The notes beneath the pieces are model-generated. The model had not been told where the DNA came from. It saw only the letters and a list, made by a program, of their open reading frames with translations, and searched no databases. Both the position numbers and the translations under genes were made by a program. A DNA stretch of 40,812 bases from Candidatus Hydrogenedentota bacterium (GTDB taxonomy: Bacteria; Hydrogenedentota; Hydrogenedentia; Hydrogenedentales; JAJRTN01): the NCBI GenBank assembly GCA_024278275.1, contig JAJRTN010000119.1, positions 1 through 40,812 on the forward strand, in the 5' to 3' direction. Shown piece by piece: positions 1 to 40,812 of the stretch. Each line of letters opens with the position of its first letter. Positions within the stretch are counted from its first letter, which is position 1.

Positions 1-227
1 GAGAGTTTATGACTCTACAGGCGCAACCCAATTATAGGACACTTTTTTTGGGCATTGCAGCAAAAGCCGCGCCCCATAACAATCTCGAACCAACATCTCG
101 CCTAAACAGGCATCAACAAAACGATTATGGGGCAGGCTCTAAATAGTGCCTGGCGGCCAACACTTTCCATTTCCCCCGCCCATGTGCCATGCTGTGGGCT
201 GGTTTGAACCCAAAAGGAGATTATGAC

Positions 228-926
228 ATGAAAAACGCAACGATCCCGGTCCTGGCATGCCTGCTGATGCTTGGCGTGGGCCTTGCCCCGGCCACGGGTG
301 CCCCGGCGGAATGGAAATCCCTTTTCGACGGTGTCACCCTGAATGGCTGGACGCAACTGAATGGGGAAGCGGCCTATGTCGTGGGGGGAGGCGCCATCGT
401 GGGCATTACCAATGAGGGAAGATACAACTCCTTCCTCTGTTCGGACGAGGAGTATGGAGATTTCGAGCTTACCTTCGAAGTGAAATGCGACGACGAGCTG
501 AATTCGGGCGTGCAGATTCGCTCCCGGCAGGCGGAAGAAAAGAATATCCCCACCCGGTGTTCGGAACCGCAAGGACGGGTGAACGGACCCCAGGTCGAGA
601 TCGAGAACAGCCCGGGCCAGTCCGGGTACATTTACGGGGAGGCCACCGGCCACGGCTGGCTTTCACCGGAGCCCACGAGCGACGATAAGTCGGTCAGTGA
701 ACACAGCTATTTCAAAAACGGGGAATGGAACACGTACCGTGTCATTGCGAAAGGTCCCCGTATCCAAACCTTTATCAATGGTAATCCCGTGGCCGACCTG
801 ACACAGGAGGAAATATACAAAACCCATCCCAGGGGCTTTATCGGGCTCCAGGTGCATGCCATTCGCTCCGGTGAAGGGCCCTTCATGGTGGCCTGGCGGA
901 ACATCAGGATCCGGGAGCTGGACTGA
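228..926 (+). CDS. Secreted DUF1080 (3-keto-disaccharide hydrolase-like) protein
   Basis: This 232-residue protein begins with a Sec-type signal peptide (MKNATIPVLACLLMLGVGLA, cleavage probably near residue 25). It is followed by one DUF1080 domain, a concanavalin/LamG-like beta-sandwich common in secreted glycan-active proteins of Planctomycetota and relatives. Family hallmarks visible are W-x-LFDG-x-x-LNGW near residues 28-40, the NSGVQIRS strand near residue 90 and the GFIGLQVH segment near residue 205. The ATG at 228 is chosen over one 39 nt upstream because AGGAG lies at 215-219, 8 nt before it, and because the signal peptide then starts at residue 1. Some family members hydrolyse 3-keto-glycosides; the substrate here cannot be read from sequence. 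The gene stands alone, with a toxin-antitoxin patch downstream. Confidence 0.9.
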   Translation: MKNATIPVLACLLMLGVGLAPATGAPAEWKSLFDGVTLNGWTQLNGEAAYVVGGGAIVGITNEGRYNSFLCSDEEYGDFELTFEVKCDDELNSGVQIRSRQAEEKNIPTRCSEPQGRVNGPQVEIENSPGQSGYIYGEATGHGWLSPEPTSDDKSVSEHSYFKNGEWNTYRVIAKGPRIQTFINGNPVADLTQEEIYKTHPRGFIGLQVHAIRSGEGPFMVAWRNIRIRELD

Positions 927-962
927 GAGGGTCGCGGAAAACCGGCGCGTGCTTCCCGTGGG

Positions 963-995
963 GACGATTCCTGATTCCGGCTCGGCCGGGTTAGG
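963..995. repeat. 33-bp dispersed repeat, copy 1
   Basis: This stretch matches 1987-2019 at about 29 of 33 positions in direct orientation; both copies run from GACGATTCCT to GCCGGGTTAGG. The copies flank the PIN toxin pair. Nothing else recognisable lies between the DUF1080 stop and the PIN promoter. Confidence 0.6.
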
Positions 996-1152
996 ATAAC
1001 GCCCCCAATAACAATACACCCAGAAAGGGCGGCGTCAGAGAAAAACGACTACAGACCGGTTGGGAGGACCGCTACATGCAGGAAATTTTACTGCCCCTAT
1101 GACTTTTAGTGCGATTGCCCTGCGCGAAAGCTTCGTCCAACGTTTCGGGAGG

Positions 1153-1161
1153 TGGTATACT
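1153..1161 (+). promoter_or_regulatory. Extended -10 promoter of the PIN gene, probably leaderless
   Basis: TGGTATACT is an extended -10 (TGn plus TATACT). Its last base is followed by exactly 7 nt and then the ATG at 1169, so transcription should start at the start codon itself. No convincing -35 is seen, and there is no Shine-Dalgarno sequence next to the ATG. Confidence 0.5.
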
Positions 1162-1168
1162 GGCTGGC

Positions 1169-1642
1169 ATGAAGCAGAAGGTGTACATAGAAACGAGCAT
1201 TGTCAGCTACTTGACCAGTCGCCGGAGCCGGGATATGGTTATCGCTGCGCACCAGGAACTGACCCTGCAATGGTGGGAGCAACGGGCCGGCGTGTTCGTC
1301 CTCGTGGTTTCGGAGCTCGTGCGAGAGGAAGCGGGTAGAGGAGATCCCGCTGCGTCCGCAGAGCGTCTTGCGGCCATCGAGGATTTACCTATCCTGGCGA
1401 TCAGTGATGAGGCAATTTCACTCGCGGGGCAGCTGATTGGGTCCGGCCCTATTCCCGATTCGGCTGCGGCTGATGCGCTTCACATTGCCGTCGCGGCGAC
1501 GAACGGGGTCGATTATCTTGTCACATGGAACTGTAAACACCTTGCAAATGCAGTGCATCGCTCCCAAATCGAAGCAATGGTCGAGAAGGGGGGCTACGCA
1601 TGCCCCGTTATTTGCACCCCTGAGGAACTCATGGAGGACTAG
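1169..1642 (+). CDS. PIN-domain (VapC-like) toxin ribonuclease
   Basis: This 157-residue PIN-domain protein is a probable metal-dependent ribonuclease toxin. Visible acidic active-site candidates are Glu in the N-terminal YIETS motif (the usual Asp-x-Ser/Thr position), Glu in VVSELVREE near residue 50, Asp in AAADALHIAVA near residue 110, and Asp in the DYLVTWN strand. The ATG at 1169 gives the canonical PIN start MKQKVYIETS; upstream in-frame codons add non-conserved residues. The gene ends 2 nt before a 58-codon reading frame at 1645, the arrangement expected of a toxin with a downstream antitoxin. The start has no Shine-Dalgarno sequence but has a -10 element 7 nt upstream. Confidence 0.85.
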   Translation: MKQKVYIETSIVSYLTSRRSRDMVIAAHQELTLQWWEQRAGVFVLVVSELVREEAGRGDPAASAERLAAIEDLPILAISDEAISLAGQLIGSGPIPDSAAADALHIAVAATNGVDYLVTWNCKHLANAVHRSQIEAMVEKGGYACPVICTPEELMED

Positions 1643-1644
1643 CC

Positions 1645-1821
1645 ATGCGTGACGACCCGATTGTTGAAGAAGTTCGGCGAATCCGTGAGGAATATGCCAA
1701 GCAATTTGGCTATGATTTGCACGCCATGGCGGCCTACCTGCGTAAGCGCGAGCAAGACCACCGTGACAGGCTTGTGACATTCCCTCCCAAACCGGCTCGA
1801 CAGAGCGCCGGTATTACTTAA
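1645..1821 (+). CDS. Small 58-aa putative antitoxin partner of the PIN protein
   Basis: The frame reads MRDDPIVEEVRRIREEYAK and continues for 58 residues to TAA. It is charged and probably helical, with a short central FGYDLHAMAAYLRKRE segment and a flexible C-terminus rich in Pro and Arg. Short proteins beginning MRDDPIVEEVR-x-IREE commonly sit directly downstream of this PIN subfamily, so I read it as the cognate antitoxin; that is recalled family context, not a search result. Only two bases separate it from the toxin stop, and GGAGG at 1634-1638 inside the toxin end is a plausible ribosome-binding site, so the two are probably translationally coupled. Confidence 0.75.
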   Translation: MRDDPIVEEVRRIREEYAKQFGYDLHAMAAYLRKREQDHRDRLVTFPPKPARQSAGIT

Positions 1822-1925
1822 ATTGTTACTTACGAATTGCAAAACATGGACAACAGAGGAAGGGTGCGGTCAGTGAGCGTATCTCACGGCTTCTGAGTAA
1901 GTTGTTGATTGCTTAGTCCCTCACC

Positions 1926-1957
1926 AATGAAGTTCTGTACAAATTGTCACGAAAACG
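1926..1957 (-). repeat. Tail fragment of the dispersed palindromic repeat
   Basis: The sequence TGAAGTTCTGTAC followed by TGTCACGAAAACG matches the end of the larger elements at 7272-7407 (same orientation) and 13546-13670 (opposite). Only the non-palindromic tail is present. Of the gene-free stretch 1822-2649, the rest holds the second 33-bp repeat and the decayed mazEF-like locus; 2440-2589 shows nothing recognisable. Confidence 0.6.
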
Positions 1958-1986
1958 GTTTTTTCGGAACCACGGTTTTCCGCGGA

Positions 1987-2019
1987 GACGATTCCTGGTT
2001 CCATCTTGGCCGGGTTAGG
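1987..2019. repeat. 33-bp dispersed repeat, copy 2
   Basis: This is a direct copy of 963-995 (about 29 of 33 positions). It ends immediately before the truncated antitoxin tail at 2024, so its arrival may have removed the 5' part of that gene. Confidence 0.6.
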
Positions 2020-2023
2020 TTGA

Positions 2024-2098
2024 CACGAAGTGGGAGAGGGCGTCGATACGTTCGTGTCGAGGGCGGTGCGGCGTGTCCTGGAACGTAGCGAATGGTAA
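2024..2098 (+). pseudogene. C-terminal remnant of a ribbon-helix-helix-like antitoxin
   Basis: The frame reads HEVGEGVDTFVSRAVRRVLE and ends ...RSEW-TAA, preceded directly by an in-frame TGA. The FVSRAVRRVLER pattern resembles the second helix of CopG/MazE-type antitoxins. Its stop overlaps the first codons of the MazF-like frame at 2092, as in intact mazEF operons. The N-terminal strand is absent, replaced by the repeat ending at 2019. The call rests mainly on position. Confidence 0.45.
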
Positions 2099-2432
2099 TC
2101 TCCCAGGGTGACGCCTGGTGGGCCGACCTTCCCGAACCCACCGGTTCGGGACCGGGAATGCAAAGGCCCGGGTCGTGGTGCGGGGAGATGCGCTGAATCG
2201 CAGCCGAATCGGGACGGTGGTCTGTGTTCTCCTCACGAGCAAGCTGAAATGGGCCGGCGCCCCCGGGAATGTGCTGCTTTCGTGTCGCGCCACCGGACTG
2301 GCGAAGAAATCGGTGGCGAACGTCTCGCAGGTTGTCGCCTTGGATAGGAAGTTGTTGAAGGAACGGACCGCCAAGATGTCGCGGGCGAAGCTGGAACTGG
2401 TGCTCTCTGGAATCGACCTTGTCCTGGGGCGA
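2092..2432 (+). pseudogene. MazF/PemK-type endoribonuclease toxin, frameshifted
   Basis: From ATG 2092 the frame gives MVISQGDAWWADLPEPTGSG..., a typical MazF N-terminus (GDVWWADLPEP). Around 2170-2176 the homology moves to another frame, which continues VVVRGDALNRSRIGTVVCV, ...APGNVLLSCRATGL, ...SVANVSQVVALDR... and ends LVLGR near 2432. A single missing base next to the RP-x-VVV motif explains the shift. Read straight, the protein stops after about 35 residues. The second frame also runs past the usual C-terminus without a stop, a second sign of decay. The intact ancestor would have been an mRNA-cleaving toxin of about 114 residues partnered with the antitoxin remnant just upstream. Confidence 0.8.
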
Positions 2433-2589
2433 TTAAGCCCACGCGCGGGCGAAAGTTGGAGGGCACGCCCCGCCGCCACCGGCCGGATGTCTTCACCCCA
2501 TACCCTCCCCCTTGTCATTCCGAACGTTCGCGCCAGCTCCGGTCATGGGGGCCGAGCTTGTGCCTGCGGCGCGTTCTGCCCCATGGCCC

Positions 2590-2620
2590 TTGCCTCGAAC
2601 ATGCTCTGTTTTGGTACAAT
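2590..2620 (+). promoter_or_regulatory. Possible promoter of the NtrC-type regulator
   Basis: TACAAT at 2615-2620 is a good -10, with a weak TTGCCT -35 at 2590-2595 (19-nt spacer). A leader of about 23 nt carrying CGGAGG at 2635-2640 would precede ATG 2650. Confidence 0.4.
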
Positions 2621-2649
2621 ACGCTTAGGTGGAACGGAGGCGTGTTGCG

Positions 2650-4014
2650 ATGCAGAGCACCGAGTCGGCGATTCGGGTGTTGGTGGCGTGCGCCGAGATA
2701 GACTATGGCGCGGCGTTGGCCGATTTCCTGGGCTATTCGGGGTACGAGGTCGAGCGATGCCATGACGCGCCGGGCGTGTTACGCCTGGTGAGTCAGCGTA
2801 CCTTTGATATCCTGGTATTGGACCTCGAACTGGATGAAGCGGCGGACATTGACCTGGTGACTTTCGCGCGGGAGCAAAACTCGGCCACCCAGTTGATCCT
2901 GCTTTTTGACATGGACCGGATAGAGCGGGCCATCGAGGGAATCCGCCAGGGGGCGCACTTTTACCTGCCGCGCACCAGCGCGCCGTCGGACGTGGCCCTT
3001 GCGGTGGATAAGTCGGTCCACAGCCGACACTTGGCCGAACGGGTGGACGAGTACGAGGAGTCGGTTTTCGAGCAGTTGGTGGGGCGAACCGAGGCCATGG
3101 GCCGGGTGGTCGAGTTGATCCGCAAGGTGGCGCCCACGGACAGCACGGTTCTGCTTTTGGGGGAAAGCGGCACGGGCAAGGAGGTGCTGGCCCACGCGGT
3201 ACACCGCCTCAGTCGCCGCGGCAAGCGGTCTTTCGTGGCGATCAACTGCGCGGCCCTGCCGGAGGCGCTGCTCGAAAGCGAGATGTTCGGTCATGTGAAG
3301 GGGGCTTTCACGGGCGCGGAACAGGACAAACGGGGACTATTCGAGGAAGCGGACGGGGGAACGCTCTTCCTGGATGAGATCGGAGACATGTCTCCCATCA
3401 CGCAGGCGAAGCTGCTGCGCGTGCTTCAAAACGGGGAGATGCGTCCCGTGGGATCGTCGGTTTCCCTCAAGGTGGATGTCCGCGTCATCGCCGCGACCAA
3501 TCGCGACCTGGAGGAGGCGGTGGCACGGAATGCGTTTCGAGAGGATTTGTACTTCCGCTTAAACATGGTCACCATTCGCATCCCGCCCCTGCGGGAACGC
3601 ATGGACGCCTTACCGGCGCTCATCCCGCACTTCATCCACCGTGCGAACCAGCGCTATGGAAAAAAGGTGCGCGGCATGGATGATCATGCCACGAGCCTGA
3701 TCATGCACTATGACTTTCCGGGAAACGTTCGCGAACTGGAGAGCATCGTGGGACATGCCGTGATCATGGCCGACGAAGATCTTATTCGTCCACGCGATCT
3801 TCCCGAGCAGGTATGCCGGGGCGGCGGAAAGCGGCTTCAACTGCCATACCATGCGGAAGCGGGGATACTCACCTTGTCGGAAGTGGAAGAACGTTATATC
3901 CGGGAAGTGCTGGCGCGTCTTTCGGGAAACCAGTCCCTGACAGCGAAGAAACTGGGCATTTCGCGGTCCACCCTGTGGCGGAAGATGAAGGAATATGGCA
4001 TTGAACGTGCGTAA
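2650..4014 (+). CDS. NtrC-family sigma-54-dependent response regulator with degenerate receiver
   Basis: This 454-residue bacterial enhancer-binding protein has three domains. The receiver (about 1-125) has Asp58 and upstream Glu16/Asp18, but the usual Thr/Ser after the fourth strand is missing (LILLFDMD) and the conserved Lys is Arg (YLPRTS). The AAA+ domain (about 145-375) has Walker A GESGTGKE, the sigma-54-contacting GAFTGA loop and Walker B GGTLFLDEIGD. A C-terminal Fis-type HTH ends NQSLTAKKLGISRSTLWRKM. ATG 2650 is preferred over GTG 2629 because CGGAGG lies 9 nt before it. It should drive open-complex formation by the sigma-54 polymerase encoded at 39101-40528. No histidine kinase gene adjoins it, and the receiver may not work as a normal phospho-switch. 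Confidence 0.93.
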   Translation: MQSTESAIRVLVACAEIDYGAALADFLGYSGYEVERCHDAPGVLRLVSQRTFDILVLDLELDEAADIDLVTFAREQNSATQLILLFDMDRIERAIEGIRQGAHFYLPRTSAPSDVALAVDKSVHSRHLAERVDEYEESVFEQLVGRTEAMGRVVELIRKVAPTDSTVLLLGESGTGKEVLAHAVHRLSRRGKRSFVAINCAALPEALLESEMFGHVKGAFTGAEQDKRGLFEEADGGTLFLDEIGDMSPITQAKLLRVLQNGEMRPVGSSVSLKVDVRVIAATNRDLEEAVARNAFREDLYFRLNMVTIRIPPLRERMDALPALIPHFIHRANQRYGKKVRGMDDHATSLIMHYDFPGNVRELESIVGHAVIMADEDLIRPRDLPEQVCRGGGKRLQLPYHAEAGILTLSEVEERYIREVLARLSGNQSLTAKKLGISRSTLWRKMKEYGIERA

Positions 4015-4075
4015 CCGTTCACGAAACCGGCACCCGACGGTGGTCCTTCGGATGGTACACAGGGCGATCCCCCAT

Positions 4076-4094
4076 TTCACCAGTGCATGGTGAA
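4076..4094. promoter_or_regulatory. Inverted repeat upstream of the transketolase promoter
   Basis: TTCACCA-GTGCA-TGGTGAA is a perfect 7-bp inverted repeat with a 5-nt centre. It lies about 45-60 bp upstream of the predicted transketolase start point, so it could be a regulator site, or a weak terminator for the gene ending at 4014. No T-run follows. Confidence 0.35.
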
Positions 4095-4121
4095 GTCCTG
4101 TGTTCTTCCCGCGTCGTCCTA

Positions 4122-4130
4122 TGCTATACT
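4122..4130 (+). promoter_or_regulatory. Extended -10 promoter of the transketolase gene
   Basis: TGCTATACT is a near-consensus extended -10. A weak TTCTTC lies at 4103-4108. The predicted leader is about 138 nt and ends with AAGGGGAG just before ATG 4275. Confidence 0.5.
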
Positions 4131-4274
4131 TGGGCCTCGTCTCACCGGGGATCGCTGTGCCAATTGTTGTACCCTCGAACGTCACAGGGCCGGGGAGAGA
4201 ACCGTGTTTCCTGGCGTGCAGACGGGTGGCGTATATCACCGAAAACCACAAACCACAACCAAGGGGAGTAGACC

Positions 4275-6167
4275 ATGAGTTTCCCGATTGATGTGAGTCC
4301 GTACCAGTCCGTGGCCATCGACCCGGCCCAGGGCACGATAACCCCGGAGCAGAAGGAGCAACTGCTTAAGAACATCCAGATTGTGCGCGATACCATCGTG
4401 TTCTACACGGCCATCGCCGATGCGCGGGGCTATGGCGGGCACACGGGCGGGGCCTATGACATCACCCCCGAAGTGATCATCGCCGATGCCTTTATGAAGG
4501 GCAGTGACCGCTTCTACCCGGCTTTCTTCGACGAGGCGGGCCACCGCGTCGCGATCCAGTACGCCATGGCCGCTTTCAACGGCGACATGCCCTTCGAGAA
4601 GCTCCTCCACTACCGCGCGCCGGGCGAAGGGCTTTATGGCCACCCCGAGCTGGACGCCAGGCTGGGCATCAAGTTCGCCTCGGGCCGCCTGGGCCACATG
4701 TGGCCTTTTGTCAACGGTGTCGCCCTGGCCCACCCGGAGAAGGTGGTCTTCCTCTTTGGCTCGGACGGCGCCCAGCAGGAAGGCGACGATGCCGAAGCGG
4801 CGCGCCTGGCCGTGGCCCGCGATCTTAACGTGAAGCTCATCATTGACGACAACAACGTCACCATCGCCGGTCACCCCAGGGAATACCTCAAGGGCTATGA
4901 CGTGGCCCGGACCCTCGCCGGTCACGGCCTGACGGTCACCGAGTGCGACGGCGAGGACTTCACCCGCCTTTTTGCGCAGATGGTGAACGCGGTGAACACG
5001 GACGGTCCCGTAGCGGTGGTAAACCGCCGCCCCATGATGCCCGGCATCGCCGGCATGGAAGGCCAGTGCGCGGGGCATGACGTGATCAAGGCGGCCGTCG
5101 CCATCGAGTATCTCGAAGCGCGGGGCCACCAGGAAGCGGCCGATTACATCAGGAATATCGAGAAGATCGGCAAGCCCGGCCCGTTGAAGGGCAGCACGGA
5201 AGAAACGTGCAGCAACCGCTCCGAGTTCGGCAACATCGTGAGCGACATTATCGACACGATCCCCGCCGAGGAACGGGCCGCCCGCGTGGCTGTTATCGAT
5301 TCGGACCTCGAAGGCTCCACGGGGCTCAAGAACATCAGCAAGCGCCACCCGGATCTCTGCTTCAACGGCGGCATCCAGTAGCGGGGCAACTTCTCCGCCG
5401 CCGCGGGCTTCGGCTTCGCCAAGGGCAAGCAGGGCATCTTCAGCACCTTTGGCGCCTTCATTGAAATGATCCTTTCCGAGGCCACCATGGCGCGTCTGAA
5501 CGACGCCAACGTGATTTGCCACTTCTCTCATTCCAGCATCGACCAGATGGCCGACAACACCTGCCATTACGGCGTGAACATGATGCTCGCCCACTCGGGC
5601 CTGCCCGAAGGCGACAAGACACGCCTCTATTTCCCCGCCGACGTCAACCAGCTTCGCGGCATCATGAAGGCCATCTGGAACGATGAAGGGCTTCGCTACG
5701 TGTTCACCACGCGCGGCGTGGTGCCCTTCGTCTGCACGGAAGACGGCGCCAAGGTCTACGGTGACGACTATGTCTTCACCCCCGGCAAAGACGAGATCAT
5801 CCGCGAGGGTTCCGCCGGTTACGTTGTTTCCTACGGCGACATCCTTTGCCGCGCCCTCGACGCCGTGGAGCGCGCCCGCGCCGAGGGCATCGACGTGGGC
5901 CTCGTCAACAAGCCCACGTTGAATGTCATTGACGAGGACATGATGCAAAAGATAGGCCAGACCGGCTTCGTGCTGGTGGCCGAAAACCAGAACCTGAACA
6001 CGGGGATCGGCAGCCGTTTCGGTACGTGGCTCCTCGAACGGGGCCTTACGCCCAGGTACGGCATCAGCGCGGTCGAGAAGGGCGGCGAAGGCGGTGTCCA
6101 CGAGCACATCCCTTACCACCACCTCGATGGCGACAGCCTGCTCGCGAAGATCAAGTCCCTGGCATAG
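4275..6167 (+). CDS. tkt: Transketolase interrupted by one in-frame TAG (codon 369)
   Basis: Read through the TAG at 5379-5381, the frame encodes a full-length 630-residue transketolase, the thiamine diphosphate enzyme of the pentose phosphate and Calvin-type sugar rearrangements. The N-terminal part has the YGGHTGG motif and the ThDP/Mg motif GSDGAQQEGDD...DDNN (about 160-195). The part after the stop has RGNFSAAAGFG, the SSIDQMADN segment and the C-terminal domain (VVSYGDIL, LVNKPTLNVID). The TAG falls between GGIQ and RGNFS, where relatives have ERGNFS; by alignment with E. coli TktA (GVRE-FGM) this is the ThDP-activating Glu. No other lesion occurs in 262 following codons. SD AAGGGGAG precedes ATG 4275. 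It may be a nonsense mutant, an assembly error or a recoded gene. The next ATG (5466) lacks an SD and would omit conserved residues. Confidence 0.9.
5379..5381 (+). other. In-frame TAG at the catalytic Glu position of transketolase
   Basis: Context CAG-TAG-CGG. One substitution (GAG to TAG) would account for it. The stop splits the PYR domain, so neither half corresponds to the naturally split N/C transketolase subunits of some archaea. Confidence 0.85.
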
Positions 6168-6211
6168 GGTGCGGAAGGACATCACGCAAGGGCGCGAAAA
6201 CGCAAGGAAGA

Positions 6212-6251
6212 ACAACGGGCGTTCCCCTGGAAACGGGGGAGCGCCCGTTGT
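6212..6251 (+). terminator. Strong hairpin after transketolase
   Basis: ACAACGGGCG pairs with CGCCCGTTGT (10 bp), extended inward by TCCCC/GGGGA around a TGGAAAC loop. It starts 44 nt after the stop. The T-run is poor, so it may be an RNA-stabilising or intrinsic-like terminator. Confidence 0.6.
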
Positions 6252-6428
6252 GTTCGCGCTCTTGGTACATAAACATGGACTTCCAAATGGGGGTCAAGTG
6301 ATGAATTGGTCAGTAATCATTGGTTGAAAGGGTTCCCGGGAGGCTGGTGCCCCGGTTGTCTGGAATGCACCTGATGGGGTTCTCCTTTGGCGAGTTCGCG
6401 ACGCAAGGCGAGGTCCCTACACCCTGCC

Positions 6429-6514
6429 CGTCATTCCCGCGAACGCGGAAATCCATGAAAAAGGGCGAAGTCGTGCCGTTAATCCATGGGTCCTCGTGTT
6501 CGCGGGAATGACCG
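6429..6514 (-). repeat. Dispersed palindromic (REP-like) element A
   Basis: Two facing palindromic arms: GTCATTCCCGCGAACGCGG at 6430-6448 and the inverse TTCGCGGGAATGAC at 6499-6512, with CCATG boxes toward the middle. It matches elements at 7272-7407, 8746-8815 and 13546-13670. The rest of the gap 6168-6649 holds the terminator at 6212-6251 and otherwise nothing I recognise. Confidence 0.75.
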
Positions 6515-6649
6515 TTTTTTGGAGTACCACCAACGGCTGTAGGTGTTTTGTTTACGTTTGGGTTTGATTTGGGCCCTGGGCAGGGTGGTTGTCCCCGGTT
6601 ACCACGTGCGACCGATTCCGGCGGCTCTCATGGCCCTGTTCCCCCTGTT

Positions 6650-7255
6650 TCAGAAGCGTATCTCGAAACCCACGCAGAGGTGGGGTTCCAGGGGATGACG
6701 GTCGATAATGTCGTACTTCGCCTTGACCAACGGCCATTCCTCGGGAAGACAGACCCCATAGACATATTCGACACCGACGCCGTCTTTCTCCAAAAGATCA
6801 TTCACGGCCTCCGTCGCCTTGAAGCGAAAACGATAGTGCCGTCCGATTTCCGGCATTTTCAGACGGCGGTAGTAGCGTTGGGCCGTGCGATCCTGGGTCC
6901 AGTACTCCAACCGGTGAAAGCCCTTTGCCCGGGCGTCCTCCACCGTGGCGTCCATCAAGCGCTGACCGATGCCGTGGCCCGTGAATTCGGGGAGGCGCCC
7001 GAACTCCAGCACGTAGCCGCCCCGGGAATCCTTGAGGTAGCACAACTCGCCCGGCGCATGCTCGTACTGCGTATCCGTGAGTCCCACGATTCGGCCTTCC
7101 GCCACCGCCACCAGCCGCGTCGATTCGTATCCCTCGTAGGCGGGGCGTTCCTGGATGCAGTAGTTCCAGGCGTGGGATATGGTCATGATCACGGCGTGAA
7201 CCCGAAGCCACTCGGCTTCGTCCTCGGTGCGGTAGGGGCGGATCTCGATATCCAT
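6650..7255 (-). CDS. GNAT-family N-acetyltransferase
   Basis: This 201-residue protein has the GNAT fold. IEIRPYRTEDEAEW is strand 1 plus helix 1. LVAVAEGRIVGLTDTQYE is the beta2-beta3 hairpin. VLEFGRLPEFTGHGIGQRLMDATVEDARAKGFHRLEYWTQDR holds the acetyl-CoA P-loop, here GHGIGQRL in place of the usual Q/RxxGxG/A. YYRRLKM follows. It should transfer an acetyl group from acetyl-CoA to an unknown amine. A family-atypical C-terminal extension of about 50 residues follows the core. The start ATG at 7255 has no Shine-Dalgarno sequence. The gene is flanked by two like-oriented palindromic repeat elements (6429-6514 and 7272-7407). Confidence 0.85.
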   Translation of the reverse strand: MDIEIRPYRTEDEAEWLRVHAVIMTISHAWNYCIQERPAYEGYESTRLVAVAEGRIVGLTDTQYEHAPGELCYLKDSRGGYVLEFGRLPEFTGHGIGQRLMDATVEDARAKGFHRLEYWTQDRTAQRYYRRLKMPEIGRHYRFRFKATEAVNDLLEKDGVGVEYVYGVCLPEEWPLVKAKYDIIDRHPLEPHLCVGFEIRF

Positions 7256-7271
7256 GTTGCTTAGTCTCTAC

Positions 7272-7407
7272 CCGTGAAGTTCTGTACCAATCGTCATGAA
7301 AACGTGTTTGCCTCTCCCTTCCGTCATTCCCGCGAAGGCGGGAATCCACGGGAAAGGTCAGGGTGTTGCCTCGTATCATGGAGCCCCGCTTTCGCGGGGA
7401 TGACGGT
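7272..7407 (-). repeat. Dispersed palindromic (REP-like) element B, full length
   Basis: This copy has tail CGTGAAGTTCTGTACC (7273-7288), then arm CGTCATTCCCGCGAAGGCGG from 7322, a central part with GGAAAGGTCAGGGTGTTG, and the inverse arm CCGCTTTCGCGGGGATGACG ending near 7406. Its reverse complement follows 13546-13670 along the whole length. It lies between the GNAT and GT2 genes. Confidence 0.8.
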
Positions 7408-7410
7408 AAC

Positions 7411-7436
7411 GTGGAAGCGGCTTCCAGCCGCTTTGA
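7411..7436. repeat. Short palindromic repeat, copy 1
   Basis: GGAAGCGGCTTCCAGCCGCTT is an imperfect palindrome. Its inverse occurs at 37207-37232 upstream of the M16 peptidase gene. Confidence 0.5.
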
Positions 7437-7517
7437 ATGCGGCAAGATGCCCCATCTGCTTTCCTTCTTCTCCACCGTGGTTCGTGATGACGACAACCTG
7501 GTTCCGGCCAGGCCGGC

Positions 7518-8516
7518 TCAGCCTTCCCCCTCGCCGAGGGCATCCCGCGCCGCCGTGTTCGCGGGGTTCAGCGTGAGAGCGCGCCGCAGAAAATCGACTG
7601 CGCGGGCACCCTCGCCGATGTCCTTGAGGAACAGTGCGTAGTCCACGTAGACCTGGTCGTCCGTGGGCGCCAGGGCTAGGGCGTCCCGGAAAAGACGAAG
7701 GGCGCCGGTTACGTCGCCCGCCGCGGCGGCTTCCCCGGCCCGGCGAATGAGCTGCCGCGCCTGCTGCATGGCGTCCACCCGTTCCTCGGGCCGGGCCTGC
7801 CACTTGGCCTCGAAAAGGCGCTGGTTGGTTTCGATCAGCGCATTCCACGCATCACCCACCAGGCCCATGCTCATGAAGGTGCGGCTGCCATAGTGAAAAA
7901 CGAAACAATCTTCCGCCACGCACAGGCGGTATCCCGCCCGGATGGCGCGCAGGCAATAATCGTCGTCCTCGAAATTGCCCAAGCCATAGGCCTCGTCGAG
8001 AAGGCCGATCTTTTCAACCGCCTCCTGGCGAATCAACAGGCAGAAGCCCACCAGCCGCGCCACGTCACGAAGCTTCCCCGCGTTGCGCGCCGCCAGGTCA
8101 TGGGCGTAAGCGGTGATCTCCCGGTGACTCGAAAACTCCAGCCCTTCGATAAGCTGGCTGCCCGACACGCAATTGCTCATGGGGCCCACCATGCCGATAT
8201 CATCCGCGCCATGCAGGGCGGCGGACAGGCGCGTGAGCCAGCCATCCGGCACGATGGTGTCGCTGTTCAGCAGCAACACGTCCCCCGTGGCGCGGCGCAT
8301 TCCCAGGTTGACGCCGCCGGCGAAGCCCAGGTTGCGCTCCGAATGGATCACCGTCGCCTCCGGGATGCTGTCGAAATACGCCGGCACGCCGTCCGTCGAT
8401 CCGTTGTCCACGAGGATCAGTTGATAAGGCGCGGCGGTGCTGACCTGGATGGAACGAATGCACTGCTCGCAATAGGCAAGCTGGTTAAACGCCGGTATGA
8501 TGATAGACGTGACCAT
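7518..8516 (-). CDS. Family 2 glycosyltransferase with C-terminal TPR region
   Basis: This 332-residue cytosolic GT2 (GT-A fold) protein starts MVTSIIIPAFNQ. It has LVDNGSTDG (about 35-43), NLGFAGGVNLG and the DXD-type metal site LLLNSDT near residue 80. GFCLLIRQEAVEKIGLLDE and NFEDDDYCLRA (acceptor/base region) follow near 160-190. Residues about 255-325 form TPR-like helices (AAGDVTGALRLFRDALALAP, DDQVYVDYALFLKDIGEGAR). GT2 enzymes with TPR tails often act on polysaccharide or protein glycans; donor and acceptor are unknown. A TATGCT -10 ends exactly 7 nt before the ATG and no SD is present, so the transcript is probably leaderless. Confidence 0.9.
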   Translation of the reverse strand: MVTSIIIPAFNQLAYCEQCIRSIQVSTAAPYQLILVDNGSTDGVPAYFDSIPEATVIHSERNLGFAGGVNLGMRRATGDVLLLNSDTIVPDGWLTRLSAALHGADDIGMVGPMSNCVSGSQLIEGLEFSSHREITAYAHDLAARNAGKLRDVARLVGFCLLIRQEAVEKIGLLDEAYGLGNFEDDDYCLRAIRAGYRLCVAEDCFVFHYGSRTFMSMGLVGDAWNALIETNQRLFEAKWQARPEERVDAMQQARQLIRRAGEAAAAGDVTGALRLFRDALALAPTDDQVYVDYALFLKDIGEGARAVDFLRRALTLNPANTAARDALGEGEG

Positions 8517-8523
8517 GAATCAC

Positions 8524-8532
8524 AGCATAGCA
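8524..8532 (-). promoter_or_regulatory. Extended -10 promoter of the GT2 gene, probably leaderless
   Basis: Read on the minus strand this is TGC-TATGCT, followed by 7 nt and the ATG at 8516, so the first transcribed base would be the A of the start codon. Confidence 0.5.
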
Positions 8533-8745
8533 GGACAGGAACGTGTCGGGGAAGCCGGCACGGGGAAACCCGCGCCGGTTTGAGAGGTTGGAGTCCCCCA
8601 AGCCGGTCAAGGCGAAACCAGGCTTTATCTCCATGGCCCCCGTGGTTCCGGGAAAAAGCAGTCACCATGCCCGGTCATTCGGAGGGTCGCGCGCTCCGTG
8701 AACGACTACGAAACACAGATGCGGCATCCAGCCGTTTCTGTATTA

Positions 8746-8815
8746 CCGTCATCCCGCGAACGCGGGGCTCCATGACCGGGGGCGACCCCTTGCCCTTTCC
8801 CGTGGCTCCCCGTGG
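8746..8815 (+). repeat. Dispersed palindromic (REP-like) element C, partial
   Basis: CGTCATCCCGCGAACGCGGG and CTCCATGAC, then CCTTGCCCTTTCCCGTGG, match the first half of element D (13546-13670); the second arm is degenerate and the tail absent. Within 8517-9070 the other features are the two promoters; 8533-8740 shows nothing recognisable. Confidence 0.65.
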
Positions 8816-8955
8816 CCCTTCGTTTGCAATAGCGAACGTCCCTATCGTGCAATGGCCCGTTACCCGTTACGTTTCTCCCAATGGCGAGCTTTTATTGATT
8901 TCTTGTTCCACGGGGATCATGCTGTCGCCGGGGCTGCGGGGCTGTGTCGTGTGTG

Positions 8956-8984
8956 TTGACAGTACAGGAAGCCTTTGCTACAGT
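8956..8984 (+). promoter_or_regulatory. Consensus sigma-70 promoter of the prepilin gene
   Basis: TTGACA at 8956-8961, a 17-nt spacer and TACAGT at 8979-8984, with TGC directly before the -10. The leader is about 80 nt and ends with GGGAG before ATG 9071. Confidence 0.75.
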
Positions 8985-9070
8985 GAAGGTGCTAACTAAC
9001 TGTTGGGCGCGGGGTCCTATTCTCTGGAGAATGGGGAAGCGTGCCTGGGCTTCAAAAAGGGAGAAGTACA

Positions 9071-10150
9071 ATGTATAGGAGACAACGAGGTTTCACCCTT
9101 ATCGAGCTGTTGGTGGTAATCGCTATCATCGGTATCCTGGCCGCAATTCTGCTGCCCGCGCTTGCACGGGCCAGGGAGGCGGCACGGCGCGCATCGTGCG
9201 CCAACAACCTCAAGCAGTGGGGACTGATCTTCAAGATGTATTCCGGCGAGGACAAGGGAGAGAAGTTCCCGAATCTGCAGAACTGGAATATCAATGGAAT
9301 CGGTTGGCAGATGGGTCCTGCCGCCGAAAATCTCTATCCCGAATACTGGACCGATCCCAATATCATGGTCTGTCCCTCGGACTCCCGTGCGGACAATTTC
9401 AAGATTTGGACGAACGCCACCGGGTTTGGCATCGAGGAGGACATTCCGGCGCAGTTGGACAAAATCATCCAGGACGATAGCTCCCAGACGGATGAACGGT
9501 GCCGTTGGGCGATATTATCCTATCCCGTCTCCTACATATATTGTCCCTATGCCGTGAAAACGACTTCGCAGTTGATGGATTGTTTCTCGGTGATTGGCAT
9601 GTGGGGCGCCTATCCCGGCTTCACGCAAACCATTGTTGTGGGACAGCCTGATCTTCAGAATCATGGTTGCCCCGGCCCGGATAAGTGGGTACTTCTTGCC
9701 AACTGGTACCAGCGCGGCAACGTGGACATCACTTCGAGCATGTACAACTCAACCGGTTTTGCCTTTGGTCGTGCCGGCTGGGTGGATGATGACGGCAGCC
9801 CGCTTCCCGGTCAGTACTACCGCCTGAAGGATGGGATCGAGCGGTTTTTCATCACCGATATCAATAATCCCGCGGCAGGCGCGCAATCCCAGAGCGAGTT
9901 GTTCGTGATGTGGGACCATTTCAACGCCAATACCGATGCGCACGGTTGGATTTCCGACAGCATGGAAATGGTGTCGCGCTTCAACCATGTACCCGGCGGC
10001 TCGAACATTCTTTACATGGATGGGCATGTAGAATTCGCGAAGTACAATAGCGGCATAGCGCCCATTGAAGCGCCGCCGATAAATCCCAACTACAACAATG
10101 CTTCCGGCCTGATGGCCACTTGGGGCTTCCTTTTCGGTGGCTCCGGCTGA
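9071..10150 (+). CDS. Type II secretion / type IV pilin-like major prepilin
   Basis: This 359-residue pseudopilin has the type III prepilin leader [10 protein letters not shown]: a short basic leader (MYRRQR), Gly at the cleavage site, then Phe-Thr-x-x-Glu. A hydrophobic helix ([20 protein letters not shown]) follows, then [19 protein letters not shown]. The C-terminus has [19 protein letters not shown], the H-x(9-10)-DG motif of the abundant prepilin families of Planctomycetota, Lentisphaerota and Hydrogenedentota. A prepilin peptidase would cleave after Gly and methylate Phe; the product would be a fibre or pseudopilus subunit at the envelope. GGGAG lies 7 nt before ATG 9071. The strong promoter and terminator mark a well expressed single gene. 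Confidence 0.92.
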
Positions 10151-10172
10151 CCTGTTCAGCGTTTTCACACAC

Positions 10173-10212
10173 AACAGAAAGCCCGCCGCGAATCGCGGCG
10201 GGCCTTTCTGTT
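10173..10212. terminator. Bidirectional terminator between convergent genes
   Basis: AACAGAAAGCCCGCCGCG, a 3-nt loop and its near-perfect complement (one bulge) form an 18-bp stem with T-rich sequence on one side and A-rich on the other. It can serve the prepilin gene on the plus strand and the small gene ending at 10234 on the minus strand. Confidence 0.85.
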
Positions 10213-10233
10213 ACTTCCCAAGCGCCGTTGTTG

Positions 10234-10425
10234 TTATTGGCCGGCTTGCCGCTTCAGCATATTCTGCTGAAGTTGCATCATTTGCTGTTGTGATTGTTGC
10301 TGAGTCTTGACCTCTTGGGGTGTCATTTCTTGGACTACCTCGTTCCCGCCCACTAATATGCGAACTATCACGGCAGCGGCGAGAGCCGCAACAATAAGAA
10401 TGCCCACCCAAACACCTTTACTCAT
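10234..10425 (-). CDS. Small single-pass membrane protein with Gln-rich tail
   Basis: This 63-residue protein has one N-terminal transmembrane helix (VWVGILIVAALAAAVIVRIL, residues 5-24) with a basic residue before it. A polar tail follows: EVVQEMTPQEVKTQQQSQQQ, then MMQLQQNMLKRQ, which is probably helical. GAGGAG lies 8 nt before its ATG, so it is probably translated. I recognise no family. It is convergent with the prepilin gene and shares its terminator; a link to the pilus is only positional. Confidence 0.7.
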   Translation of the reverse strand: MSKGVWVGILIVAALAAAVIVRILVGGNEVVQEMTPQEVKTQQQSQQQMMQLQQNMLKRQAGQ

Positions 10426-10510
10426 TTTTCCAACTCCTCGTAGTGACTAACCTGAAAAGCTCTTTTCTCCCGTAACTATGCTTGCACGCTTCCGGCTTTG
10501 AGATCAAACA

Positions 10511-11482
10511 TCACCGCACGTAGTGTTTCCAGGCGATGGTAAAGGCGGGGCCTTCGAAATCGTAGCCCCGTTCGAGGAAGAAATTGTAACCGGCGTTCAG
10601 GGAAAGCAGGCCATGACGGGTCCAGGGGATGTCCAGGCCGGTGTCGAGGTTGACGCTGCGCACCCACCAGGCATCACTGAAATTGAGACCGAGATTCGGA
10701 ATGGGGCCGAGTCCCACGCGGACCTTGGCGTCGTAGGTGGCATACGTGAGGGTAAACCGGGCGCCCAGGGAGGGGCGGGCGGCCTTCAGCCGTTCCATCA
10801 CCCCATGGCAGTCCCCCCGCTTCACCATGCCGAGGGGGAAGTAATCCAATCCCACGCCGGCAAAGGCCGCACCGCGCTGAATTTCGAAATCGGTGTGGAG
10901 GGGGAGGAGGAACAGGCTCCGTTTGTCCTGGACCGTGCGCACCTTGCCCGCCGTGTAACCGAGCTGGAACTGCACCCCCCAATGTTCGGAGAGGTCATAG
11001 CCGAAGCCGACGTGGGGCGGCCACAAGAGATGGTCGTCCCGCAGGTCGCCCACCGTGCGCACGGGGTCCTGTCCCGGGGCCAGGGCACGCATCAATGGGT
11101 CGAAGAGGTTACGTATGGGCCGCTCGCTTTCGAGCTTGGGGTAGGCGTTCACCGCGGCAATGAAAACGTACCACCGGCGTTGTTCCGCGGTCTCCGTTTC
11201 CGCGTTCGGTAGGATGAATTCGGCGCCCCGAAGCGCGAGGAGACCATCACAACGGGAGTTGGGAGGGAGACGGTCTTCCGCCTTCACATCGCTTCGTGGT
11301 GCCCGGGGACGGGCACCCTCCCAATCGCGCCCGGCCTTGACGGGAATGGCAGGGGCAAGCTCCTGCTTGCCCGTTGGCGCGGCACAAATCGCAGCCATGG
11401 GAGAGCATGATCCTACCCGACAGTCGCCCCATGCGGCCGGCGCCAGGCAGAGCAACAGGCACCATGCCACCCGTGTCACCAC
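10511..11482 (-). CDS. Putative outer-membrane beta-barrel protein with a repeat-derived insert
   Basis: This 323-residue protein starts with a signal peptide ([15 protein letters not shown]). Its C-terminal half is rich in alternating amphipathic strands ([58 protein letters not shown]), as in outer-membrane barrels. No named family is recognised. Residues about 37-75 (11257-11372) correspond to a palindromic repeat read in frame and carry no barrel character. The start is GTG: 11482, or 11479, where GTGA overlaps the stop of the upstream ABM gene and suggests translational coupling. Confidence 0.7.
11257..11372. repeat. Palindromic repeat inserted in a coding sequence
   Basis: Outer inverted repeat TTGGGAGGG (from 11257) with CCCTCCCAA (11316-11324), inner hairpin GGTGCCCGGGGACGGGCACC (11298-11317), and a separate hairpin GGGCAAGC-TCCT-GCTTGCCC (11353-11372). 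It is open in the reading frame of the surrounding barrel gene. Confidence 0.6.
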
Positions 11483-11781
11483 CCGGCGTCATCCGGGTAG
11501 CAGTTGGTGTACTTCACACTCTCCCGGGGCCGCTCCATCATGTCCGCCACCGTGTTCCGCCACGTGGCGTAATGGACGGTTTCCTTGTGTTGCGCGGGGT
11601 CCTCCGCGGTGCGGTAGACCTCGACCAGGACAAAACGCGTGGGGTCGTCCTTCCGCTGAATTACATCGAAACGGGCGATGCCCGGCTCCTTCACGCTCTC
11701 CCGTGCGTTGGCCAGGGTAGCCTTCCGAAAGGCGTCCACCCATTCCGGCTTCACCGCGACATCAACATGAACAATGAGCAT
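11476..11781 (-). CDS. Antibiotic biosynthesis monooxygenase (ABM/LsrG-like) domain protein
   Basis: This 101-residue single-domain ABM protein has a dimeric ferredoxin-like fold. It begins [20 protein letters not shown], continues [20 protein letters not shown] and [20 protein letters not shown] (His of the conserved H-x-E/T turn), and ends in HYATWR...ADMM. Relatives include LsrG-type isomerases of autoinducer-2 and small-molecule monooxygenases; the substrate is unknown. ATG 11781 is chosen because GGGAG lies about 8 nt before it; a TTG 15 nt earlier is unlikely. Its stop overlaps the barrel gene start by a few bases, so the pair is probably one transcript. Confidence 0.85.
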
Positions 11782-11843
11782 GACTATATCTCCCAAGGCC
11801 CTTTGCGCGCTTTTCGTTGTGGCCGGTTTTCATGGGGCTTTAT

Positions 11844-12752
11844 CTATCCACGCGGGTACCGGTACGTTCCGGTGTACAGGTCGAAGAGGGTTCGATAGTA
11901 CTTCATGAAACGTTCAGGTTCGGGATTGTACGGGATCTCCGCCAGGCAGTACCCCTTGTAGCCGATACCTTTCAACAGGCCAAACAACTCTCGCCAGGGG
12001 TACTGGCAGATGCCGATCTCGTTGATATGCACCAGTCCGATGGCGTGCTTGAGCAGGTCGAAGTTCGTCCGAACGCTCCCGTCCCGGTCTTGCTCACCGG
12101 GATTCGAGTTCCAGCAGACTTTGGCGTTCCCGTGGTTCGCGTGGTCCAGCATCTTCCGGATATTGGCGGGATTCGCGGAGCCGCCGCCCCCGTGTACCTC
12201 CATGCGGACTTCCACGCCGAGTTCGTCGGCGAAGGCCGCCACCTCGCCCCAGGCCTTGCCGATGCGTTCGCAGGTGATGTCGGGGTCCTCGTCGTCGAAC
12301 AGACGGTTGGGCCGCACCTTGATGCCCGGGGCGCCCACGTCCGCGGCCAGGCGGGCGTAGGCCTTGGCGTCCTCCACGTTCCGCCGCACCACCGCCGGCT
12401 CCCTGGCATGAAATTCATAGGCCGAACCCAGGCCGGCAAGTTCGACGGGGGAGTCGGCAAACATCTTTCGGACCTCGGCGCGCTCTTTCTTCGAGAGATT
12501 CAACTCCACGCCGTGGGCGTGGGTGGCGCGCAACTCCACACCTTCGAGTCCCGTTTCCGTGCAGAAGCGAATCAACCCGGGGCAATCCATGTCCTTGCCC
12601 ATGAGATAGGTGACCATGCCCAGTTTCATACCGGCGGATTCCTCCTTCCTCGGTGTTTTGGTGGCGGCGAAGGTCCGGCCCCGTGACAGGGCCGCGGCCC
12701 CAAGACCCACGGCACCCACGAATGCGCGGCGGCTCAACGGCGTATTTGACAC
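11844..12752 (-). CDS. Tat-exported sugar phosphate isomerase/epimerase-like TIM barrel
   Basis: This 302-residue protein of the xylose isomerase-like TIM-barrel superfamily begins with a twin-arginine signal (LSRRAFVGAVGLGAAAL), so the folded protein is probably exported, perhaps with metal bound. The barrel runs from MKLGMVTYLMGKDMDC through GLEGVELRATH, VGAPGIKVRPN, GVEVRMEVHGGG (metal Glu and His), KVCWNSNPGE (metal Asn/Asp region) and LVHINEIG to GYCLAEIPYN. The start is GTG 12752 with GGGAGG upstream; this places the Tat motif at residues 6-12. The likely role is isomerisation or oxidation-coupled processing of a sugar or inositol in the periplasm. Such proteins often accompany DUF1080 proteins in related genomes. 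Confidence 0.85.
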   Translation of the reverse strand: MSNTPLSRRAFVGAVGLGAAALSRGRTFAATKTPRKEESAGMKLGMVTYLMGKDMDCPGLIRFCTETGLEGVELRATHAHGVELNLSKKERAEVRKMFADSPVELAGLGSAYEFHAREPAVVRRNVEDAKAYARLAADVGAPGIKVRPNRLFDDEDPDITCERIGKAWGEVAAFADELGVEVRMEVHGGGGSANPANIRKMLDHANHGNAKVCWNSNPGEQDRDGSVRTNFDLLKHAIGLVHINEIGICQYPWRELFGLLKGIGYKGYCLAEIPYNPEPERFMKYYRTLFDLYTGTYRYPRG

Positions 12753-12823
12753 CTTTCGCTCCTCCCTTTTCAGGCCAAGAGAATACCACCGGATATGGGG
12801 AGAGTGCATCCACGAGAGGCCGT

Positions 12824-12851
12824 TTGCCCGTCATCCCCAATGTGGCATAGT
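12824..12851 (+). promoter_or_regulatory. Possible promoter of the CYTH gene
   Basis: TTGCCC (12824-12829), a 16-nt spacer and CATAGT (12846-12851) preceded by TGG. The leader is about 22 nt and carries AAGGAG at 12868-12873. Confidence 0.4.
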
Positions 12852-12879
12852 CTTTGGGATAAAACGGAAGGAGCATGGC

Positions 12880-13353
12880 ATGGGTATGGAGATTGAACGG
12901 AAATTCCTGGTGGAAGGCGATGAATGGCGGGGAAAGGCCGCGGGGGTTCCCATGCGGCAGGGCTACCTCGTTACGGGTCCCCCTACGTCGGTACGCGTCC
13001 GCATCGCGGGGAAGGACGCCCGCCTGAACATCAAGAAGGCCCTTGGCGGGGTAACGGATATCGTGCGCCACGAGTTCGAGTATCCCGTGCCGCTGGCGGA
13101 CGCCGAGGCCATGCTCGAATTGCTCACGGAGGGCCATTGTATCGAGAAGACCCGGTACCGGGTGGACCACGAAGGCGCGCTCTTCGAGGTGGACGTCTTT
13201 CACGGTGTCAATGAAGGGTTGATCGTCGCGGAGATCGAGTTGAAGGCGCCGGATCAGCCCTTCCCCCGCCCCCCGTGGCTGGGGCGGGAAGTATCCGGTG
13301 ACCGGCGCTACCTCAACAGCGCCCTGTCCGTCTCGCCTTTTTCGTCCTGGTAG
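12880..13353 (+). CDS. CYTH-domain triphosphatase / class IV adenylate cyclase-like protein
   Basis: This 157-residue protein has the CYTH signature E-I-E-R-K-F at residues 4-9, then RQGYLV, VRVRIAGKDARLNIKKA (Arg/Lys phosphate contacts), RHEFEYPVP, IEKTRYRV and a late acidic set (FEVDVFHG, AEIELKAPD). These alternating basic and acidic residues line the triphosphate tunnel. Small bacterial CYTH proteins of this size mostly hydrolyse tripolyphosphate or nucleoside triphosphates; cyclase activity is possible but unproven. ATG 12880 sits 6 nt after AAGGAG; ATG 12886 is the alternative. The gene is divergent from the Tat TIM-barrel gene. Confidence 0.88.
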   Translation: MGMEIERKFLVEGDEWRGKAAGVPMRQGYLVTGPPTSVRVRIAGKDARLNIKKALGGVTDIVRHEFEYPVPLADAEAMLELLTEGHCIEKTRYRVDHEGALFEVDVFHGVNEGLIVAEIELKAPDQPFPRPPWLGREVSGDRRYLNSALSVSPFSSW

Positions 13354-13436
13354 GTGGCGTTGCCGTGCAACATGGAGGGACCTGTGCGGCGAAGAGAGCC
13401 GCGACAGGCAGGAGTATGGGGCGGTCTCGCTGAAAA

Positions 13437-13465
13437 TCCCCTTTTCGCAACCAGCAAAAAGGGGA
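13437..13465 (+). terminator. Hairpin downstream of the CYTH gene
   Basis: CCCCTTTT and AAAAAGGGG pair around a CGCAACCAGC loop, about 85 nt after the CYTH stop. It is intrinsic-like, although the U-run is in the stem. Confidence 0.4.
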
Positions 13466-13545
13466 CGTGGTGACACATCCAGGAAACCCCAACCGGGCCA
13501 GGCCGGAACCAGGAACATCGCAGAGCCGTCCGTGCCACGACCAAC

Positions 13546-13670
13546 GGTCATCTCCGCGAAAGCGGGGTTCCATGATACGGGGCGGCACGTTGACCTTTTT
13601 CGTGGATTCCCGTTTTCGCGGCAAAAAGCGCAAACATGTATTCGCGACCATTTATACAGAACCGCATAGG
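13546..13670 (+). repeat. Dispersed palindromic (REP-like) element D, full length
   Basis: Arm GGTCATCTCCGCGAAAGCGG, CCATGATACGGGGCGGCACG, TTGACCTTTTTCGTGGATTC, the inverse arm CCCGTTTTCGCGG and tail ACATGTATTCGCGACC...ACAGAACC. It is the reverse complement of 7272-7407 with scattered differences. It fills most of the gap 13354-13752; the remainder shows only the hairpin at 13437. Confidence 0.8.
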
Positions 13671-13752
13671 CCCGGGCCTGTGTCACCTCCTGCATGGTTG
13701 CGGCGTGGGTGCTTCGAGATCCCCTTCGACAAACAATACAGGATCATACACA

Positions 13753-15366
13753 CTACCAATAGGTGTAGAAGTAGCATTCGGTGAACCAGCATTGGAAGGC
13801 CAGAAAGGACACGGTGGCCAGCAGGGGCGTGGGGGACTCGGACGTCGCGCCGAGGATGTCGAGGGCGTGGGCGGCGGGGACGACGAGGAAGGGGAAGACA
13901 TAGAGCGCGGAGCGTTCGCCTTCACCGGCGCCGAGGTAGAGCAGGCTCTGGGACAACGCGGTGATTGCCAGTGTCCGGCAAAGGCCGCGCACGGCGGGCG
14001 GGGCCTTCCGCAGGCGCATGAGGAACAGTACGGACACGGGGATACCGGCGAAGTAGAACCAGCACAGGGGGTTGAGCAGACGCCAGGCCCAGAAGCCGTA
14101 GCGGGGCAGGTTGATGGCCTCGTAACCGCGGTCGCGGTCGACGAATTCCTTGGCCAGCGTCATGGACTGAAGCAGGTCGAAGCCGCAGGCCTCACGGAGC
14201 ACGGCGTGGAACAGGACGGTCACGGTGCCCATGACCAGCGCCGTTTTGAAGACCACGGCCCGCCGTCCGGGTTGCATGAGCCACCACAGGCCCGTGATCC
14301 CGAAGTAGGCGCCCACGCCGAAGAGAGAGTATTTCATCATCCCCATAACCCCGTAGCCCAGCCCCGCCAGGGCGGCGGAACCCAGCGACCGACGCCGCAA
14401 GGCACGCTCGAAGAGCCACAGGGTGGCGAGGGTGACGGGCGGGAAGAGCGTGTCGGCGCTGGTGGCCTGGAAGAGGACCACGGAGGGCACGAGGGCGTAG
14501 ACCAGGGCCGCCGTCAGGCCCACGCGCTGTCCCAGCATCTCCCGGGTCCACAGGTACATGGGGATGACGGCCAGGGCCCCGAAGGCCACGGTGCAAAGGG
14601 ACAGCACGAGCGGGTCGTTACCCAGGCCTTTCGAGAAGAACCACAGCAGGAGAATGGGACCCGGCGGATGGCAGCGCCCATGCACCGACAGGAAGGGCTG
14701 GATTTCCACGTACCGGTTAAGCATGTCGAGGAAGGAGGAGGCCTTGCCGATGTCGCCCACCATCTCGGAAGTCTGCCGCGCGTAGGCTTGGGCAATGCCG
14801 GCCGTCCCGCCACGAATCATGGCCACGGCACAGGCAAAGGCGAAGCTGAACACCACGAGCGCGCCCAGAAAACGGCGCACGTCCCGGGGGGAAAGATCCC
14901 CCGCGAACCAGGCCTGTCGTTCCAGGAAGCGACGCAGGCCCGTCAACCCCGCGAGAAAGACGAGTAACACGGTCATCTGGCAAAGCATGAAGTAGAGGAA
15001 GAGGCCCGCCGCCTCCCCCCGCCCGGGAGCGCCCGCCAGGTGCGCCACCAAGGGCCAAAGCCCGACCACGATCCACGCGAGAAGCGAAAGAAACGTGCGC
15101 CCCCGGGAACGCGATACGTAGTGACGGCTCTGGTAAAGGTAGGCAAAACCGAGGAGCATGGCCATGCAGGCCGGTACCGCCAGGAGGTTGAAGGCGGGCA
15201 TGAACATGGCATAAAAGGGCGTTACATGGGCATAGATGCTTTCCACGCCCAGCCACCACAAGAGCACCATTCCCAGGATATACCAGAGCATGGTGCGCGT
15301 GTAGATGCCGGTGAGCCGCCGCCCCAAACGGTCTTGCTCTCGCCGTGCGAATTCCGCCACATTCAT
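13753..15366 (-). CDS. Polytopic membrane glycosyltransferase-like protein (GT39/ArnT type)
   Basis: This 537-residue integral membrane protein has about 12 hydrophobic segments. Features shared with polyprenyl-phosphate-sugar-dependent GT-C enzymes (ArnT/PMT, GT39) are a hydrophobic N-terminus followed by an extracytoplasmic loop. That loop contains VHGRCHPPGPILLLWFFSK, a His-Pro-Pro-Gly-Pro motif typical of bacterial GT-C proteins of this group. Next come ALVPSVVLFQATSADTLFPP and later pairs of helices. It probably transfers a sugar from a lipid carrier to an envelope acceptor. ATG 15366 is chosen: TACAAT on this strand ends 7 nt before it, and no SD is present. An in-frame ATG lies 9 nt upstream. 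Confidence 0.75.
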   Translation of the reverse strand: MNVAEFARREQDRLGRRLTGIYTRTMLWYILGMVLLWWLGVESIYAHVTPFYAMFMPAFNLLAVPACMAMLLGFAYLYQSRHYVSRSRGRTFLSLLAWIVVGLWPLVAHLAGAPGRGEAAGLFLYFMLCQMTVLLVFLAGLTGLRRFLERQAWFAGDLSPRDVRRFLGALVVFSFAFACAVAMIRGGTAGIAQAYARQTSEMVGDIGKASSFLDMLNRYVEIQPFLSVHGRCHPPGPILLLWFFSKGLGNDPLVLSLCTVAFGALAVIPMYLWTREMLGQRVGLTAALVYALVPSVVLFQATSADTLFPPVTLATLWLFERALRRRSLGSAALAGLGYGVMGMMKYSLFGVGAYFGITGLWWLMQPGRRAVVFKTALVMGTVTVLFHAVLREACGFDLLQSMTLAKEFVDRDRGYEAINLPRYGFWAWRLLNPLCWFYFAGIPVSVLFLMRLRKAPPAVRGLCRTLAITALSQSLLYLGAGEGERSALYVFPFLVVPAAHALDILGATSESPTPLLATVSFLAFQCWFTECYFYTYW

Positions 15367-15373
15367 GGCCGCC

Positions 15374-15379
15374 ATTGTA
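15374..15379 (-). promoter_or_regulatory. -10 element of the GT39-like gene, probably leaderless
   Basis: TACAAT on the minus strand, 7 nt before ATG 15366. No -35 is evident. The spacing is the same as at 1161/1169 and 8524/8516. Confidence 0.4.
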
Positions 15380-15444
15380 ATGGTGCCACGGCGGTGTTTC
15401 CACCGGCGCGGGTGTTACGGGCGAAGTAACGGGCAGTCGTCGCG

Positions 15445-16698
15445 TCAGCGCACCTCGTTCTGCACCACCTGTTCCAACGTCTGGCGGTGGCGGATGAGGT
15501 CCATGCCGCCGTCCCGGCGCAGGAGGACTTCGGGGCACTCGGGGTAGGCGTTGTAGTTCTTCGAGGCCATGGAGGCGCAGTAGGCGCCCGCGCCACCCAC
15601 GATGAGGGCGTCTCCGATCCGGGCCTCGGGGAGGCTGCGCGGCAGGAGGCCTTCCGGGTTGCCCGGCTCGGGGGTGAGGATGTCGCCGCTTTCACAACAG
15701 TGCCCGGCGATGAGGTAATCGCGGCGTTCGCGGGGGGTGTCGTCCGCGGGCACGAGATGGATGGGGTGCTGGGCGCCGTAGATGCTGGGGCGCAGGATCT
15801 CCGTCATGCCGGCGTCCACCTTGATGAACCGGTAGCCCTCGGCGCCCGTATCGACCACGTCCATCACGGTGCAGACCAGGGCGCCCGCATTGGCCACGAG
15901 GAAGGTGCCGGGCTCGATCTCCAGGTGCAGCTTGCGGCCATGGGCTTGCGCGAAGGCATCAAACTCGGGAAGGAGCCGTGCGCCGATGGACTCGAGATCG
16001 GCGCTGACTTCATTGTCCATGCGGGCGACCTTGTAGCCGCCACCGAGGCTCAGGCGCGTCACCTCGGGCATATGCGCGGCAATGGCGAGGGACATGCGGG
16101 CGCAACGGACCCACACCTCGGGGTCGCCGCCGGAGCCGATGTGGGTGTGCATCCCGGTGATGCGCAGTCCGAATTCCGCCGCCACCGCGTAGACCTCGTC
16201 GAGGTGCTCGTGCCAGATGCCGAAGCTGGACGACGGCCCGCCCACGTTGGTCCGGTTGCTGTGGCCCGTGCCGAGGCCGGGGTTGATGCGCACCGAGACC
16301 GGTGTGTTGGGGAACAGGGCGCCGTAGGTCCGAAGCTGGTGCAGGGAACAGGCGGTGAAACGCACGCCCCGGCGCACCAGTTCGTCGAGGTCGTCGGGCA
16401 ATTGCTGGGCCGTGATCTGGATATAGTCCGCGGGAATGCCCGCCATCATGGCGCGGCCCGCTTCGTACCCGCTGCTGGCGTCGATATGCAGCCCCCGGCG
16501 GTTAAAAAGGCGCAGGATGGCCGCGGTGGGCAGGGCCTTCATGGCATAGCGCACGGTGAGGCCGAAGGCATGGGGAAAAGCCAGGCAGGCGTCGGCCTGG
16601 TTCAGTAGGCGGGCTTCGTCGTAGATGAACACGGGCGAGCCGTGGGCCTCGCGGAGGGCCAGGGCCTGTTTGGGGGTGAGGAAGGGGGCTTCCGTCAT
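15445..16698 (-). CDS. lysA: Diaminopimelate decarboxylase-family PLP enzyme
   Basis: This 417-residue fold-III PLP decarboxylase resembles LysA. Lys54 in VRYAMKALP is the Schiff-base lysine. HTHIGSG (about 210) and LSLGGGYKV are phosphate-binding elements, EIEPGTFLVANAGALV is the conserved EPGR-like segment, and CCESGDIL near residue 345 holds the catalytic Cys from the partner subunit. GAGAYCASMASKNYN closes the substrate pocket. Expected reaction: meso-diaminopimelate to L-lysine plus CO2. GGYK in place of the usual GGGLG and the EPGT variant place it in a divergent branch, so a related amino-acid decarboxylase is possible. ATG 16698 is chosen for length and conservation; ATG 16773 would add 25 non-conserved residues. 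Confidence 0.85.
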   Translation of the reverse strand: MTEAPFLTPKQALALREAHGSPVFIYDEARLLNQADACLAFPHAFGLTVRYAMKALPTAAILRLFNRRGLHIDASSGYEAGRAMMAGIPADYIQITAQQLPDDLDELVRRGVRFTACSLHQLRTYGALFPNTPVSVRINPGLGTGHSNRTNVGGPSSSFGIWHEHLDEVYAVAAEFGLRITGMHTHIGSGGDPEVWVRCARMSLAIAAHMPEVTRLSLGGGYKVARMDNEVSADLESIGARLLPEFDAFAQAHGRKLHLEIEPGTFLVANAGALVCTVMDVVDTGAEGYRFIKVDAGMTEILRPSIYGAQHPIHLVPADDTPRERRDYLIAGHCCESGDILTPEPGNPEGLLPRSLPEARIGDALIVGGAGAYCASMASKNYNAYPECPEVLLRRDGGMDLIRHRQTLEQVVQNEVR

Positions 16699-16827
16699 GG
16701 CGTGCAAAATCCTTGTATACGCGGGCATGTCAGGGACGGCAATGGGGAAACGCTTGGGCGCAAAGATTATCATTCACCCTTCGTGGATTTCATCCCGGAG
16801 AGGATGGTAGGTCCCCCTCCTTGCGGA

Positions 16828-16885
16828 GCCTTCCGCCGGGGACGGCGGGGAATGGCGTTCCCATGGGGGACCATGGGAACGAGAA
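16828..16885. repeat. Intergenic direct repeat with hairpin, copy 1
   Basis: CCTTCCGCCGGGGACGGCGG followed by a perfect 11-bp stem, CGTTCCCATGG-GGGA-CCATGGGAACG (16856-16881). The unit recurs at 17049-17106. Together with 16944-16992 it fills most of the gap between lysA and radA. Confidence 0.75.
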
Positions 16886-16943
16886 AATCAAGAGCCCGTC
16901 ATTGCGAGGGAGCCTCCGGCGACCGTGGCAATCTGGTTCCGCC

Positions 16944-16992
16944 CGTTCCCACGGTCCTCCGTGGGAACGCCCTTGGCGGGCGTCTCGCCCGC
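16944..16992. repeat. Related hairpins between the direct repeats
   Basis: CGTTCCCACGG-TCCT-CCGTGGGAACG (16944-16969) is another 11-bp stem with a 4-nt loop and the same outer sequence as copy 1. GCGGGCG-TCT-CGCCCGC (about 16976-16992) follows it. Confidence 0.7.
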
Positions 16993-17048
16993 ATTCGTGT
17001 GGCCGCGCTACCTTTGTGAGCCACGGGGCCGCGCCCGGGGCGGTGCAG

Positions 17049-17106
17049 TTTGTTCCGCCGGGACGGCGGGGGACTGCATTCCCATGGGGGACCATGGGAA
17101 CGAGAA
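17049..17106. repeat. Intergenic direct repeat with hairpin, copy 2
   Basis: TTGTTCCGCCGGGACGGCGG followed by TTCCCATGG-GGGA-CCATGGGAA (17079-17100) and GAGAA, parallel to 16828-16885. A partial further unit, TGGGGGACCATGGG, follows at 17111-17125. Confidence 0.75.
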
Positions 17107-17211
17107 TATATGGGGGACCATGGGCGGGGGAAAAGGCCCTGCTTTTGCCTCCATTTGCCGGGCTGTGATAACCTTCGCAGCGGTTTTCAGCCACACTCCA
17201 GGGAACCCTTC

Positions 17212-18573
17212 ATGGCCAAGGCAAAGGCGGTATTCGTGTGTCAGAGCTGCGGGGCGGTGTCGCCCCGCTGGCAGGGGAAATGCGCCGTGTGCCAGGAGTG
17301 GAACACTCTCGCGGAAGAGCAGCCCGTCGAGGAGGGCGCCCATGCTCGGCCAGGCATCGTGGAGGGGGCGAAGCCCGTTCCGGTGACCGACGGCACGAAT
17401 GAAACGCCCCCGCGCCTGTCCACGGCGATCACCGAGTTCGACCGCGTGCTGGGGGGCGGCATCGTGCCCGGCTCCCTCACGCTGGTGGGCGGCGACCCCG
17501 GTATCGGCAAATCCACGCTCATGCTGCAAGTGTCGCACCATCTCGCGCGGCAGAACCGGAAGGTGCTCTACGTGTCGGGCGAGGAGTCCTTCGGGCAGGC
17601 CCGGCTGCGCGCGGAACGGCTGGGGGCCCTGCACGACGACCTCATGCTGCTCACCGAGACGAACGTGGCGGCCATCGGGAAACACCTGCGCGCGGGCGAC
17701 TACGGATTTGCCGTCATCGATTCTATCCAGTCGGTTCACACCACCCAGCTCGCGGCCGTGCCCGGGAGCATCGGACAGGTGCGCGAGTGTGCCAATGAGT
17801 TTCTGCGCCTGGCCAAGGGCACGGGGCTGCCCATTTTTCTCGTGGGCCATGTAACCAAGGAGGGCAGCATCGCGGGCCCCCGGCTGCTGGAGCACCTGGT
17901 GGATACGGTGCTCTATTTCGAGGGCGAGGGGCGTCAGGCCCTCCGCATTCTCCGGGCCATCAAGAACCGCTTCGGTTCGACCAATGAGATCGGCGTGTTC
18001 GAGATGCGTGATTCCGGTCTGCACGAAATCGCCAATCCCAGCGCGCTCTTCCTGAATGAACGGCCCGAGGGGGTGCATGGTTCCATGGTCTATCCCAGCA
18101 TCGAAGGCACGCGCCCCCTGCTGGTGGAGGTGCAGGCCCTGGTGGGCGACGCCCACGCGGGTTCGCCGCGACGGACGGTGACGGGCCTGAACCCGAACCG
18201 CATCAACCTGCTGCTGGCGGTACTGGAGAAGAAGGGGGGGCTCCACTTTTCCGACCGGGACGTGTTTGTCAACGTGGCCGGCGGCGTGCGGCTTGACGAG
18301 CCCGCCGCGGACCTGGCGGTGGCCCTGGCGCTCGTGTCCAGCTTTCGTGAAATCCCCGTGGTCGAGAACCTTTTCGCCTTTGGCGAGGTCGGGCTGGCCG
18401 GTGAGGTGCGGGCCGTGGACATGGCGCGCCAGCGGACGCTGGAAGCTGCCAAGTTTGGATTCAAACAGTGTATACTGCCCAGGAGTTGCGCACGGGACAC
18501 CAGGGGTTCGGGTGTGGAATTACATGCCGTGAGTGATCTCGTTTCGGGCATCGAGGCTGCTTTGGAGGCATAA
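17212..18573 (+). CDS. radA: DNA repair protein RadA
   Basis: This 453-residue protein has the complete RadA layout. The N-terminal C4 zinc finger is CQSCG...CAVC (residues 10-27). The RecA-like ATPase has Walker A GGDPGIGKST near residue 98 and Walker B-like FAVIDSIQS. The RadA-specific KNRFGSTNEIGVF motif lies near residue 255, and a C-terminal Lon-protease-like domain includes DRDVFVNVAGG. RadA is a hexameric helicase that extends D-loops in recombinational repair. ATG 17212 is fixed by the MAKAKAVFVCQSCG start; AGGGAA precedes it. disA begins 3 nt after its stop, so the two are probably cotranscribed. Confidence 0.97.
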   Translation: MAKAKAVFVCQSCGAVSPRWQGKCAVCQEWNTLAEEQPVEEGAHARPGIVEGAKPVPVTDGTNETPPRLSTAITEFDRVLGGGIVPGSLTLVGGDPGIGKSTLMLQVSHHLARQNRKVLYVSGEESFGQARLRAERLGALHDDLMLLTETNVAAIGKHLRAGDYGFAVIDSIQSVHTTQLAAVPGSIGQVRECANEFLRLAKGTGLPIFLVGHVTKEGSIAGPRLLEHLVDTVLYFEGEGRQALRILRAIKNRFGSTNEIGVFEMRDSGLHEIANPSALFLNERPEGVHGSMVYPSIEGTRPLLVEVQALVGDAHAGSPRRTVTGLNPNRINLLLAVLEKKGGLHFSDRDVFVNVAGGVRLDEPAADLAVALALVSSFREIPVVENLFAFGEVGLAGEVRAVDMARQRTLEAAKFGFKQCILPRSCARDTRGSGVELHAVSDLVSGIEAALEA

Positions 18574-18576
18574 GAC

Positions 18577-19659
18577 ATGGGTAAAAAGAAACAGATTACT
18601 TCCGAGGAAGCCTACCGGGAAGCGCTCGTCATGCTGGCGCCGGGCACGCGCATTCGCGAGGCCATCTCGGCCATTCTCCAGAGCGGTACCGGGGCGCTTA
18701 TCTGCCTGGGTGACACGAAACGCCTTTCCAAACTGTCGGAAGGCGGTGTCGAACTGAACGCCGAGGTCACGCCCCAGTTGCTCTATGAACTGTCGAAGAT
18801 GGACGGGGCCATCATCCTCACGCCCGATGCCGGGCGTATCCTCTACGCCAACCGCTTTCTGAAACCCTCGGCCAGTTTTCCCTCTATCGAGACCGGCACC
18901 CGGCACCGCACCGCCCAGCGCCTGGCCGCGCAGGCCAAGTGCATGGTCATCGCCGTGTCGCAACGCCGGAGCAGCGTGACCCTCTATATTAATGAAATCC
19001 GCCATGTGCTGAACGACGTATCGACCCTGGTGAAAAAGGCGGAGCAGGCGGCGCAGACCTTAGAGAAATACATGTCGGTCCTGCAGACGGCGCTGACCGA
19101 GTTGACCACCCGCGAGTTCCAGGACGTGGTGACCATTTTCGATGTGTGCCGCGCCGTGCAGCGCGCCGAGATGGTGGAGCGCATCGCCCACGAAATAGAG
19201 CCCTATATCGTCGAGCTGGGTACGGAGGGACGGCTCATCGAATTGCAGGTGAAGGAGTTGCTTATTCCCATCCATGAAGCCCGGCTGGTCGTCAAGGACT
19301 ATTTCCGCGAGAAGCCCGGGGTCACGGAGGAGAGTGTTCGCGTGGCGCTACGCAGTACGCCCCAGGACGATATCCTGAACCTGAGCTGTGTCAGTAACGC
19401 CCTGGGCTTCGGCCCCAACCTGCGCGATGTGGACACCTACCTGACCCCGCGGGGTTTCCGCGTCCTTTCCGCCACCCATCGTCTGCCCAAGCCCATCATC
19501 GACAATCTCGTGAGCCAGTTCGGGAACCTCCAGAAGATCATCCGCGCACCCAAGGACGAACTGGTCAAGGTGGAAGGCGTGGGCGACGTGCTGGCGGAAC
19601 GGATTCGCGTGAGCATCAACCTGCTGCGTAACCAGCTCGCCCTGGACGACCGGAGATAG
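18577..19659 (+). CDS. disA: Diadenylate cyclase DisA
   Basis: This 360-residue protein synthesises c-di-AMP from two ATP. The N-terminal DAC domain carries DGAIILT (about 86-92) and GTRHRTAQRLAA (RHR motif, about 107-111). A helical linker follows (about 150-285, including TLEKYMSVLQTALTELTTRE), then a C-terminal HhH DNA-binding domain (LVSQFGNLQKIIRAPKDELVKVEGVGDVLAERIR). DisA scans DNA and is inhibited at branched structures; RadA, encoded just upstream, binds and modulates DisA in Bacillus and mycobacteria. GGAGG precedes the ATG. No c-di-AMP phosphodiesterase or ydaO-type riboswitch was seen in the window. Confidence 0.97.
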   Translation: MGKKKQITSEEAYREALVMLAPGTRIREAISAILQSGTGALICLGDTKRLSKLSEGGVELNAEVTPQLLYELSKMDGAIILTPDAGRILYANRFLKPSASFPSIETGTRHRTAQRLAAQAKCMVIAVSQRRSSVTLYINEIRHVLNDVSTLVKKAEQAAQTLEKYMSVLQTALTELTTREFQDVVTIFDVCRAVQRAEMVERIAHEIEPYIVELGTEGRLIELQVKELLIPIHEARLVVKDYFREKPGVTEESVRVALRSTPQDDILNLSCVSNALGFGPNLRDVDTYLTPRGFRVLSATHRLPKPIIDNLVSQFGNLQKIIRAPKDELVKVEGVGDVLAERIRVSINLLRNQLALDDRR

Positions 19660-19661
19660 GC

Positions 19662-20453
19662 ATGCCCCGTATCGAGGATTGTGAAGTTCACCTGAACCAG
19701 GAGGTGGCGGAAGACCATTATCGCATGGTCGTGCATGCCCCGGGCATCGCCGGGGAGGCCCGGGCGGGTCAGTTCTGCATGATCGAGGTGCAGGAAGGGC
19801 TCTATCCTTTCCTCCGCAGGCCCATGTCTTTCGAACGCATTTACCCGGACAGCCTGTCCATACTCTATAAGGTGGAAGGCAAGGGCACCCGCATGATGTC
19901 CCGTTTTTCCCCCGGCCAGACGATCAGCATACAAGGGCCCTTGGGCAAGCCCTTCCCGCTGGACCCACACCATGACCGCCATATCCTGGTGGCGGGCGGT
20001 ATTGGCGTTGCGCCTTTTCCCGCCCTGGCCGAGGCCATTATCGGAACCCTGGGCCGCACGCCGGAAGTCATCCTCGCCGCGCGTTCCGAAAACCATCTTC
20101 TCTGCGAGGACGAGTTTCACGAAATGGGCTGCACCGTGCATCTCGCCACCGACGACGGATCCGCGGGCGACAAAGCCTTCGCCTCGGAGGTGTTGCGGCG
20201 GTTGAACCCCGGCCCGGGCGCCATGGTCTATTGCTGTGGTCCCATGGTCATGATGAAAGCCACACAGCGGGTATGTTCCGACTTGGGCTTGCCTTGCCTG
20301 GCTTCCCTAGAAGCCGAGATGGCCTGTGGCGATGGTGTCTGCCTGGGATGCGTGGTGCCCACCGTGACCGACCGGGAAGCGGGGAGTTCCGTGCGGGTCT
20401 GCCATGACGGCCCCGTGTTCGACGCCGGTCTTATCGACTGGGACGGCGTTTAG
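19662..20453 (+). CDS. pyrK: Dihydroorotate dehydrogenase electron transfer subunit
   Basis: This 263-residue protein of the ferredoxin-reductase family has an N-terminal FAD barrel (QFCMIEVQ, LRRPMSFERI, LYKVEGKGT). A Rossmann NAD domain follows (ILVAGGIGVAPFPALAE, YCCGPMVMMKA). The C-terminal [2Fe-2S] cluster has cysteines in ACGDGVCLGC and RVCHDG. With PyrD class 1B it forms a heterotetramer that passes electrons from dihydroorotate to NAD+. It starts 2 nt after the disA stop and pyrD follows after 24 nt, so radA-disA-pyrK-pyrD looks like one transcript. Confidence 0.95.
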   Translation: MPRIEDCEVHLNQEVAEDHYRMVVHAPGIAGEARAGQFCMIEVQEGLYPFLRRPMSFERIYPDSLSILYKVEGKGTRMMSRFSPGQTISIQGPLGKPFPLDPHHDRHILVAGGIGVAPFPALAEAIIGTLGRTPEVILAARSENHLLCEDEFHEMGCTVHLATDDGSAGDKAFASEVLRRLNPGPGAMVYCCGPMVMMKATQRVCSDLGLPCLASLEAEMACGDGVCLGCVVPTVTDREAGSSVRVCHDGPVFDAGLIDWDGV

Positions 20454-20477
20454 AACCCTACGAACGGGAATACGAGG

Positions 20478-21431
20478 ATGACGGAAGATACCCGAACAAG
20501 CAAGCAGCCCACGCTGCAAATCAACCTGGGTGGCCTGGTAATGAAAAACCCCGTCACGGTGGGGTCGGGCACCTTCGCCTACGGGGAAGAGTACCACCAG
20601 TATTTCGACGTGTCCCGTCTCGGCGCGGTCACCGTGAAGAGCCTCTCCCTCGAGCCGAGGCCGGGCAACAAACCACCCCGCCTTGTCGAGACTCCCGCGG
20701 GTATGCTCAACGCCATCGGTCTCCAGAACGTGGGGCTTGACGCCTACCTGCGGGAGAAGATGCCTTTCCTGCGCGCCCACGGCTGCACCATTATCGGCAA
20801 TATTTACGGTCACAACCCCGAAGAATACGCCGAGCTGGCCCGCCGCCTGGAAGCGGAAGGCGGCGCGGACGCCATCGAAGCCAACCTCTCCTGCCCCAAC
20901 GTACACGACGCGAAGAATGCACGGGGCTGTCAACTCGTGGCACAGGATCCCGCATTGGTGCGCCGCTACACCGAAACCATTCGCAACGCCACGGGCTTGC
21001 CCCTCTTCGTGAAGCTCTCGCCCAACGTCATCGACATCGCCGAATCGGCCCTGGCCGCCGAGGCCGGGGGCGCCAATGCCGTGTCCCTCGTCAACACCCT
21101 GACGGGCATGGGGATCGACCCCGAAACACGCCGCCCCATGCTCAGCAATATCGTGGGCGGACTCAGCGGCCCCGCCATACGGCCCGTGGCCGTGAAGCTC
21201 GTGTGGGACGCCGCCCGCGCCATCCAAATCCCCATCATCGGCATGGGCGGGATCTGCAACGCCTCGGATGCCATGCAGTTCATCCTGGCGGGCGCCACGG
21301 CGGTTGCCGTCGGCTCCTACACCTTCCGTCAGCCCGATGCGGCCATCCGGGTGATCGACGGGTTGGAAGACTATTGCGCCCGCCATCACGTGGAGCGAAT
21401 CACCCAATTGGTGGGGGGCATGCAGCTCTGA
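20478..21431 (+). CDS. pyrD: Dihydroorotate dehydrogenase, class 1B catalytic subunit
   Basis: This 317-residue FMN-binding TIM barrel starts LQINLGGLVMKNPVTVGSG. It has TVKSLSLEPRPGN, QNVGLDAYL and the class 1 active-site motif EANLSCPNV, with Cys as the catalytic base (about residue 139). VKLSPNVIDI, VSLVNTLTGM, GGLSGPAIRP and GMGGICNASDA (FMN phosphate site) follow. It oxidises dihydroorotate to orotate in pyrimidine synthesis and works with PyrK encoded immediately upstream. The catalytic Cys with an adjacent pyrK assigns class 1B rather than the fumarate-dependent 1A or membrane class 2. Confidence 0.96.
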   Translation: MTEDTRTSKQPTLQINLGGLVMKNPVTVGSGTFAYGEEYHQYFDVSRLGAVTVKSLSLEPRPGNKPPRLVETPAGMLNAIGLQNVGLDAYLREKMPFLRAHGCTIIGNIYGHNPEEYAELARRLEAEGGADAIEANLSCPNVHDAKNARGCQLVAQDPALVRRYTETIRNATGLPLFVKLSPNVIDIAESALAAEAGGANAVSLVNTLTGMGIDPETRRPMLSNIVGGLSGPAIRPVAVKLVWDAARAIQIPIIGMGGICNASDAMQFILAGATAVAVGSYTFRQPDAAIRVIDGLEDYCARHHVERITQLVGGMQL

Positions 21432-21440
21432 TCAAGTTCC

Positions 21441-21458
21441 CGGCATGATCCCATGCCG
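21441..21458 (+). terminator. Weak hairpin after pyrD
   Basis: CGGCATG-ATCC-CATGCCG, 10 nt after the pyrD stop, without a T-run. A second small palindrome, GGCATTTCAAATGCC, lies at 21540-21554 before the ABC gene. Confidence 0.35.
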
Positions 21459-21629
21459 CCCATTATTCCTCCCCGGACCCATTCCAGACCCGTCTTGATG
21501 CCGTCGTCCAGCTCATGGAGGCGTCAAGCGATGAAACCAGGCATTTCAAATGCCGAACTTGATCCCGCCGCAGGGGTTGCTCTATGTATTACGATTGCAA
21601 CAGGTATCAACCCGCGAGATAGGTATGCC

Positions 21630-22571
21630 ATGGACGCCATTGTCACCCGGGGCCTGGGCAAGGTCTTCAAGGAGATAGGGAAGCCCAAGGTGCGTTCCCT
21701 GGATTCGCTCGATCTCACCATTCGGAAACATGAGGTCTTCGGCTTTCTCGGCCGGAACGGCGCGGGAAAGACGACCACCATCAAGATCCTGTGCAGCCTG
21801 TTGAAACCCACGGCGGGGGAAGCCTTCGCCTTTGGTGAAAACGTCCGGACGCGGCGGGCGCGGCGGCTCATCGGCTACCTACCGGAGCAGCCCTATTTCT
21901 ACGAGTATCTCACCCCCCGGGAGACCCTGGATTTCTATGGACAGCTCCAGGGCCTGGGTCCGGCCGAACGTGCGCGGGAGTGGGACAAACTCTCGGAGAT
22001 GCTTGACCTGCGCGATATTGCCGCGCAGCGGATCAAGGGGTTTTCGAAGGGCATGCGCCAGCGCGTGGGCTTCGCGGTGGCCCTGGTGGGGGATCCGCCA
22101 TTGCTCATCCTGGACGAACCCATGAGCGGCTTGGATCCCATCGGGCGCCGCAACATCCGCGAGTTGATCCTGCGCATGCGCGACGAGAATAAGACGCTCT
22201 TCTTCAGTTCCCACGTGCTGGCGGACGTGGAGCAGGTATGCGACCGCGTCGGCATTCTCGTGAAGGGGCGGCTGGTGCGGCAGGGCCGCATTGATGAATT
22301 GCTGGGAAAGAAAACCGCCGGGGTGGAAGTGGTGGCCACCGGACTGGACACCAGCGCGGTGGCGGCCCTGAAGGCCACCTGCGAAAGCCACCGCGCCCTG
22401 GACGAGTTGGAGCGCTTCACCTTCGCCGATCCTGAAGCCGGCAATCGCGCGGCCAGGATGGTGCTTGAGCAGGGCGGAAAACTCGTTGAACTCAACCCCT
22501 TGCGTGAAACACTGGAGGACTATTTCATGCGGGAGCAAAGGCCGGACGAGCGTACCGGGGTGATGTCATGA
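21630..22571 (+). CDS. ABC transporter ATP-binding protein (ABC-2 exporter type)
   Basis: This 313-residue ATPase has Walker A GRNGAGKTTT (about 40-49), a Q-loop-like YLPEQPYFYEYLTPRETLDF, signature FSKGMRQR in place of LSGGQ, Walker B LLILDEPMSGLDP and H-loop FFSSHVLADVEQ. About 75 further residues form the regulatory tail of the DrrA/CcmA-like exporter subfamily. The frame is open upstream to 21453, but MDAIVTRGLGKVF at 21630 fits the family start. The stop overlaps the permease start by ATGA, so subunits are coupled. The substrate is unknown; the third gene of the run may help define it. Confidence 0.93.
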   Translation: MDAIVTRGLGKVFKEIGKPKVRSLDSLDLTIRKHEVFGFLGRNGAGKTTTIKILCSLLKPTAGEAFAFGENVRTRRARRLIGYLPEQPYFYEYLTPRETLDFYGQLQGLGPAERAREWDKLSEMLDLRDIAAQRIKGFSKGMRQRVGFAVALVGDPPLLILDEPMSGLDPIGRRNIRELILRMRDENKTLFFSSHVLADVEQVCDRVGILVKGRLVRQGRIDELLGKKTAGVEVVATGLDTSAVAALKATCESHRALDELERFTFADPEAGNRAARMVLEQGGKLVELNPLRETLEDYFMREQRPDERTGVMS

Positions 22572-23332
22572 ACCGGATCCTCGCGGTGGCGAAAAACACC
22601 TTTCGGGAAGCCGTGCGCGACAAAGTATTGTATGTGCTGCTCTTTCTCGCGGCGGTGAGCATCTTCGGTTCGAAGGCGCTGGGGTGGATCAGCATCGGCC
22701 AGGACATCAAGATCGTCAAGGACATTTCCCTGGCCTCCACGTCCATCTTCGGCGTGCTCGTGGCGATCTTCATCGGCACGAGCTTGGTCTACAAGGAGAT
22801 CGACAAGCGGACCCTGTACACCATCATCTCCCAGCCCATGCACCGTTGGGAGTTCCTGCTGGGCAAGTACCTTGGGCTGATGGGGATCCTCGCGGTGGTC
22901 ACCGTGGTGATGACCGGCGTGTCGGCGGCCTACGTGCTGCTCCTCGGCGGTTCCCTCGAGCCCATCTACTTTCTCGCCGTGTTGCTCATCTTCTGGAAGC
23001 TGCTGCTCATCACGGCCTTCTCCCTGCTCCTTTCTTCCCTCACGTCGCCCATTCTCGGGGCGATCATCGTGTTCTTTGTTTATCTCTTCGGCCATGCCAC
23101 GGGCGTGTTCCTGGACCTGCCGCCCCAATTCCACGGTACCTTCGCGGAGAAGGTGCTCAAAGTGGCCTATTACGCCATTCCCAACCTGGGCAACTTCGAC
23201 CTCCGCGCCGAAGCCGCCAACGGTGTTGCCGTGTCGGGCGTGTACGTGGCCTGGGTGCTGGCCTACGGACTGGCCTACACCGCCGTGCTGCTCCTCCTTG
23301 CCGCGCTGGCCTTCGAGGAGAAAGACGTATGA
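22568..23332 (+). CDS. ABC-2 type permease
   Basis: This 254-residue inner-membrane protein has about six transmembrane segments: VLYVLLFLAAVSIFG; ASTSIFGVLVAIFIGTSLVY; YLGLMGILAVVTVVMTGVSA; a pair around LLIFWKLLLITAFSLLLSSL and LGAIIVFFVYLFGH; and a last one near YVAWVLAYGLAYTAVLLLLA. The cytoplasmic YKEIDKRTLYTIISQPMHRWEFLLGKY loop is the conserved coupling region of ABC-2 permeases (NosY/GldF type). It overlaps the ATPase gene upstream and the 348-residue protein gene downstream by 4 nt each. Confidence 0.92.
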   Translation: MNRILAVAKNTFREAVRDKVLYVLLFLAAVSIFGSKALGWISIGQDIKIVKDISLASTSIFGVLVAIFIGTSLVYKEIDKRTLYTIISQPMHRWEFLLGKYLGLMGILAVVTVVMTGVSAAYVLLLGGSLEPIYFLAVLLIFWKLLLITAFSLLLSSLTSPILGAIIVFFVYLFGHATGVFLDLPPQFHGTFAEKVLKVAYYAIPNLGNFDLRAEAANGVAVSGVYVAWVLAYGLAYTAVLLLLAALAFEEKDV

Positions 23333-24375
23333 CCCGCCGAAGACGCCTGGCCGGCCTGGCCTGCGCGGCGCTGATCTTCGGCCTCGCCGTGGCGGCCCAG
23401 CACGGCGCCGACCGCGCCCGCCCCGCCGACCGGGGCGGCGACCTGCTCTACCTGCCCAACGAAAAACTGCTCAACCACTTCACCGGCGGCATGAGCAGCA
23501 TCATCGCCGATTTCCTCTGGGTGGAATGCGTGCAATACGTGGCCACCGAGGCGAAGGGGGAGCGGAGTTTCACCTGGCTGAACCAGATGGTGAATACCGT
23601 GGTGAAGCTGGACCCCTATTTCGTGGATGCCTACCGTTTCGGCGGCATGTTTCTCGCCGCGCTCAAGGCCGACGACGACGCGGGGATCGACCTGATCGAC
23701 CGAGGTATCGTGGCGAACCCCGACGCCTGGGTATTGCCCTACGAGGGGGCCATGATCTACCTGCTCAACCGTCGCGACGATCCCGGGTCCAAGATCGCCG
23801 CGGCCCGCTACCTCGGCATGGCCGCCGCCCACGAGGCCGCGCCGCCCCTCATGCGGGAGCTGGCCGAGAAGCTGCAGGGACAGTTTAACCTGGACGACGT
23901 GGAACGGGACATGTGGACCAACCTGCTGGACAGCAGTGACAAGCTGCTCCGGGAGGTGGCGGAAAGGAAGCTGCGGGAGTTGGCCATCCGCGAGACCTGC
24001 GGAACCCTGAACGAACGGGCCGGGCAATACCGGCAGGCAACCGGAAAGGAGCCTTCCTCCCTGGCCGACCTGGGGCTGAAATCGGAAGACGACGGGCTGG
24101 GAGGGCGCTTCTTCATCGACCCCGGCGGCACGGTCCGGAACACCACTTTGCTTGACGAGGAAACGGAAAGCCTGGAGAACCGGCTGCAGAAGAGTCTCGA
24201 CCAATACCAGGAAAAGACTGGCGCCTACCCCGCGGCGCTGGACGTACTGGTCCGCGAGGGATACCTCGATTTCCTGCCGGGCCATCCCTACCCCGGCGGG
24301 CGGTGGGCCTATGACCCGGTGGAGGGCACGGTGTCGAGCGTCATGCCCAAGCCCCCGTCACAACGGGGGCCATGA
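23329..24375 (+). CDS. Membrane-anchored helical-repeat-like protein of an ABC operon
   Basis: This 348-residue protein has an N-terminal anchor or signal (RRRRLAGLACAALIFGLAVA). A region follows with NHFTGGMSSIIADFLWVECV, WLNQMVNTVVKLDPYFVDAYRFGG and IDLIDRGIVANPDAWVLPYEGAM, which has the spacing of TPR-type repeats (ALKADD...LDRGIVANP). The C-terminal third has two similar units around REYRQATGKEPSSLADL and DQYQEKTGAYPAALDVLVREGYL. That 'YxxxTGxYPxxLxxL' pattern is common in pilin-like and secreted proteins. I recognise no named family. ATGA overlap with the permease gene makes it a likely accessory subunit on the outer face. Confidence 0.75.
   Translation: MTRRRRLAGLACAALIFGLAVAAQHGADRARPADRGGDLLYLPNEKLLNHFTGGMSSIIADFLWVECVQYVATEAKGERSFTWLNQMVNTVVKLDPYFVDAYRFGGMFLAALKADDDAGIDLIDRGIVANPDAWVLPYEGAMIYLLNRRDDPGSKIAAARYLGMAAAHEAAPPLMRELAEKLQGQFNLDDVERDMWTNLLDSSDKLLREVAERKLRELAIRETCGTLNERAGQYRQATGKEPSSLADLGLKSEDDGLGGRFFIDPGGTVRNTTLLDEETESLENRLQKSLDQYQEKTGAYPAALDVLVREGYLDFLPGHPYPGGRWAYDPVEGTVSSVMPKPPSQRGP
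24351..24370. terminator. GC hairpin overlapping the end of the ABC operon
   Basis: GCCCCCGT-CACA-ACGGGGGC lies just before the stop of the upstream plus-strand gene and 40 nt from the end of the convergent minus-strand gene. It lacks a U-run, so it may act as a 3'-end barrier for either gene. Confidence 0.35.
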
Positions 24376-24409
24376 CGTCCCCGCGCGTTGGGGCTTTGAT
24401 CCTCATCCA

Positions 24410-25675
24410 TCAGAACCGTTCGTGCGCCCCCGGCAAGCCGTCGTGGGCGTTGATGGACACTAACGTGATGACTACCAGGGCGGTCACGAAGACCCCGGCC
24501 AGGAGGACCCATCGTCCCCAACCTTCGGCGGGGCACTCCGTGAAAGCAACCTTCCGTTTGCGCCACAGGAGCCAAATCCCGAGGGCCGACAGCAGCAGGG
24601 GTGTGTAGGCCGTCTCCGATACGGTCCAGTCCAGGGGTTGGAAAAAGAGGCCCACGTCGAGGTAGGAAAAAACCGTGTACAGCACGGTATAGAGGAGCAA
24701 TCCCCACGACGCGAGCCTTCGGCTCCGGCATCGCGGCCAGACCGCCACGGCGACGGCGGTCAGGAGGATGGTCAGCGTCCACGCCATGGCGATCTGGCTC
24801 CGGGCGAAGGCGGCTCCGTCGCTCATGCCCAGCCTTTCCGCCAGCCGCACGTAGCTTTCGGTGTCGAAGGCGTTGATAATGTTCGCGGCCGGAATGGCGA
24901 AGACCAGGAAGAGCAGGGCGATCCCATTGCTTCCCCGCGAGGCCGTGGCGCCGGGCGGCCATTCCCGGGAGGTTACGGCGTAGGCCATGCCCAGGCCGCC
25001 GCAGAAGCCAAGGGTGAATTCCATCACGTTCCACCAATTGTAGCCGATGCCGGCCGCGCTGCCGAGGGTCTGGAGGAAGTTTCCGAAGGCGAAGCCGAAG
25101 CCCGCGCCCAGGGCGCTGTAGGCCGCCACCCGCAGGGCGCGGTGGAAGCCCTCCCGTTGGAGGAACCAGCCCAGCGTCAGCACGGCCCCCAGGCAACCGG
25201 CCCACATTTCGGACCGGGGCGGCGTCATGAACCACTCGAACTGGTAGATGAGGACGCCCCAGGTCAGGTATGCCGCCGCGATCATCTGGGTGAAAAGGGT
25301 GGCCCAGCAGGGCTTCCGTTCGTCTTGTGATTCGAGGCCCAACCCGAGGAGTCCGCCGCCGAGAAAGCCCTGTAGCCCCCCGATGACGGCGAGCATGGCG
25401 TAGCCGTAGGCCACGTTGGCGAAACCGGTTCCCCGGCAGTACCCGATGACGATGCCATAGCTCATGCAGCCGCCCGCGCCCCAACCGAGGGCGCCGAGGG
25501 CCGCCAGGACGGGCATGCGCCGGAGCCAGTCCTCCCGCTTGCAGAATACAAGGAGCGCCATCACGCCGATGGCGCCTGCCCAGGCCGCGCCCCACTCGTG
25601 GCCGAAGTGTCCGCGCACCGCCCAGGCCACCCCCAGCAGGAGGGCGGTGAATAGCATGGCGCACGTTTTGAACAT
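24410..25675 (-). CDS. Polytopic membrane protein of unknown function
   Basis: This 421-residue protein has about 12 hydrophobic segments. It begins MFKTCAMLFTALLLGVAWAV, followed by RGHFGHEWGAAWAGAIGVMA. Gly-rich helices follow (YGYAMLAVIGGLQGFLGGGL; LGAGFGFAFGNFLQTLGSAA; YNWWNVMEFTLGFCGGLGM). The conserved-looking charged motif RGHFGHEWGA in the first loop and NWWNVMEF suggest a substrate-binding role, but I recognise no family. The start at 25675 has AAGGAG inside the end of the MFS gene directly upstream (4 nt gap), so the two are translated from one message. It may be a transporter or membrane enzyme that works with the MFS protein. Confidence 0.8.
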   Translation of the reverse strand: MFKTCAMLFTALLLGVAWAVRGHFGHEWGAAWAGAIGVMALLVFCKREDWLRRMPVLAALGALGWGAGGCMSYGIVIGYCRGTGFANVAYGYAMLAVIGGLQGFLGGGLLGLGLESQDERKPCWATLFTQMIAAAYLTWGVLIYQFEWFMTPPRSEMWAGCLGAVLTLGWFLQREGFHRALRVAAYSALGAGFGFAFGNFLQTLGSAAGIGYNWWNVMEFTLGFCGGLGMAYAVTSREWPPGATASRGSNGIALLFLVFAIPAANIINAFDTESYVRLAERLGMSDGAAFARSQIAMAWTLTILLTAVAVAVWPRCRSRRLASWGLLLYTVLYTVFSYLDVGLFFQPLDWTVSETAYTPLLLSALGIWLLWRKRKVAFTECPAEGWGRWVLLAGVFVTALVVITLVSINAHDGLPGAHERF

Positions 25676-25679
25676 GGCC

Positions 25680-26891
25680 TTACTCCTTGTCGGTTTCCGT
25701 CTCCTCGTGGAAGAAGAAGAGCAGCGCCAGGCCCACCACGAAGGCGGCCGTTCCCGATACGAGCCAGAACTTTCCGAAGTCGATGAGGGATTCACCGGCG
25801 GCCGAGGTGGTCAGGAAAAGGGCGGCCGTTCCGCCTGCGAGCAGTTTGCCGCCAAGATCACCCAGGCCCATGATGAGGATATTGAAGAGTTGCTGCGCGC
25901 CGCTGCGCGTTTCGGCCGTGCTGTGGGTCTCCACGTAAATGTACGCCACGATGAAGAAAAAGGCGTAACAGATGCCGTGGGTGGGAATGACGGGGAAAAC
26001 CAGGGGTTTCCACCCGATGGCGAAGACCACGGCGCGGAAGGTCTGGGCGAAGGCCCCCATGACCAGCAGCTTCTTCACGCCGAAGCGGCGCATGAAAAAG
26101 CCCAACGAGCCGAGCGCCACCACCTCGCCCATCTGGCCCAGGGTGAACACGGGCATGATGTAGGTGTCGGATACACCGATTTGGTGGAGATAAGGACTCA
26201 TCCCCCAGTAATAGAATTGGTGCACCATTGCGTTGACCAGGGCCGCGCCGCACAGCAGCAGCAGGCTGGGGCGAAGAAAGATCCGGAACGTTTTGCCTGA
26301 CAGGACGGCGGGCACCTCGTCCTTCTTCACGCCGGACCGGGGCAGGGTGAAAGCGTAGACCGCGAGAATCAGGGAGAACACCGCGCAAACCACCAGCGCA
26401 TCGCCCAGTTTGCCGCTGCTCGCCGTCGAAGGACTCGCGCCGCCCAGCCAGAGGAGACTGAAAGCCCAGGCCCCGATGACCCAACTGATGGGCCCCCACA
26501 TGCGAATCCCGCCGAAATCCCGCTTGGCGTCGGTCACGTGGTGAAAAGCCACCGCGTTCGTCAGGGCGAAGGTGGGCATCAGCATGAGGCCGTAGAGAAA
26601 GTAGAGCCCGAGGATGGGATAAAACGTGGTTTGGCGCGCGATGACCAGCATGAGCAGCCCCGCCGCCAGGTGAAACAGCCCCAGGAGCCGTTCCGCGCTG
26701 ACCACCCGGTCGGCCACGTGGGCCACGAAAAAGGGCATCACCATGGCGGAGATCCCCGTCATGGCCGTGATAACGCCCACGCGGAAGGGGTCGATGCCCA
26801 GCGTGTTCTTCAGGTAATGGCTCAGGATGGGAAAGACAAAGGCCGGCACCATGTACTGGAGGAACATCATGATGGACAGGCGAGTTTTCAT
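25680..26891 (-). CDS. MFS transporter, nucleoside:H+ symporter-like
   Basis: This 403-residue protein has 12 predicted transmembrane segments in the pattern of the nucleoside:H+ symporter / LacY-type MFS branch. Visible are MKTRLSIMMFLQYMVPAFVF, the loop 2-3 motif HVADRVVSAERLLGL (a variant of G-x-x-x-D-R), RMWGPISWVIGAWAFSL in TM5 and FFMRRFGVKKLLVMGAFAQT in the second half. It should import a nucleoside or sugar. ATG 26891 fits the family; GTG 26903 has a better-placed GAGG and is an alternative. It forms a pair with the downstream 421-residue membrane protein. Confidence 0.85.
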   Translation of the reverse strand: MKTRLSIMMFLQYMVPAFVFPILSHYLKNTLGIDPFRVGVITAMTGISAMVMPFFVAHVADRVVSAERLLGLFHLAAGLLMLVIARQTTFYPILGLYFLYGLMLMPTFALTNAVAFHHVTDAKRDFGGIRMWGPISWVIGAWAFSLLWLGGASPSTASSGKLGDALVVCAVFSLILAVYAFTLPRSGVKKDEVPAVLSGKTFRIFLRPSLLLLCGAALVNAMVHQFYYWGMSPYLHQIGVSDTYIMPVFTLGQMGEVVALGSLGFFMRRFGVKKLLVMGAFAQTFRAVVFAIGWKPLVFPVIPTHGICYAFFFIVAYIYVETHSTAETRSGAQQLFNILIMGLGDLGGKLLAGGTAALFLTTSAAGESLIDFGKFWLVSGTAAFVVGLALLFFFHEETETDKE

Positions 26892-26959
26892 GGCGCGTGA
26901 CACGAGGGAAATCCTCAAATGGTGTGAAGGTGAGCCGGCCGGATGACCGGTTTTCGCCG

Positions 26960-26968
26960 ATGGTAGCA
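26960..26968 (-). promoter_or_regulatory. Possible extended -10 of the MFS gene
   Basis: TGC-TACCAT on the minus strand, about 62 nt before ATG 26891; no good -35. With the next entry it occupies the divergent region 26892-27234, in which nothing else is evident. Confidence 0.35.
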
Positions 26969-27046
26969 GATCGCGGGGACAAAATTCCCTCGACGCCGGG
27001 AACCGTCTTTTTGCGAAATCCAGGCCTGGGCGGGGGAAACTCGGGC

Positions 27047-27076
27047 TGGTTTGTTTAGGGAGGCATGTGCTAGACT
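27047..27076 (+). promoter_or_regulatory. Possible promoter of the duplicated-domain lipoprotein gene
   Basis: TGGTTT (27047-27052), an 18-nt spacer and TAGACT (27071-27076) preceded by TGC. The leader would be about 150 nt. Confidence 0.4.
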
Positions 27077-27234
27077 CCGCGGCTGGAACAGAGGCGAGGA
27101 TGTATCCGTGGCCATGGGAATGCCGGGTGTAGAGTGCGCTGTTTCCGTGGTGCCTGGCGGAACTGTGTATTGGGCAGGCCGTCTTTTCCCGGATACCCCC
27201 ATGAATCGTACAACCCCTTCAAGGAGCGGGATCT

Positions 27235-28356
27235 ATGTGGCGTGCAGTGTGTCTTACAGGATTGTTGCTGGTCTTGGCCGGATGCGGCGCGGAGAGTGAC
27301 CGGCAGGAAATTACGGTGACCCGTTCCAGTTCCGACGAATTGGCCGCCCCGGCCGCGTCCATGGATACGGCGGAGCGCTTCGGGATGAAGCCCCGGACCG
27401 GTATGGGCAACATGGGCGCACATGCGACTGCGGTGCAGATGTTTGCTTTCGAGACGCCGGAAGGCTGGTCGAAAGCCTCGCCAACTTCGTTACGACAGGT
27501 GAATTTCACGATAGGTGACACGGGCCAGTGTTACCTGACCGTGCTCGGGGGTACGGGGGGCGGTTTGACTGCGAACATCAACCGCTGGCGTAAGCAGATG
27601 GGCCTTGAACCGGCCAGCGAGGACGATGTCATGGCGCTGCCCAAGACAACCCTGCTGGGCCACGAGGGTGTGGCCGTGGATCTCAAGGGGACCTTCGCCG
27701 GCATGGGGGGGAACGCCCAGGAGGGCTACCGCCTGCTGGGCCGGCTCGCCATCGCCAACGGGAAAGCGTATTTTGTCAAAATGACCGGTCCGGCGGACCT
27801 GGTAGGCAAAGAGGAAGGGCGGTTTAATCAGTTCTGTGATTCTCTGAAGGAAGACCCCCAGGCAATGATTGCGGCGGCCCATGCCTCGGCCGGGGTTTCC
27901 GGCACGGCGCCGGGGCTTCCTCCGGTGGGCGGATTCAACTCGATGGACTTGAAGTGGGACGCGCCCGAAGGTTGGGAGCAAGCCCCGGATCGTCCCATGC
28001 GGCTGGTCACCTACAAGGTGGGCGACGCGGAATGCTATATCGCCCTCCTTTCGGGCGGCGCCGGTGGCGTGGACGCCAACATCAACCGGTGGCGCCGGCA
28101 GATGGGGCAGCCCGCCCTGTCGAAGGTCGAATTGGCGGCCCTGCCGAAGCTGACCGTGCTGGGCCGGGAAGCGCCCATGGTTGAAATCACGGGCGAGTAC
28201 ATCGGTATGGGTGAAACACGAAATGCCAATGCCGGCATGTTGGGCCTGGTGTGTCCCCTGGAGGGGCAAACCCTTTTCGTGAAGATGGTGGGGCCCGCTG
28301 AAGTTCTCGCCGGGCAAACGGAACAGTTCAAGGCCTTTTGCACCTCGCTTCGCTAG
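27235..28356 (+). CDS. Lipoprotein with two tandem homologous domains
   Basis: This 373-residue protein has a lipoprotein signal with lipobox LAGC (Cys18), so it should be membrane-anchored. Two halves are clearly related: FETPEGWSKASPTSLRQVNF / WDAPEGWEQAPDRPMRLVTY, then ANINRWRKQMGLEPAS / ANINRWRRQMGQPALS, ALPKTTLLGHEG / ALPKLTVLGREA, and VKMTGPADLVGKEEGRFNQF / VKMVGPAEVLAGQTEQFKAF. Each unit is about 130 residues and ends in a short F-C-x-S-L motif. No named family is recognised. AAGGAG lies 8 nt before ATG 27235. It precedes resB and ccsA on the same strand with 150 nt between, so a role near cytochrome c maturation is possible but only positional. Confidence 0.85.
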   Translation: MWRAVCLTGLLLVLAGCGAESDRQEITVTRSSSDELAAPAASMDTAERFGMKPRTGMGNMGAHATAVQMFAFETPEGWSKASPTSLRQVNFTIGDTGQCYLTVLGGTGGGLTANINRWRKQMGLEPASEDDVMALPKTTLLGHEGVAVDLKGTFAGMGGNAQEGYRLLGRLAIANGKAYFVKMTGPADLVGKEEGRFNQFCDSLKEDPQAMIAAAHASAGVSGTAPGLPPVGGFNSMDLKWDAPEGWEQAPDRPMRLVTYKVGDAECYIALLSGGAGGVDANINRWRRQMGQPALSKVELAALPKLTVLGREAPMVEITGEYIGMGETRNANAGMLGLVCPLEGQTLFVKMVGPAEVLAGQTEQFKAFCTSLR

Positions 28357-28407
28357 TTCTTTTACGTGTCATCCCCGGGATCACGTATTTCGTTCACCCA
28401 TGCTAAA

Positions 28408-28434
28408 GTATCGCGGCTTTTGAAGCCGCGATAC
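28408..28434 (+). terminator. Perfect 12-bp hairpin between lipoprotein gene and resB
   Basis: GTATCGCGGCTT-TTG-AAGCCGCGATAC has no mismatch. It lies 52 nt after the lipoprotein stop and 72 nt before resB. No U-run follows, so it may be a repeat element, a processing site or an attenuating hairpin rather than a simple terminator. Confidence 0.45.
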
Positions 28435-28505
28435 GCAAGGCGATGGAGCCGCCCCACGGGAAGCCGTTTTGCCGAGAATAGCACTCAACACGGAGTAACG
28501 CTACG

Positions 28506-29657
28506 TTGGCCATCAAGAACGTTATCCGGTCCGTATTCCTGTTCCTGTCATCCTACGGGGTGTCCATGGTACTGCTGTTTCTGTTGTTGGTGCTCACCCT
28601 TTTCGGCACCCTGGAGCAGGCGCACATCGGGCTTTACGAGGCGCAGAAGAAATACTTTGAATCGTTTTTCCTGGTCCATGACCTTTGGGGGGTTCCCATT
28701 CCGCTTCCGGGCGGTTACCTGCTGATGGCGCTTCTCTTTGTCAATCTCCTCTTCGGCGGTATCGTGCGGGCACGCAAGGAGTGGCGACGACCGGGCATGC
28801 TTATCGCCCATGCGGGCATGCTTCTCATGCTGCTTGCGGGCGCGGTGACCTACCATGTGGCCGACAGCGGTTACCTTACCCTCTATGAAGGCGAGCGGTC
28901 GAATGAATTTCAAAGCTACCACGAGTGGGAAATCAGTATCGCCCAAAGTGGTGGGGGCACCCAGCTTATCATTCCCGGTGAGCGTTTCGTATCAATGAAG
29001 CAGGGGGAGTCACGAAGTTTTTTTGCGCCGGAACTTCCTTTCGAGTTGCGTCTCTCGGGCTTTGAGCCCAATTCCAGGCCCGCATCCGCCCCTAACAGTC
29101 CGGACGCGGTTGATGGTATTGCGCTGGTGCCGCGCCCCCTGGCCACGGGAAACGAGAGCAATGCCGCAGGTGCCTATGCCGAAGTTATCGAAAAGGATAC
29201 GGGCAAGACACAGCGGGGGCTTCTGTGGGCTTTCGCCCAGGCGCCCTGGTCTGTCGAGGTGGGCGGTGCAACGTGGATGATTGACCTGCGGCGCAAGCGT
29301 TGGCAGCTTCCATTCACCGTGGTGTTGGACAAGTTTCACCGGGACCTGCACCCGGGCACCATGATGGCCGCCAATTACTCCAGTGATGTCACCGAAATAA
29401 AGGATGGTGTTTCCCGGCAGGTCGAGATAAAAATGAACGAACCGCTGCGGCGTGAAGGGTATACGCTCTTTCAATCGGGTTGGGGGCCGCAGAACGCGGG
29501 TCCCGATGCGCGGCTTTTCTCCACCTTCTCCGTTGTGCGCAATCCCGCGGACCAATGGCCCCTGTATTCGTGCTATATCGTCACCCTGGGACTGCTCATC
29601 CATTTCCTGCAAAAGCTTGTTGCGTATATTCGGCTTCAAAACCGGAGGTCTTCCTGA
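28506..29657 (+). CDS. resB: ResB-family cytochrome c biogenesis protein
   Basis: This 383-residue membrane protein of System II (Ccs) cytochrome c maturation starts with a long transmembrane hairpin (YGVSMVLLFLLLVLTLFGTL; YLLMALLFVNLLFGGIV; LIAHAGMLLMLLAGAVTYHV). A large extracytoplasmic beta-rich domain follows, with ARKEWRRPGMLIAHAG, LPFTVVLDKFHRDLHPGT (ResB-like) and NEPLRREGYTLFQSGW. A last helix (LYSCYIVTLGLLIHFLQKLV) completes it. ResB holds apocytochrome and heme with CcsA. The start is TTG at 28506, 10 nt after GGAG; no in-frame ATG gives the first helix. TGATG overlaps the ccsA start, a sign of coupling. Confidence 0.88.
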   Translation: MAIKNVIRSVFLFLSSYGVSMVLLFLLLVLTLFGTLEQAHIGLYEAQKKYFESFFLVHDLWGVPIPLPGGYLLMALLFVNLLFGGIVRARKEWRRPGMLIAHAGMLLMLLAGAVTYHVADSGYLTLYEGERSNEFQSYHEWEISIAQSGGGTQLIIPGERFVSMKQGESRSFFAPELPFELRLSGFEPNSRPASAPNSPDAVDGIALVPRPLATGNESNAAGAYAEVIEKDTGKTQRGLLWAFAQAPWSVEVGGATWMIDLRRKRWQLPFTVVLDKFHRDLHPGTMMAANYSSDVTEIKDGVSRQVEIKMNEPLRREGYTLFQSGWGPQNAGPDARLFSTFSVVRNPADQWPLYSCYIVTLGLLIHFLQKLVAYIRLQNRRSS

Positions 29658-31603
29658 TGCGTTTGAACCTGCGATGGCTCTGTTTGGCGGTGTTGGTGGT
29701 GTCGGCCCCGGTGATGGCCGCCGCCGGGGAAGGGGTGACGCTTCCGCGGTGGGACCAGGACACGGTTGAGCTTTTTGCGTCCCTGCCGGTACAGGCGGGC
29801 GGCCGCATCAAGCCGCTGGACACCTATGCCCAGTTTGCCATGTTGAAGATCAATGGAAAGCGAACCTTCCGCACCGAGGGAGGGCTGAAGATCGGCCCCA
29901 CGGAATGGATCATGTACTGTCTTTTCTTTCCCGAGGTGACCGATACCTGGAAGCAATTCATCGTGGATCGCGCGGAGGTGGTGTCGGCCATCGGGCTGAC
30001 CACCCATGACAAGCGGCGCGACCGTTACGCCTATTCCGAGTTGAAACCCGGCCGCCAAAAGCTCATGGAGCTGGCCACGCAGTACCAGCGGAAAGAGGCG
30101 CGGCAGCGGGCTCCCATGGAGCAGCAGGTTATCAATCTGGCGTATAACCTTCGCGAATATGAATCGATTTCCCAGTTCATGTACTTTTCCACGGTCCATT
30201 TCCACCCCGATCCCGAAGGACGGATTGGCAAGGCGCTGGGCGTTCAGGAGGAGGGACACGCGACCCTGAGCCTGATGCTCCAGCGCGTGCCCGCCCTGCT
30301 GAGCCGCATGTCCACCGACAAGAGTCTCAGCGACACCGAACGCCGGGAATTAAGCGACATTCTGCACAAGATGGAGAAATCCGTGGCCACGGCGGGCACG
30401 CTGAGCCTGTTTCCCCCGACGGATCCGGAAAAGAAGGAATGGTACTCTCCGGCGGACCTTTTGGTGGCGGCCTTCGAGCCGGGGCATGATTTGGACACCC
30501 AGTTCAAGCTCCTGGGACACCTCGAACGGTTGAAGGCGCTCCGTGATGATCCCATCGCTTTTCACCAGGAAGTCCTGGCCCTTCATGGTGGTCTCAAAGC
30601 GCTTGCCGAGGCGCGGGGTGAATACGCCAAGATTGGCGTGGAACGCGCGTTCTATCGGGGCAAATACCTGTTTTTCAGTCAGTGGCTCTATGTGCTGAGC
30701 TTCGTACTCGTTGCCCTCTCCTGGCTCGTGCCGCAAAGCAAATGGCTGCAGCGGCTTATTCCTCCGGCGGTGCTCGCACCAACGATCCTGCTCATAATTG
30801 CCATCGCGTTCCGTTGCATTATTCGGGGACGCCCGCCCGTGACGACCCTCTATGAGACGCTCCTTTTCATTACGGCCTCGTCCGCGCTGGTGGCGGTTAT
30901 CATCGAATACATAAATCGTCAGCGCATCGCCGTGGCCCTGGGTTCCATCATGGGCACTTTGGGCATGTTTCTCGCCTACCGCTACGAGTTGAAAGAGGGC
31001 GTCGACACCATGCCGAGTCTCGTGGCGGTGCTCGATACGAATTTCTGGCTCGCCAGTCACGTGACCACGGTGACCCTGGGCTATGCCGCCGGTCTTCTTG
31101 CCGCGGCGTTGGCGCATGTATACATCTTGGGCAAGCTCTTCGGATTGAAACGGGGCGACGAGGCCTATTACGCCAGCGTGGACCGCATGATTTATGGCGT
31201 GGTGTGTTTCAGTCTCCTCTTTTCGCTGGTGGGCACGGTGCTTGGCGGTATTTGGGCCAACGACAGTTGGGGGCGTTTCTGGGGCTGGGATCCCAAGGAA
31301 AACGGCGCGCTCATGATTTGCCTTTGGGCGCTCGTCATGCTGCACGCGCGGCTCGGGCATTACATCAAGGACCTGGGCACGGCGATCACCTCGGTGGTCC
31401 TCGGTATGATAGTGACCTTTTCGTGGTGGGGCGTGAACCTTCTCGGCGTTGGCCTTCACAGCTACGGATTCACCAGTGGCATCCTGCGTTTGCTCGTGGC
31501 CTTCTGGTCCGTCGAAACCGTGGTGATTATCCTTGGCTTCGTGGTGGGGCAAATGGACCGCATGTCCGCCTCCTCTTCACCGGGAGATCAAAAGACGGCC
31601 TAA
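29657..31603 (+). CDS. ccsA: CcsA/ResC-type cytochrome c synthase with long N-terminal periplasmic region
   Basis: This 648-residue protein has a signal-like N-terminus (LRWLCLAVLVVSAPVMAAAG) and about 330 soluble residues (VQAGGRIKPLDTYAQFAMLK...). The C-terminal heme-handling membrane part starts at QWLYVLSFVLVALSWLV. The WWD heme motif WANDSWGRFWGWDPKENG is near residues 532-549, flanked by SHVTTVTLGYAAGLLAAALAH (a conserved external His) and ALVMLHARLGHYIKDLG. With ResB it attaches heme to CXXCH of apocytochromes c outside the membrane. The ATG overlaps the resB stop and is preceded by GGAGG. The long N-terminal region is found in CcsA-like proteins of Bacteroidota and PVC bacteria; its role is unknown. 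Confidence 0.92.
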   Translation: MRLNLRWLCLAVLVVSAPVMAAAGEGVTLPRWDQDTVELFASLPVQAGGRIKPLDTYAQFAMLKINGKRTFRTEGGLKIGPTEWIMYCLFFPEVTDTWKQFIVDRAEVVSAIGLTTHDKRRDRYAYSELKPGRQKLMELATQYQRKEARQRAPMEQQVINLAYNLREYESISQFMYFSTVHFHPDPEGRIGKALGVQEEGHATLSLMLQRVPALLSRMSTDKSLSDTERRELSDILHKMEKSVATAGTLSLFPPTDPEKKEWYSPADLLVAAFEPGHDLDTQFKLLGHLERLKALRDDPIAFHQEVLALHGGLKALAEARGEYAKIGVERAFYRGKYLFFSQWLYVLSFVLVALSWLVPQSKWLQRLIPPAVLAPTILLIIAIAFRCIIRGRPPVTTLYETLLFITASSALVAVIIEYINRQRIAVALGSIMGTLGMFLAYRYELKEGVDTMPSLVAVLDTNFWLASHVTTVTLGYAAGLLAAALAHVYILGKLFGLKRGDEAYYASVDRMIYGVVCFSLLFSLVGTVLGGIWANDSWGRFWGWDPKENGALMICLWALVMLHARLGHYIKDLGTAITSVVLGMIVTFSWWGVNLLGVGLHSYGFTSGILRLLVAFWSVETVVIILGFVVGQMDRMSASSSPGDQKTA

Positions 31604-31648
31604 TCGCCTTTTGCAAAGGACACACGGAAACGTGGACACACGGAAACG

Positions 31649-31678
31649 TTGACTTGCTTTTCCGTGGTGTGTCATACT
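31649..31678 (+). promoter_or_regulatory. Promoter of the gap-pgk operon
   Basis: TTGACT at 31649-31654, an 18-nt spacer and CATACT at 31673-31678 preceded by TGT. A start near 31685 would leave an unusually long leader of about 328 nt. ACACGGAAACGT is repeated just upstream (31622-31633, 31638-31649). Confidence 0.45.
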
Positions 31679-31684
31679 CCCCGT

Positions 31685-32012
31685 GATTAAGAAGTGAGAA
31701 GTGCATGGGCGGAAGTTCCGGCCTGGTATGGCCGGGACGCGGGGGGAAACCCCTGAGGTGTCCCCGCTCATTGAAAACAAGGCCCCGGATCAAGCCCTCC
31801 GCGTATTCGGCCGAATCCCGGCCGGGTTCCGGACGATCCTCTCTCACTACCTAATCCAATGCTCCTTTGTTATCTCCCAGTGGCGCATGGTGTATCTGAA
31901 CCAGCTTTCAGCGGCGCTTTGGCACACGGGTGGATCGGTCACACATCAAGGGTCCGTGGCCTTTGGCGGGCGTCACGGGCTTACAGTCCAACGTTGAAAG
32001 GAATGGAGAACA
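31685..32012 (+). other. Long structured leader of gap
   Basis: This non-coding stretch contains stem-forming segments, for example CCGGCCTGGTATGGCCGG near 31715-31732 and GCGGGG...CCCCGC between about 31740 and 31769. No protein frame with an SD fits. It resembles no riboswitch class I can name. AAAGGA and GGAG near its end serve gap. Confidence 0.35.
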
Positions 32013-33008
32013 ATGGCTACAAAGATTGGTATTAACGGTTTTGGCCGCATCGGGCGGAACGTGTTCAAGCTGCTCATGGGTTCGGATGAATTCGAGGTGG
32101 CGGCGATCAATGACCTGACCGACGCGAAGACCCTGGCCCACTTGCTCAAGTATGACAGCGTCAGCGGCGTCTACGCCGGCACGGTCGAAGCCAAGGACGA
32201 CGCCATGGTCGTCGATGGCAAGGAAATCAAGATTACGGCGATTAAGAACCCGGCCGAGCTGCCCTGGAAAGAACTGGGCGTGGATATGGTCTTGGAGAGC
32301 ACGGGCGTGTTTCGGACGAAGGAAAAGTGCATGCTGCACATCGAAGCGGGTGCCAGGAAGGTGCTCCTCAGCGTTCCTCCGAAGGATGCCATCGACGCCA
32401 TCATCGTGGCGGGCGTGAATGACGGCGAGTTGAAGGACAGCGACCAGATCGTCTCGAACGCCAGTTGCACCACCAACTGCCTGGCTCCTTTCGCCAAGGT
32501 GGTCCATGAGCAGTTCGGCATCAAGCGCGGTCTCATGACCACGATTCATGCCTACACGAATGATCAGCCCGCGCAGGACATGCCCCACAGCGACCTGCGC
32601 CGCGCCCGCGCCGCCGCGAACGCCATCATCCCCACGACCACGGGCGCGGCCCGCGCGGTGGGCAAGGTGATTCCCGAGCTTAACGGCAAGCTTGACGGCA
32701 TGGCCATGCGTGTTCCCGTGATCGACGGCTCGGTGGTCGACCTCGTGGTGGAGCTTGAAAAGGAAGCCACGGTGGAGGCCATCAACGGCGCCATCAAGGC
32801 GGCCGCCGAGGGTCCGCTCAAAGGCATCCTGCAGTATTGTGAAGACCCCATCGTCTCCTGTGACGTCATCGGCAACTCACACTCGAGCATCTTCGACGCG
32901 CTGAGCACGAGCGTGATGGACGGCAATTTCGCCAAGCTCATCTCCTGGTACGACAATGAGTGGGGCTATAGCTGCCGCTGCCTCGATCTTTTCAAGAAGA
33001 TGGCTTAA
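32013..33008 (+). CDS. gap: Glyceraldehyde-3-phosphate dehydrogenase
   Basis: This 331-residue NAD(P)-dependent enzyme converts glyceraldehyde-3-phosphate to 1,3-bisphosphoglycerate. Visible are the nucleotide-binding GINGFGRIGRNVFK (5-18), adenine-site AINDLTD with Asp after the second strand (typical of NAD preference) and the active-site SNASCTTNCLAPF, with catalytic Cys about 152 and the following His in MTTIHAYTNDQ. Also present are RAAANAIIPTTTGAARAVGKV and the C-terminal SWYDNEWGYSCR. GGAG precedes the ATG by 6 nt. pgk follows after 11 nt, a classical glycolytic pair. Confidence 0.98.
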   Translation: MATKIGINGFGRIGRNVFKLLMGSDEFEVAAINDLTDAKTLAHLLKYDSVSGVYAGTVEAKDDAMVVDGKEIKITAIKNPAELPWKELGVDMVLESTGVFRTKEKCMLHIEAGARKVLLSVPPKDAIDAIIVAGVNDGELKDSDQIVSNASCTTNCLAPFAKVVHEQFGIKRGLMTTIHAYTNDQPAQDMPHSDLRRARAAANAIIPTTTGAARAVGKVIPELNGKLDGMAMRVPVIDGSVVDLVVELEKEATVEAINGAIKAAAEGPLKGILQYCEDPIVSCDVIGNSHSSIFDALSTSVMDGNFAKLISWYDNEWGYSCRCLDLFKKMA

Positions 33009-33019
33009 GGAACGGGCTT

Positions 33020-34225
33020 ATGAAGAAGCTCAGTATCACGGACCTGGACCTGGCCGGCAAGCGGGTTCTCATGCGGGTTGATTTCAACGTTCCGCAACAT
33101 GAAGATGGCACGGTGCGCGATGACACGCGCATCCGCGCCGCGTTGCAGTCGATCCGCTACGTTCTGGATCATGGCGGCAAGCTCATCCTCATGTCGCACC
33201 TGGGCCGGCCGAAGAAGGTGAAGGACGATCCGGCGAAGTTGGCGCTGCTGAAGATGGATCCCGTGGCGAAGCATCTCGCGGGTTTGCTTGACGGTGTCAA
33301 GGTCACCAAGATGGACCAGGTGGTCGGCGACGCGGTCACGGCCGCGGTCGAGGCCATGGCGCCGGGCGAGATTGTGCTTCTGGAAAACACCCGTTTCGAG
33401 CAGGGCGAGGAGAAAAACGATCCCGCCCTGGCCGAGGCGCTGGCCAAGCTGGCGGATGTATATGTGAGCGACGCTTTCGGTACGGTTCACCGTGCCCACG
33501 CCTCCACGGAAGGGGTGACCAGGTTCGTCGCGCAAAGCGCGGCGGGCTTCCTCGTGGCCAGGGAAATGGAATACTTCGGCCAGGTGTTGGGCAATCCCAA
33601 ACGTCCGCTGGTCGCCATCCTGGGCGGCGCCAAGGTCTCCGACAAGATCACGGTCATCGAGAATCTCTTGAACCTCGTGGACACGCTGGTTGTTGGGGGG
33701 GGCATGGCGTATACCTTCATGAAGGCGCAGGGTCACGAAATCGGCAATTCCCTGCTGGATGAAGCCGGTATTGAAGTGGCCGGGAAAGTCATGGGCCTGG
33801 CCAGGGAGAAGGGTGTCGAGCTCTTGCTCCCCGTCGATAACATCGTGGCGGATGCCTTCTCGAACGATGCCAACACGAAAACGGTGGAGGTGGGCGGTAT
33901 CGAGGCGGGCTGGGAAGGCCTGGACATCGGTCCCAAGACACTGGCCCTTTTCACCGAAACCATCAGGAAGGCGGCCACCGTGGTCTGGAACGGCCCCGTG
34001 GGCGTTTTCGAGATGGAAAAATTCGCCAAGGGCACCCTTGGAATCGCCCAGTGCCTGGCGGAGAGCGATGTAATCAGTATTATTGGCGGCGGCGATACGG
34101 CGGCGGCGGTGAAGCAGTTTGGCCTGGCCGACAAGATGTCGCATGTATCGACCGGTGGCGGCGCTTCCCTCGAAATGCTTGAGGGAAAGACGCTTCCCGG
34201 ATTGGCCGCGTTGAACGACAAATAG
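33020..34225 (+). CDS. pgk: Phosphoglycerate kinase
   Basis: This 401-residue enzyme transfers phosphate from 1,3-bisphosphoglycerate to ADP. It has GKRVLMRVDFNVP (17-29), HLGRPK (58-63), VLLENTRFEQGEEKND, SDAFGTVHRAHAST, the hinge and nucleotide-domain segments RPLVAILGGAKVSDKI and VVGGGMAYTF, VWNGPVGVFE and the C-terminal SIIGGGDTAAAV...HVSTGGGASLEMLEGK. Length and motif order are normal. It follows gap by 11 nt, whose stop region contains the GGAAC/GGGC ribosome site, and ends 121 nt before rpsO. Confidence 0.98.
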   Translation: MKKLSITDLDLAGKRVLMRVDFNVPQHEDGTVRDDTRIRAALQSIRYVLDHGGKLILMSHLGRPKKVKDDPAKLALLKMDPVAKHLAGLLDGVKVTKMDQVVGDAVTAAVEAMAPGEIVLLENTRFEQGEEKNDPALAEALAKLADVYVSDAFGTVHRAHASTEGVTRFVAQSAAGFLVAREMEYFGQVLGNPKRPLVAILGGAKVSDKITVIENLLNLVDTLVVGGGMAYTFMKAQGHEIGNSLLDEAGIEVAGKVMGLAREKGVELLLPVDNIVADAFSNDANTKTVEVGGIEAGWEGLDIGPKTLALFTETIRKAATVVWNGPVGVFEMEKFAKGTLGIAQCLAESDVISIIGGGDTAAAVKQFGLADKMSHVSTGGGASLEMLEGKTLPGLAALNDK

Positions 34226-34346
34226 CCATGTTGCCGGGCTCCCGCATGGGGCGGGGACCCGCGGCATGCGATTGCCCACCACTCGGTCGCCCGAGGTCAC
34301 CGGCGGCGTACTGGGGGTAGGGTGAAGCAGAAAGGAACGGTGAGTC

Positions 34347-34616
34347 ATGGCTTTGGCAAAAGAGCGCAAGCAGGAGCTTGTCGAAAAGTTCGGCAAGGAC
34401 GACAAGGACACGGGTTCGACGGAAGTGCAGATCGCCCTCCTCACGGAGCGGATCAACCATCTGACCGAACACTTCAAGATTCACAAGAAAGACTTCGGCG
34501 GCCGGCGTGGTCTGCTGAAGTTGGTGGGTCGGCGGCGCAACCTGCTTTCCTACCTGCGCAAGCGAAACCTGGAAGGGTATCGCGCGCTTATCAAGGAACT
34601 GGGCCTGCGTAAGTAA
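34347..34616 (+). CDS. rpsO: Ribosomal protein S15
   Basis: This 89-residue protein is the standard S15 length. Motifs are [37 protein letters not shown] and [20 protein letters not shown], both in the usual helices, ending [10 protein letters not shown]15 binds the central domain of 16S rRNA and nucleates 30S assembly. Its position directly before pnp is widely conserved. AAGGAACGGTGAG precedes ATG 34347. Confidence 0.98.
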
Positions 34617-34619
34617 GCC

Positions 34620-34650
34620 AATCGGGGCGGCGGTAACGCCGCCCCGATTT
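34620..34650 (+). terminator. rpsO-pnp intercistronic hairpin
   Basis: AATCGGGGCGGCG-GTAA-CGCCGCCCCGATT is a perfect 13-bp stem ending in TTT, 4 nt after the rpsO stop. In E. coli this junction has a terminator and RNase III processing sites that couple to PNPase autoregulation. A second structure (GGCGCCG...CGGCGCC, about 34670-34708) lies before pnp. Confidence 0.75.
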
Positions 34651-34799
34651 CGCATGAAGCCCCTTTGGGCGCCGCGAAATATGCCTTTTTCGGCAAACTT
34701 CGGCGCCGTGAAATGAACGAAGAAGAGAAGAGAAAAAACGAAAGTGGTTTGGATGGCACGTTGTGGGAGACGTTCCCTCGGCCACGGAGCAAGAAAGAA

Positions 34800-37094
34800 A
34801 TGGTAGAACGTCTCTCCGTAATGCTGGACGATGTGGAGCTCCAGTTTGAAACTGGCCGCATCGCCAAACAGGCGCATGGCGCCGTTATTTGCCGCAGTGG
34901 CGACACGATGGTGTTGTCGGCCACCTGCGTGGCCCCCGAAGCGAAGCCCGGTCAGGATTTTTTCCCCATGACCGTGGATTACCGCGAAAAATTCTACGCT
35001 GTGGGCCAGGTTCCCGGGAACTTTTTCCGTCGTGAGGCCCGGCCGTCGGAACGCGAAATACTCGTGTGCCGCATGACCGACCGGCCTTTGCGGCCCCTTT
35101 TCCCCAAGAACTTTACCAACGAATTGCAGGTCTGCCAGACCGTGCTTTCCGCGGACAACGTGAACGACCCGGACGTGTTGTCCATCAACGCCGCCTCGGC
35201 CGCGTTGCACATTTCCAAGATCCCCCTCCTGGAGCCCATTGGCGCGGTCCGCGTGGGACGCCTCGACGGCAGGCTGGTGGTCAATCCGGCCGTTGATGAC
35301 CGGGACGTGATTGACATCAACATTGTCATCGCCGGTACGCGCGACGCCATCACCATGGTGGAAGGCAGCGCCCGGGAAGTTTCCGAAGAGGACATGCTCG
35401 ACGCGCTTGAGTTCGGGCACAAGCACATTCAGACCATCATCGGCACCATCGAGGAACTTCGCAACCGCGTAGGCGTCGAGAAGATGCCCGTGGAAGAAAA
35501 GGAACTGGACGCAACGGTCGTGGCCGACGTGGACGCGTTGGCCACCGACCGCGTAAAGGCCGCCTTGGCCATCAGCGACAAGCAGGAGCGGTACGACACC
35601 CTGGACGCGCTGAAGGAGGAAGTGAAGGCGGCACTCGCCGAAAAATACGGCGAGGAACGCTATGAAGAGGTTGCCGGCGACATCAGCGAGGCCTATCGCG
35701 AATTGAAGAAGCGCACCATGCGCCAGGCCGTTATCGACACCAACATTCGCATGGATGGCCGCCAGCTCGACGAAATACGGAAGATCACCGTCGAGGTGGG
35801 TGTGTTGCCCCGGGCGCATGGCTCGGCCCTCTTCACGCGCGGCGAGACCCAGGCCCTGGTGACCACCACCCTGGGGACCTCGCGGGATGAAATGCGTATC
35901 GATGAACTGACGGGCGACGAGTTCCGGCGCTTTTTCCTGCACTACAATTTCCCGCCGTGGTCGGTGGGTGAAGTGCGGCGAATCATGGGCCCGGGCCGGC
36001 GTGAGATCGGCCACGGGAAGCTGGCCGAGCGTGCCCTTGCCGAATCGATTCCCTTCGCCGATATGGATGATCCGGAAGAGGCCGAGGAATCGGATTTCCC
36101 TTACACCGTGCGCATCGTGTCGGAGATCACCGAGAGCAACGGTTCCAGTTCCATGGCGACCGTTTGCGGTGGTTCCCTCAGCATGATGGACGCCGGCGTG
36201 CCGGTCAAGGCGCCCGTGGCCGGTATCGCCATGGGTATGATCAAGGAAGGCGACGAGATCCGCATCCTCTCCGATATCCTGGGCGACGAGGATCACCTGG
36301 GCGACCTGGACTTCAAGGTCTGTGGCACGGCCAACGGCATCACCGCGTTCCAGATGGACACGAAGGTCAAGGGCCTGGCCCGCGAGGTTATGGCGAAGGC
36401 CCTGGCCCAGGCCAAGGCGGGCCGCGAGCACATCCTCGGCAAAATGGCCGAGGTGCTTCCCGCGCCGCGCGAGGAGATCTCCGAATACGCACCGCGTATC
36501 TACACCATCAAAATCGATCCCGAGAAGATCCGCGACGTCATCGGGCCGGGCGGCAAGGTTATCCGCGCCATCCAGAAGGACACGGAGGCCGAGATCGGCA
36601 TCGAGGATGACGGCACCGTCAAGGTGGCGGCCCTCGACGCCGAGCACGCCAACGCGGCCATCGAGATGATCAAGGAGATCACGGCCGACGTTGAGGTCGG
36701 TGCCATCTACCAGGGCACGGTCGTGCGCATCATGAACTTCGGCGCCTTTTGCAGCCTCGTGGGCAACCGCGACGGCCTGGTCCATATCTCCGAGCTGGCC
36801 GTGGGACGTGTTGGCGAAGTGACCGACGTGGTTGATATCGGCGACGTGATCGATGTGAAAGTGATCGAGATAGACAGCCAGGGCCGGGTGAACCTGTCCA
36901 AGGTGCAGGCCGACATCGAACTGGGCCGCATCGACCCGGAAGACGTGCGCAAACACCAGGAAAACAGGGATCGTGGTCGAAATGATCGCGGCGGACGTGG
37001 TGGCGACCGCGGTGGGCGCAATGATCGCGGCGGCCGGGGCCGCGGGGGTGATCGGGGCGGCCGCAGCGGTGGTCGTGGCGGCGGACGCCGTTAA
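34800..37094 (+). CDS. pnp: Polynucleotide phosphorylase with RGG-rich C-terminal tail
   Basis: This 764-residue phosphorolytic 3'-5' exoribonuclease has a first RNase PH domain (FETGRIAKQAHGAVICRSGDTMVL; FFRREARPSEREIL) and an alpha-helical linker. The catalytic second RNase PH domain has LFTRGETQAL, SSSMATVCGGSLSMMDAGVP and DILGDEDHLGDLDFKV, with the metal-binding acidic pair. A KH domain (IGPGGKVIRAIQ) and an S1 domain (GAIYQGTVVRIMNFGAFC...HISELA) follow. A tail of about 45 residues rich in Arg-Gly follows S1 (NDRGGRGGDRGG, repeated). ATG 34800 gives the family start with GGAG 10 nt upstream; the frame is open to 34665, but those residues are not conserved. Confidence 0.96.
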   Translation: MVERLSVMLDDVELQFETGRIAKQAHGAVICRSGDTMVLSATCVAPEAKPGQDFFPMTVDYREKFYAVGQVPGNFFRREARPSEREILVCRMTDRPLRPLFPKNFTNELQVCQTVLSADNVNDPDVLSINAASAALHISKIPLLEPIGAVRVGRLDGRLVVNPAVDDRDVIDINIVIAGTRDAITMVEGSAREVSEEDMLDALEFGHKHIQTIIGTIEELRNRVGVEKMPVEEKELDATVVADVDALATDRVKAALAISDKQERYDTLDALKEEVKAALAEKYGEERYEEVAGDISEAYRELKKRTMRQAVIDTNIRMDGRQLDEIRKITVEVGVLPRAHGSALFTRGETQALVTTTLGTSRDEMRIDELTGDEFRRFFLHYNFPPWSVGEVRRIMGPGRREIGHGKLAERALAESIPFADMDDPEEAEESDFPYTVRIVSEITESNGSSSMATVCGGSLSMMDAGVPVKAPVAGIAMGMIKEGDEIRILSDILGDEDHLGDLDFKVCGTANGITAFQMDTKVKGLAREVMAKALAQAKAGREHILGKMAEVLPAPREEISEYAPRIYTIKIDPEKIRDVIGPGGKVIRAIQKDTEAEIGIEDDGTVKVAALDAEHANAAIEMIKEITADVEVGAIYQGTVVRIMNFGAFCSLVGNRDGLVHISELAVGRVGEVTDVVDIGDVIDVKVIEIDSQGRVNLSKVQADIELGRIDPEDVRKHQENRDRGRNDRGGRGGDRGGRNDRGGRGRGGDRGGRSGGRGGGRR

Positions 37095-37126
37095 CCGCCG
37101 GGGTGCTGAGAACCAATGCAATCCAT

Positions 37127-37149
37127 GGCGCCCCCTTCGCGGGGGCGCC
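37127..37149 (+). terminator. Terminator after pnp
   Basis: GGCGCCCCC-TTCGC-GGGGGCGCC, a 9-bp GC stem 33 nt after the pnp stop, followed by CTTCCATTTC. Confidence 0.7.
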
Positions 37150-37206
37150 CTTCCATTTCAGGGAATCGTTCCGTTCCTGTAATGCAGAAGAGGCTTCCGG
37201 TCTCTT

Positions 37207-37232
37207 GCAAAGCGGCTGGAAGCTGCTTCCGC
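37207..37232. repeat. Short palindromic repeat, copy 2
   Basis: GCAAAGCGGCTGGAAGCTGC continues to TTCCGC; it is the inverse of 7411-7436. It sits 80 nt before the M16 gene. Confidence 0.5.
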
Positions 37233-37310
37233 ATCAGCTATGGTGTGCTGAAACACGCCCTGCGATACCGCCGTACACGATTAGCATTCTAAAAGACGGA
37301 GCACACCAAC

Positions 37311-38575
37311 GTGAGTACTTCGGAATCTTCAAATAGCGCGCGCGTGCATGTTCTGGACAACGGCCTTACGGTGAGCATGGAGTGCCTGCCCTATCTTCGC
37401 TCGGCTTCCGTGGGCGTCTGGGTTCACACGGGATCGGCCGATGAACGGAACGGGGAAAGCGGGTTGGCCCACTTCCTTGAACATCTCTTCTTCAAAGGCA
37501 CCAAGACCCGAAACGTTCATGAACTCATGGCGGCTGTTGAGTCGCGCGGCGGTCACCTCAATGCCTTCACGTCCCGTGAATACACCTGTCTTTACGTGAA
37601 GACCCTGGACGAGCATGTGCCCGTGGCCATTGAAATCCTGGCCGACATCGTCAAGAACTCCCTCTTTTGCGATCTCGAAAAGGAGCGCAATGTCATCCTC
37701 GAAGAAATCGCCTCGGTGGAGGACACGCCCGACGAATATGTCTTCGATCTTCTCGCCGAGTACCATTGGCCGAACCATCCCCTCGGTCGCTCCGTATCGG
37801 GTTCCACCGAATCCATGCTCAAGCTGGGGCTGGATGAGGTGAAGCGTTTCTATGACGCGTGGTACCGGCCCAACAACCTGTTCTTTTCCATCGTGGGTAA
37901 CCTGGACGAGACACGGGTCCTGGACCAGGTTGTCTCCGAGTTCGGCGAGCTGGCGCCGCGCGAACTGCCGCCCCGGCACCAGCCCCCTGTTTTCCGGGCC
38001 GGCGTCCACACGGTGGACCGTGATGTCGCCCAGGCCCACGTCTGCCTCTCCTTCCCCGGCCCCACGCTCCACGACGCCGACCGTTACGTATGCGACATGG
38101 TGAGCAGTATTCTGGGAGGCGGGTCCACGTCCCGCCTTTTCTAGAAAATACGTGAAGAAGAGGGCCTGGCCTACAGTATCTACACCTTCGATTCCTTTTA
38201 CCGCACCACGGGTGCCATCGGCATCGCGGCCACGGTGGCCCCGCAGAATTACGCCAGGACCCTTGACCTCACCTTCTCCGAGATTCTCAGGTTTTGTGAG
38301 GAAGGCGTCGGCGAGGAGGAACTGCAAATGAACCGCGAGCAAATCAAGGGGGGCATGCTCATGGCGCTGGAGAGTACCTTTTCCCGCATGTCGCGCATCG
38401 CCCGCTCCCTCATGTACCACGGCCGCATCGTCGGCGTGGACGAGGTGATCGCCAAGGTGGATGCCGTGACCGCCGAGGAAGTCCGGGACTTCGCGCGCCG
38501 CACCTTCACCCCCGGGAATTGCGCCCTCACCGTGCTCGGCCCCACGGGCGGCCACGTGCTGGAAAGGATTCCCCT

Positions 38576-38579
<4 letters not shown>
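37311..38579 (+). CDS. M16 (pitrilysin-type) zinc peptidase interrupted by one in-frame TAG (codon 278)
   Basis: Read through TAG at 38142-38144, the frame encodes a 422-residue single M16 peptidase of the MlpA/YmxG or mitochondrial-processing-peptidase-beta type. The inverted zinc motif HFLEH lies near residues 52-56, the distal Glu is in [20 protein letters not shown], and the C-terminal half has [27 protein letters not shown]. Relatives read SSRLFQ-x-IRE there (Bacillus MlpA has SRLFQDVRE), so TAG replaces Gln (or Glu). The frame continues intact for 144 codons to GTGA, overlapping dut. It starts at GTG 37311 with GGAG upstream. pnp-M16 adjacency also occurs in Bacillus. It may be a mutant, an error or a recoded gene. 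Confidence 0.9.
38142..38144 (+). other. In-frame TAG at the conserved Gln/Glu of the M16 SRLFQ motif
   Basis: Context TTC-TAG-AAA. One transition (CAG to TAG) would account for it. Both flanking halves align to the family without gap or frameshift. Confidence 0.85.
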
Positions 38580-39064
<485 letters not shown>

Positions 39065-39100
39065 GCAGGGGGACGGTCAGCGCCTCCGGAGCCCCGCCTG

Positions 39101-40528
39101 TCACCCCTGGTATTCGCGGCGCATGGTGGTGGCGGGAATCCCCATACCCTCGCGGTACTTGGTAACCGTGCGCCGGGCGATGTTGGTGCCCTGTGCCTTG
39201 AGGAGGTTGGCGATTTTCTGGTCACTCAGGGGTTTGCGTTTGTCTTCCCCTTCAATGATTTTCTTGATCTGCGCCTGAATACTTTTCGAGGATTGGTCCT
39301 CTCCCGAGTCGGTGTGAAGACCGGGGGAAAAGAAAAACTTCAGTTCAAAGAGGCCTTGGGGCGTCTGCATGTATTTCCCCCGTGTCGTGCGTGCCACGGT
39401 GGATTCATGCATGCCGATCATACTGGCTATGTCCTGTAGTTTCAGGGGACGGATGTATTCGATACCCCGAAGCAGAAACTCATGCTGCACGTCCACGATG
39501 GCCTGGGCCACCTTGAGGATCGTCTGTTGACGCTGGGTAATGTTTCGGGCGAGCCACCGGGCCGATTCGATCTTCTCCCGGATATACTCCCGTTCCTCCT
39601 TGGACATGTCGGCCTGGCGTGCCTGCTGGATGAAAGTCTCGTTGATTTCCAGGTGCGAGAGCGTTTCCGAAACCAGCCGTACCACGAACTTGTCGTCCAC
39701 CATGTCCACCACCAGCTCCGGCTGGATGTACTGGGGCGGGCCGCTGGAATAGGCCCGGCCCGGCCATGGGTCGAGGGTGGCCAGCAGGGCCTTCAGTTCC
39801 TCCACGCGCTCCGGCGTGATATTCATGGCCCGGGCGATCTTCGGGATCTGGCGCTGTTTAAGCGCTTCCAGGTGATCCCGTACCAGGATGCGCAGCTCGG
39901 GCTCATAGGGGTATTCGGCGTCAATCTGAAGAATCAAACACTCCACCACGTCGTGGGCGCCCACGCCGGTGGGTTCGCAACGCTGCAGGATGGCAAGGGC
40001 CTCCCAAACCTTCTGCTCCGGGACGCCCATTTCCAGCGCTATCTCGCGCTCGTCGCCGGTGAAATAGCCCCGCTCATCAATATCGCCGATGATGATCCGT
40101 TCCCCAATGGCATACAGCGTGTCATCCATCGTGGCAATGCGCACTTGCGTCATCAGTTTGGCCCGCAGCGAATCCTCCTGCGTGATGGAATCCTCGTAGT
40201 ATTGACGCCGGGCAAAGTTGTCGGGATTCTGACTGAGATCGCGCCCCTCACGGTGCCGGATGCCCCAGTTGTCGCGGAACATGTCCAGGTCGAAGGACTC
40301 GTCGAAAGCGGTATCCTCTTCCTTTGGGGAGTTGGCCTCCGGCTTGGGATCGGGCTCCTCCTTCTTTCGCTTCTGTTCAAGGAAAGGATTGGTTTCCATT
40401 TCCTGCTGAACATACTGCTCCAGTTCCATCCCGTTGAATTGCAGGATTTGAAGTGCCTGCTGCATCTTCTGGGTCAGAACCAACTGCTGGCTCTGGGTCT
40501 GAACCAGCCTATGTTCCATGTTCATCAT
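39101..40528 (-). CDS. rpoN: RNA polymerase sigma-54 factor
   Basis: This 475-residue sigma-54 has the Gln- and Leu-rich activator region I (LVQTQSQQLVLTQKMQQALQ, residues 8-27), a short acidic region II (about 50-85, KEEDTAFDESFDLD) and the core-binding domain (ILQRCEPTGVGAHDV; RIATMDDTLYAIGERIIIGD). The -12-binding HTH is LKLQDIASMIGMHESTVART. The -24-contacting RpoN box ARRTVTKYRE lies near residue 458. It directs polymerase to GG/GC promoters and needs activators like the protein at 2650-4014. ATG 40528 is the first of several nearby Met codons. Upstream lie overlapping sigma-70 and sigma-54 promoters. The gene is convergent with dut (36 nt between stops). Confidence 0.97.
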   Translation of the reverse strand: MMNMEHRLVQTQSQQLVLTQKMQQALQILQFNGMELEQYVQQEMETNPFLEQKRKKEEPDPKPEANSPKEEDTAFDESFDLDMFRDNWGIRHREGRDLSQNPDNFARRQYYEDSITQEDSLRAKLMTQVRIATMDDTLYAIGERIIIGDIDERGYFTGDEREIALEMGVPEQKVWEALAILQRCEPTGVGAHDVVECLILQIDAEYPYEPELRILVRDHLEALKQRQIPKIARAMNITPERVEELKALLATLDPWPGRAYSSGPPQYIQPELVVDMVDDKFVVRLVSETLSHLEINETFIQQARQADMSKEEREYIREKIESARWLARNITQRQQTILKVAQAIVDVQHEFLLRGIEYIRPLKLQDIASMIGMHESTVARTTRGKYMQTPQGLFELKFFFSPGLHTDSGEDQSSKSIQAQIKKIIEGEDKRKPLSDQKIANLLKAQGTNIARRTVTKYREGMGIPATTMRREYQG

Positions 40529-40614
40529 GGGTGAAACCGCACCTTGAAATCCATGTGATACCGCTGCCCGTGGATGGGCCGTTTACACCCCTTGGGCGGT
40601 TGGGGCAAGTCAAG

Positions 40615-40630
40615 AGCAAATCCCGTGCCA
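40615..40630 (-). promoter_or_regulatory. Full-consensus sigma-54 promoter upstream of rpoN
   Basis: On the minus strand this reads TGGCACG-GGAT-TTGCT, matching the sigma-54 consensus TGGCACG-N4-TTGCW at every defined base. The start point would be near 40603, about 75 nt before rpoN. It overlaps the -10 of the sigma-70 promoter by one base. Confidence 0.75.
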
Positions 40631-40658
40631 TTCTACCACCGAAGCGGGGAACTGTCAA
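40630..40658 (-). promoter_or_regulatory. Consensus sigma-70 promoter of rpoN
   Basis: On the minus strand this reads TTGACA, a 17-nt spacer and TAGAAT, with TGG before the -10. The start would be near 40623, leaving a leader of about 95 nt. Confidence 0.75.
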
Positions 40659-40730
40659 TTGAAAGCGCCGTTTTGGGCCTGCGTCACCAAAGTGAGTTTT
40701 TCGATTTTTCTTTTGTTTTTGGGCAGTAGC

Positions 40731-40750
40731 ATGTAGTATATATACTACAT
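40731..40750. promoter_or_regulatory. Perfect 20-bp palindrome in the divergent rpoN region
   Basis: ATGTAGTATATATACTACAT has perfect dyad symmetry and lies in an AT-rich island. It lies 32 bp before the start codon of the rightward gene and contains TATA-like -10 sequences, so it is a likely operator. It also lies about 130-140 bp upstream of the sigma-54 start point of rpoN, an activator-site distance. Confidence 0.65.
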
Positions 40751-40782
40751 GGTCGTTGATTACAACCACAGGAGGATTGAGT

Positions 40783-40812
40783 ATGACCCGGCTCCAACAA
40801 TTGGAAGCACAA
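40783..40812 (+). CDS. 5' end of a gene cut by the window edge
   Basis: ATG at 40783, 6 nt after AGGAGGA (40770-40776, a near-perfect SD), opens a frame MTRLQQLEAQ that runs off the window. Too short to identify. It is divergent from rpoN and probably controlled through the palindrome at 40731-40750. Confidence 0.6.
   Translation, partial: MTRLQQLEAQ

Follow-up and report, generated by a model that had tools for sequence, protein, structure and literature searches.

An internal TAG at the catalytic glutamate codon of an atypical Hydrogenedentota transketolase gene is probably an error of the assembly

The window, the whole 40,812-nucleotide stretch of DNA analyzed here, is a complete contig of a Hydrogenedentota draft genome (5.35 Mb, 200 contigs, 96.2% complete) and contains a transketolase-like gene at positions 4275-6167 of the forward strand that is interrupted once, by an in-frame TAG at 5379-5381 (codon 369) in the column of the catalytic glutamate. 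The assembly contains the TAG but the organism most likely does not, and we consider a wrong base in the consensus, with a normal gene in the living cell, the probable explanation. A consensus error, or else an ordinary broken gene, is likely because about a dozen similar stops were found and no decoding machinery was detected in the genome. According to the base-error reading the organism would have an ordinary, intact transketolase-like gene, and the consensus of this draft, a metagenome-type assembly, would be wrong at one base, with T called for G in a GAG codon. The transketolase TAG would then be one of roughly a dozen stops scattered over the surveyed 28% of the genome, produced by an error of the guanine-oxidation or low-coverage type, and the base in the living cell would differ from the one assembled.

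The gene comprises 630 codons followed by a TAG that is its ordinary terminator (6165-6167), and the frame is open from 4275 to 6164 apart from codon 369. The read-through frame scores above the Pfam cut-offs for Transketolase_N, Transket_pyr, and Transketolase_C, so that all three domains are present, with the internal TAG falling within Transket_pyr. None of the NCBIfam transketolase models is matched above its cut-off, the best reaching 222 against 575 bits with glutamate written at the stop, and on this sequence evidence the gene is therefore classed as an atypical transketolase; the plain name transketolase used in the earlier note agrees with the domain content and needs that qualification. 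The nearest annotated relatives are from Hydrogenedentota drafts, and the family is common to Hydrogenedentota, Planctomycetes, Cyanobacteria, and some drafts labelled Asgard archaea. All 49 aligned relatives of the same order have Glu, encoded by GAA or GAG, in the codon 369 column, and we take this residue to be the ThDP-activating glutamate established for the transketolase family. Across phyla, too, Glu stands there in all 126 homologous alignments that were left once wrong-frame matches had been filtered out. With X written at the stop, codon 369 aligns to a Glu in the C-terminal chain of the split transketolase from Carboxydothermus (PDB code 6yaj) and also to a Glu of the transketolase 6rjb. 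As assembled, the gene thus has a TAG in place of the catalytic glutamate of its pyrimidine domain, and the agreement of relatives, phyla-wide alignments, and PDB chains shows the earlier observation of a TAG at this residue in an otherwise open frame to be right.

Split-chain transketolases (6yaj/6yak) resemble the interrupted gene in being two-part enzymes with an aligning catalytic Glu column, and they also occur in the same order. On this model the stop could mark the boundary between the two chains of a natural transketolase, the second having its own start, and a frame of 233 codons does begin with the ATG at 5466. We give this arrangement next to no chance, as natural splits lie between domains and keep the glutamate, whereas the break here cuts the pyrimidine domain in its middle and eliminates that residue. 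The first ATG is 28 codons past the stop with no coupled start, and full-length homologues in relatives are single-chain at the break. In the natural splits of the order the N-terminal domain is separated from the pyrimidine domain, as in relative G001, where TAG and then ATG stand at the domain boundary, which bears out the earlier statement that the interrupted gene is not a natural split. The canonical split transketolase is also found in 7 of the 14 order relatives tested and is absent in the other 7 and in the source genome, and for about half of the genomes tested from the order the atypical gene was the sole transketolase recovered. For one relative (G007, 95% complete) the searches made recovered neither the atypical gene nor a canonical transketolase.

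A coding-potential survey of 1.48 Mb (28% of the genome), with its candidates then aligned to Pfam, PDB, and relatives, identifies 11 conserved genes, distributed on many contigs, that are each interrupted by a single stop. TAG interrupts seven (transketolase, M16 peptidase, M23 peptidase, UroD-like, XerC/D-type, GH95, and carbamoyltransferase), TAA three (PepF, LarE, and a sugar-isomerase-like TIM barrel), and TGA one (PriA, where the stop separates two domains encoded in a single frame). The UroD-like, M23, and LarE lesions are based on homologous alignment across the stop, with no above-cut-off Pfam domain spanning it, and those stop columns of PepF, PriA, GH95, and the TIM barrel that were read rest on PDB and plasmid homologues. 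Uniform substitution at the codon usage of the source genome predicts TAG, TAA, and TGA in proportions of 0.53, 0.29, and 0.18, and the observed counts are 7, 3, and 1. The earlier note reported a lesion that is real in the assembly, and a second one lies in the same window: the survey and homologous alignments place an in-frame TAG at 38142-38144, in a Glu/Asp column (14 Glu and 5 Asp among homologues) of an M16 metallopeptidase frame with stop-to-stop coordinates 37293-38576 on the forward strand. Two of the 11 genes therefore sit in the window, where about 0.3 would be expected; the nine outside it are at loci L210, L211, L193, L228, L234, L241, L246, L201, and L218. The same survey of 0.8 Mb from relative G014 gives no convincing internal-stop lesion, its strong candidates having a start codon 1-5 codons past the stop, as in gene pairs. 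At equal rates the probability of zero lesions in that relative is 0.009, and the excess of internal stops that an assembly error would give is thus seen (11 lesions in 1.48 Mb of the source genome, no convincing one in 0.8 Mb of G014), in a comparison with a better assembly that differs in quality as well as in biology. Eleven lesions in 28% of the genome are also within what real pseudogenes could give.

The residues replaced bear on the direction of change. Four TAG sites lie in conserved columns, and Glu predominates in each of them (transketolase, M16, M23 with 8 of 8, and UroD-like with 6 of 7); the stops therefore appear, from these codons, to have arisen by G-to-T changes (GAG to TAG). 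The nominal p value for four of four TAG codons deriving from GAG is 0.002 under uniform substitution at source codon usage, for sites that were picked for their readable columns. The XerC/D-type and carbamoyltransferase TAG sites fall in variable, mostly non-Glu columns, and among the TAA sites the PepF column is variable, the LarE residue is not Glu in 6b2o, and the TIM barrel has Glu in its closest homologue. Counts of internal stops are known to track assembly error and to vary with coverage and platform (Cooley and Wright 2024, PMC11017572); the spurious pseudogenes of that study resemble the present lesions in being single internal stops in intact conserved genes with a genome-wide rise, whereas metagenome-assembled genomes were not covered there and reassembly from reads was possible, the consensus sequence alone being used here. 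Guanine oxidation during library preparation produces G-to-T sequencing errors (Park et al. 2017, PMC5521083) that would change GAG to TAG and GAA to TAA, and a base error of this type, which in the source genome is deduced from four codons only, would account for the whole lesion pattern.

The main rival is a genuine nonsense mutation that had reached fixation or a high frequency in the population sampled and would make the transketolase and the other interrupted genes recent pseudogenes, and we regard it as the less probable of the two, though a serious contender. The remainder of the frame is intact, as it would be after a very recent mutation, and the source genome has the most private changes at near-invariant transketolase columns (19, the next highest genome having 12). 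These changes could hint at relaxed selection; many of them need at least two base changes and look like ordinary divergence. Among the genomes searched, the source genome alone represents its family, with no same-family or same-genus relative, and an excess of missense changes in the window genes, tried as a test for error, is ambiguous because the genome is simply divergent. A search of the source genome for a second transketolase, which the earlier note had called for, found none in the 96.2% complete draft. The other Transketolase_N matches are frames of 895, 639, and 322 amino acids, which by their length and domains we read as pyruvate-dehydrogenase-type and DXS-type ThDP enzymes, and since these are other ThDP enzymes and no second copy was found, loss of the transketolase should be costly, which argues against a dead gene. 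That PriA and a XerC/D-type recombinase are among the interrupted genes counts against the mutation as well. Stops in decaying genomes usually arise by C-to-T change at CAG or CGA or by G-to-A change at TGG, and the glutamates at the four TAG sites imply G-to-T change instead. A mutator lineage lacking MutY was rejected, MutY being present above its cut-off. The earlier note had left three options, namely insertion of glutamate, a dead gene, and a wrong base, and the last is best supported because single stops are scattered over the genome and a GAG-to-TAG pattern is seen, with the dead gene following it and glutamate insertion falling away on the evidence below.

Decoding of the TAG as glutamate, by a suppressor tRNA or partial reassignment, would restore the catalytic residue and leave the enzyme whole, and the predominance of Glu at the four conserved TAG columns is what such decoding would give. 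If it were translated in this way, the stop would represent a use of UAG that is new for bacteria, in the active site of an enzyme. What the source genome shares with the known recoding systems (pyrrolysine and the UAG-to-Gln and UAG-to-Glu codes) is the occurrence of in-frame UAG within conserved genes; it differs from them in its machinery. None of its 41 tRNA genes has a CUA anticodon, an absence that in a draft of this completeness is not proof; the relatives have GAA or GAG at the codon, and both observations agree with what the earlier note had set against decoding. The best PylS match in the source genome is 25 bits against a cut-off of 178, and pyrrolysine was rejected on this basis, as was UAG reassignment with loss of RF1, which is intact (526 bits against a cut-off of 423). 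TAG is the terminator of 147 of the 481 long training ORFs and of the transketolase-like gene itself, and the expectation that only UAG would interrupt conserved genes failed, TAA and TGA lesions being present too. Because of these five observations glutamate insertion is very unlikely, and the mostly non-Glu columns of the XerC/D-type and carbamoyltransferase sites also stand against it. Slighter still is the chance that in this lineage a divergent tRNA, missing from the draft or unrecognized, occasionally inserts glutamate at UAG, and perhaps at UAA, with key enzymes, transketolase included, needing readthrough. An assembly-error pattern at GAG codons, the reading preferred here, can mimic UAG-to-Glu recoding in draft genomes, which concerns screens for alternative codes. 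Two TAG codons in relatives were rejected as conserved counterparts of the internal stop: the one in G033 is at residue 624, near the C terminus, and the one in G001 is the normal end of the N subunit of its split transketolase.

Follow-up and report, generated by a model that had tools for sequence, protein, structure and literature searches.

Could the gene of an alternative sigma factor be switched off by the very holoenzyme that its product forms? This question is raised by the upstream region of rpoN in a genome (G000, 5.35 Mb) of the uncultured phylum Candidatus Hydrogenedentota, where a sigma-70-type promoter and a sigma-54 site overlap. The window, that is, the whole stretch of 40,812 nucleotides analysed here, is an entire contig (C84) of that genome, and its features are listed in Table 1. 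The gene is identified as rpoN by the Pfam AID, CBD and DBD domains of its product, the TIGR02395 score (420.6 bits against a cut-off of 277) and the RpoN box (IARRTVTKYRE). A tRNA gene at the promoter site was ruled out, since ARAGORN finds none in the window.

Table 1. Features of the rpoN region in the window (position 1 is the first base of the window)
Feature	Position	Strand	Basis or remark
rpoN (sigma-54), 475 aa	39101..40528	minus	ATG at 40528; Pfam, NCBIfam, RpoN box
rpoN Shine-Dalgarno-like AGGTG	40540..40544	minus	mechanical Shine-Dalgarno match
Predicted sigma-54 transcription start (+/- 2)	40604	minus	position alone: 12 nt past C of the -12 GC
Sigma-54 -24/-12 element TGGCACGGGATTTGCT	40615..40630	minus	12/12 match; register kept in relatives
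Predicted sigma-70 transcription start (+/- 2)	40623	minus	position alone: 7 nt past the -10
rpoN extended -10, TGG-TAGAAT	40630..40638	minus	TAGAAT = 40635-40630, TGG directly before; spacer 17
rpoN sigma-70-type -35 hexamer TTGACA	40653..40658	minus	promoter scan; conserved across genera
TCAA directly before the -35 (TCAATTGACA)	40659..40662	minus	conserved across genera; many relatives have it within the -35 of a divergent, back-to-back promoter
End of multicopy ISKra4-like insertion element	40675..40812	plus	stops 16 bp short of the rpoN -35; contig ends before its interior

The initial annotation had described TTGACA-17-TAGAAT overlapping a full-consensus sigma-54 site upstream of rpoN, and both the sequence and the coordinates proved exact. 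TTGACA, 16-18 nt and a TATAAT-like hexamer are expected of a sigma-70-type promoter; the rpoN promoter has a spacer of 17 and an extended -10, and the promoter scan scores it 11/12. The sigma-54 consensus TGGCAYR-N4-TTGCW is matched in full, and T40630 is common to both elements, being the final base of the -10 and the initial base of the sigma-54 element. The strict sigma-54 pattern TGGCACGNNNNTTGCW has a single exact match in the window, the rpoN site, and with no more than two mismatches it has 6 matches versus 7.0 expected by chance. Therefore, what distinguishes the rpoN site within the window is that its match is full. For the whole genome, the relaxed pattern TGGCAYRNNNNTTGCW gives 25 matches, compared with 1 for the reversed control. 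A sigma-54 motif inside the footprint of the sigma-70 holoenzyme is the criterion of classes I and II in E. coli (PMC4551910), and such a position is found here, with the -24 GG just past the -10. By rules of thumb from model bacteria, a distance of 19 nt separates the two predicted starts; consequently, the -10 and the start of the sigma-70 promoter would lie beneath a closed complex of sigma-54.

Then, is this arrangement shared by the relatives? In the sample of 68 genomes of the phylum, rpoN was found in 64 (none in G028, G040, G053 and G058), and its 5' end with some upstream sequence in 62 (G003 and G005 are without the 5' end). G051 was dropped for too little upstream sequence, leaving 61 rpoN upstreams. 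The best sigma-70-type promoter of each was picked blind to sigma-54, and 53 of the 61 scored at least 9. A sigma-54 match of at least 10/12 lies at offset +5 from the start of the -10 in 34 of these 53 upstreams (25 genera, 7 families), whereas the remaining 80 offsets combined hold two, and it should be noted that related genomes are not independent in these counts. When the definition is loosened so that an in-register composite needs no -35, it is present in 35/61 upstreams, which represent 26 genera and 8 of the 10 families with data. Conservation in relatives was a check that the initial annotation had proposed, and the composite is indeed kept in the same register. The column information, calculated for 36 genera with one row each, is 0.79-1.02 bits for GGCA and 0.77-1.01 for TTGC, compared with 0.09-0.54 for the N4 between them and at most 0.49 for the leader downstream of the element. 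High GGCA and TTGC with low N4 is how selection on a sigma-54 site should look, in contrast to a stretch conserved as a whole.

In its strict form, TAYAATGGCAYRNNNNTTGCW, the composite is also restricted to rpoN in the phylum sample: it occurs 24 times, once in each of 24 of the 68 genomes and always at rpoN, and the reversed control gives none. A broad scan with the pattern TTGACN{17,19}TANAATGGCAYNNNNNTTGCW, which covers a single register in 84,980 species, each represented by one genome, returned 30 matches, 21 of them upstream of rpoN as judged by tblastn. The contigs of these 21 are titled Hydrogenedentota, Hydrogenedentes or "uncultured bacterium", and no others occur. The nine matches elsewhere (L081, L082, L096, L099, L103, L104, L105, L106 and L107) were set aside. 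Three of them (L096, L103 and L107) look like members of a single repeat family, from MAGs with the label Deltaproteobacteria or Desulfobacteria and not at rpoN, in which a TTGACA-type promoter leads into TGGCATATAAATTGCA, another combination of a promoter with a sigma-54-like pattern. Among 46 relaxed sigma-54 sites of three genomes (G000, G004 and G014), an in-register -10-like hexamer is present at the three rpoN sites and at L060 only. L060, in G000, was considered as a second composite-like site for its in-register AATAAT, and was rejected because by eye it is without a -35. In G004 the relaxed pattern gives 13 matches versus 10 for the reversed control, so that motif matches in that genome are alone no proof of use.

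From the overlap in the sequence, its fixed register in the phylum, its confinement to rpoN and the place where the predicted sigma-54 start falls with respect to the ribosome site, we infer sigma-54 binding, competition between the two holoenzymes and the sign of the feedback. The element is probably a compact autorepression switch of rpoN, with negative feedback exerted by the sigma-54 holoenzyme. The housekeeping holoenzyme would transcribe rpoN from the near-consensus sigma-70 promoter until accumulating sigma-54 allows its own holoenzyme to occupy the -24/-12 site, a site with its -24 half starting at the final base of the -10 and its -12 half immediately beyond the sigma-70 start. Staying there as a closed complex over the -10 and the start point, it would shut off rpoN, and sigma-54 would be held near a set level.

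The initial annotation had left the sign of this feedback to circumstance, negative with a closed holoenzyme and positive with an activator. The two possibilities can be weighed by what a sigma-54 transcript would contain. The predicted sigma-54 start is only 4-13 nt before the ATG in 27 of the 35 composites. With Shine-Dalgarno calls made mechanically, as matches of 4-7 nt to AAGGAGGTGA, the best match lies upstream of the predicted sigma-54 start in 26/35, and would thus be missing from the transcript; it is kept downstream in 7/35 (G000, G001, G007, G024, G033, G039 and G066) and not found in 2/35. Sigma-54 transcripts of the 26 should therefore be poorly translated. When the same rule is applied to 43 sigma-54 sites outside rpoN in G000, G004 and G014, by contrast, an SD-bearing start is retained downstream, within 200 nt, at 35 and is not retained at 1, and 7 have none. 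This difference between rpoN and the other sites is the main reason for reading the element as an operator, and the loss of the Shine-Dalgarno site in most composites makes a second promoter less likely than a site for autorepression. Together with the fixed register and the restriction to rpoN, it lends support to the negative arm of the earlier proposal.

The chief alternative is a dual promoter with positive feedback, in which sigma-70 provides basal rpoN expression, to be raised on demand when the sigma-54 promoter is fired by an enhancer-binding protein. It would account for the consensus match of the window site, the approximately 21 activators encoded in the genome and the seven composites, that of the window included, whose sigma-54 transcript holds the Shine-Dalgarno site, and in a large survey of motifs, sigma-54 sites at rpoN are taken as a sign of autoregulation in several classes (PMC12316311, in the passages concerned). 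However, since most relatives' sigma-54 transcripts would lose that site, positive feedback is unlikely as the general function. In addition, the window has an insertion element that stops 16 bp short of the -35, so that an activator site originally present upstream would have been displaced. We consider this reading rather improbable. The window species is where it could apply, for its predicted sigma-54 leader is 76 nt long and the operator argument from Shine-Dalgarno loss does not hold there; as a minority reading, positive feedback is most credible in such long-leader species.

The putative ISKra4-like insertion element is multicopy. Four copies that were compared have 99-100% identity to the window over 138-139 bp and a common boundary. 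In a relative, a copy whose end is similar includes a DUF6788 ORF as well as an ORF for an ISKra4-type transposase, the latter scoring 168.7 bits, below the curated cut-off of 205. A 22-bp perfect palindrome, CATGTAGTATATATACTACATG, is located at 40730-40751, between the element end and its first ORF, and has 22 exact copies in G000, many within 90 bases of a contig end. The palindrome had been a candidate enhancer site, some 135 bp from the sigma-54 start on its upstream side, and was rejected as an rpoN regulator because it has these many copies and belongs to the end of an insertion element.

Could the sigma-54 element be a relic, once useful and now of little effect, with the sigma-70 promoter doing the work? 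The composite is absent from 26 of the 61 upstreams, including families f7, f9 and much of f10, and is therefore dispensable, which weighs against the autorepression switch as well. On a quick rpoN tree, in which the branches of G006, G090 and G092 were flagged as long, the trait changes at least 8 times, or 9 times if two neighbour rows are counted as lacking it, which indicates that the composite has been lost, or regained, repeatedly. This scattered absence, and the persistence of strong sigma-70 promoters without the sigma-54 element in many genomes, would suit a relaxed site. However, the conserved GGCA and TTGC around a variable N4 point to continuing selection wherever the element is kept, and a vestigial site appears quite improbable to us. 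In favour of the autorepression switch, the sigma-54 network itself is in use in the phylum, as judged from the gene content: G000 has 21 activators at E<=1e-30, and at least one activator is encoded in each of the 68 genomes, so it cannot be concluded from the absence of the composite that a genome makes no use of sigma-54. The median number of activators is 18 with the composite versus 10 without it; a link between the two was dropped, because family f5 genomes without the composite still have 12-21 activators.

An operator of another protein, or an RNA element of the 5' leader that resembles a sigma-54 site, is very improbable: the sigma-54 identity is read solely from motif logic and genome context, but the -24/-12 match is full with a free N4 and a fixed spacing, and the site stands at the sigma-54 gene itself, an RpoN box being present in 55 of the 58 rpoN genes read.

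The proposed autorepression switch has counterparts in known systems. As reported in the relevant passages of PMC4551910, sigma-54-dependent repression occurs in E. coli at genes with a sigma-54 motif that overlaps the footprint of sigma-70, and competition between sigma-54 and sigma-70 in vitro reduced initiation by 10-60%, a precedent that speaks for occlusion at rpoN. In argT, chaC, mdfA and patA, according to the same passages, the -24/-12 site lies within the footprint of the sigma-70 promoter, as in Hydrogenedentota, and competition in vitro has been shown for E. coli. Unlike these four, the Hydrogenedentota target is rpoN, the register is fixed to the base across the phylum and the strict composite is rpoN-restricted. 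The rpoN gene of R. leguminosarum is negatively autoregulated, as cited in a passage of PMC3538637; the Hydrogenedentota gene would likewise lower its own expression. The initial annotation had stated that rpoN is autorepressed through sigma-54-type sites in several proteobacteria; R. leguminosarum is one case of such negative autoregulation, and neither the site itself nor an overlap of the Hydrogenedentota form is given in the passages of PMC3538637 on that gene. Fully overlapping sigma-70 and sigma-54 promoters are described for glmY/glmZ of Salmonella Typhimurium in the part of PMC3844500 consulted. There, two holoenzymes compete for one stretch of DNA, as would be the case at the Hydrogenedentota rpoN; however, the glmY/glmZ sigma-54 promoter is productive, whereas most Hydrogenedentota sigma-54 transcripts would be without a ribosome site.

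Sigma-54 motifs upstream of rpoN, like those found here, are the ground on which PMC12316311 infers rpoN autoregulation in several bacterial classes; its main text is without Hydrogenedentota, and its passages on these motifs do not describe their geometry with a sigma-70 promoter. A literature search for Hydrogenedentota with sigma-54 gave PMC10866078, a paper on Hydrogenedentota that names sigma54 in its reference list only, and the composite was not found described in the portions of the open-licence literature that were searched. A sigma-54 site over rpoN's own promoter is a known principle in a new, phylum-conserved variant. It provides a clear, testable case, maintained by selection across a phylum, in which the sigma-54 holoenzyme would act as a repressor and not as a polymerase dependent on activators, and a simple circuit by which an alternative sigma factor would be held at a set level without an extra protein. 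Schaefer et al. proposed that repression by sigma-54 is pervasive and perhaps its earliest function (PMC4551910), a proposal to which a conserved device outside Proteobacteria that is restricted to rpoN is directly relevant.

More tentatively, the sigma-54 site at the Hydrogenedentota rpoN could be a dedicated operator, with a complete RNA polymerase as its repressor. The closed holoenzyme might sense the pool of idle sigma-54 holoenzyme and set rpoN expression accordingly, and firing from the site would yield an RNA without a ribosome site. Activators elsewhere that draw off or fire the holoenzyme would release the gene, and sigma-54 would be replenished.

As for the history of the region, the neighbouring-lineage upstreams L209 and L210 have TCAATTGACA-17-TACAAT/TAGAAT without the sigma-54 element, which suggests that the sigma-70 promoter is probably older than the sigma-54 element. 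Neither the promoter nor the sigma-54 element is clear in the neighbouring-lineage copy L207, and L208 starts within 5 bases of a contig end, with no upstream sequence. The neighbouring-lineage genome G101 has two rpoN genes, L207 and L210, and the TCAATTGACA promoter is found at one of them only. In L023, a divergent gene of the metallo-beta-lactamase fold (MBL-fold hydrolase) takes the place of the insertion element, and rpoN and this divergent gene appear to use back-to-back sigma-70 promoters. The -35 hexamers of the two overlap in TCAATTGACA, an arrangement also seen in L209 and L210, and a back-to-back divergent promoter pattern sharing TCAATTGAC was found at 21/62 rpoN loci of the phylum. 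In the window, the divergent promoter side has been removed by the insertion element.
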